From IMG/VR virus record IMGVR_UViG_3300022929_000074, positions 1 to 38,570 of that record: a DNA stretch of 38,570 bases; one strand, written 5' to 3'. The translations under genes and the position numbers were made by a program. Each line of letters begins with the position of its first letter. The first letter of the stretch is position 1. This DNA is from a virus. This document shows, in pieces, positions 1 to 38,570 of the stretch. Under the pieces are notes generated by a model. The model saw only the letters and a list, made by a program, of their open reading frames with translations. It was not told where the DNA came from and made no database searches.

Positions 1-112
1 CAGGGGTATCAGAAATAGAAACCGTAGGTGTGTTCGTAAGAGTAACCGCAGGAGTATCAGAAACCGTAGGTGTTGGTGTTGGCGTTAACGGAGCGGTACA
101 ACAACTACCCTC
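1..112. repeat. Degenerate direct repeats encoding a PT-rich linker
   Basis: Short direct repeats (tatcagaaa, then accgtaggtgt) occur twice, near 7-31 and 53-71, followed by ggtgttggtgttggcg. On the minus strand they encode Ser/Asp/Thr-Pro-Val and TPTPT units in the fibre-like gene. They look like coding repeats, not a mobile or CRISPR element. Confidence 0.55.
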
Positions 113-1771
113 ACTACGTGAACTTTCAAGACCATCAGTAATTTCATCATCACCCATATAGTAATATAAGAATGAATTAAAAATTTGAGTTCTTAATGCA
201 CAAACAGCGCTTGTATATGTTCCCGCAGAACTAAACTCTTCAAAGGTCGGTGAACCGTCACAAAGATTGTAATATAAGTAAACCTTTCCATCTTGACTTG
301 GGTCAGAATTACCTGAAGCATTATCAATGTCCGTTTGACTAATTTCTACATCAATATACTTACAAGTACACGGAGTCTCACTTGGAGTAGGTGTTGGATT
401 AGGAGTATCACTAACCGACGGAGTCAAACTTATCGTAGGTGTTGGAGTTGGAGTGACGGGTACCTGACATATCGCATCATTACATCCACCAGGAACATCA
501 GTTGCAGATGACGTTGGTGACGGACTAAAAGTAATATTTGACGGTTGTTCACCCACCGCAACGTAACAAGTATTAGGAACATTTGCAATATTTTCTAATT
601 TGTAAGTGTTACCCCCTGAAGGTGGTGCACCAAATGAATTCTGCCATTCTTGTTGAGTAACACGATAAATATTAGTATCACTACCATCACAAGGGTCAAA
701 GTAGTAATATGCAACACACGGAGTTTCACCAGTACAATTATTACAAGGAATTTCACCTGTTACAGTATAAGTACCTGTTAATACACCGTTAGTGGTGTAA
801 CCCGTTTCAATCATGGTAGGGTAACCAGCACATTCACCATTAATTGTAGTACCAGTAGCAAACGTGTTACCACCCATAATATTTCCACCTAAGGTAGTCG
901 CCGTGAATATAAATACAGTATCATCACAACACGACTCAGCACTATATGTGGGTATATCACCACCAGATGAACTACATGCAACACAGTTATCATATTCTTC
1001 AACAGTAATATCTGCAGTTTCACCAGTATAAGGTCTAAAACAAATATCACCAGGTGTGAAACATAAATTATAATTTGTTTTATATGCCTTGTTTTGGTCC
1101 AAAGCATCTCCATCGATTTTTACAGTCGCAATATCATAACTACATAACGATTCTGATTCAGTTAAAATATACGTATACCCATCCGCATTAGTATTATAAT
1201 ATGAAATAGCACTAGTCGCACTAAAAGGAATAAGATTATCACCACAAGGATTTACGACAGTATTAGTATTAACATCCAGATATGTTAAACTTCCTTGAAT
1301 CCATGTCCAAAATTCAGTACTACCGGCACTAGCAAAAGACCATCCAGTTAGATAATGATTACCACTACTGTCTATTCGAGAAGCGTCAGCATCGACAGTA
1401 TATGCAATATCATCAAAATAAACGTTACCATTTAGATTTAGAAGATAATTTTGTTTATAAACGTTAACCAACGGGAAAGTAGCAATATCCATCCCTGTCG
1501 GCGTAAAAGCAAGACTTGATTGACCTAACTGTTCATTATCTTTAATAACATAATCAACTGACTGTGAAGGAGTTTGACCGTCATAGTCAATCGACCACAT
1601 ACGATGTTTGAAAAAGTTCCAATAGGTTTCAGTACCACCAGTGGCTAGTTGTATTCTACTATCATTAGGATAACCCGTTAACCCTGTATCCCATTTAATA
1701 TAATACGTGTCACCTGTGTACAACGACGCGGCACTTGTCCTTTGTGTTATAGTAAAGTAATAACTAGCCAT
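1..1771 (-). CDS. Cysteine-rich tail fibre/adhesin-like protein, partial (C-terminus outside window)
   Basis: The minus-strand frame is open from an ATG at 1771 to the left edge, giving at least 590 residues. The start overlaps the stop of the preceding gene by one base (TAATG), which fits translational coupling. Roughly the first 250 residues look like a compact structural domain beginning MASYYFTITQR. From about residue 250 the protein becomes rich in Cys, Gly and Tyr, with C-x-x-C and CC pairs. Two Thr/Pro/Ser-rich linkers (TPTPT-type) sit near residues 432-468 and 553-590, separating modules that each contain a Tyr-rich stretch followed by a CDGS motif. Modular Cys-rich domains joined by PT linkers at the end of a baseplate operon suggest a receptor-binding fibre or adhesin. 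I do not recognise a named family, so the role is inferred from position and composition. Confidence 0.7.
   Translation of the reverse strand, partial: MASYYFTITQRTSAASLYTGDTYYIKWDTGLTGYPNDSRIQLATGGTETYWNFFKHRMWSIDYDGQTPSQSVDYVIKDNEQLGQSSLAFTPTGMDIATFPLVNVYKQNYLLNLNGNVYFDDIAYTVDADASRIDSSGNHYLTGWSFASAGSTEFWTWIQGSLTYLDVNTNTVVNPCGDNLIPFSATSAISYYNTNADGYTYILTESESLCSYDIATVKIDGDALDQNKAYKTNYNLCFTPGDICFRPYTGETADITVEEYDNCVACSSSGGDIPTYSAESCCDDTVFIFTATTLGGNIMGGNTFATGTTINGECAGYPTMIETGYTTNGVLTGTYTVTGEIPCNNCTGETPCVAYYYFDPCDGSDTNIYRVTQQEWQNSFGAPPSGGNTYKLENIANVPNTCYVAVGEQPSNITFSPSPTSSATDVPGGCNDAICQVPVTPTPTPTISLTPSVSDTPNPTPTPSETPCTCKYIDVEISQTDIDNASGNSDPSQDGKVYLYYNLCDGSPTFEEFSSAGTYTSAVCALRTQIFNSFLYYYMGDDEITDGLESSRSEGSCCTAPLTPTPTPTVSDTPAVTLTNTPTVSISDTP
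367..474. repeat. Second PT-rich linker repeat in the fibre-like gene
   Basis: A second block of repeated ggagtaggtgttgg and gtaggtgttggagttgg units encodes Thr-Pro dipeptides on the minus strand, at about residues 432-468 of the partial fibre protein. It resembles the block at 1-112 and separates two cysteine-containing modules. Confidence 0.5.
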
Positions 1772-4707
1772 TATCCACAGTTAATTGTTATGTTTATACC
1801 CACGTTCAAGGTGATTGTCTTATTAGTAAATGTAGGGTCACATCCCGTATTACTAAATGTAATGGTATTACCATTTATAGTGTAACTCATACCATCTTGA
1901 TATAAATACTGGAAGTATGCAATTGCCGCATTCAACCAATCACTATTCGATGGTGAAGCTTGGTTACCATAACCTGTGTAGAATTTCTGTTGGACCAGTA
2001 TATTGGAATCTAATCTTAAATCTATATACCACTCAGATAAAACTGAGTTCAAATCACATTGTGAAGTAGTATACCCACTCGAAGCAACCACAGATGTTAG
2101 TTGTTGACTTAATATCTGACCAAATGAAGATGACGGATATAAATTACAATCCACCGTCTGTTTAGAACAGTTGTAATTCCATAACGGACCTTCAATCTCA
2201 CAAGGAACACAATCCACCACAACAATATCACAACCCCTCTGCACACGGTATACGTGTTTTTGTTGGTGAAATACTGAGTTTTCCATCTTCTGACCACCCG
2301 ACCATAATGTAGATGCAGGTATCACCTGCTCAACCAACCTCATCCAATAATCACCAATACCATTAGTGTAGTCAATCATCTTTTGGTAGGTGTATTTGTT
2401 GGATGGAATGTTCACATCTTGCTCCGATGTTAAGTATTTCCAATATAATGATGATAACGTTGGGTAACCCGTCGCAGTTTGTCTGTTACGAACGTTAATC
2501 ATATTCTTATAGAACGATTGAGCAAAATCAAAGAATGATTTTTCCTTCGGTCTCGGGTCAATCACTGTCCAATCCACACCACCTGGTGTTGGATATGGCG
2601 ATGTAAGACCTGTTGCAGGAATTGGGTAACCTCTGTCTCTACTCATTTGCCACACATCATAAGTCAGACCCTGACCCATGTTCATAAACAGTTCAATATT
2701 CTTTCTGTTTAATACTAATCTCTCATCTGTGACATTATAGTTAGATGTAAACTCACCAGTTCCTCTTCTAATTCCCACACTTTGGTCTGTCCACGATTTT
2801 TTGTTGTCCTTAACAGAAACCAAATCATAACCCAAAGACATATTTGGGAAATCACGGAATTTCTCGAAATATTTCTCACCATATGTGTATGGTTCCAATG
2901 ATGTTTGGATATTTGGATTAGAACCCGTGAAGTTTGAGTTAACAACATCAATAGTTTCATTGGCTCTGTGTTGTGGAGTCTGTTCAAACCACCCTGAACC
3001 CATTTCAAAGTAGTAAGAATCTGTTGGAGATACCACCGATGGGTAACCCTCGTCATCCATAGGGTAATCACCTCTAACTTCTTGAGTAAATGTGGTAATC
3101 GACTGTGGTGTAAACGCAGTATAGGTCTCACCTTTAATTTTATACGTGGTATTTTGGTTTAATACTGGAAGAATCTCCAATTTTGTACCACCACTTAACT
3201 CAGCAAGTTGTTTATCAAATTCGGCAAGGTTAATTGGTCCATCAGCCATGTAAACGGTCTCATTAAATTCAACCAACGCTTTCGGAGCACCAATCATTCT
3301 CATAATATACTCAATACCCGCTCTCGTTCCCTTAGATTTGTAGAGGTATCCTGAGTTGATGATGAGTTTTCTGTAATATTCGTAATCTAATTCCTGTGGT
3401 GTCTTGTCTCTTGTCTGACCAGGATAAATTGATTGGTTCTTCGTACCAAACACCGCAGTTAAAAAGTCTTCCTCAGTGATTGGTGACATATTTGTATCAA
3501 AACCTAAGGTCTGAGCCAAGTTTTTAAGTAACACTGATGGAATATCGTTCTTCGGATTGTAGTTTACGTTGTTGATGTAAGCCAATCCATCAATAAACTT
3601 CTTAGTTTCATCAAAACTTCTACCGTAAATCTGTAGGACCTTATCCATCTTTTGGTCACCAGTGTCAAAATCGTGGAATGCACCTGTCACCAAGAATCTA
3701 CTGATAAGGTTGGTCTTATACCTATCCATTACCAAAGAAATCTCATTGATTTTTTCAAGGTAATTGTCGTAACCAACCGTTGAAATGTCTAAGTTCCACA
3801 ACCCTAAGATTGGCCATGTGATATTTTCAACTGAAGTGTAGTAATTTCCATTGTTATCCTCTCTCGGAACTCTAAACAACGCAGTATATTTAGGTGTTAC
3901 CAACCTATTCAATAAGAATTTCTCCACCTCATCAAATGAATCTTGGAAAATCTCTTCAGTGTAGAACTTATTAGGTCTTAATATAATATTTTCAACCGAT
4001 GAAGATGCAGAACCAAACGGTTTACCCTGAACAGTAACAGTCAACGTACCGGCAGACAACGATGTTGAAGGTTCAAAGTCCTGAACCTTATATTCTGTCT
4101 CACCAGTACTCACAAATAGTGAATATCTAAGGAACATTCTCGTTAAGTTCCTGTATGGCGAAGTCTCCATTGGTCTTAGAGACATATTTCTATCGGCATT
4201 TACACTATAATCAATGTCGAATGGGTTCTTAATCCTCGTAACATCAATATCAAAGGTAGTTTCATCCTCAACAGAATCATAAGAAACATTTGTCACCGTA
4301 CTTGCTGTGGTATAGTCAGTAAAAATCTTATCAACCTCTAACGCCGCAGGGAAAAAGTTGATGATTCTCGTAATCGAAGCAGATAACCTCTTTTGTAATG
4401 AACCATAATAAGAGAAATTGGTAACAACAGAAACATCATAATTAGGGTAAACACCAAAGTTACGAGCCCATATCTTCTTTGCCTCCTCCATATTTTCCAA
4501 ATCCATGTTTTCCAACGTGAAAGGATTGGAGAATACACCCGTATTAAAGGTTCTGTTAACCTTCTCTACAATAGAAGTAGTAAACTCGAAGTTACCTTGT
4601 GTTAAACCTCCACCATCAACAAGCTGAAACCCCACCAAGTCTGGTGAGAATGTTTCTGCTCCTGAAGGGGGTGCTGGTGGGTAACGATATTTCTTTTTAC
4701 TCGCCAT
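1771..4707 (-). CDS. Baseplate/tail protein, gpI/gp7-like, 978 aa
   Basis: This is probably a baseplate wedge or tail-end structural protein. Residues about 325-480 are helical. They end in a YKSKGT-x-x-G-I-E-Y motif followed by MIGAP, which resembles the 'KGT...l..lG' ending of P2 gpI-type tail proteins and related wedge proteins; the match is by eye. The last ~160 residues are cysteine-rich (CDIVVVDCVPC, then further Cys pairs), unlike the rest. The N-terminus has a short basic, Pro-rich start (MASKKKYRYPPAPP). The ATG at 4707 overlaps the previous gene's stop as TAATG, and its own stop overlaps the fibre-like gene the same way. T4 places gp7 after gp6; here five other genes lie between them. 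Structural assignment is fairly secure, the exact homology less so. Confidence 0.65.
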   Translation of the reverse strand: MASKKKYRYPPAPPSGAETFSPDLVGFQLVDGGGLTQGNFEFTTSIVEKVNRTFNTGVFSNPFTLENMDLENMEEAKKIWARNFGVYPNYDVSVVTNFSYYGSLQKRLSASITRIINFFPAALEVDKIFTDYTTASTVTNVSYDSVEDETTFDIDVTRIKNPFDIDYSVNADRNMSLRPMETSPYRNLTRMFLRYSLFVSTGETEYKVQDFEPSTSLSAGTLTVTVQGKPFGSASSSVENIILRPNKFYTEEIFQDSFDEVEKFLLNRLVTPKYTALFRVPREDNNGNYYTSVENITWPILGLWNLDISTVGYDNYLEKINEISLVMDRYKTNLISRFLVTGAFHDFDTGDQKMDKVLQIYGRSFDETKKFIDGLAYINNVNYNPKNDIPSVLLKNLAQTLGFDTNMSPITEEDFLTAVFGTKNQSIYPGQTRDKTPQELDYEYYRKLIINSGYLYKSKGTRAGIEYIMRMIGAPKALVEFNETVYMADGPINLAEFDKQLAELSGGTKLEILPVLNQNTTYKIKGETYTAFTPQSITTFTQEVRGDYPMDDEGYPSVVSPTDSYYFEMGSGWFEQTPQHRANETIDVVNSNFTGSNPNIQTSLEPYTYGEKYFEKFRDFPNMSLGYDLVSVKDNKKSWTDQSVGIRRGTGEFTSNYNVTDERLVLNRKNIELFMNMGQGLTYDVWQMSRDRGYPIPATGLTSPYPTPGGVDWTVIDPRPKEKSFFDFAQSFYKNMINVRNRQTATGYPTLSSLYWKYLTSEQDVNIPSNKYTYQKMIDYTNGIGDYWMRLVEQVIPASTLWSGGQKMENSVFHQQKHVYRVQRGCDIVVVDCVPCEIEGPLWNYNCSKQTVDCNLYPSSSFGQILSQQLTSVVASSGYTTSQCDLNSVLSEWYIDLRLDSNILVQQKFYTGYGNQASPSNSDWLNAAIAYFQYLYQDGMSYTINGNTITFSNTGCDPTFTNKTITLNVGINITINCG

Positions 4708-5612
4708 TACTCAATTACATTATTGAAGTTCTTACTGAAATCGATATTATCACCTCTATCCTGACGAACCTCATACAATAGGTTATTAAACTCATCTCTA
4801 ATCTCAAACAAGTTGTATTGTTTGTAGATGTTGTTCGATGGGTCGTAAAGTGTGTAAATACCATCCTCCATACTCTTAGTCTGATTACCGTATAGAGCAA
4901 TCGCAAGAGTATCGATATCGTGTTCAGCCATTTCAATATCTAATGTAACTGGGTTGAAATATGTATTTGTGATTATAATATCTTGATTCGGTTGACCGAT
5001 AAATGGTGTCGCATTTGGTTTGTTAGACGGAGCACTTGATGGTGACAACGTACAGAATAATAAGTCACTTCCATTTTCAACATAACGATAACGTATCGTC
5101 TTTTGTGAACTATTTGTAAGATTAGTAGTTACAGGCTCACAATAGAATGATGATGTGACAATTCTATAGAAGTTTGGTATCTTCGTTCCGTTATCATTTA
5201 AGTATTCCACTCTAAATCCAACCAATCCCTGAGCAACAAATTTGTTTCTGAATTGTGGGTCAACATTATTCAAATCAATGATGATACCTTTTACGTTCGG
5301 TAATGCAGATAACACACCACAATCTGTGATTACTGTTCTCATCTCCGCGGGACGAAGGTATAAAGTATAAATTCCTGTTTGGTTAAATTCGTTGGATGGT
5401 AATCTTAAATTGTACATTCCACCCAATATTTCATTTGTATTCCCACCAGTATCGTTATTGTGGAAATAAGGCGTCAATAGTGAAGCCGCATCTAATTTTT
5501 TAAGAACAAAATCTTCAGTTACGTCTCTACTCGGCGTGTAATGCATGATGATTTCTACGTCCTCAGGGGACATATCTGCTGGTCTTGTAATACCATAACT
5601 TCCTAATGCCAT
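4707..5612 (-). CDS. Unrecognised structural protein, 301 aa
   Basis: I do not recognise this family. The protein begins MALGSYGITRPADMSPED, is rich in Asn, Thr and Tyr, and has predicted beta-rich stretches; I see no signal peptide, membrane segment or catalytic motif. The start lies 3 bases after the stop of the PKD gene, and its stop overlaps the next start as TAATG, so it is translated within the baseplate operon. Composition and position argue for a virion baseplate or fibre-attachment component. The function is inferred from context only. Confidence 0.6.
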   Translation of the reverse strand: MALGSYGITRPADMSPEDVEIIMHYTPSRDVTEDFVLKKLDAASLLTPYFHNNDTGGNTNEILGGMYNLRLPSNEFNQTGIYTLYLRPAEMRTVITDCGVLSALPNVKGIIIDLNNVDPQFRNKFVAQGLVGFRVEYLNDNGTKIPNFYRIVTSSFYCEPVTTNLTNSSQKTIRYRYVENGSDLLFCTLSPSSAPSNKPNATPFIGQPNQDIIITNTYFNPVTLDIEMAEHDIDTLAIALYGNQTKSMEDGIYTLYDPSNNIYKQYNLFEIRDEFNNLLYEVRQDRGDNIDFSKNFNNVIE

Positions 5613-5615
5613 GTC

Positions 5616-6698
5616 TTAGTTTTCATTAATTTTATAGAAACCATAACCATATCTTGTTAAGTCTCCGATGTTATCAACCTCACCCAACCTTTCTAATCCT
5701 TCAAAAGCTGAGTTCTTGCCTCTGTCTATAAATACTTCACTCTGTATTTCTGGTGAAGAAACCATATCTAATAAAACCTCTTGTTTTGTAATCGCACTAA
5801 CACTTATGTCATTAGCAGTAATACCTGACGAATTTTCAATGAATATCGTAGTACCATCAGGGTAATCGTAATATTCAATATCATTAATTGTATAAGCGGT
5901 ATAATCAGTAGTTATCTCATCAATAACCCCAAGCAACTGACCGTTTTGGAATATCGGAACATTCGTAGCATATCTTACAGAACCATAACTACTTAAACTC
6001 GTAAGTTGACTTGTAGTAAACCCTGAAACAACAAACGGAACCTGAGTATGATTTGAAGAAATCTGATATTGAATGTTGTTTTCAGCATCTCCCTCAAAAA
6101 TATAATCATAACTTAACGGGGTACCCGCCCAACTACCACCTTGAGGTGTGAATGTAATAGTACCATCAGGGTTTGGTATCGTAGCACCAACCATAGGGAC
6201 CGTGATTACTTTCTTAACCTCAGTAACACCCCAAGGATTTGATTGTGTAATCTTAATTTCAAAATCACCAGCAAATGGGAATGTATGTGAAAGATAAGTC
6301 GGAGCTGTTTCATTAATTTTTTGAGTTGAACTACCATCACCCCAATCAATAACATAGTCGGCTAATTGTAAAAACTTTTTGAAGTCCCTATCAGATGTGT
6401 TATATACAAACACCTCAAAACTATTGTTAGGGTTACCTGAGTATATAAAGTTATTCACCACATCTTTCTGAATGATGTACCCATCAAAAGGTGTGTAGTA
6501 ACCTAAATCGTTGAATGATTGTGTAAAGACGATAGGAATCGTTAAACCCGTCAATAATGAACTACCACCCGTTCCACCACTGAGAATCTCAGTCATCGCA
6601 GAATAAACACCAAAAGTGTTACCACTATACGTTTCTTCAACGATATCACTTTTCAATACCTCAGGAGAAATTAGATAATATGTTCTATCAGTTTTCAT
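5616..6698 (-). CDS. Structural protein with PKD-like domain, 360 aa
   Basis: Residues about 95-168 form a PKD-type immunoglobulin-like fold. The signature VIDWGDGSS lies at 116-124 and is followed by LSHTFPFAGDFEIKIT at 136-151, matching the family's W-G-D-G and Y/F-T-Y/F...G-x-Y/F-x-V pattern. PKD domains are protein- or sugar-contacting modules common in bacterial surface proteins and some phage fibres. The rest is unrecognised and beta-rich. The ATG at 6698 overlaps the preceding stop by one base (TAATG), and three bases separate its stop from the next start. It is probably an exposed baseplate or fibre component. The PKD call is solid, the role is inferred. Confidence 0.7.
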   Translation of the reverse strand: MKTDRTYYLISPEVLKSDIVEETYSGNTFGVYSAMTEILSGGTGGSSLLTGLTIPIVFTQSFNDLGYYTPFDGYIIQKDVVNNFIYSGNPNNSFEVFVYNTSDRDFKKFLQLADYVIDWGDGSSTQKINETAPTYLSHTFPFAGDFEIKITQSNPWGVTEVKKVITVPMVGATIPNPDGTITFTPQGGSWAGTPLSYDYIFEGDAENNIQYQISSNHTQVPFVVSGFTTSQLTSLSSYGSVRYATNVPIFQNGQLLGVIDEITTDYTAYTINDIEYYDYPDGTTIFIENSSGITANDISVSAITKQEVLLDMVSSPEIQSEVFIDRGKNSAFEGLERLGEVDNIGDLTRYGYGFYKINEN

Positions 6699-7501
6699 TA
6701 CGGGTTTACATATTCATAAAACTTTATTGGGTTGGCTTGTGTACCGATTCTAACCCCATTCAAATCGTACATTTCATATTCATAATTAGTATAGTCTAAT
6801 CGTATTTGTGTAAAGAAGTTGTCAGCCTTATTAAAATTAAACCTATTATTAAAATTAGATTGTGGTTGAGTCATCATCCTTGTAAAGTCACCCGTCTTTC
6901 CATTGAAAAACTTAACTGACATATAAAACTCATCCAAATTGATGTAAGACCTATCACTTAACCAATACACAAAGAACCCTTCCTTATCACCAATGTAGTC
7001 CAACGTATAATTTGGTATTCTTATGTCAACCACATTTGGAACTGTTGGTGTACCAATGTCAACAGATATAGTATCACCCTGGTATGTTGGGATTACCACC
7101 GTAAAGTATATTTGTTGTTTTTGGATATCTTTGGTATCATAGAAATCCAACTTAAAGAAACTATTTTTGAATGAATTGGCGTAATAATGAATTTCACCAT
7201 TATTAAATCCAGCACCCGTATAACTATTAACCCATTGATTTGATGTTGCACCTGTAACATCAATGTTATTAGGTAAGAAATAAAACTCATAGTTTATACT
7301 CGATGCGGTAAGACCATACATCTTATGGTCAAATCTCGTCACCTCAAAATCTTCCGTTGGGTTGATAACTAATTCAACCACCTCTTCTTCGTAAGCGTCG
7401 ATAGCGTCATCACGACCCACAACATCCCACATACTTTCGATAGGAATCTGTAATTGTCTTTCAACACCTCTATCAGCAAATCTATATTTATTCACAATCA
7501 T
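6698..7501 (-). CDS. Unrecognised structural protein, 267 aa
   Basis: I do not recognise the family. The protein starts MIVNKYRFADRG, is rich in aromatic residues and Asn, and looks beta-rich, as is usual for tail fibre or baseplate parts. I chose the ATG at 7501; the frame can be extended one codon to a TTG at 7504, but ATG is the better start. With that start it overlaps the end of the previous gene by 14 bases. Its stop overlaps the next start as TAATG. I see no cysteine motif, membrane segment or enzyme signature. Position within the baseplate operon suggests a virion component. Confidence 0.6.
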   Translation of the reverse strand: MIVNKYRFADRGVERQLQIPIESMWDVVGRDDAIDAYEEEVVELVINPTEDFEVTRFDHKMYGLTASSINYEFYFLPNNIDVTGATSNQWVNSYTGAGFNNGEIHYYANSFKNSFFKLDFYDTKDIQKQQIYFTVVIPTYQGDTISVDIGTPTVPNVVDIRIPNYTLDYIGDKEGFFVYWLSDRSYINLDEFYMSVKFFNGKTGDFTRMMTQPQSNFNNRFNFNKADNFFTQIRLDYTNYEYEMYDLNGVRIGTQANPIKFYEYVNP

Positions 7502-9188
7502 CAATTAATGGTTGAGTTATCACACCTAAACCGTAGTTTAGTGTTCTCTGAGGCTGTACCTGTAAGAATGTAATTTCTTTGAATGGATAATGAGCACCAT
7601 TTAAGAATGGATGGTCAACACCAACACCCGTCTCATCTATGAAACCATAAGGGTATAAGTCCCTCCATCTCCATTGACCTTCATAATCCGAGTAGAAAGC
7701 GTAATTTGGAATATAGTCAACATCTTCAGGGTTACCCACCTCCACATATGGTGAGAAGTCTCTAACCTGAATCTTATGATGAGGATAATACAAATACCCT
7801 GACGGTAATACCATTGTACTATCATCTTGGAAAATTACCCCATTGAAACTGTACTTATGTAACATCGGTGACACCACATACTCTTCCATTTCAAAATCAT
7901 TCCATTCACAAAAGTCACCCATAATCTCATCACCTTCGTGTAGGTCTTCATTGTAATAGAATGTCTGATTATTTTTTTGGTAACTATTAAAAGGTATATT
8001 ATCTCTATTGTTAAAGTTGTCTTGCTTCCACCATTGGTCAACCTCTAATGAAAGACAATTGAACTCCCAACCAACATTCATAGCTGAAATTGTTCTACCA
8101 TAAGGTTTGTTGAACCAACCCACATAACCTTTATTAATAATTGTTACATAAAGTTCCGTTAATGGTCTTTCTTGATTGTCCTTATATTTTGATATGTCAA
8201 TCTGTTTTTCAAACGTATATGAAACAACACTACTACCATTTCTTGTTGATGTCCTTTGAACATTGTTTGGTGTCAATGCCGAATATTCCAATTTGGTATC
8301 CGTTGAGAATGGTGTATTTTCGAAACCCATTCTTGCCATGTTGTAATCTTTAACCTCAGTTAATATCTTATGTTTCCTAACATAATACTTTGAAGTTGTT
8401 TCTTCGGCGTTGTCTTTATTGATGACTCTCTTAAGTGTTCCACTAACACCGTCACCAAAAGTAGTTCCTGTATATCCCAAATTATAAATTGAAAATACTT
8501 TACCACTACTATCGTAATCTTCATCACCCAACTCAAAAACCTGAAAGTAAGACTCACCATTATAATCAAATGATAATTTCACATATTCACCATTACTTAA
8601 GTTGTGATTACCAGCACAATAGAACGTAATTAAATCCTTACCGTTAACCCTCCTGTTTTTGATTGCAAAAGGTATACCATCACTTACTGTAAAAACTGTA
8701 GTAGCACTTAGCTCTTCATTCTTATAAGTCATACTCTGACCCGTAACATTGTCAGAAACATATGATAGATAAGCCGTCCAATTATATGTTGTTGAACTCT
8801 TTGGTACAAAGTCTATATGACCTGCAGGTACTGACTTTCTTAAAAAACTAAACTCATCAGATTGTGGATATCCTCTCCAAACATTAGTATTAACGGATTT
8901 AACTGCGTCTATATAGTATAGATTGTTTTGAAATGGTGTGTAAGTAGTTTTACCTGAAACTATATTATCAAATAGATTTGTAATCTTACCAGTGACCCTA
9001 ATCTTATCAGAACCCTGTCTTTCTTTATTGAACCTCTCAGCAAGGTTTAAGATGACTGTACGGTCACCTTCAACCATCAACCTTTTCTCACCCTCAAACG
9101 TAACATCCAAAGTATTGTCTAAGGTCGGAGCACCTTTATACTTTTTCTCACTAGGGACAATTCTTAAGTTGTTCGGTTCCTTACTCAT
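7488..9188 (-). CDS. Unrecognised structural protein, 566 aa
   Basis: This is a large beta-rich protein with many Tyr, Trp, Asn and Gly residues. It has no enzyme motif, signal peptide or membrane segment that I can see. The aromatic-rich second half (for example WGYP-like and YPHHKIQV stretches) resembles phage fibre or decoration proteins in composition only. The ATG at 9188 overlaps the TGA of the 1747-aa gene by four bases (ATGA), and its 3' end overlaps the following gene by 14 bases, so it belongs to the same co-translated baseplate operon. The specific function is unknown. Confidence 0.6.
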   Translation of the reverse strand: MSKEPNNLRIVPSEKKYKGAPTLDNTLDVTFEGEKRLMVEGDRTVILNLAERFNKERQGSDKIRVTGKITNLFDNIVSGKTTYTPFQNNLYYIDAVKSVNTNVWRGYPQSDEFSFLRKSVPAGHIDFVPKSSTTYNWTAYLSYVSDNVTGQSMTYKNEELSATTVFTVSDGIPFAIKNRRVNGKDLITFYCAGNHNLSNGEYVKLSFDYNGESYFQVFELGDEDYDSSGKVFSIYNLGYTGTTFGDGVSGTLKRVINKDNAEETTSKYYVRKHKILTEVKDYNMARMGFENTPFSTDTKLEYSALTPNNVQRTSTRNGSSVVSYTFEKQIDISKYKDNQERPLTELYVTIINKGYVGWFNKPYGRTISAMNVGWEFNCLSLEVDQWWKQDNFNNRDNIPFNSYQKNNQTFYYNEDLHEGDEIMGDFCEWNDFEMEEYVVSPMLHKYSFNGVIFQDDSTMVLPSGYLYYPHHKIQVRDFSPYVEVGNPEDVDYIPNYAFYSDYEGQWRWRDLYPYGFIDETGVGVDHPFLNGAHYPFKEITFLQVQPQRTLNYGLGVITQPLIDDCE

Positions 9189-12100
9189 AATTTCTCTTGA
9201 TTGAAGATAAATTTATCGATGAACCTATTCATAGAACTAGCACCCTTTCTTAAACCAAAGTAGAAGAAATATGGTGAACCTGCATGAATTACATTTCTAA
9301 ATGGATTAGGTTTAGCCGAAGTAGTTTCAATTTGATTGTTAACTATATTTGAATTGTAAATATAACCAGGTCTTTGTGTTGTCGGCTTATCCACATTCGT
9401 ACTAAACGTATCTTGAGACGTTAACCTATCTTCTGTTTGATATCTTACAGAACCAATACCATCTTGTGAATTCTTACTATACCAATCATTTTGTTGTGTA
9501 CCAAAAATAGTAGAACCCGTACTGATGATTTCCCATTTGTGGAATGGAACCTCTTGGTCTTGGTGTCCGTAGTTATCAACTAAGGTACTAGTTAACGTAT
9601 CTTGGAATGTGTATCTACCTGGACTAATCATATCTCTATTGATAGTATTCGCACTAAACAAAATACCTAACGTCGGGTCATCAACAACTTTACCATTCGG
9701 TAATATTCTTGTTTCACCTATATATCTAATTTCAGAATCTGAATAATTTGTCCCCAAATAAGGTATCACACCAAACTCAGAATTAATACTTAATAACTGA
9801 GCCACATCACCATCTAATCTTTGATTAGGTCTTGAGAATAATTTTTGAATTGAACCATCACCAAAACCTATAACACTCTCCCAAAAACCTGATGCGGTTA
9901 ACCTACTAATCGCAAATAACTGTAGGACATCAGAAGTATCTTTATATGATGAAGTAGAAATCTTATCTACAATATATCCTTGGAACTCAGGGTTATAACA
10001 AATTTCCTTAGTGAATAAGTCTCTCGGTCCTAAATCCATAATAGTTGTAGGGTTCCCTAAGAACTTCTTATTAGCACCGTTAGACCTTCCCAAAATATTT
10101 GTTTGTGGTGTATTATCTCTACCAATAAACCTTTCACCTAAATTGTTATTAGGGTTATAAGGGGATGCTCTATAGTAGAACGAATTAGTAACTAATTGAT
10201 AAACTGCAGTATCTTTACAGTACACATACTCAGGATTTGAAGTGAATGTAGTTTCATTAATATTGTTACCATATACATTATCCTTTTGGAATGCATACAT
10301 ATATAACGAACCGTTAATCCAGTTATTAACAAATGTTAAACTAACCACATTATTACATAATCCAAACATCATTCTGAATCTTGCTCTCCATTCCGCAATA
10401 GATTGGAAATCCTCAGCAATTGCAAAGTTTTTAAGAAGTAGGTAATAACAACCACCTTGTAATTTTTCAATCTCTTTTTTATCACTTAAGTAATAACATC
10501 TATCGTCTTTGGCTCGAACACCAATTGTTTCACCATTACCTGAGTAACACTCTAATGGAACCATACCTTGACATGAGAAAGTTTGACTAATTTGTGTTGC
10601 AATCGCACCAGCATCTTCGTTAAAATCATCTGAACCGTCACCTATCACATCTAAACCAACATTAAATGATTCTGAAGTAGTTCCATCATCTGTAAGTGTA
10701 TATATGGCAAATGCTTTGTTTTGATGTAATACCATTCGGTTCTGTGTAACATCTGATGTTGGTAACCTATCAGTCCTCATAACAATCTTTTGATTATTAC
10801 TCATATTGATAACACTATTTGGAGTATTAATATGATATACAGAAGACCAATAAAGGAAGTTTTCATTATTTTGAGCACCCATCATACCAACGCCCTCGAC
10901 AACCATATCTTCCTCATAATGATATTTCCAATCATTATTATTTTCAACCATCTTATCCCAGTTTTGTGTGTTCCAAGACGCATTCTTAACAGATACGGCC
11001 ATATTAAAGGTATCTACACAAGGTTTCTGGTAACTAGCGTTAACGATGTAATGTCTATTATTTGCACCGTAAGCAGAATAATATTGATGATTCTTAGTGG
11101 TAAATGATTGATAATCACTATTACTAGGTGTAAAAGAATAAGAATTATAGAATATTCGTTGCCCCATAACAACATTATTGTTATTACCAAAATTAGCATG
11201 TATTGGAAGTCTCCAATCATTCGTAGCACCATATGGTTGGATTGGAATATTCAGTAGGTAATTACCTCTAACTTTTCTCGTACCATTAAATGCACCATAT
11301 CCATACAAATACGATAAATCATATTCTATATCTTGACGAGGTGTATGTACATCAACACCTCTAACTAAGAAAATAACACCCAAGTTTTCCCAATCACTAT
11401 TAAGTTTAATATTGGGAACATTCTTTTCAAACCAATCATTATTAGTACTACCGGGTTTACTATACGGAGGATTATTAAACTTCCAAGGATATTCTTCAGG
11501 ATTTGGATTATATAACACTGCATTTTTCTTCACATGCTGCCACCCAAATATTGTAAACCTACCTAAGGTTTTGTTGACCGAATCACCATATTTAGCAGTT
11601 CCTTTACCATTTGCATCACATAAGTTTTCAAACTCTGATAATGTATTACCCGTAATAACTTGGTAGTATTCTACATCACTAGGAAAATCATATGTAGTAT
11701 TAGAGGTGTCACCTGTGATAATATAACTTGTTGTCTGTGTATTTGTATTAGTATCCATGTAGGTAACCGTAATACTCTGTTGACCTCCACCTTGTTGTGC
11801 TGTTGTAAATATTGTTGAACCTGTAGTGTTACCTGATATATTAGGGTCTAATGATTTATTAATATCTTGGAATGTAACAATCTCACCAGCTTGGAAAGAA
11901 CTTACAACACCACTATCCACAACTAACATCATAACATTATCTGTATGGAAACCATTATTAGTATTAGGATTAACCTTAACCTTAATTCTATTTGTCCCAC
12001 CATTCGCAGCATGATGATAATTAGCCTTCGCATTAAACAAATTAAACCTCTCAGTTAAGGGTAAATCATAAGACCATGTTTCTCTATTTGTCATCGGATT

Positions 12101-14428
12101 ATCCGCCCCTTTTATAAAAGGTGTTCTTGCAAAACTTGAACCAGGACCATACACATCATTTCCTGACATTGTCATTTGGAAACCATATTGGAATTTTTGC
12201 CATTGTTCAATCTCTTCATTTCTAACACCCACCAATTCATTGAAGAATGTATAGTCTGTAGTATCAGCTAAGATACTGGTGTTTTCAACAATCTCAGGTA
12301 AATCATCACCTTCTGGCTCACCAGCCTTCTTACTTTCACAAGCACATGCTTGACAATCAGGATATGATATATTAGGTAATGGGATTGCAGGTATCGGACA
12401 ATTTTTTGGTAACTTAACCGATTGATAGTTTGGACATGGTCTTTTGAATAGACCAAAAGTCAACGCTTTTATAACATAACAGATGAAAATAATGACTGTA
12501 AGAATTACCTTTAATATTAAATCCAATAACCATCTCAAATATTTGTATAAGGTACAGACAACGTGACCAACAACCGTAATTACAAATAACAACGGCATGA
12601 ACAATGTCATCACAATGTTTACAATGAAGAATAACAAGTCAAAGTTTCTAACCCCATCATTCGTTGGAAACCTATTTGTCTCACTTTCACAACCTCTATC
12701 CAATATCTCCTTAATACCTAAGAACCTTGCACGACCATAACCCTGCCTATACTCATCAATCATCATTGATGGTGTATAAACCTTATTATAGTTCATCAAA
12801 TAGAATGAATCCTCACAGTTAATCGCAGCTTGCTTGTCAGCATATTCGTCCCAATCTAAAGAGAACGCATATGACTTTTGGAATTGGATATAATCATAAT
12901 CATACTGTTTTACCTCAACAGTAACATTCTGACCCACAGTCTGTGGTGGATTACCTATCTCTGTAGTAATCTTAGTAACCTCAATGGTTAACGTACCACC
13001 GTTAGGGAACTCAATCCATTTCTCATTTCTAACAACACCATTGACCGTTAATTTAAGTTCTTCCAAATCCTTATTATAAGGAATAGTAACAGTTGTGTTT
13101 GAAGGTATTACAATACTCTTCGTCTCCACAATCTGACTCTGATTAACAAAATCAACATTAATAGTTGTTTCAGTGTCTTTCGTTGCCGGGTCAACACCCG
13201 AATTTTGAACTGAACCATTCCACCCATATTCTCTAATCTGTGGAACAATAAAGTTGGCTCTTTGGACTTCACCGACAATAGGGAAGAACTGGTCTCCCTC
13301 AAATGGTGGTCCGTTCTCCTCTGACTGATACTTAACCTTAAAACGATACTTACCCTTTGTCGGAATACCAATACTTGGGTCGTTAGACAATACTATCTCA
13401 CCAAACTCGTTAGTAACCACATAGTCTAAGTTCATTGGAACATCAGTAACAAAGGCTCCATCCTCATCAATAACCTTTCCTGAGTTAGGTAAACTGTATT
13501 GTTCCAAGACTGGGTCACCATTCTCATCAACGTTAATAGTTTGTCTAACCGCTAAGATTTCACCAGGACCAGTAACTAAGTTACAAATATCACCCTGTTC
13601 AGTTCTCGGCTTACAATTAGGTTTGATGGGTCTACTATCAGCATCACTGAAGATAGAACCCATAAACACGGCTGTCGGTTGAATCTCAATACCCAACTCT
13701 CTTAAATCAAAGTCGGCTCTCGTTATACCAATGTTACATAAATCTTCCTGACCCCAAAACGAAGCAACATCAATGTCCTGAACTGAATTGATAATCTGTG
13801 GTAACTCATCTAAGTTAGAAGACGCCTTGAAGTTAGTACCATCAAACTGTTCCTCAACACCCATGTTCATTCTTATCAAATCCTGAGGTCTCAAAGAGAA
13901 ACAACCCATATCCGATAAGTCCATATCCAATACCAACTTCTGATTACCCAATGGAACACCAGTAATCATAAAGTCACCCGAATCATTTGTCTTTACAGTG
14001 AATTTGTAATACTTTTCATAGATTTCCAACACCTCATTACGAGTAAGAACGTCAGACCTTGAAGGGAATGTACCTGTTGGATTGTGCCCACCATACTGTT
14101 GTTCATAAGGAAGAAGGTTGTATCGATACCCATCTTCATTCTTATCAGTTGGTTTCTTATAAGGGTATAATGTTGAAATAACAGGGTCTTCGAGGTCCAT
14201 TTCCTCAATAGGTATGAATATGGAAACTCTTGCGTTTGGAACACCAAAACCACTGTTAGCAACCACTCTACCCACAACCACACCGTAGTCAGCACAGAAT
14301 CTAGAATACACGTCTTCCTGCCTTAACTTCAAAGATAAAATTTCAAGGAAGTCAAAATCTTGTTCGACATTAACACGAATGTTTTGGTCTACCCCTAATT
14401 TTGTACGTATTCTATATGACTTAGACAT
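9185..14428 (-). CDS. Giant tail/baseplate-associated protein with CnaB-like domain and internal hydrophobic segment, 1747 aa
   Basis: The N-terminal region (about residues 50-172) resembles a carboxypeptidase-regulatory/CnaB-type beta-sandwich: VVVGRVVANSGFGVPNARVSIF, with a later T-x-x-S-G-D-F-x-I-x-G-V-P-x-G. Near the middle two long hydrophobic stretches (about 596-627 and 631-661) look like transmembrane helices. A basic, Cys/Pro-rich segment follows (664-697, ending CQACAC). The remaining ~1050 residues are Asn/Tyr-rich and beta-like, typical of virion fibres. The ATG at 14428 follows a 75-base intergenic region containing an AT palindrome. Its TGA overlaps the next ATG by four bases. 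A membrane-like segment inside a structural protein is unusual and could act during membrane penetration, but that is inference. Confidence 0.65.
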   Translation of the reverse strand: MSKSYRIRTKLGVDQNIRVNVEQDFDFLEILSLKLRQEDVYSRFCADYGVVVGRVVANSGFGVPNARVSIFIPIEEMDLEDPVISTLYPYKKPTDKNEDGYRYNLLPYEQQYGGHNPTGTFPSRSDVLTRNEVLEIYEKYYKFTVKTNDSGDFMITGVPLGNQKLVLDMDLSDMGCFSLRPQDLIRMNMGVEEQFDGTNFKASSNLDELPQIINSVQDIDVASFWGQEDLCNIGITRADFDLRELGIEIQPTAVFMGSIFSDADSRPIKPNCKPRTEQGDICNLVTGPGEILAVRQTINVDENGDPVLEQYSLPNSGKVIDEDGAFVTDVPMNLDYVVTNEFGEIVLSNDPSIGIPTKGKYRFKVKYQSEENGPPFEGDQFFPIVGEVQRANFIVPQIREYGWNGSVQNSGVDPATKDTETTINVDFVNQSQIVETKSIVIPSNTTVTIPYNKDLEELKLTVNGVVRNEKWIEFPNGGTLTIEVTKITTEIGNPPQTVGQNVTVEVKQYDYDYIQFQKSYAFSLDWDEYADKQAAINCEDSFYLMNYNKVYTPSMMIDEYRQGYGRARFLGIKEILDRGCESETNRFPTNDGVRNFDLLFFIVNIVMTLFMPLLFVITVVGHVVCTLYKYLRWLLDLILKVILTVIIFICYVIKALTFGLFKRPCPNYQSVKLPKNCPIPAIPLPNISYPDCQACACESKKAGEPEGDDLPEIVENTSILADTTDYTFFNELVGVRNEEIEQWQKFQYGFQMTMSGNDVYGPGSSFARTPFIKGADNPMTNRETWSYDLPLTERFNLFNAKANYHHAANGGTNRIKVKVNPNTNNGFHTDNVMMLVVDSGVVSSFQAGEIVTFQDINKSLDPNISGNTTGSTIFTTAQQGGGQQSITVTYMDTNTNTQTTSYIITGDTSNTTYDFPSDVEYYQVITGNTLSEFENLCDANGKGTAKYGDSVNKTLGRFTIFGWQHVKKNAVLYNPNPEEYPWKFNNPPYSKPGSTNNDWFEKNVPNIKLNSDWENLGVIFLVRGVDVHTPRQDIEYDLSYLYGYGAFNGTRKVRGNYLLNIPIQPYGATNDWRLPIHANFGNNNNVVMGQRIFYNSYSFTPSNSDYQSFTTKNHQYYSAYGANNRHYIVNASYQKPCVDTFNMAVSVKNASWNTQNWDKMVENNNDWKYHYEEDMVVEGVGMMGAQNNENFLYWSSVYHINTPNSVINMSNNQKIVMRTDRLPTSDVTQNRMVLHQNKAFAIYTLTDDGTTSESFNVGLDVIGDGSDDFNEDAGAIATQISQTFSCQGMVPLECYSGNGETIGVRAKDDRCYYLSDKKEIEKLQGGCYYLLLKNFAIAEDFQSIAEWRARFRMMFGLCNNVVSLTFVNNWINGSLYMYAFQKDNVYGNNINETTFTSNPEYVYCKDTAVYQLVTNSFYYRASPYNPNNNLGERFIGRDNTPQTNILGRSNGANKKFLGNPTTIMDLGPRDLFTKEICYNPEFQGYIVDKISTSSYKDTSDVLQLFAISRLTASGFWESVIGFGDGSIQKLFSRPNQRLDGDVAQLLSINSEFGVIPYLGTNYSDSEIRYIGETRILPNGKVVDDPTLGILFSANTINRDMISPGRYTFQDTLTSTLVDNYGHQDQEVPFHKWEIISTGSTIFGTQQNDWYSKNSQDGIGSVRYQTEDRLTSQDTFSTNVDKPTTQRPGYIYNSNIVNNQIETTSAKPNPFRNVIHAGSPYFFYFGLRKGASSMNRFIDKFIFNQEKL

Positions 14429-14503
14429 AATGCAGTTTTAAGATAAATACTTATTTATCCATTTTACAATGATAAACCCATAAGTAAGTGTTGTAAATTA
14501 TTA
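14429..14503 (-). promoter_or_regulatory. Intergenic region with GATAAATA palindrome, candidate late promoter
   Basis: This 75-base gap between gp6 and the 1747-aa gene contains a perfect inverted repeat, GATAAATA-AG-TATTTATC as read on the minus strand (14459 to 14442). It ends 13 bases before the ATG at 14428. GATAAATA resembles the T4/cyanophage late-promoter element (T/N)ATAAATA. I see no GC-rich terminator here. The preceding gp6 gene ends in two tandem TAA codons. The promoter role is inferred. Confidence 0.4.
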
Positions 14504-16342
14504 TTACTTGTAGTCAACGTTTTTAAGGTTCTTCACTCTGACCTTAATATCCTTCTCAGGAAATCTTACCTGATATATTTGTGAAGGTTCCGCAAAGATT
14601 GTTTTGTCGACGAATTGAATCTCTTTTGTTGCGTCGTCTGAGTATCTTTGTGATGTTTCTGAAGACGAATATTGACCACCAACTTTATTATAAACTTTGA
14701 TATCTGTTAAAGATATAACACCAGCAGTGTCCTGAATAATTCTTTCAATCTCAGAGATGAATACATTTTGACCCATCGTTCTGTCTGTCGGAGCCATAAA
14801 CTTAGAAACCTCATCAATAATCTTTGTGATTACAGTTCCCTGATTCTGTCCTGAATCTAAAACAACTGAGATATCATATTCTAAATCAATAACCTGACCT
14901 ACATTTACCGATATGTAATCGTTAATCATTCTATACTTAGAAAGATAGTTGGCAATATTTTGTTTCAATGTATTAGAAACCGTCTGAGTCAAACTACCAT
15001 TTGAATCATATGATAATACATTTATATTAATTTTGTTGTCCTTTTCTGTAATCGCTGTCTTAGCAGGTGCTCCGTACTTACCTGGCATCTTTCTAATCAA
15101 CGCATTGTAATCATTAATAGTAACCGCTCTGTTTTGAGAAGCAAAATTAAATGTCACCATATTTCTCACTTCCTCAATTGAAGGTTGGTTAGCACCTCCG
15201 ATAGCCGCAGTAATGTTATTAACCGTAAGTGAATTAATTACCGTTTGGTTGTTTGTATTAGACGGTCCATTAACAAAGAAGTTTACAGTACCTACCTGAT
15301 TGATAGCATTCACACCAATGTTTGATTGTGAACCACCACCAATTCTATATTTAACAAATAATGTTGTGTTGGCTTTTACTGTTCTACCTAAACCAATATT
15401 GTTTTGGTATTCCTGAATTCTCATTGTTACACCGTTTCTCGCAAAATCTGCCAATTGTTCGTCAGGTGTTGTGGTACCACCACCAAACTGAACTTTCATG
15501 AACCCCTGAGGTGTATACTCTGTTATGAATCTATTTTCAGTATCAATGTACTTACCCACCTTAATACCTGGTTGGTCTGAAGGTTTTGTAGAATCTTCAA
15601 TGAATACTGTCGGTTCAGCTAATGAATCCACTTCATACCATCTGTCTTTAGCATTAACAAACTCAGAATACGTTGGTGTGGATTGGAATGATGTACCATC
15701 TTTTTGAATGATGTCTACAACCTCTAATACATTTTGTTCTGGTAAGAAGAACTCAAAGAATGGTTTAACGTCATTAGGGTTGATTGTCTTTTTGAATACC
15801 TTAGTCAAACCGTTAACTACAACTTCTCTTTTTGTGATTGTGTAGTTAATCAACACATTGTTCGAATCAAAGTTTGGAATCTTTGTTCTGTTAGGGAAAC
15901 CTTCATTGTTGTATTGTGAAGCGAAATCAATATCATAAACATTCTCAAATACCTGACCAGCTCCAATCACTTGTGAACCCGCTCTTAAAATCCCTAAGTA
16001 ACGTGAATCCTCTTGGTCACCTAAAGCAGGTACGGTAATTGAAAAATCAACAATAGCAACTGAAGGTCTATTACCTGGTATCTTCAAACCATAAGTTCTG
16101 GCAATATTAAAAATAGATGAACGTTGTTGAGCATATTGTAATACAGTTTCCTGAATACTTCTATCAATGTGGTAATTAAGATTATCACCAATCGCAGCAT
16201 TCAAGTCCATCAATACCGAATAAACGGCAGCATCATTGAAGTTATCAATTAATTCAGGGTAATACTGTTTAGTATAATTTACGAGGTCCTGTCTTAACCC
16301 TTCAAAGTCTCTTTCCGTGTATGAAATTTTTCTACTTGCCAT
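14504..16342 (-). CDS. 6: Baseplate wedge protein gp6-like (baseplate J family), 612 aa
   Basis: The N-terminus is characteristic of T4 gp6: I-S-Y-T-E-R-D-F-E-G-L-R, then YYPELIDNFNDAA, then GDNLNYHIDRS and E-T-V-L-Q-Y-A-Q-Q-R near residues 8-95. Length is close to T4 gp6 (660 aa). In T4, gp6 dimers form the iris-like ring of the baseplate inner wedge, together with gp25, gp53 and gp7. The ATG at 16342 lies 6 bases after the stop of the gp25-like gene, matching the conserved gp25-gp6 neighbourhood. The gene ends TAA TAA. Confidence is high. Confidence 0.93.
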   Translation of the reverse strand: MASRKISYTERDFEGLRQDLVNYTKQYYPELIDNFNDAAVYSVLMDLNAAIGDNLNYHIDRSIQETVLQYAQQRSSIFNIARTYGLKIPGNRPSVAIVDFSITVPALGDQEDSRYLGILRAGSQVIGAGQVFENVYDIDFASQYNNEGFPNRTKIPNFDSNNVLINYTITKREVVVNGLTKVFKKTINPNDVKPFFEFFLPEQNVLEVVDIIQKDGTSFQSTPTYSEFVNAKDRWYEVDSLAEPTVFIEDSTKPSDQPGIKVGKYIDTENRFITEYTPQGFMKVQFGGGTTTPDEQLADFARNGVTMRIQEYQNNIGLGRTVKANTTLFVKYRIGGGSQSNIGVNAINQVGTVNFFVNGPSNTNNQTVINSLTVNNITAAIGGANQPSIEEVRNMVTFNFASQNRAVTINDYNALIRKMPGKYGAPAKTAITEKDNKININVLSYDSNGSLTQTVSNTLKQNIANYLSKYRMINDYISVNVGQVIDLEYDISVVLDSGQNQGTVITKIIDEVSKFMAPTDRTMGQNVFISEIERIIQDTAGVISLTDIKVYNKVGGQYSSSETSQRYSDDATKEIQFVDKTIFAEPSQIYQVRFPEKDIKVRVKNLKNVDYK

Positions 16343-16348
16343 CTACTA

Positions 16349-16813
16349 TTAAATATTGATAATTATGAAATCTTTGGTTTGGAAAGTACTATCTGTAATG
16401 GTATAATCAATCCTTAATTTTGCCGTGTATTCTTCAACACCACGACCAGGTACTCTATATATACCACCAATACCCAACTTATCCATATTTAATTCACCCT
16501 GAGCTTCTAAATCTTCTAAGTAAGGTGTAATTGTTATTTCATTAACTGTAAGGTTTGGAATGTATTTTTCAATAGAATCTCTGATATCCGCTTTGATTGC
16601 CTCGAATGTTGTACCATCCATAGGTTCAAAAATAAATTCATAAATTCTCGTACCAAAATCAGGTAAATAATATCTACTACCTTTCCTTGTTAAGATAAGG
16701 TGTAATAAATCAGTCCTTATCTCTTCGTCAGTAGTCTGAGAAAGAGAAAGATATTTTCCTTCTTTACTATCTTGAAAAGGGAAATTGATACCGTATGTTT
16801 TACCGTCTGCCAT
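16349..16813 (-). CDS. 25: Baseplate wedge protein gp25-like (GPW/gp25 family), 154 aa
   Basis: The protein shows the GPW/gp25 pattern: GINFPFQ near residue 8, then DEEIRTDLLHLILTRKGSR at about 28-46, then LPDFGTRIYEFIFEP at about 49-63. The family forms the sheath-initiating part of contractile baseplates and sits on gp6/gp53. It directly precedes the gp6 homologue with a 6-base gap. The start follows a TATTTATAGACA stretch and has no clear Shine-Dalgarno. It is the first gene after the terminator closing the nrd cassette. Confidence 0.95.
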   Translation of the reverse strand: MADGKTYGINFPFQDSKEGKYLSLSQTTDEEIRTDLLHLILTRKGSRYYLPDFGTRIYEFIFEPMDGTTFEAIKADIRDSIEKYIPNLTVNEITITPYLEDLEAQGELNMDKLGIGGIYRVPGRGVEEYTAKLRIDYTITDSTFQTKDFIIINI

Positions 16814-16844
16814 TGTCTATAAATATCTTAACTAAATAAATTGC

Positions 16845-16872
16845 AAAAAAAAGAGGACCGAAGTCCTCTTTT
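16845..16872 (-). terminator. Intrinsic terminator after nrdA (UUCG tetraloop)
   Basis: On the minus strand this reads AAAAGAGGAC-TTCG-GTCCTCTTTT followed by further T residues: a 10-bp perfect stem closed by the very stable C(UUCG)G tetraloop and a run of about eight T. It begins about 27 bases after the nrdA stop codon and marks the end of the replication/nucleotide cassette. Confidence 0.92.
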
Positions 16873-16899
16873 ATATTTATAAATTGTGTTTTTTAACAA

Positions 16900-18606
16900 T
16901 TATCCTTCACATGCAACACACTGAAGGTCATTCAATCCCAACTTCTTTCTTGCGAAAGCTTGAGCTGAATTCATTGAGTGTTGGTAGTATAATGTCTTAA
17001 CACCCAACTGCCAAGCTTCAATAAGAAGTTTGTTAACATCCCTTGTCGGCATGTCAGGTGAAATCATTAAGTTCAACGACTGTGATTGGTCAATGTAAGA
17101 TTGACGAACCGCAGCTTGATTGATAATTGACGACTGATTGATTTCAGCAAATGTTCTAAACACTTCTTTCTGTTCGTCACTTAAAATATCTAAGTGTTGT
17201 ACTGAACCATCATTTTGTTTGATACTGTTCCATACCTCTTTGGTGTCGTGACCTAATTCAGATAACAACTCTTTAAGAACAGGATTCTTAATAGTTACCT
17301 TCATCTTAGCAACATCCTTCACATAACAGTTAGACCAAATAGGTTCGATTGATTGTGATACTTGACCTAAGATAAAAGCTGAAGATGTTGTTGGTGCGAT
17401 TGCGTTCAACGTAACGTTTCTTCTTCCATATCCTTCTAAGTACTCAGGTTCACCGAACATCTTAGCCAATTCCTCAGACGCCGCGTATGATTTCTCTTTA
17501 ATGTGTTTGAATACCTCAACATTCAATCTCGCAGTTTCTCTCGTATCAAAAGGAAGACCTCTCTTTTGTAGAAGTGAGTGCCATCCCAATACACCAAGAC
17601 CCAACGCTCTTTGTCTCTTAGCGAAGTTGTAAGCTTTCTCCAAATAGAAGAAACCTCTCTTACCTTCAATAGTCCCGTTGTCTCTGATATCCTCAATCTT
17701 AGTTAAGAATTCAGTAACAACCGCATCTAAGAACATTGTCATAATCTCAACAGCGTCTGTGTCTTTCCACTCATCATAGTGAAGAACATTCATTGATGAT
17801 AATACACAAACAAATGACTCCTCTTCAGAGTTATGAAGTGCAATCTCAGAACATAAGTTTGAATTGTAGATTGTCGCTTCTTTGTCTTTGTATACATCAA
17901 CAGTGTTGTTGTTCATTGTATCATGGAACATAATGTATGGGTAACCAATCTCTCCACGTCTTTGGATGACCTTAGCCCAAATTGCTCTTTTCTCTTCATC
18001 ACCCGCAATCATCTCATTCATAAACTCATCAGTTACTGTAACTGCGTGAGTCAAATCCTGAATTGGGAATCCTTCTGTACCAATCTCCAAGAACTCCATA
18101 ACGTCAGGGTGTTCCACAGGAAGGTATGGTGAGAAACGACCACGACGAGTTGAACCCTGTGAGATGTTGTCAACAACACTCTCAAATAGATTCATAAAGT
18201 GTACCGAACCTGGTGCTAAACCGTTGTCAGTAATCTCAGCACCTCTGTGTCTGATGTTACCAAAGTAACCTGAAGTACCACCACCCATCTTACTCATTTC
18301 ACCGACCTCAGCCTGTGTGTATAGAATTGACTCGATGTTGTCTCCAATATTAGACCCAAAACAACTTACAGGTAAACCTCTCTTCTTTCCGAAGTTAGCC
18401 CATACAGGTGATGATAGGGAATACCATCCCTTACCCATATAGTCATAAAATTTATCTGCAAATCCTTCGATACCTAAAAGGTTCTCAGCATGTTCTGCGA
18501 TTGTTCTGATTCTCTCTAGCGGTTCTTCACCTTCACTCAAGTATCCTCTACGGAGGAAGGTAATTGATTCTTCGTTAATCCAGTCAAATGGTTTTCTATT
18601 GTTCAT
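16900..18606 (-). CDS. nrdA: Class I ribonucleotide reductase, large (catalytic) subunit, no ATP-cone, 568 aa
   Basis: NrdA reduces ribonucleoside diphosphates to deoxynucleotides for phage DNA synthesis. Catalytic residues are in place: C82 (SCFGSNIGD) and C267 form the active-site pair, and N250-L-C252-S-E254 carries the thiyl-radical Cys with its Asn and Glu. Y540-Y541 form the radical-relay pair, and the C-terminal C563-V-A-C566 is the redox-shuttle tail. At 568 residues it is about 190 shorter than E. coli NrdA (761 aa) and has no N-terminal ATP-cone: the protein starts nearly directly in the catalytic fold. The matching ATP-cone is on NrdB just upstream, so allosteric activity control has moved to the partner. 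The start is 19 bases after the nrdB stop, in A-rich sequence without a Shine-Dalgarno. No intein or intron interrupts it. Confidence 0.95.
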   Translation of the reverse strand: MNNRKPFDWINEESITFLRRGYLSEGEEPLERIRTIAEHAENLLGIEGFADKFYDYMGKGWYSLSSPVWANFGKKRGLPVSCFGSNIGDNIESILYTQAEVGEMSKMGGGTSGYFGNIRHRGAEITDNGLAPGSVHFMNLFESVVDNISQGSTRRGRFSPYLPVEHPDVMEFLEIGTEGFPIQDLTHAVTVTDEFMNEMIAGDEEKRAIWAKVIQRRGEIGYPYIMFHDTMNNNTVDVYKDKEATIYNSNLCSEIALHNSEEESFVCVLSSMNVLHYDEWKDTDAVEIMTMFLDAVVTEFLTKIEDIRDNGTIEGKRGFFYLEKAYNFAKRQRALGLGVLGWHSLLQKRGLPFDTRETARLNVEVFKHIKEKSYAASEELAKMFGEPEYLEGYGRRNVTLNAIAPTTSSAFILGQVSQSIEPIWSNCYVKDVAKMKVTIKNPVLKELLSELGHDTKEVWNSIKQNDGSVQHLDILSDEQKEVFRTFAEINQSSIINQAAVRQSYIDQSQSLNLMISPDMPTRDVNKLLIEAWQLGVKTLYYQHSMNSAQAFARKKLGLNDLQCVACEG

Positions 18607-18625
18607 TTTATTTTTCGTTATTTAA

Positions 18626-19906
18626 TTAGAATAAATCGTTTGATGTAATCGATTTAGATTTCTTACTGTAGTTAATACTTCTTTTGTTGAAGAAATCAGT
18701 GTGTTTAGTAGTTAAGATTTCATCGTCAAACCATTCAGTTGTCTCCAACAACGGTTCGTTGATTTCGAAAATACTATCTACACCAATGGAGTTTAATGAT
18801 ACATTAAATCTATGTTTAATAAATTCCATTGTCTGACTTTTCGTTAGGAAATCTAAATCACCTTCCTCAAATATCCAATTAACTATTTCTGTTTCTGCCT
18901 CATACGCTTCCATTGTAGCTGCCACAAGGTCTTCTTTTAATTGTTCTGTCCACCATGATGGGTTTTCTCCTTTGATAAGGTTTACCAAATCAAATCCGAA
19001 TCCAGCATGGATATTCTCTTCTTTCGATGTTGCTTCAACAGCGTTACTGATACCTTTCAACATATTCTTATGTTTGTTGAATGACATAATAACTAAAAAC
19101 TGTGAGAACAACGATACATTCTCTACAAACATAGAGAACAATACTACAGATTCAAAGTATTCTTTATCTTCAACTGCCTTTGAGTTAGAGATAGCTTTCT
19201 CCAAATACTTAATTCTTCTACGGATTGCCGGTACTTCGAGTAATGTTTCGAAGTCTGAATTCAATCCTAACAATTGAATTAAGTGTGAGTAAGCATCTGC
19301 GTGTCTAACCTCAGACTCAGCAAATGTTGCACCTACATTACCAATTTCAGGTTTCGGCATCCTTTTGTAGATGTCACCCCAAAACGTTTTAACCGCAATC
19401 TCAATCTGAGAGATAGCCAACATCGCTCTTTTTACCGCAGTTTTTTCTTTCTTATCCAAGTTTACTTTGAAATCTTGAATGTCTGAAGTAAAGTTAAACT
19501 CCGTATGTACCCAATATGAATGTCTGATAGCATCCACATATTCATTAAGATTTGGATATTCGTAAGGTTTAAGATTCGTTCTCTTAGTAAAGATGTTCGG
19601 TCCATGGTTCTTACGGTAAATGATGTATTCTTTAGCAACATCATTAAGACCGTTGTCCATCAACTTATTCTCCACCATATCGTGAATTTCATCCACGTGA
19701 GGTACTTTATCCTTTTCATCTCTGAAAATTCCTTTACGAGTGATTCTCGCAATTTTCTCAGCCATTTCATCATCAACTTCACCGATAGACTTCATAGCCT
19801 TCAGTACAGCATATTTAATTTTTTCAGCCTCGAAAAGTACTTGTTCACCACTTCTCTTAATTACATAACGAGTTTCTTTACCATTCATAGTATTATTGTT
19901 AACCAT
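18626..19906 (-). CDS. nrdB: Class I ribonucleotide reductase, radical-generating subunit with N-terminal ATP-cone, 426 aa
   Basis: Residues about 12-100 match an ATP-cone (YVIKRSGEQVLFEAEKIKYAV, then a helix-rich region ending IIYRKNHG), the dATP/ATP-sensing regulatory domain normally on NrdA. The ferritin-like core carries the metal ligands E169, E199 and H202 (E-V-R-H), E262, and E297 with H300 (E-N-I-H). Tyr206 sits at the radical-tyrosine position (E-x-x-H-x-x-x-Y). The first ligand is Glu where E. coli has Asp84. The C-terminal tail (Y413, ending SNDLF) is suited to docking on NrdA. Length exceeds E. coli NrdB (376 aa) because of the cone. NrdB with an ATP-cone is documented in the flavobacterium Leeuwenhoekiella blandensis. 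I used the ATG at 19906; an internal ATG at residue 7 is possible. Confidence 0.95.
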   Translation of the reverse strand: MVNNNTMNGKETRYVIKRSGEQVLFEAEKIKYAVLKAMKSIGEVDDEMAEKIARITRKGIFRDEKDKVPHVDEIHDMVENKLMDNGLNDVAKEYIIYRKNHGPNIFTKRTNLKPYEYPNLNEYVDAIRHSYWVHTEFNFTSDIQDFKVNLDKKEKTAVKRAMLAISQIEIAVKTFWGDIYKRMPKPEIGNVGATFAESEVRHADAYSHLIQLLGLNSDFETLLEVPAIRRRIKYLEKAISNSKAVEDKEYFESVVLFSMFVENVSLFSQFLVIMSFNKHKNMLKGISNAVEATSKEENIHAGFGFDLVNLIKGENPSWWTEQLKEDLVAATMEAYEAETEIVNWIFEEGDLDFLTKSQTMEFIKHRFNVSLNSIGVDSIFEINEPLLETTEWFDDEILTTKHTDFFNKRSINYSKKSKSITSNDLF

Positions 19907-19919
19907 AATTTATTATTTA

Positions 19920-21302
19920 TTAATTTTGTTGTCCCTCACGTTGCTTACGCTTCTCCATGAGCTCCTTGATTCTATCCCTCTGTTTCTCCTCTCTTTGTTC
20001 TTCCAAACCTAAGAAAGTAACACTCTGTTCAGTATCAATAACCAACATTTCATTATCATACTTACAATTCTCAAAGACAACCCCGTCCTTTCCGATACGA
20101 GACTTTGTAATTGCAATGGTAGCCAAGTTCATTTCCTTTTGTTGTAATGACTTCGCCACCGAGATAATTACGTGACCAACCTGAGCCTTCTTAATAGAAC
20201 CACCCATTTGGTCTGTGGTAACAACTTCTGATGAAATTGAAGAACGGTTACCCTGTGTTGCTGTCCACCCAACAAGGTCCAATTCGTGACACATTGCTTC
20301 GAACGCTCTCATCACAGAACCTTCACTCTTCCATTCATCACCCAAGTTTTTGTCAGGTGTAATACAATCGATGTAATCCACAACAATCATATCAATCTTG
20401 TTCCCTTCAGCTATCATCTTTCTAACCTGATTCTTGATTTGATTCATCGTCAGGGTATCAGACGGTAACTTCTTCAAAGTTAAGGAATTTTTTGTATTTT
20501 CCTTAATCTCTTTGACTTTATTCATCACATCATCTTTGTGATTAGATAAATTGTCAGGAGCAATACCTGTCCATAGTGTGAAGTGTTTACGTTGGATAAT
20601 CTTCGGGTTGTCCTCAAAGAACACCTGAAGAACATTGTAACCTAAATTGAATGCGTGGTTTGAAATCTTTGTTAAGAAGGTCGTCTTACCCACACCTGTC
20701 GGTGCAAGAATAACTCCAATCTCACCTTTTGCTAAACCACCCTTCATTAGGTTATCAATACCTGGTACTCCCATCGGGATTGGGTGACGGTAATCGTCAT
20801 CCAATACTACATCCAAATTTGAGAATACATCTGCAGTACCAGTATCCACTTCACCAACTTGTAGAGCTTCTCTAACCATCTCCTCTAAGTGGTCGTAAGA
20901 TTCAAAATCACCTTTGTCAATGATTTTCTGAGCCTTAGCCATCACTTTCTGAAGTTCCTGTTGTTTACAGAACTTCAATGACTTCTCTTGTACGAAGTCT
21001 GACCCTTCAATAGGTGCATCTTTAACATCTTTTAACATGTCAAAAACCATTTTCTGAGCCATCGGAGAGGTAATTTCACTCTTCGTTAGTTGTTCCAATG
21101 TAGCAAATGTTGGAGTATGTTCGTACTTGACGTAGTACTCTTTAACCATTTGCATAATAATTTTGAAATATTGATTATCAAAGTACTTCGGGTCCAATAC
21201 ATCGACAATCGAATTGGCAAAGTCTTTGTCAATAACGATGTTGTTTAGAAGTTGTATTTGGAAGGAGTTACCGAGGTAACCGAAGTTTTTTTCTTTTGAC
21301 AT
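19920..21302 (-). CDS. 41: Replicative DNA helicase, DnaB/T4 gp41-like, 460 aa
   Basis: This is a hexameric 5'-3' replicative helicase. Residues 199-208 (LAPTGVGKTT) form the Walker A motif and 304-310 (DMIVVDY) the Walker B. Downstream, TATQGNR at about 347-353 and the region near SVAKSLQQ fit the RecA-fold sensor motifs of DnaB-family helicases. The N-terminal ~150 residues are helical, as expected for the gp41/DnaB N-domain. The C-terminus is a highly charged tail (EEQREEKQRDRIKELMEKRK). Length is near T4 gp41 (475 aa). It lies downstream of gp32, uvsX and the exonuclease, and 13 bases before nrdB. No primase domain is fused, and no separate primase or loader is recognised in the window. 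Confidence 0.93.
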   Translation of the reverse strand: MSKEKNFGYLGNSFQIQLLNNIVIDKDFANSIVDVLDPKYFDNQYFKIIMQMVKEYYVKYEHTPTFATLEQLTKSEITSPMAQKMVFDMLKDVKDAPIEGSDFVQEKSLKFCKQQELQKVMAKAQKIIDKGDFESYDHLEEMVREALQVGEVDTGTADVFSNLDVVLDDDYRHPIPMGVPGIDNLMKGGLAKGEIGVILAPTGVGKTTFLTKISNHAFNLGYNVLQVFFEDNPKIIQRKHFTLWTGIAPDNLSNHKDDVMNKVKEIKENTKNSLTLKKLPSDTLTMNQIKNQVRKMIAEGNKIDMIVVDYIDCITPDKNLGDEWKSEGSVMRAFEAMCHELDLVGWTATQGNRSSISSEVVTTDQMGGSIKKAQVGHVIISVAKSLQQKEMNLATIAITKSRIGKDGVVFENCKYDNEMLVIDTEQSVTFLGLEEQREEKQRDRIKELMEKRKQREGQQN

Positions 21303-21339
21303 ATCAATCTAATTTCTTTCGGGTAAATAATAAATATGG

Positions 21340-21792
21340 TTAACCTAACTGATATTCCATGTACTGGTAAGATAATTCTTCAGAGGAAAAAAGCTCTGTC
21401 AAACCACGAAGTACACTTTTTAGTTGCGGGCGGATATCTACGGTGTATCTTATTTTCGGCGGGTATAATTTCGCGTCAATAATTTTATGACAAATTGTCT
21501 CCTCCCCAATGCAAATTTTTACATGGAACGTTTCTGGACCTTCAGTATTTGAGGTGTCCAAAATGCTTGGGTCCAACGCAATTTGGTTGTAGTGGTCCAA
21601 CATATACATGTTGGTTCTCGCCTTAAGACTCCCTGTTAAAGTACGAGTAAAGTCATTAACAAATTCAATGACATCAATACTTTTACGAGCCTTCGGATTG
21701 TACCCTTTAACGTTGAAGTAACGTTGTACTACGATGTTTTCATTCAACATCAAAAGGAATTCCATTTTTGTTACGTCGTTTTTTTCTTTCAT
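21340..21792 (-). CDS. Unrecognised small protein within the replication cassette, 150 aa
   Basis: I do not recognise this family. The protein has mixed alpha/beta character, two cysteines in CIGEETIC at about residues 92-99, and an acidic, aromatic C-terminus (SSEELSYQYMEYQLG). It has no Walker, zinc-finger or helix-turn-helix motif that I can see. It sits 3 bases after the exonuclease stop and 37 bases before the helicase start. The location, between a primer-removal nuclease and the replicative helicase, suggests a replication accessory protein; the helicase-loader slot (T4 gp59) is otherwise unfilled here. That is only a positional guess. Confidence 0.75.
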   Translation of the reverse strand: MKEKNDVTKMEFLLMLNENIVVQRYFNVKGYNPKARKSIDVIEFVNDFTRTLTGSLKARTNMYMLDHYNQIALDPSILDTSNTEGPETFHVKICIGEETICHKIIDAKLYPPKIRYTVDIRPQLKSVLRGLTELFSSEELSYQYMEYQLG

Positions 21793-21795
21793 AAC

Positions 21796-22803
21796 TTAAT
21801 TTTTGTTTTTGTAACGTTTTTTTTCTTTTCTACTTAGTTTCATAAACGGTGTTAAAAAATCTACCCAACCATCATCCTGTTTGGGTAAGTACTTGAAGAT
21901 TCCATCTTCGTTCATCATTCTCATGAGATTCTGATATCCTCTTCCTTCAGGGTCCAACTCTTCTGTATAGTAGAGTTCGACTTCCTCCTTACCTTCATCA
22001 CTTATCATTGGGTGGGACAAATCTACAACCTTTTTGTTAATATCAAAGAATTCTTTTCCTAAAACCCCCCTTTTAGTTTTTCCTTCTAAGATACTCTCCA
22101 AGATTTTTCTTTTGTCTCCCTCCGATTTTAACTCTTCGGCTCGGGTTATAATATCATCAACAGAAGTCGCTTTGTCCAATATTTCGGGAAATATCTTCGC
22201 AAAAGTTTTCTCACCGAGTAAGTATATACCATCAATGTTGTCAGATTTATCCCCCGATAAAATCTTAAATGTCGAAACATTGTAGTGTGGTATTGAAATG
22301 TCCTTCAGAGGGATGTTATCTCCCTCCTTATAGACTTTTCTATGACTGGGTGAGTAGACCTCTACTTTATCCGAAATAAGTTGTGTAAGGTCCTTATCTG
22401 ATGAAAATATAGTTTTGTATTCGTCTTCAGAAATGTTACAGTAATGAGCAATCGCATCGTCTGACTCACACCCATCAATGGATACTTGTCTGATAAACAT
22501 TTCTTCCAAATACTTCTTAACTCTCGACAACTGCCATTCAAATGAAATCTGTTGTTGTTCGTTAAGACTTGTTTTTCTATTTCTTTTGTATTGTTCGAGC
22601 AACTCTCTTCGTGATGTTGAGTTATCCTCCGCATCCCAAAATACAATGACTTTGTCGTAATTGTGCTCGACTAAGAATTTTTTGAGGGTATTCACGAAGT
22701 GAAAGATTGCACCAATATGGTTTCCCTCATGGTATAAATCTCTTACTCCGTGATATCCTATTTTAACTAAATTGTTTCCGTCAACTAATAATGTCTTCGT
22801 CAA
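21796..22803 (-). CDS. rnh: 5'-3' exonuclease, T4 RNase H/FEN-like, TTG start, 335 aa
   Basis: This is a PIN/FEN-fold nuclease that removes RNA primers and 5' flaps on the lagging strand. Acidic metal ligands are all visible: D8 (VDGNN), D57 (FWDAED), E113 with D115/D116 (CESDD), D136 and D138 (SSDKD), and D185 and D188 (GDKSDNI). The last belongs to the helix-3-turn motif. Length is close to T4 RNase H (305 aa). There is no ATG before the D8 motif: the frame runs from the uvsX TAA through six codons to TTG at 22803. That TTG is preceded by GAGGG four bases away, one of the few Shine-Dalgarno-like signals in the window, so TTG is the likely start. It lies in the same frame as uvsX. Confidence 0.92.
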   Translation of the reverse strand: MTKTLLVDGNNLVKIGYHGVRDLYHEGNHIGAIFHFVNTLKKFLVEHNYDKVIVFWDAEDNSTSRRELLEQYKRNRKTSLNEQQQISFEWQLSRVKKYLEEMFIRQVSIDGCESDDAIAHYCNISEDEYKTIFSSDKDLTQLISDKVEVYSPSHRKVYKEGDNIPLKDISIPHYNVSTFKILSGDKSDNIDGIYLLGEKTFAKIFPEILDKATSVDDIITRAEELKSEGDKRKILESILEGKTKRGVLGKEFFDINKKVVDLSHPMISDEGKEEVELYYTEELDPEGRGYQNLMRMMNEDGIFKYLPKQDDGWVDFLTPFMKLSRKEKKRYKNKN

Positions 22804-22821
22804 AATACCCTCAATTAAAGG

Positions 22822-23823
22822 TTAGACTTCTTTTACTTCTTCCAATTTGTAGTCACCATCTGTACCGATGACTCTCTTCCAATATTCTGATTGCTCAGAC
22901 TTATAAGCCTCAATAGACTTCTTTTCTTCAGCAGATTCTTTTCCTGCCAAGAAACCATGAGGTGTTACGATAATTTTACCGTCCTCATATCCCAATCCAT
23001 TGATGTGGTTTTTCATAACCGATACTTTCGTTCTAACTGCAAACTTAACTTTTCTTTTGTCTTTGACCGCAGCAATCTTATTGGTACCAGCATTTTTCTG
23101 ATTTCCAAATAAGAATACCAATGAGGAGTTCAACCAAATAGCCTCACCACCTTTAGCTTTAATCTTAGGTTGACCAAAAGGATTGTCAGGTAATTCTACC
23201 CACGGTTGATTAACAATCACCAACGTATTTTCATAGTTTGATGTTGCCTTTCTTGAACCCGCAATTCTTTGGTTAATACCCATACCGATTTTGTCTGCTA
23301 ATGTGGCAGCATTATGTTGTTTACCACCCTTACCGTCAAAAGTCATTTTACAAGGAACAGAACCTACAGAATCCCACAAGAATAATAAGTCGTACTCCAA
23401 CTCACCTTTTTCCTGAGCATCCAATAACTCATTGATGTAGTCTGTGATTTGTTCGATGTAATCAAAGTTGTTGTTAAATAAGAAGAATCCGTCCCAATCC
23501 AATTCACCCGTTTCCTCATCAACAACTTCTTCACATTGGAATCCCATTGTTAATGCGTGGTCAAAAGACCATTTTTGTTCTGTGATGATAAAGACAGGAA
23601 GAATACCCTTCTTTTGTGCGTCTACCGCAGCTTTAACCAATGCAGTTGTTTTACCAGTATCACTATGACCCAAGAACATATTCAGGTGACCAATTGCAGG
23701 ACCAGGTAAACCTACCGCATCCAAAAACGCTTCACCTAAATCTAAAAACCTTTGTGGTTTGTATTTTGCTGAAGTAGAATATTTCTGCTTCAACGATTTG
23801 AAATCTTTTTTCTTAATTGCCAT
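22822..23823 (-). CDS. uvsX: UvsX/RecA-like recombinase, 333 aa
   Basis: This is a strand-exchange recombinase for recombination-dependent replication and repair. Walker A is GHSDTGKTT at 52-60 and Walker B is LLFLWDS at 146-152. The segment around KAKGGEAIWLNSSLVF (about 222-237) matches the RecA/UvsX region following loop L2, and the NQPW motif at about 205-208 fits the polymerisation/ATP-sensing region. Length is near T4 UvsX (391 aa) and RecA (353 aa). The start is 57 bases after the gp32-like stop, with a GC-rich hairpin between. It is followed by the exonuclease gene in the same frame, 18 bases after its stop. Confidence 0.93.
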   Translation of the reverse strand: MAIKKKDFKSLKQKYSTSAKYKPQRFLDLGEAFLDAVGLPGPAIGHLNMFLGHSDTGKTTALVKAAVDAQKKGILPVFIITEQKWSFDHALTMGFQCEEVVDEETGELDWDGFFLFNNNFDYIEQITDYINELLDAQEKGELEYDLLFLWDSVGSVPCKMTFDGKGGKQHNAATLADKIGMGINQRIAGSRKATSNYENTLVIVNQPWVELPDNPFGQPKIKAKGGEAIWLNSSLVFLFGNQKNAGTNKIAAVKDKRKVKFAVRTKVSVMKNHINGLGYEDGKIIVTPHGFLAGKESAEEKKSIEAYKSEQSEYWKRVIGTDGDYKLEEVKEV

Positions 23824-23840
23824 ATTGTTTAGTAAATAAA

Positions 23841-23867
23841 GATGGTGGGGATAATGTCCCCACCATC
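23841..23867 (-). terminator. GC-rich hairpin between gp32 and uvsX (leaky terminator or mRNA stabiliser)
   Basis: On the minus strand this reads GATGGTGGGG, a 7-base loop, then CCCCACCATC, a perfect 10-bp stem, followed by TTTATTT. It starts 13 bases after the gp32-like stop and ends 17 bases before the uvsX ATG. The weak U-tract suggests partial termination or 3'-end protection, which would raise ssDNA-binding protein over downstream genes. The hairpin is clear, the role is inferred. Confidence 0.75.
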
Positions 23868-23880
23868 ATGTTAGTGATTC

Positions 23881-24738
23881 TTAGAACGGCAAGTCTGTGT
23901 CAACTTCCATTCCTGATTGTGGGTCTTCCACTTTCACATTAGAGTCAGATGATACTGAACCACCCAATGTTACTTCTGTGTCGTCACCATAAACGTATTT
24001 TTTCAATTCCGTATCCCAAACAGGTGTTTCACCTCTTGCGATTGCTTCCAAATACTCAACAGGTTTTTGTGCGTAAACATCTTTCCATGTTAACTCATCC
24101 TCAACCCATTCCTTCATCTGAGCTTTGTCAGAATGAATTGGTGCTGGGTCATCATACATAATAGTCTTAACTACTGTGTATTCAATTCCTGAAGGAGTTT
24201 TTGATTTAGATAAATCAACAATCAAGTCACGACCTTCGTTAGCATCTGTAACATCACCCTTTTGTTTCCAAATTGGAATGATTTTATCTAAGATACCTTC
24301 TTGTTTGTAGTTATCCTTAAATCTCCAAAACTTAGGTCCGTGGTCTTCATTTTCACGGTCAATAACCTTAACGATATAGAATTTACGTGGACGGTACTGA
24401 CGAGCCAATTCTTTGTCTGAGTCTTTACCTGTTGACATCAACTCTTCGTAAACCTCAGTAAGTGGTGAACGCTCACCGTCATTCTTACCTGGGTCGTAGA
24501 GTTTAGTCCACTTACCGTCGATTTGTACTTCATGATACCATACTTCTTTGAATGGAGATGAACCATCAGGTGTAGGTAGAATACGAATAACTTTCTGTCC
24601 TGATTTAGTTCCTTTTGGTAGATACGTTGTAAAGTATCTTTTCAATCTGTCTTCTTGAGAGATTGATGTTTTCCCTCCGCCACTGCGTTGGGTGTTTTGT
24701 TCATACTGTGCTAACACAGCGTCGAGTGCATTTCCCAT
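23881..24738 (-). CDS. 32: Single-stranded DNA-binding protein, T4 gp32-like, zinc-less, 285 aa
   Basis: It coats ssDNA at the replication fork and coordinates recombination. The core region KVIRILPTPDGSSPF (49-63) followed by YHEVQIDGKW (68-77) aligns well by eye with T4 gp32 VIRFLPSKND...NGKW. T4 gp32 binds zinc through H64 and Cys77/87/90; here H69 may be retained but the whole protein has no cysteine, so the classical zinc site is absent. The C-terminus is acidic and ends DTDLPF, like the DDDIPF tip of bacterial SSB rather than T4's LNDL end. It is the first gene of the cassette, behind a sigma70-like promoter and before a stable hairpin, which suits high early expression. Confidence 0.88.
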   Translation of the reverse strand: MGNALDAVLAQYEQNTQRSGGGKTSISQEDRLKRYFTTYLPKGTKSGQKVIRILPTPDGSSPFKEVWYHEVQIDGKWTKLYDPGKNDGERSPLTEVYEELMSTGKDSDKELARQYRPRKFYIVKVIDRENEDHGPKFWRFKDNYKQEGILDKIIPIWKQKGDVTDANEGRDLIVDLSKSKTPSGIEYTVVKTIMYDDPAPIHSDKAQMKEWVEDELTWKDVYAQKPVEYLEAIARGETPVWDTELKKYVYGDDTEVTLGGSVSSDSNVKVEDPQSGMEVDTDLPF

Positions 24739-24786
24739 AATTTTTTCTTTTTACTCTGTTAATTGTTTCTCTTAAACTCAATAATA

Positions 24787-24814
24787 AGTATAGTCTTCAA
24801 ACCTTAAAAGTCAA
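24787..24814 (-). promoter_or_regulatory. Sigma70-like promoter for the gp32-nrdA cassette
   Basis: On the minus strand TTGACT (24814-24809) is separated by 16 bases from TATACT (24792-24787), close to the bacterial consensus TTGACA/TATAAT. It lies just after the terminator of the acidic-protein gene and about 50 bases before the gp32-like ATG. It could be an early promoter read by host RNA polymerase. If the host is Bacteroidota, whose housekeeping sigma prefers TTTG/TAnnTTTG, activity would need checking. Confidence 0.65.
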
Positions 24815-24819
24815 CTAAC

Positions 24820-24855
24820 CAAAAAGAAAAAGACCACCCTAATTGAGTGGTCTTT
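24820..24855 (-). terminator. Intrinsic terminator after the acidic coiled-coil gene
   Basis: On the minus strand a perfect 9-bp stem AAAGACCAC / GTGGTCTTT with a 9-base loop (24838-24846) is followed by a T-rich run (TTCTTTTTGG). It begins about 30 bases after the stop at 24886 and ends the tail/hub transcription unit before the gp32 promoter. Confidence 0.9.
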
Positions 24856-24885
24856 ATTATAGAAAATTTTGTGTGTTAAGTCAAT

Positions 24886-25509
24886 CTATTCTTCGTCATT
24901 GATTGGTGTATCAAATGATTTTTTGATGTCAGCGTCAGAATAATTCTCAACTTCATCAGAGGTTAAAACGTATTCGTTCTTACCCGTTTGTTGCATCTCA
25001 ACTTCTTTGTCAGCGAAGAAGTCGGTCAACTTCTGATTGTAAGGATAACTATCCAAACTTCTTAATTGTAATTTTTCTTCAGGTGACTTCTCTCTGTATT
25101 TTTCAACCTTAGCTTCAATATCATTAATCTTACTTAAGATTGAGTCCATCTGAGACAACTTACTTTCCAAGTCATTCAATTTATCAAACATTGAGTCCAT
25201 ATACTCGTCTTGTTTATCTGAGATTTCATTTTGTTTGTTTACCAAATCTGTAATCTCCAACTCTTCAGTGTCTCCACCCATATCCTCATCAGACTCTACA
25301 TTACCCTCGTCGTCTAATTTCTCAACATCGGGGTCTGTATCAACATCAACTGGTTCTGCAATTTCTTCAGCATCCATCTCGACATCCATGTCCATGTCTT
25401 CACCACCTAAATCATCAGTTGGTTCAACAGGCTCTTCTTGTTCTACCAAATAATTATTGATAGAGTTGTGTCTTTTGAGTTCTTCTAATATTTTATTATC
25501 TACTGACAT
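24886..25509 (-). CDS. Acidic coiled-coil protein of unknown function, 207 aa
   Basis: I do not recognise a family. Residues about 23-90 are extremely acidic, with a run of Asp/Glu/Met (GGEDMDMDVEMDAEE) and few basic residues. Residues about 88-145 show heptad-like spacing (LVNKQNEISDKQ ... LNDLESKLSQMDSILSKINDIEAKV) typical of a coiled coil. The C-terminal ~50 residues are mixed. Such an acidic plus coiled-coil layout occurs in phage scaffolding, chaperone and DNA-mimic proteins, but nothing here decides between them. The start lies 12 bases after the stop of the small upstream gene, and a terminator follows, so it is the last gene of the tail/hub unit. Confidence 0.75.
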   Translation of the reverse strand: MSVDNKILEELKRHNSINNYLVEQEEPVEPTDDLGGEDMDMDVEMDAEEIAEPVDVDTDPDVEKLDDEGNVESDEDMGGDTEELEITDLVNKQNEISDKQDEYMDSMFDKLNDLESKLSQMDSILSKINDIEAKVEKYREKSPEEKLQLRSLDSYPYNQKLTDFFADKEVEMQQTGKNEYVLTSDEVENYSDADIKKSFDTPINDEE

Positions 25510-25521
25510 TTTAATTATTTT

Positions 25522-25746
25522 TTACCCGTTTAATAATGTTTTCACACCGTGTGGTGTTTCAACTTTAAGGGTTCTGTTCACTTGTCTTGTATTGTCAACT
25601 CTTTCAATAAGTCCGTCTCTCATACTAACAGTGTAACAGTCTCCTGTATCTAAGTCACAAACTTCTTTGTAACCATTTCCGGCATCTCTTTCAGTAATTC
25701 TTGTGTCTTTTGACAAATACTGGTCTAATAATGATTTTACGTTCAT
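25522..25746 (-). CDS. Small unknown protein, 74 aa
   Basis: The frame can be read from a TTG at 25773 (83 aa), but the ATG at 25746 (MNVKSLLDQYLSKD) is the more likely start. That gives a 23-base gap after the hub stop instead of overlapping it. Two cysteines occur in EVCDLDTGDCYTV. The C-terminus is TPHGVKTLLNG. I recognise no domain. It lies between the giant hub gene and the acidic coiled-coil gene, in the same transcription unit, and may be a minor virion or assembly protein. Confidence 0.6.
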   Translation of the reverse strand: MNVKSLLDQYLSKDTRITERDAGNGYKEVCDLDTGDCYTVSMRDGLIERVDNTRQVNRTLKVETPHGVKTLLNG

Positions 25747-25757
25747 AGTAATACTTT

Positions 25758-25769
25758 TATTTATAAATA
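25758..25769. repeat. AT palindrome TATTTATAAATA before the 74-aa gene
   Basis: This is a perfect 12-base palindrome, placed between the hub stop codon and the 74-aa gene's ATG, 11 bases upstream of the latter. It contains TATAAATA, the T4 late-promoter core, on both strands. A promoter or regulatory role is possible but unproved in such AT-rich DNA. Confidence 0.35.
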
Positions 25770-28700
25770 TCAAAGCTTATAGAAAATTTCAAATGTTTGG
25801 TATTTTTGTTGTCTAGTACTGTCAGTAGTACCACTTGAAGTGACTGGATTAAATAGAATTTGAAATTTGAATGTATAGGTTCCTTTATAATCTTTTGGTT
25901 GCCAATCAGGAGAAGAAATTGGGTCAACACCAAATATCTTATCCACAATTAAATCATTGACCACATTTATTGAAGTGGTACCCTGTTTAGATGACAGTAT
26001 ATATCCTGACATGTTTTCATTATATGGTGCAATATCACCAGCACCTAAATAACTTACTGTTGAGTCATCAGGTTTTGTAACCCAACCCATTTTGAGAGAT
26101 AAAATATTCCATAGTCCAACACCAGATTTAATTTGTGTAGTGAATGAGTTATTAACTAAAACACCACCTATAGTACCATTTACTTTATTAATGTCTGCAA
26201 GTTCTTCAAAAACCACCGTATTTGGATTTTGTGCACCTACATACCACTTAATACCTTGGTCAAAAAGTGGTACCACCGTTTCATATCTTTGTTTTATCTG
26301 TTTTTCTTGGTCATTGGCAGGGGTAGTAATTATTCTATTGAATTCACTGTCTGTCGATATTTGTGAGTAGAAGTATTTGATGTAAATCTTAGCATACATC
26401 TCCTCATTCTTATTTTCATATCTTTCACTACCAATTTGACTCATGTCGTTATAAACACTGGCGGTATCAAAGACTGCCTTTATCGAATTCATACTTTTTT
26501 TCCAATCACTAAATGACGCTAACGGTACATTTTGTCCACCCATATTTACACAAACCTGTCCTTCTAAATCACTAACATCTACACCTCTTAATATCTTATT
26601 GGTAGTTAAGTTACCCAAATTACCATTTTTGAATTTTACGGAAGAGTTGTTTACCGTAAACTCAACCCACGGTATTAAACCAATAAGTCTTCTAACATCT
26701 TCATCACTTTTTGACAATGAAAGTGAATTAACATAATTCCTTATATTATTATAAGAAAGTGTTTCTTCTCTTAACGAAACATAATCTAAACCTGAATATG
26801 TAGCTATTGGAGTACAGTTTGATGAACCAATTTCTGTAGCCTCACCCTGAACACCATTTGTAGTTGATTGTTCATTTGTAATTGGTGTTGATGTCCCTTC
26901 ATCATTGGTTACGTCCTGATTTTTTTGTTTTGGTTTATTATAGTCATTATTTATTCTATTCAACAAATCAATATTAACACTCATAGTAAGGTCTTTAACA
27001 CTCGGGAATGAGTATTTTGAAATCCTTACACCACTAAACGTAGTGACAAAATCACCAGGAGTAATACTGTGTGATACATCAGTAATCCAATATGGTCCAG
27101 TAAACATAGGAACATACCTTAAATTAAAATACATCGTAGGCTGAATCATCACATTACCCATTGAAGATATCTGACAATTATAACTTCTATTCTTATAAAT
27201 GTTATATAATGAAGTTGATTGTTGGAATGTTTTAGAACCCTTACTTTGATTTGCCATATCTGTTAAAATTCTAAACGATTCCGAAGTATCCTTAAATTGT
27301 GATTGGTCCAAACTCACTGATTTGAATATACCCTGATTTCTTACACCAAAGTCAACATTGAACCCTACCACCTTATTTGAGAACGCATAATCCGTTTTGT
27401 TTGATTGATTTTCTCTTAACACCTCGGCTTTATAAATGTCAAAACTGTCATCACCAAAACGGTAATCAACATTTTCAGACATATTTGGGTGCTCTGAAAC
27501 TTTATCAGTATATAAACACAAGAATCTCGGTCTACTCTTAATCGTATCAACCTCTAAGAATGTTCCAAATACATCAGACGCTGAACTCTCAATACCCTCT
27601 TCAGGTTTCGCATCGGATGATGGGTCACTCACACCATAGAAATTTGTATAGGAAGGAAGAGCCATAAACAACATATTGTTTTTCTGAATAAGGTGACCAA
27701 TCAATGTATAAATAGAATTACCATTTACCTCATCATTTATGTATCCAACTAATGAAGTCACATCAACAATAAGTTTATCACCAATATCTCTATTTGCCCT
27801 ATCTAAAAATAAGAAGTCCTCAAATAATGTTCTATTTTTGAAATCACCACCAGCAATCCATTTGTCGTTTAACATCTTAAAGAATTCATACAATTCTAAC
27901 TTAGCCACATCACCGTTCATAGATGATTTAATATTTTCACTATCTTCCGTAATATTTGGTAAGTCTTTATTTAATTGTCTGAATAAGTAATCCTGAATTT
28001 TTTTCTGTGAAGAATCTAAAAGTGTTAGGTATTGATTAAACATCGTCATAAATTGACCACCCGTCATAGAATTATTAGAATACTTTTGGCTCGCAAACAT
28101 CTTAATAACGTGTGATAGTTCTCTCACATTATCAGCAGTAAATTCAATATCCATAGCAGGAAAGAAGTCGGTAATGTATGAACCGTTATCACTATATACC
28201 ATTCCACTTGCTTCATATTCACCAACAGCCAACCTCAGAGCTTTCCAAGCGTCAGGATACTGAGACTCACTAAATGCTACCGTTGTATTATTATTAATTT
28301 CAGGTAATGAATCATTAATGTATTTACCAAAATCAATCCTTTGATTCTGTGTTTGGTACCTTGAATCGTCAGTAAATGAATACCACGCACGTCTATTAAA
28401 GTATGACGGATTACCCTGTTTGAATATGTAATATTCATTTTGTAATTTACGTACTGATTTAATCAACGAATTGATTTGTTTTTGAGCAATTCTCTTTCCA
28501 TCTAAACTACCGTCACCCGATAATTCAGGTCTTTCAACAAAGAATATATTTTTTAATGAGTTAATTAGATTTGGTTTTTCACTCTCAACATCCTCCCTGT
28601 TAGGGTCCTTACAGAAATTAAGGAACTCTGACTCAAAAGCGTTAAGGATATCTTCATCAAATACCGCGAAGATTTCTTCAATACTTGAATAACCCAACTC

Positions 28701-31700
28701 ACCTTGTAAGTTAAATGCATCCTGAGCAGAATTTTCAGGATTTATAGTTTTAAGGTATTCTTTATATGTTGGCTTCTTAATTAATGATGTATCGAAATAA
28801 CCAAAATGAGAACCGCCCCAAATAGTTTTTATAGAACCATCATATAAAGGTTGAGTTAAATCATTTTCTTCAAAATGTCCTGTCGGACTACTAGTTTCAT
28901 ATTGGTATTGATTAAAATCACCCCCACCAGCAGATGGATAACAAAGTACCATATTAATTGTTGAATCATCATAAGTTTTTGGTGAATCATAAAAAGCATA
29001 GTACGAATCTATATTATATATTTTATTTTCCAGTAATAGTGGTGGTCCAATATTAATGACACCACCGAATCCATCCATATTTATACGAGAATTACTATTA
29101 GTTGCGATTTTAAGTCCTTTACCCTCAAATGATGTCGCACCTGAAAAGTAATTTTCAAAGTCTTGTTGAGTAGTACCCGTAATAAACTCATTATATCCAA
29201 ATAAATAATTAACATCATTAATGATTTGAGGATAGAACCCAACATTACTATTAGTGAAACTAGCACCAAACGTAGAAGGTATAGTCATCTTCATTTGATA
29301 ATCTGTAGTACCAGTATTACCATATCTTGGAATAATGTATTTTTCTGACTTTGACGGTACCTGTGAAAACGGGTCATATAATAAATCCTCATTAATACTA
29401 CCCCACACATCATCGAGAATATCTACACTATTATTTACATAGTTTTTGTATCTATGCCATATCGAACCATATTTAACAATCCATGAATAAGGTAATTTAT
29501 GTAACGCAGCAAACTTATTATAAGTTGCAAAATTATATCTACCTTTTTTCTCATCACCATTTTGACTATTAGCTACCGACTGTAATGTACCTAACACACC
29601 AGCATTCATCTCTTCCCTTAACGTCTGTAATGGTAATGAATTCAAATACATATAACCCAAAGAAACATACGGATTATCTACTCCGTTTTTCATGTTGTCA
29701 ACAGACTTATTAATTGAATTTATAAAGTAAGGAGTATTAAGTAATGATGTTATTTGGTATCGTCCAGTTTTTCCTGAGTAATTGTTACCGTAATCAATAG
29801 GACTTTCAGTTACCATTAAATCATTATTATTAATCCTATTAACATAGAAGTCTCTAATATTTAATGATGTTGGAAAACTAACGGTACCACCTGTATTAAT
29901 ATACCAACTAGTTGATAATGAAGGTGTATTGTTAACCTCCCTCACTAAAAAGTTTTCATTAAATGATGTTATTGTCTTTTTAGTACTCGAGAAAAATAAT
30001 GATTGTGTTGTTGAATTTGACTGAGATAACGACTCAATCTCTTTACCATTAGAAACATTTTCTTTTATCCATTGAAGACTATTCAATGGATATACATCAG
30101 TCAATATTAACTCATCAGTCTCTGGTGATAATAGGTATTCAATCAAACGTTCTTCAGACTCCGCAGAAATCTCAATCGTTGGTGATATACTTTCATATTC
30201 ATCAGAGGTGTAAAAATCAAATGGTTTTTCCTCTAACTTTTGAATGTATGGAGTGACAAAAACGTCAGCTAAAAATGTATTCCATTTTTCACCTGTACCA
30301 TTATTTGATATATGTGATAAAATACTTTCAAAGTTTGACGAATTAATACCTAATCTTTTTAATTTCATTTTTAAGAATGGGTCACTCTCAATCGCATTCT
30401 TAATGGTTTCAGTTTCAAAATCTGCGGTTACCTGATAAATGTTCAGTTTAGATTCTGTTGGTCTATAAAGTTTAGTATAATTAGAAGACAACATAGTCCT
30501 TTCCCAAATCTCATATAAAAATGGAACTTCACTTAAATTTTCATATGGTATATTACCATATGGGAACTCCACACTATTCATAGGAATAGACCTTAATGAG
30601 TCTTTTGGATTTCCATAATTAGCAGACCTTTGTTCTTCTTTTCTTTGTAACTTACCCTTTATAAATTCTTCAACAAACTCAACCTCAGGCCATTTATCAA
30701 AAAGATAACCCTTAGTCTGTGACTCTACATTAGGGTCACCAAGGTATTTCACAACATATCTTTCGTTACCATCCTCGTCCAACTCTTTTTCAAAATATTG
30801 TGGCCATGGGTATACCGTTTTTTGACTATCGTTAATCGAAAGAATTGTATCCTTACTATCAACACCATTAGTTGTTTGGTCACTAACAATAACATTTTGA
30901 CGAATAGGGTCATCCTTAACATTCCACGCATCGGTATGAACCTCGTCCATTAACCTATAAAATGCATCAACATTAGCCATTAACATTGCCATTACATTCC
31001 TTATTGTTGGTCTAAAACCTAAACCACCGTCAGGATTTTCTATTTTTTGAGCAAGAGCCGTCGATAATTCCTTTTTTATATTCTCAGCCTTATCCGTATA
31101 AATTTTCTCTATCTTATCAAGTTTAGCCAAAAATGAACCCTTTAATACATTTTTACTACCACTAATCTGACCAAATGAATAAAACTTAGGAGTTAAGTCC
31201 TCATCGGGAGTTAAGTCTTTATTATAGTACTTTCGTGTTGCCTCAAAATAAGCATATGTCTCAGCACTAAATGAAAATAGTTCAAATTCTGTAGGACTAG
31301 CATTCTTTTGAAGTTGGTAAGTCTTTTCAATATCAATATCTTCAAATGTTAAATCAAATTCCAAATCACTCTTACTAATGTTGACAGGAATACTTGCCGA
31401 TTTTTTCTTACCTAAAATACTATACTGACCATCCTCACCAAAAGTAGCGTTATCATTTAACTGTTGATTATACTCATTAATTTTAGCTGTCAATATAGCA
31501 CTAGCTTCTAACTGTTGGTATAGACTGTTTTCAGTCTTCTTTAGTGTTGAGTATACAACACCATCTAAACCAACATACTTTCTACCCAAATATTCACCAG
31601 GCCACGTAACTGGTCTTTCTGTTGTGATATAATATCTATACGTTCTTAAAGTTTCTCTATATGATTCAATATCGTTCAATACTGATAAATCTTCCTTACT

Positions 31701-32741
31701 AAACTGTTCACGTATAAAGTTTTCCAAACCTTTTAATCTACTGTTTAATTCCGATAGATTTAGTCTTGGTAATTTAGGATTAATAAGACCTTTAGTAATA
31801 TATGTGGTATAAACATCATTAAGAACTTTATCTCCACGTGTAACAATTATCGGTCGAGTACTAACCTCAGTATCACCTCTACCAACAGCAATATCAGTTT
31901 CAGTATTTAATTGGTTTTCAAGAGTTTGTAAATCACCATTGTAGTCTGAAGGTTCCTCATTATTATCCACCAATAAGTTAGTTTCATACATATGTGGTAG
32001 AGCAAACAACGCACCTAATGAAAGGTCTGATAAAATAGCAGCAGTCCTACCGATAAACGAAACAGAAACTTTATAGTTACCATCAGTCGGGTCAAAACGA
32101 GCGTTAAAACTCTTCATCATCAACTCGTACTTAACCGCTTTACCATAGTACCCTTTAACCGTTAAATAAAATAGTGGGTAAGGTAATTGGAAGAAAGCTG
32201 AATATGGTGAATTCTCACCCAACTCAAATAATGTTCGACCTTGGACATCAACCATTTCAATATCAACCTGTGGTATAAAAGACGCGTTATTCTTAATATT
32301 AATAGATGTGATACCCAACATCTGAGTATCCTGAGAATTGTTAACCACTGAACCCTGTTCGGTTATTTGGGTTTGATTGATACCCGCATTGGCTAATGAA
32401 CCTTTACCAGTCAACTGGTCGGTATATGAAGTATCAAGATATTTTTTACCCTGAGGTTTTAAGAAATTAATTTGACCGTCTTCAGTTTCACCAAAGTTAG
32501 CAATCTTAAGGTTACGTGACATTTGTTCAGTATTCTCCCCTAAGGCTAGTTTTGTTCTCGGAATTATTCTCGCTTCCAAATTAGCATACATCACCAGGTT
32601 CTCGTGTTCAACCAATCTCTCGATTTGTTCACCATCACCATTGACAACTTTGTTTGGGTCCACTAAGACAATATTGTCAAACTGGTCAAACGCAATTTTC
32701 TCTCCCCCATAAAAACTTCTGAAGTTCTCGTTAACGGCCAT
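25770..32741 (-). CDS. Giant baseplate hub-like protein, 2323 aa
   Basis: Two parts look like a hub. Near residues 145-260 there is INIKNNASFIPQVDIEMVD, then YLTVKGYYGKAVKYELM and YKVSVSFIGRTAAIL. Near 1860-1910 there is GNVMIQPTMYFNLRYVPMF, then GPYWITDVSHSITPGDF and FSGVRIS. The second resembles the closing domain of gp27/gpD-type hubs (the G-x-Y-x-I-x-x-V-x-H signature). About 1,500 residues separate them, compared with 391 aa for whole T4 gp27, so the hub appears massively expanded. A low-complexity Thr/Asn/Gln linker (about 1930-1965) precedes a C-terminal region of about 360 residues that may hold a cell-wall hydrolase (E2027). The start overlaps the LysM/gp53-like gene by 11 bases. The hub call rests on pattern and position, with no database support. 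Confidence 0.65.
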   Translation of the reverse strand: MAVNENFRSFYGGEKIAFDQFDNIVLVDPNKVVNGDGEQIERLVEHENLVMYANLEARIIPRTKLALGENTEQMSRNLKIANFGETEDGQINFLKPQGKKYLDTSYTDQLTGKGSLANAGINQTQITEQGSVVNNSQDTQMLGITSINIKNNASFIPQVDIEMVDVQGRTLFELGENSPYSAFFQLPYPLFYLTVKGYYGKAVKYELMMKSFNARFDPTDGNYKVSVSFIGRTAAILSDLSLGALFALPHMYETNLLVDNNEEPSDYNGDLQTLENQLNTETDIAVGRGDTEVSTRPIIVTRGDKVLNDVYTTYITKGLINPKLPRLNLSELNSRLKGLENFIREQFSKEDLSVLNDIESYRETLRTYRYYITTERPVTWPGEYLGRKYVGLDGVVYSTLKKTENSLYQQLEASAILTAKINEYNQQLNDNATFGEDGQYSILGKKKSASIPVNISKSDLEFDLTFEDIDIEKTYQLQKNASPTEFELFSFSAETYAYFEATRKYYNKDLTPDEDLTPKFYSFGQISGSKNVLKGSFLAKLDKIEKIYTDKAENIKKELSTALAQKIENPDGGLGFRPTIRNVMAMLMANVDAFYRLMDEVHTDAWNVKDDPIRQNVIVSDQTTNGVDSKDTILSINDSQKTVYPWPQYFEKELDEDGNERYVVKYLGDPNVESQTKGYLFDKWPEVEFVEEFIKGKLQRKEEQRSANYGNPKDSLRSIPMNSVEFPYGNIPYENLSEVPFLYEIWERTMLSSNYTKLYRPTESKLNIYQVTADFETETIKNAIESDPFLKMKLKRLGINSSNFESILSHISNNGTGEKWNTFLADVFVTPYIQKLEEKPFDFYTSDEYESISPTIEISAESEERLIEYLLSPETDELILTDVYPLNSLQWIKENVSNGKEIESLSQSNSTTQSLFFSSTKKTITSFNENFLVREVNNTPSLSTSWYINTGGTVSFPTSLNIRDFYVNRINNNDLMVTESPIDYGNNYSGKTGRYQITSLLNTPYFINSINKSVDNMKNGVDNPYVSLGYMYLNSLPLQTLREEMNAGVLGTLQSVANSQNGDEKKGRYNFATYNKFAALHKLPYSWIVKYGSIWHRYKNYVNNSVDILDDVWGSINEDLLYDPFSQVPSKSEKYIIPRYGNTGTTDYQMKMTIPSTFGASFTNSNVGFYPQIINDVNYLFGYNEFITGTTQQDFENYFSGATSFEGKGLKIATNSNSRINMDGFGGVINIGPPLLLENKIYNIDSYYAFYDSPKTYDDSTINMVLCYPSAGGGDFNQYQYETSSPTGHFEENDLTQPLYDGSIKTIWGGSHFGYFDTSLIKKPTYKEYLKTINPENSAQDAFNLQGELGYSSIEEIFAVFDEDILNAFESEFLNFCKDPNREDVESEKPNLINSLKNIFFVERPELSGDGSLDGKRIAQKQINSLIKSVRKLQNEYYIFKQGNPSYFNRRAWYSFTDDSRYQTQNQRIDFGKYINDSLPEINNNTTVAFSESQYPDAWKALRLAVGEYEASGMVYSDNGSYITDFFPAMDIEFTADNVRELSHVIKMFASQKYSNNSMTGGQFMTMFNQYLTLLDSSQKKIQDYLFRQLNKDLPNITEDSENIKSSMNGDVAKLELYEFFKMLNDKWIAGGDFKNRTLFEDFLFLDRANRDIGDKLIVDVTSLVGYINDEVNGNSIYTLIGHLIQKNNMLFMALPSYTNFYGVSDPSSDAKPEEGIESSASDVFGTFLEVDTIKSRPRFLCLYTDKVSEHPNMSENVDYRFGDDSFDIYKAEVLRENQSNKTDYAFSNKVVGFNVDFGVRNQGIFKSVSLDQSQFKDTSESFRILTDMANQSKGSKTFQQSTSLYNIYKNRSYNCQISSMGNVMIQPTMYFNLRYVPMFTGPYWITDVSHSITPGDFVTTFSGVRISKYSFPSVKDLTMSVNIDLLNRINNDYNKPKQKNQDVTNDEGTSTPITNEQSTTNGVQGEATEIGSSNCTPIATYSGLDYVSLREETLSYNNIRNYVNSLSLSKSDEDVRRLIGLIPWVEFTVNNSSVKFKNGNLGNLTTNKILRGVDVSDLEGQVCVNMGGQNVPLASFSDWKKSMNSIKAVFDTASVYNDMSQIGSERYENKNEEMYAKIYIKYFYSQISTDSEFNRIITTPANDQEKQIKQRYETVVPLFDQGIKWYVGAQNPNTVVFEELADINKVNGTIGGVLVNNSFTTQIKSGVGLWNILSLKMGWVTKPDDSTVSYLGAGDIAPYNENMSGYILSSKQGTTSINVVNDLIVDKIFGVDPISSPDWQPKDYKGTYTFKFQILFNPVTSSGTTDSTRQQKYQTFEIFYKL

Positions 32742-33048
32742 AATAATAGAAGTGTGTATCTAAAGCATTTTTATAATCCTGTAAAGATTGAACCAATGGA
32801 AACGGGACAATTAATACAGACCCATCAGGAATGTCTTTTTCTAAACTACCATATTGTGGATTGGCCATCTGTATCAACCAACCGAAGTATGGTGTTTTGT
32901 AAAATTCATAACTAATTTTATCTAATCTACTCACACCTGCTCTATAAACATACCTCTTATCTGTCGTTTTTGAAGGCAAATTAATATTTGGAACAACAGT
33001 TTGTTCTCCATTCAATAAAAATTTCTGATATCTATCGTAATATTGCAT
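32731..33048 (-). CDS. 53: Baseplate wedge protein gp53-like / LysM-like, 105 aa
   Basis: The small protein reads YRAGVSRLDKISYEFYKTPYFGWLIQMANPQYG (about 35-67, given here only in outline) and ends the motif with DIPDGSVLIVPFP. This is the LysM-like pattern (D-x-I-A/S-x-x-x-Y...W-x-I-x-x-A-N...L-x-x-G-x-x-L-x-I-P) found in T4 gp53 and tail X-type baseplate proteins. These join wedges to the hub. The ATG at 33048 overlaps the stop of the 1534-aa gene as TAATG, and its 3' end overlaps the hub gene by 11 bases. It is shorter than T4 gp53 (196 aa), covering mainly the LysM part. Confidence 0.8.
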   Translation of the reverse strand: MQYYDRYQKFLLNGEQTVVPNINLPSKTTDKRYVYRAGVSRLDKISYEFYKTPYFGWLIQMANPQYGSLEKDIPDGSVLIVPFPLVQSLQDYKNALDTHFYYYGR

Positions 33049-36000
33049 TATTGAAACTTAACTTTATTATTCCATTTATCAGGGTCACCCTCATTATTAC
33101 CCGTATATAATTGTTGAATCTGTTTTTTTTCAGAATCTGTGGCATTAGGGTCGTTAGCAAATGTAAATTCTCTTACTTTACCCTTAGCATAAGGTAAGTC
33201 CTTAAATTCTGTAGTAGAGTCTATCTCATCGTTATAAGATTCAAATAACTTAGATATTTGAGTTTTAGCTTGTTCAAAACTTTTCTTCCATTGTCCGACA
33301 GTATATTCAATCGCTTGTATCCATCTATCAGGTTTTGTAAAATTATTCTCATTTACAAATTTAGTTAACTCTTCAGTTAAATCAGTACTATTGTTTAGTA
33401 TGTGACTATAGAATGTAAGGTAGAACCTCTTATCCTGAGCACTTGGGAAATCTTCAGTCATCGTAGTCATACTTAAATCTTTCTGATATACCGTGTTTGT
33501 ATTTTCAGGTGCTAATATTTCAAAACTATTACCATTAACTGTATACACCTTAGTTTGAAGAATGGCATATTGTTGATTTATCTTAGAGGAAATTATACCA
33601 AAATCACCTTCTAGTTCATCAAAGGTATCTGTATACTCATCATTGTAGACTTCAGTAGTTGCGGATAAATCATAAATTACAGTTTGGTCACTTTGAATAA
33701 AACCGTCAATTTCCTGATAAATAACATTCAACTTATCCATAACTCGAGTCATATCAGTTTCCTTAGTTGTTAACTCCTGTAACTTAGTTGTCATTTCAGA
33801 CACATAACCGTTTTGTATTCTTTCTATAACCTCTTTTAGTTTTTTATTGTACTTTCTGACATCCTTATTCTTAAAACCATTACTATCCTTAAATGTAATG
33901 CCAAGTGAAGCATATTGTAATGGGTGTGAATCATTATCAACATCTTTAAGTGACTCCTTAAATTGATAATCAATCTCTTGAGTTAAATTTTGACTTTTTC
34001 CAAATATTCTTGTAGATGTACCCATTACCTCACCATTGATATAACTTCTATCTTTAGTGAACAATCTCAAACCTATTTCCCCATAATTGTCAGCAACACT
34101 CTGAAGTGTTGGTCCAACCGTATCTCTATAAGTTTCGTACTTATCAGACAAATCGTCCATTATTGATTTGTATGAAATAGTACCAGTAACTGTCGTTCCT
34201 GTATTCTCAATAGTTTTAGACGTAACCTCACCAATGGTACTACCACCATCTTTCACATCTTCACCACTTATATCATCAACACTAAATGCAACATCACCAC
34301 CCAACGCTTCAATGGTCTCTCTATCGATTTCTGAGGTATCCTCAGTAGCCACAGACCTTTCGTCGTACATTTCCGTGTTAGCATAATAGTTAAACGATAA
34401 GGCGTTCTGTAAACGAGAAACAGGTTCTTTAAGACCGTGACCACCAATAAAGTAGAATGATAAACTTACATCAGCAATCATAGGTTGAACACCAATACCT
34501 TCAGGATTCAAATCTAACACCAATGGTTCATACCTGATGGTCATTTGTTGAATAGCAATTTTAGTGTGGTAGAAATCACCAACCCTCAACACACAAATCG
34601 GTGGTGAACCAAATGAGGTATTCTGAGCGTTATTTTCCAACGGTTTACCATCAGGACCAATCGTAGGGATTGTCTCACCTGGTCTCATACATTGTTGTAA
34701 GAATGTAAGACGTGAATTCAAACCTTCAGGAGTCATAGAGTGGAAGACAGGATTAAAGTATTTAATCTTTTCTTTAATACCCTCATATAAGAATGAAGTA
34801 TCTTCCGTTACGGCTTCAAAGTAATCACACTCAGATAATAACTTACGTAATATCTTTTTAGTAATACCCTCTCTTAATCTTACCTCATCAGTCTGACGAG
34901 GAGCACCTGGCCCTTTTACTATTTCTTTTACCTTTTCTGAGTTTTCACCAGTTTCTTTTACAATAACCTCATCACTTTGTGTTGGTTCTTCAGTTTCTGT
35001 TTTTGGAGGTTCAGTAATGGTAATATTAGCGACCACAGTACGACGACAACCCATCGCCTGTACAGAATATATTTTTGCAGCACCTTGTAAGTCTTGTGAA
35101 CAATCAACATTATCAATATTAGCACCTTCACCTATAGATGATGTTTGAATGGCAATATAATTCTTTTCATTAACCTTTTTAATTCTTGGGTCATTTAATA
35201 TTTGTTTCTTAACAGAATCAACTCTCCTTTTAGATAAGTTAATATTGTAACTATCATCGTTAGGTGACGATGCAGAACCTGTCAACTTAATATTCACACC
35301 AAACTTATTAGTAGCAGCATCTACCAACTTATTAATGAAATCATCAAATTTGTTTTTACCCGCAACAATTTTAGTATCAAAGAAAGTCTCAACCTGTTGT
35401 TTTTGTCCAATACTATCCGCTTGTGAAAGATATGTACTCTTTTGACCAATATATGCATTATAAGACGTATCGTAATCTACTGTAGATGTTGTTGAACGAG
35501 TATTAGAATCTGGCTTATCATTATCAAAATATAATGTAGTTCCCTCAAACACCCCTAAGTCTGGTTTCTGTACAGTATCTGTTGATATATTATCAGGTTC
35601 AGGGTTTTCTTTAGGTATCTCTCTTTCAATCTCCTTGAAGACCTCAGGATTATTTGTTGTAGTAACAACCTCATAGATATCATTAAAAGATAATTGACCA
35701 TATTTCCTTGCCAATTCATATATATCCAAAGTCTTACACCCTGAGAAGAAACTATCTACAATCTTTGTAACCTCAGAGTCTGGTGTTACATTTGCCAATT
35801 CCTTATCCACCAATGTGTTTAGTACGGACGGGTGGTCAACCAATATCTTAAAACTTAATGAACCCTGTCTCTGAGTATTTGAATACGTATAGATAGGTTC
35901 AGGTCTTCCCAAGAAATCATTTGTTGTCCAACTCGCTGAAACACTCTCATCCACTCTCAAATCATACGGTGGGAACCACATCACACGACCACCGTTAGGT

Positions 36001-37652
36001 CCCTTCTCACAATTTGGAAGGTCTTGTGTCATATCCGATGTTCTCCATGCCAAGTTTTCCAAAGACAACATATATTTTGTTGCCTCACCATTTTTGATAT
36101 TAAGACCATCAACAGGTGCAATATTCAAATTGTAAGTGTTATCCAATACTGAATTTGTAAACTTACGGATGTTACCTTCACTCTTTTGAAGGTCGGCCAT
36201 TTGGTAATAAGGTGTGTCTTTAGTGAATACTCTACAATATTCTTGACCTACCTCAACACCATTTTCGTTAACATATCTTTTTACTCTCGAACCTTTTGTA
36301 ATCTCTCTCGTACCATCATAGAATACTTTAGATACCTGATTGATAGCGTTACCCACGTGTTCTAATCTCGCTTGACCATTCAACCCATCGGCAGCATCAA
36401 TCAACCTTTGAGTATCATCTAAGATTGAACCCTTAGTTATTTTATATCTCGTAGATGAAGATTTATTAAATTGTGAACTAATTGGAGGGAATCCGTCATT
36501 TCCACCAACAATCTTACCACCAATACCTACGTTCTTACCCGCAGCCCTCGAACTCTTTGGTGACACCCACGTAAATCCACCACCAATATCTGGTGAATCA
36601 CCAGGTTCAACAGTATTTAATCCAAAACTAAACTTCTGTTCTCCCTCATATAAATTAGCCAATTCACCATATCCTCTAACCGCAGTCGGTATTCTTTTAC
36701 CAAACTCATCGACAGGTAACTCGTTAGACGGAGCAACAATATCGTTAGGGTCTTGGACTCTTGAACCTATATAATAGTTAGGACCAGGAGCAAAGAAGTT
36801 AGGGTCCGATATGAAGTTTAATTTATAATCAGGTCTAAACCTGTTGTACTCTAAGGCTTTGAATAATTGTGATGTTTGTCCTCGACCAGTGTTGTTTAAG
36901 AAAATATCCGAACCATTCTTCTTTTCAGGTAATAAGTCTCTAAACCCTAATAAATTACTAATAGCGTTTATACCTGTGTTTAAGTAACTTGTAGAACCCT
37001 CAAAGTAGTCACCAGGTATCCATGAGAATGGAACATAAACACCAGTAATTCTACTGATAAAATCTAAACCTTTACCCACAATATTTGTCGGAGACGAAAT
37101 CGTCCAATCAGGTTCAATAAATTCTTGTCTACCCGTTAGAATATCTGCGGCAATAAATGGGTCTTGTAACGCACTTAAAATATTTATTCTACCTAAAGTT
37201 TCTTGTCTAATCTCCTCATCAACTCTATACTGAAACTCGTCCTGTAACGACTTAGCAGCAATCTGTATCATTGTAGAGTCTTGAGTCAATGAACCATTTG
37301 TACCCTGAGGGTCGTCATTAAATAGAATCTGAGCACCCGTATATGTTGATGCAACAAACTTATAATACGTATCTCTTTGGGTTACTAACTTTTGTACGTC
37401 CTTAACGGTGTACCTATCATCATAACCATCAGCAGGTCCATATTGATTTTGTATGAATAGTTTTACCTCTTCTTTATCACCAATATCTTCAACTTCAGCA
37501 CTATCCACAACAGAGTAGTTGGTCAATGTGAGTTCTGATTGACCAGGGTTTGTTGAAGGAGAAAAACCATCACTATTAAAAGGTGGTAAGTTCTTTACCA
37601 ACAACTTCTTTCTGATGTCTTCTGTTGAATTAAATGATAATGGACTTGGCAT
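33048..37652 (-). CDS. Large baseplate/tube-end protein with OmpA-like domain, 1534 aa
   Basis: Two regions resemble tube-end or LysM-type baseplate proteins of contractile tails. The first, about 545-610, has VMWFPPYDLRVDES, FLGRPEPIYTY and QGSLSFKILVDHPS. The second, about 1015-1090, has ICVLRVGDFY and ADVSLSFYFIGGHG. Between them, residues about 700-880 hold an OmpA C-terminal-like domain: TLYFDND at the start, then LTGSASS (790-796), then SYNINLSKRRVDSVKKQIL (801-819), the peptidoglycan-binding signature. A Glu/Thr/Lys-rich linker follows (880-915). The C-terminal ~370 residues are helical and charged. The gene lies after the tape-measure-like gene and before the gp53-like gene, where distal tail/baseplate proteins (T4 gp48/gp54 roles) are expected. 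Exact homology is uncertain. Confidence 0.65.
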   Translation of the reverse strand: MPSPLSFNSTEDIRKKLLVKNLPPFNSDGFSPSTNPGQSELTLTNYSVVDSAEVEDIGDKEEVKLFIQNQYGPADGYDDRYTVKDVQKLVTQRDTYYKFVASTYTGAQILFNDDPQGTNGSLTQDSTMIQIAAKSLQDEFQYRVDEEIRQETLGRINILSALQDPFIAADILTGRQEFIEPDWTISSPTNIVGKGLDFISRITGVYVPFSWIPGDYFEGSTSYLNTGINAISNLLGFRDLLPEKKNGSDIFLNNTGRGQTSQLFKALEYNRFRPDYKLNFISDPNFFAPGPNYYIGSRVQDPNDIVAPSNELPVDEFGKRIPTAVRGYGELANLYEGEQKFSFGLNTVEPGDSPDIGGGFTWVSPKSSRAAGKNVGIGGKIVGGNDGFPPISSQFNKSSSTRYKITKGSILDDTQRLIDAADGLNGQARLEHVGNAINQVSKVFYDGTREITKGSRVKRYVNENGVEVGQEYCRVFTKDTPYYQMADLQKSEGNIRKFTNSVLDNTYNLNIAPVDGLNIKNGEATKYMLSLENLAWRTSDMTQDLPNCEKGPNGGRVMWFPPYDLRVDESVSASWTTNDFLGRPEPIYTYSNTQRQGSLSFKILVDHPSVLNTLVDKELANVTPDSEVTKIVDSFFSGCKTLDIYELARKYGQLSFNDIYEVVTTTNNPEVFKEIEREIPKENPEPDNISTDTVQKPDLGVFEGTTLYFDNDKPDSNTRSTTSTVDYDTSYNAYIGQKSTYLSQADSIGQKQQVETFFDTKIVAGKNKFDDFINKLVDAATNKFGVNIKLTGSASSPNDDSYNINLSKRRVDSVKKQILNDPRIKKVNEKNYIAIQTSSIGEGANIDNVDCSQDLQGAAKIYSVQAMGCRRTVVANITITEPPKTETEEPTQSDEVIVKETGENSEKVKEIVKGPGAPRQTDEVRLREGITKKILRKLLSECDYFEAVTEDTSFLYEGIKEKIKYFNPVFHSMTPEGLNSRLTFLQQCMRPGETIPTIGPDGKPLENNAQNTSFGSPPICVLRVGDFYHTKIAIQQMTIRYEPLVLDLNPEGIGVQPMIADVSLSFYFIGGHGLKEPVSRLQNALSFNYYANTEMYDERSVATEDTSEIDRETIEALGGDVAFSVDDISGEDVKDGGSTIGEVTSKTIENTGTTVTGTISYKSIMDDLSDKYETYRDTVGPTLQSVADNYGEIGLRLFTKDRSYINGEVMGTSTRIFGKSQNLTQEIDYQFKESLKDVDNDSHPLQYASLGITFKDSNGFKNKDVRKYNKKLKEVIERIQNGYVSEMTTKLQELTTKETDMTRVMDKLNVIYQEIDGFIQSDQTVIYDLSATTEVYNDEYTDTFDELEGDFGIISSKINQQYAILQTKVYTVNGNSFEILAPENTNTVYQKDLSMTTMTEDFPSAQDKRFYLTFYSHILNNSTDLTEELTKFVNENNFTKPDRWIQAIEYTVGQWKKSFEQAKTQISKLFESYNDEIDSTTEFKDLPYAKGKVREFTFANDPNATDSEKKQIQQLYTGNNEGDPDKWNNKVKFQ

Positions 37653-37698
37653 CTATTTCAGTTTTCTATATAAATAGATGAAAGGATTATTTTATGAT
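37653..37698 (-). promoter_or_regulatory. Intergenic region with CTATTTATATAG motif
   Basis: The 46-base gap contains, on the minus strand, TATTTATATAGAAAACTG shortly before the ATG. A very similar string, TATTTATCTTAAAACTG, precedes the 1747-aa gene at 14428. A shared TATTTAT-N(3-4)-AAAACTG element ahead of two giant structural genes suggests a common promoter or translation signal. No terminator hairpin is visible. Confidence 0.35.
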
Positions 37699-38570
37699 TT
37701 AATAAGTGGTACCTTGACGAGCCATTTCTTGTTGAATCATCTGAGTAAGATTGGATAAGGCAGTTGGGTCGGTTTGTAATGATTGTAAAGACATACCACC
37801 ACCCTGTAATTGAATGGTACCAGTGTGATTTACATTAAGGTCATCAAATGTACCTCTAACAACTTCAACCTTCATTGGGTCGGTATTAGTAACCTTTGCA
37901 ACATTAACAGGAATGATGGCACTTGGTACTACACCTGAGCCTGAACCCGAACCTGAATTAGAACCACCTAAACCAGATACATTCGCAAGGGCATTTCTAG
38001 CTCTACTTCTAGCATTTGTCAAATCAGCACTCAAATCAGCTTTGGCAATTTTTGCATATGCATTAACCGCGGCACCATAGAAAGCATCACCAATCCCATC
38101 AACACCACTGGTTGCAAAATGTTCAAATACACTTGTAAATCCCTCCACACCTTCTTTGAATATTGTATCTACCGTACCAAATACTTTTATCATATTTTTC
38201 TCGTTTATAACACTACCTATAACCTTACTTATTTCTGTTGCCGCAGATAAAGTAGTTTCCTCAATTTTTCCATATTTAGCAGAACCAGCAATCTCAGCTG
38301 AAACTCTCCTTGCTGGTTCTTCTAATGTTTTTTGGATTACTTCTAATACAGTCAATTGTTCTTTAGCAACATCTAAGGCTGACATATTTGCAGTCTCCGA
38401 ACGTTCTCTAAGTTCCTTTATTTGGTCTTTTGTTAAGTCCGTTGCAGAAACTAATTCAGTAAACTTTTTACCATCTTCGTCCTCACGCTGGAAAGTAAAT
38501 TTTAACTCACCACCATCGAACTGACCGATATTTGCCAACATTTCTTTGGTCTCATCATCATAACCACCTA
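37699..38570 (-). CDS. Probable tail tape measure protein, C-terminal part (N-terminus outside window)
   Basis: The frame stays open through the right edge (GGYDDETKE precedes the first Met in the window), so only the last ~289 residues are present. The segment is helical and alanine-rich, with a Gly/Ser linker (GGSNSGSGSGSG) followed by a short beta-like tail (NHTGTIQLQGGG, then DPTALSNLTQMIQQEMARQ). A low-complexity helical protein ending this way, directly upstream of distal-tail and hub genes, fits the C-terminus of a tape measure protein, which sets tail length. Without the N-terminal bulk this is a contextual call. Confidence 0.5.
   Translation of the reverse strand, partial: GGYDDETKEMLANIGQFDGGELKFTFQREDEDGKKFTELVSATDLTKDQIKELRERSETANMSALDVAKEQLTVLEVIQKTLEEPARRVSAEIAGSAKYGKIEETTLSAATEISKVIGSVINEKNMIKVFGTVDTIFKEGVEGFTSVFEHFATSGVDGIGDAFYGAAVNAYAKIAKADLSADLTNARSRARNALANVSGLGGSNSGSGSGSGVVPSAIIPVNVAKVTNTDPMKVEVVRGTFDDLNVNHTGTIQLQGGGMSLQSLQTDPTALSNLTQMIQQEMARQGTTY

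Follow-up and report, generated by a model that had tools for sequence, protein, structure and literature searches.

A conserved internal hydrophobic block in a large baseplate-operon protein of contractile-tailed phages, a candidate membrane-insertion module

Introduction

What is a long, membrane-like stretch doing in the middle of a protein encoded among phage baseplate genes? The membrane-penetrating function of a tail is usually assigned to the tape-measure protein, a helical, tail-length protein whose gene lies between the tube and hub genes. The question arises from a 38.6-kb virus record (the whole stretch of DNA that we analyzed, hereafter "the window"), in which the gene for a 1747-aa protein comes after genes for gp25-like and gp6/J-like wedge proteins (Table 1). 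The original prediction for this locus, made before any database search, had proposed that residues 596–661 of the large protein form two membrane-spanning helices. Here we examine that segment, its conservation and its possible functions.

Table 1. Features of the locus discussed in the text (window coordinates; KD, Kyte–Doolittle hydropathy)
Feature	Position	Strand	Basis and remarks
1747-aa baseplate-operon protein	9185..14428	(-)	ORF and translation; hundreds of IMG/VR relatives
N-terminal part, residues 1–590, predicted beta-sandwich domains; best-conserved part of the family	12659..14428	(-)	AlphaFold, Foldseek; 57–67% pairwise identity (sampled blocks)
NRFPTND conserved motif ahead of the block, residues 585–591	12656..12676	(-)	Pattern N.FP..[DE], used as anchor
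Hydrophobic block, residues 593–663	12440..12652	(-)	KD and Hessa scans, family scan, AlphaFold (one helix, 598–656)
First hydrophobic helix (TM1), residues 598–627, with polar stripe	12548..12637	(-)	Column statistics, 100-degree periodicity
LPNISYPDCQACAC motif, residues 684–697; C692, C695 and C697 near-invariant	12338..12379	(-)	Family alignment
C-terminal part, residues 700–1747, beta-rich; conserved C1286, C1294, C1311, C1327 and C1358	9188..12331	(-)	AlphaFold, alignment
gp6/J-like baseplate wedge gene, directly upstream	14504..16342	(-)	PHROG_219, PF04865; synteny 133/135
gp25-like wedge gene	16349..16813	(-)	PF04965, PHROG_261
566-aa protein, conserved immediate downstream neighbor	7488..9188	(-)	96/98 loci with room
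978-aa protein, candidate second wedge component	1771..4707	(-)	hhalign 95%, E 2.4e-8 to proteins of immuto-like phages
C-terminal end of probable tape-measure protein, open at window edge	37699..38541	(-)	Upstream of the 1534-aa protein; maximum KD 1.02

Results

Genomic Context

The locus has the components of a contractile-tailed baseplate module: gp25 and gp6 are present in the window, and a sheath-like match was found in five of six longer relatives (E from 8.4e-6 to 9.4e-8, all below Pfam's own cut-off). The tail modules of three relatives contain a sheath, a tube, a tape-measure candidate of 612–616 aa, a protein like the 1534-aa one of the window, gp53 and hub-like proteins. Among the 135 loci with enough upstream sequence, gp6 immediately precedes the gene of interest in 133. 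The two exceptions have an insert between the two genes, coding for a 398-aa protein that is TnpB-like by eye (L111, 2392–3640) or for a protein of 308 aa (L131, 6210–7260); the latter appears, again by eye, lipase/hydrolase-like, with hydrophobic segments at its N-terminus. The genes for the 268-, 360-, 301- and 978-aa proteins are present in 94, 82, 70 and 66 loci, respectively, many of the loci being short. The gene for the 1747-aa protein lies within a conserved operon of baseplate genes from contractile-tailed phages.

The host of this widespread group of uncultured phages is likely a member of the Bacteroidota, given that none of the 17 window genes checked had a Shine–Dalgarno-like site (the upstream regions are A/T-rich), that the G+C content is 35.5% and that the nearest cultured gp6 relatives include a Flavobacterium phage. 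At one end of the window (2–1771) lies a 590-aa open-ended ORF with repeated Pro/Thr/Ser tracts of the TPTPT/SPTPT type in its C-terminal part.

For the 1747-aa protein itself, profile searches retrieved no Pfam or PHROG family and a profile-based sequence search no PDB relative. Searching 50,697 phage records by tblastn, with two divergent members also used as queries, gave no match, and no cellular or prophage copies were found in the genome-contig database. BFVD held one clear relative, an uncharacterised protein of Myoviridae sp. ctPuP5 (37% identical). Relatives in IMG/VR accounted for at least 541 and at least 596 of the 600 matches listed for each of two pattern scans.

The Hydrophobic Block and Its Conservation

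Residues 593–663 are the sole stretch of the protein in which the 19-residue KD mean exceeds 1.6. The peak value is 2.67, and a 19-residue window reaching it occurred in 0.28% of composition-preserving shuffles of the protein. The segment originally predicted to be hydrophobic (596–661) has a mean KD of 1.94, with eight D/E/K/R/N/Q/H among its 66 residues, as against an average of 0.57 and a top value of 1.37 for the best 66-residue window in 5000 such shuffles; this part of the prediction was thus borne out. On the Hessa biological scale the minimum, −1.61, falls at residue 599. The segment that follows, 664–697, had been described as basic and Cys/Pro-rich, and the translation agrees, the basic character being mild.

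We examined the site in 153 sequences, 152 of which cover it (that of the window and 151 from IMG/VR, with near-identical relatives among them); the remaining one is broken by an early stop. The hydrophobic block was found at the same place in all 152. It is bracketed by the motifs N.FP..[DE] and YP.C..C.C in 133 of the 153 sequences, and 109 of these 133 motif-anchored segments are distinct. For the other 19 the block was located by scan, as one or both strict motifs are missing or the sequence ends before the second. These observations, together with the shuffles, rule out chance hydrophobicity, and a frameshift or ORF artefact is ruled out by the full-length ORF kept in many relatives. In one relative (L067, 9001–13725) the frame stays open for 371 codons and is then interrupted, by either a frameshift or an assembly error.

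Pairwise identity is 55–67% in the flanks (sampled N-terminal blocks and Cys motif) and drops within the block, to 33% over residues 598–627 (TM1) and 22% over 628–663 (TM2). Yet charged residues occupy just 19 of 3270 TM1 positions (0.58%) in the 109 distinct sequences, so that it is hydrophobicity and not sequence that is conserved in the block. The spacing between the NxFPxND and YPxCxxCxC motifs ranges from 61 to 155 aa across members, and in some members the C-terminal half contains a further hydrophobic segment rich in Gly and Ala (L130, L146, L149 and L155, about 1029–1085; L151, 1006–1060). Such variable spacing and additional segments would be expected of a lipid-facing region rather than a tightly packed one.

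Thirteen cysteines are near-invariant (at least 96% of the aligned family), at residues 45, 231, 282, 538, 580, 692, 695, 697, 1286, 1294, 1311, 1327 and 1358. The C-x2-C-x-C after the helix belongs to this set; metal binding or disulphides are possible roles.

The segment had also been considered unusual for a tail protein, and the tail proteins that we scored agree with this. The maximum KD was at most 1.46 for the other tail proteins of the window and at most 1.57 for those of three relatives (sheath, tube, 247-aa, 612–616-aa, 1534-like and hub-like proteins), the 612–616-aa tape-measure candidates of the three relatives giving 0.81–1.20. The tape-measure piece at the window edge, a partial protein comprising the C-terminal end, had no hydrophobic segment; its sequence link to the 612–616-aa proteins was not significant. 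For T4, the corresponding maxima were 2.20 (the tape measure gp29), 2.07 (gp7), 1.71 (gp18) and 1.66 (gp11). We rejected the identification of the 1747-aa protein as a tape measure, in view of its gene's location after gp6 and of the separate 612–616-aa candidate that occupies that place in relatives.

Structure Models

Two separate AlphaFold runs were carried out on overlapping halves of the protein. Together the two models supported beta-rich regions on either side of the block, as originally predicted, but where two helices had been proposed, both drew a single continuous helix of 59 residues (598–656) and no hairpin, with pLDDT of 84–94 over most of the block in the second model. At the level of secondary structure the block appeared as a long helix, and the outcome named as refuting in the original prediction, a block buried in the core of some soluble domain, was not seen. 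Foldseek searches yielded nothing significant with the C-terminal model; with the N-terminal one they returned only generic beta-sandwich pilins and adhesins (Ig-like domains) and a poorly superposed lambda tail-fibre match.

In the first model the linker after the helix was poorly defined, its pLDDT falling below 50 at residues 689–694 and 704–712. A low-confidence, Pro/Cys-rich linker at this position might be taken to indicate processing, whereby cleavage near the Cys/Pro segment would leave only the beta-rich parts in the virion, the hydrophobic part being discarded or left in the host. We regard this as very improbable, considering that the linker was more ordered in the second model and that the family conserves the two halves, along with the motifs, within a single ORF.

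The family-averaged hydrophobicity of residues 598–627 showed a 100-degree period (p = 0.0056). Four polar positions lie on one narrow face of TM1: 604 (N/S), 608 (T/N/Q/S), 611 (T/Q) and 622 (H, 87%). This layout fits what is expected for a helix in a membrane bundle, although it does not amount to proof. When the same 100-degree test was applied to conservation in the family alignment, residues 598–627 gave no helical moment, hence conservation cannot discriminate a membrane helix from a buried one.

Comparison with T4 gp7

The wedge of T4 gp7 and P2 gpI has as its hallmark a (gp6)2–gp7 heterotrimer with a three-helix bundle and a trifurcation domain. T4 gp7 (phrog_964, Pfam Gp7 domains) resembles the 1747-aa protein in being large, in having a gene that immediately follows gp6 among the baseplate genes and in carrying a TM-like stretch; it is annotated with a predicted integral membrane domain, and the stretch (residues 879–907) reaches a KD of 2.07. 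Nevertheless, hhalign probabilities of 0.30% and 0.10% led us to reject the identification of the 1747-aa protein as gp7. A better candidate for the second wedge component is the 978-aa neighbor, because it matches the proteins of 1265, 1336 and 1400 aa found at the gp7/gpI position of immuto-like phages (hhalign 95%, E 2.4e-8); its direct match to gp7 was not significant.

The TM-like stretch of gp7, with the motif RFVHPxGFGF, is kept in four relatives (V09, AP1, 44RR2.8t and P-KP2; KD 1.74–2.01, identity 34–55%). Since gp7 is nonetheless present in solved structure entries, a baseplate protein may carry a TM-like stretch without necessarily inserting into a membrane. By analogy, the block of the 1747-aa protein could be a structural helix, internal or between subunits in the assembled baseplate, that never meets a membrane; the confident continuous helix drawn by AlphaFold agrees with this, and the polar stripe, being a/d-like, could be an oligomer interface. 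This is the main rival to membrane insertion, but we consider it rather unlikely. The gp7 stretch is about 29 aa long and weaker, compared with about 70 aa here, and, unlike a packed core, the block varies in length and in apparent number of segments between conserved flanks, while its identity collapses.

Discussion

The reading that we favor, to which we assign a probability of about one half, is that the block serves at infection as a membrane-insertion module which the baseplate protein otherwise keeps sequestered. A membrane-active module fits the family-wide presence of the block, the retention of hydrophobicity over sequence, the baseplate-operon position and the rarity of such segments among tail proteins; the presence of the protein in virions, the sequestration, the insertion and the function as channel or anchor are steps that we infer. 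The original prediction, in which the segment might stay hidden until contact and then insert as a DNA channel, is supported in part, as to its membrane-active character. The 1747-aa protein would be a large, lineage-specific baseplate-region component of a contractile-tailed phage group. Its module would comprise an obligatory, polar-striped first hydrophobic helix plus a variable number of additional segments, and would be closed by the Cys motif. Kept covered in the virion, it would be released upon contact or contraction, and would then either anchor the baseplate in the host envelope or open the envelope.

The mode of action would be like that of the hydrophobic segment in the tape measure pb2 of phage T5 (PMC10038345). 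A long internal TM-like segment is a trait that the 1747-aa protein shares with membrane-inserting phage tail proteins such as pb2. However, pb2 is a siphophage tape measure located inside the tube, whereas here the protein with the block is encoded in a baseplate operon, and the relatives' tape-measure candidates have no such block. As regards sequestration, T6SS effectors with TM domains and Eag chaperones travel on an aqueous contractile device with those domains shielded before delivery (PMC7773334), although they differ in being loaded on the spike. Several points count against an insertion module: we identified no shielding partner, a 59-residue helix (some 88 Å at 1.5 Å per residue) is long for a single membrane pass, and conservation along TM1 lacks a helical moment; T4 gp7 stands as a warning case. 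Among the results listed, our literature search retrieved no known TM baseplate protein of Bacteroidota phages and no discussion of the TM-like stretch of gp7.

A membrane contact could also occur in the producing cell, where the protein, sitting in the inner membrane, would organize baseplate assembly rather than act in penetration. There is a precedent in Cis13 of the cyanobacterial thylakoid-anchored contractile injection system (tCIS), a baseplate-attached fibre with TM helices and a deletion phenotype (PMC8894136). Cis13 is likewise a baseplate-associated protein of a contractile device (PMC8894136), the likeness being one of description, but it forms a small trimer resembling a fibre, and its anchorage is in the membrane of the producing cell. 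Hydrophobic segments with no evident shielding gene nearby would suit such an assembly-time role. Still, we deem it improbable, because a 590-residue beta-rich domain stands ahead of the helix, and a seemingly variable number of segments between conserved flanks would be hard to square with one unchanging topology across a single membrane.

If the block is indeed an insertion module, we may speculate, quite tentatively, that in this phage group a baseplate protein, and not the tape measure, carries out membrane penetration. Several copies would each release a polar-striped hydrophobic helix, with extra ones in some members, and around the tip of the tail tube these would bundle to form a channel through the envelope or an anchor in it.

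Once the sheath of a contractile phage has contracted, its DNA has yet to cross the bacterial membranes, a step that is still not well understood. An obligatory, predicted membrane module in a widespread baseplate family offers a concrete protein, segment and set of residues for testing. The family is new to the 50,697 phage records searched, and it suggests a division of labor that may be unlike the tape-measure model.
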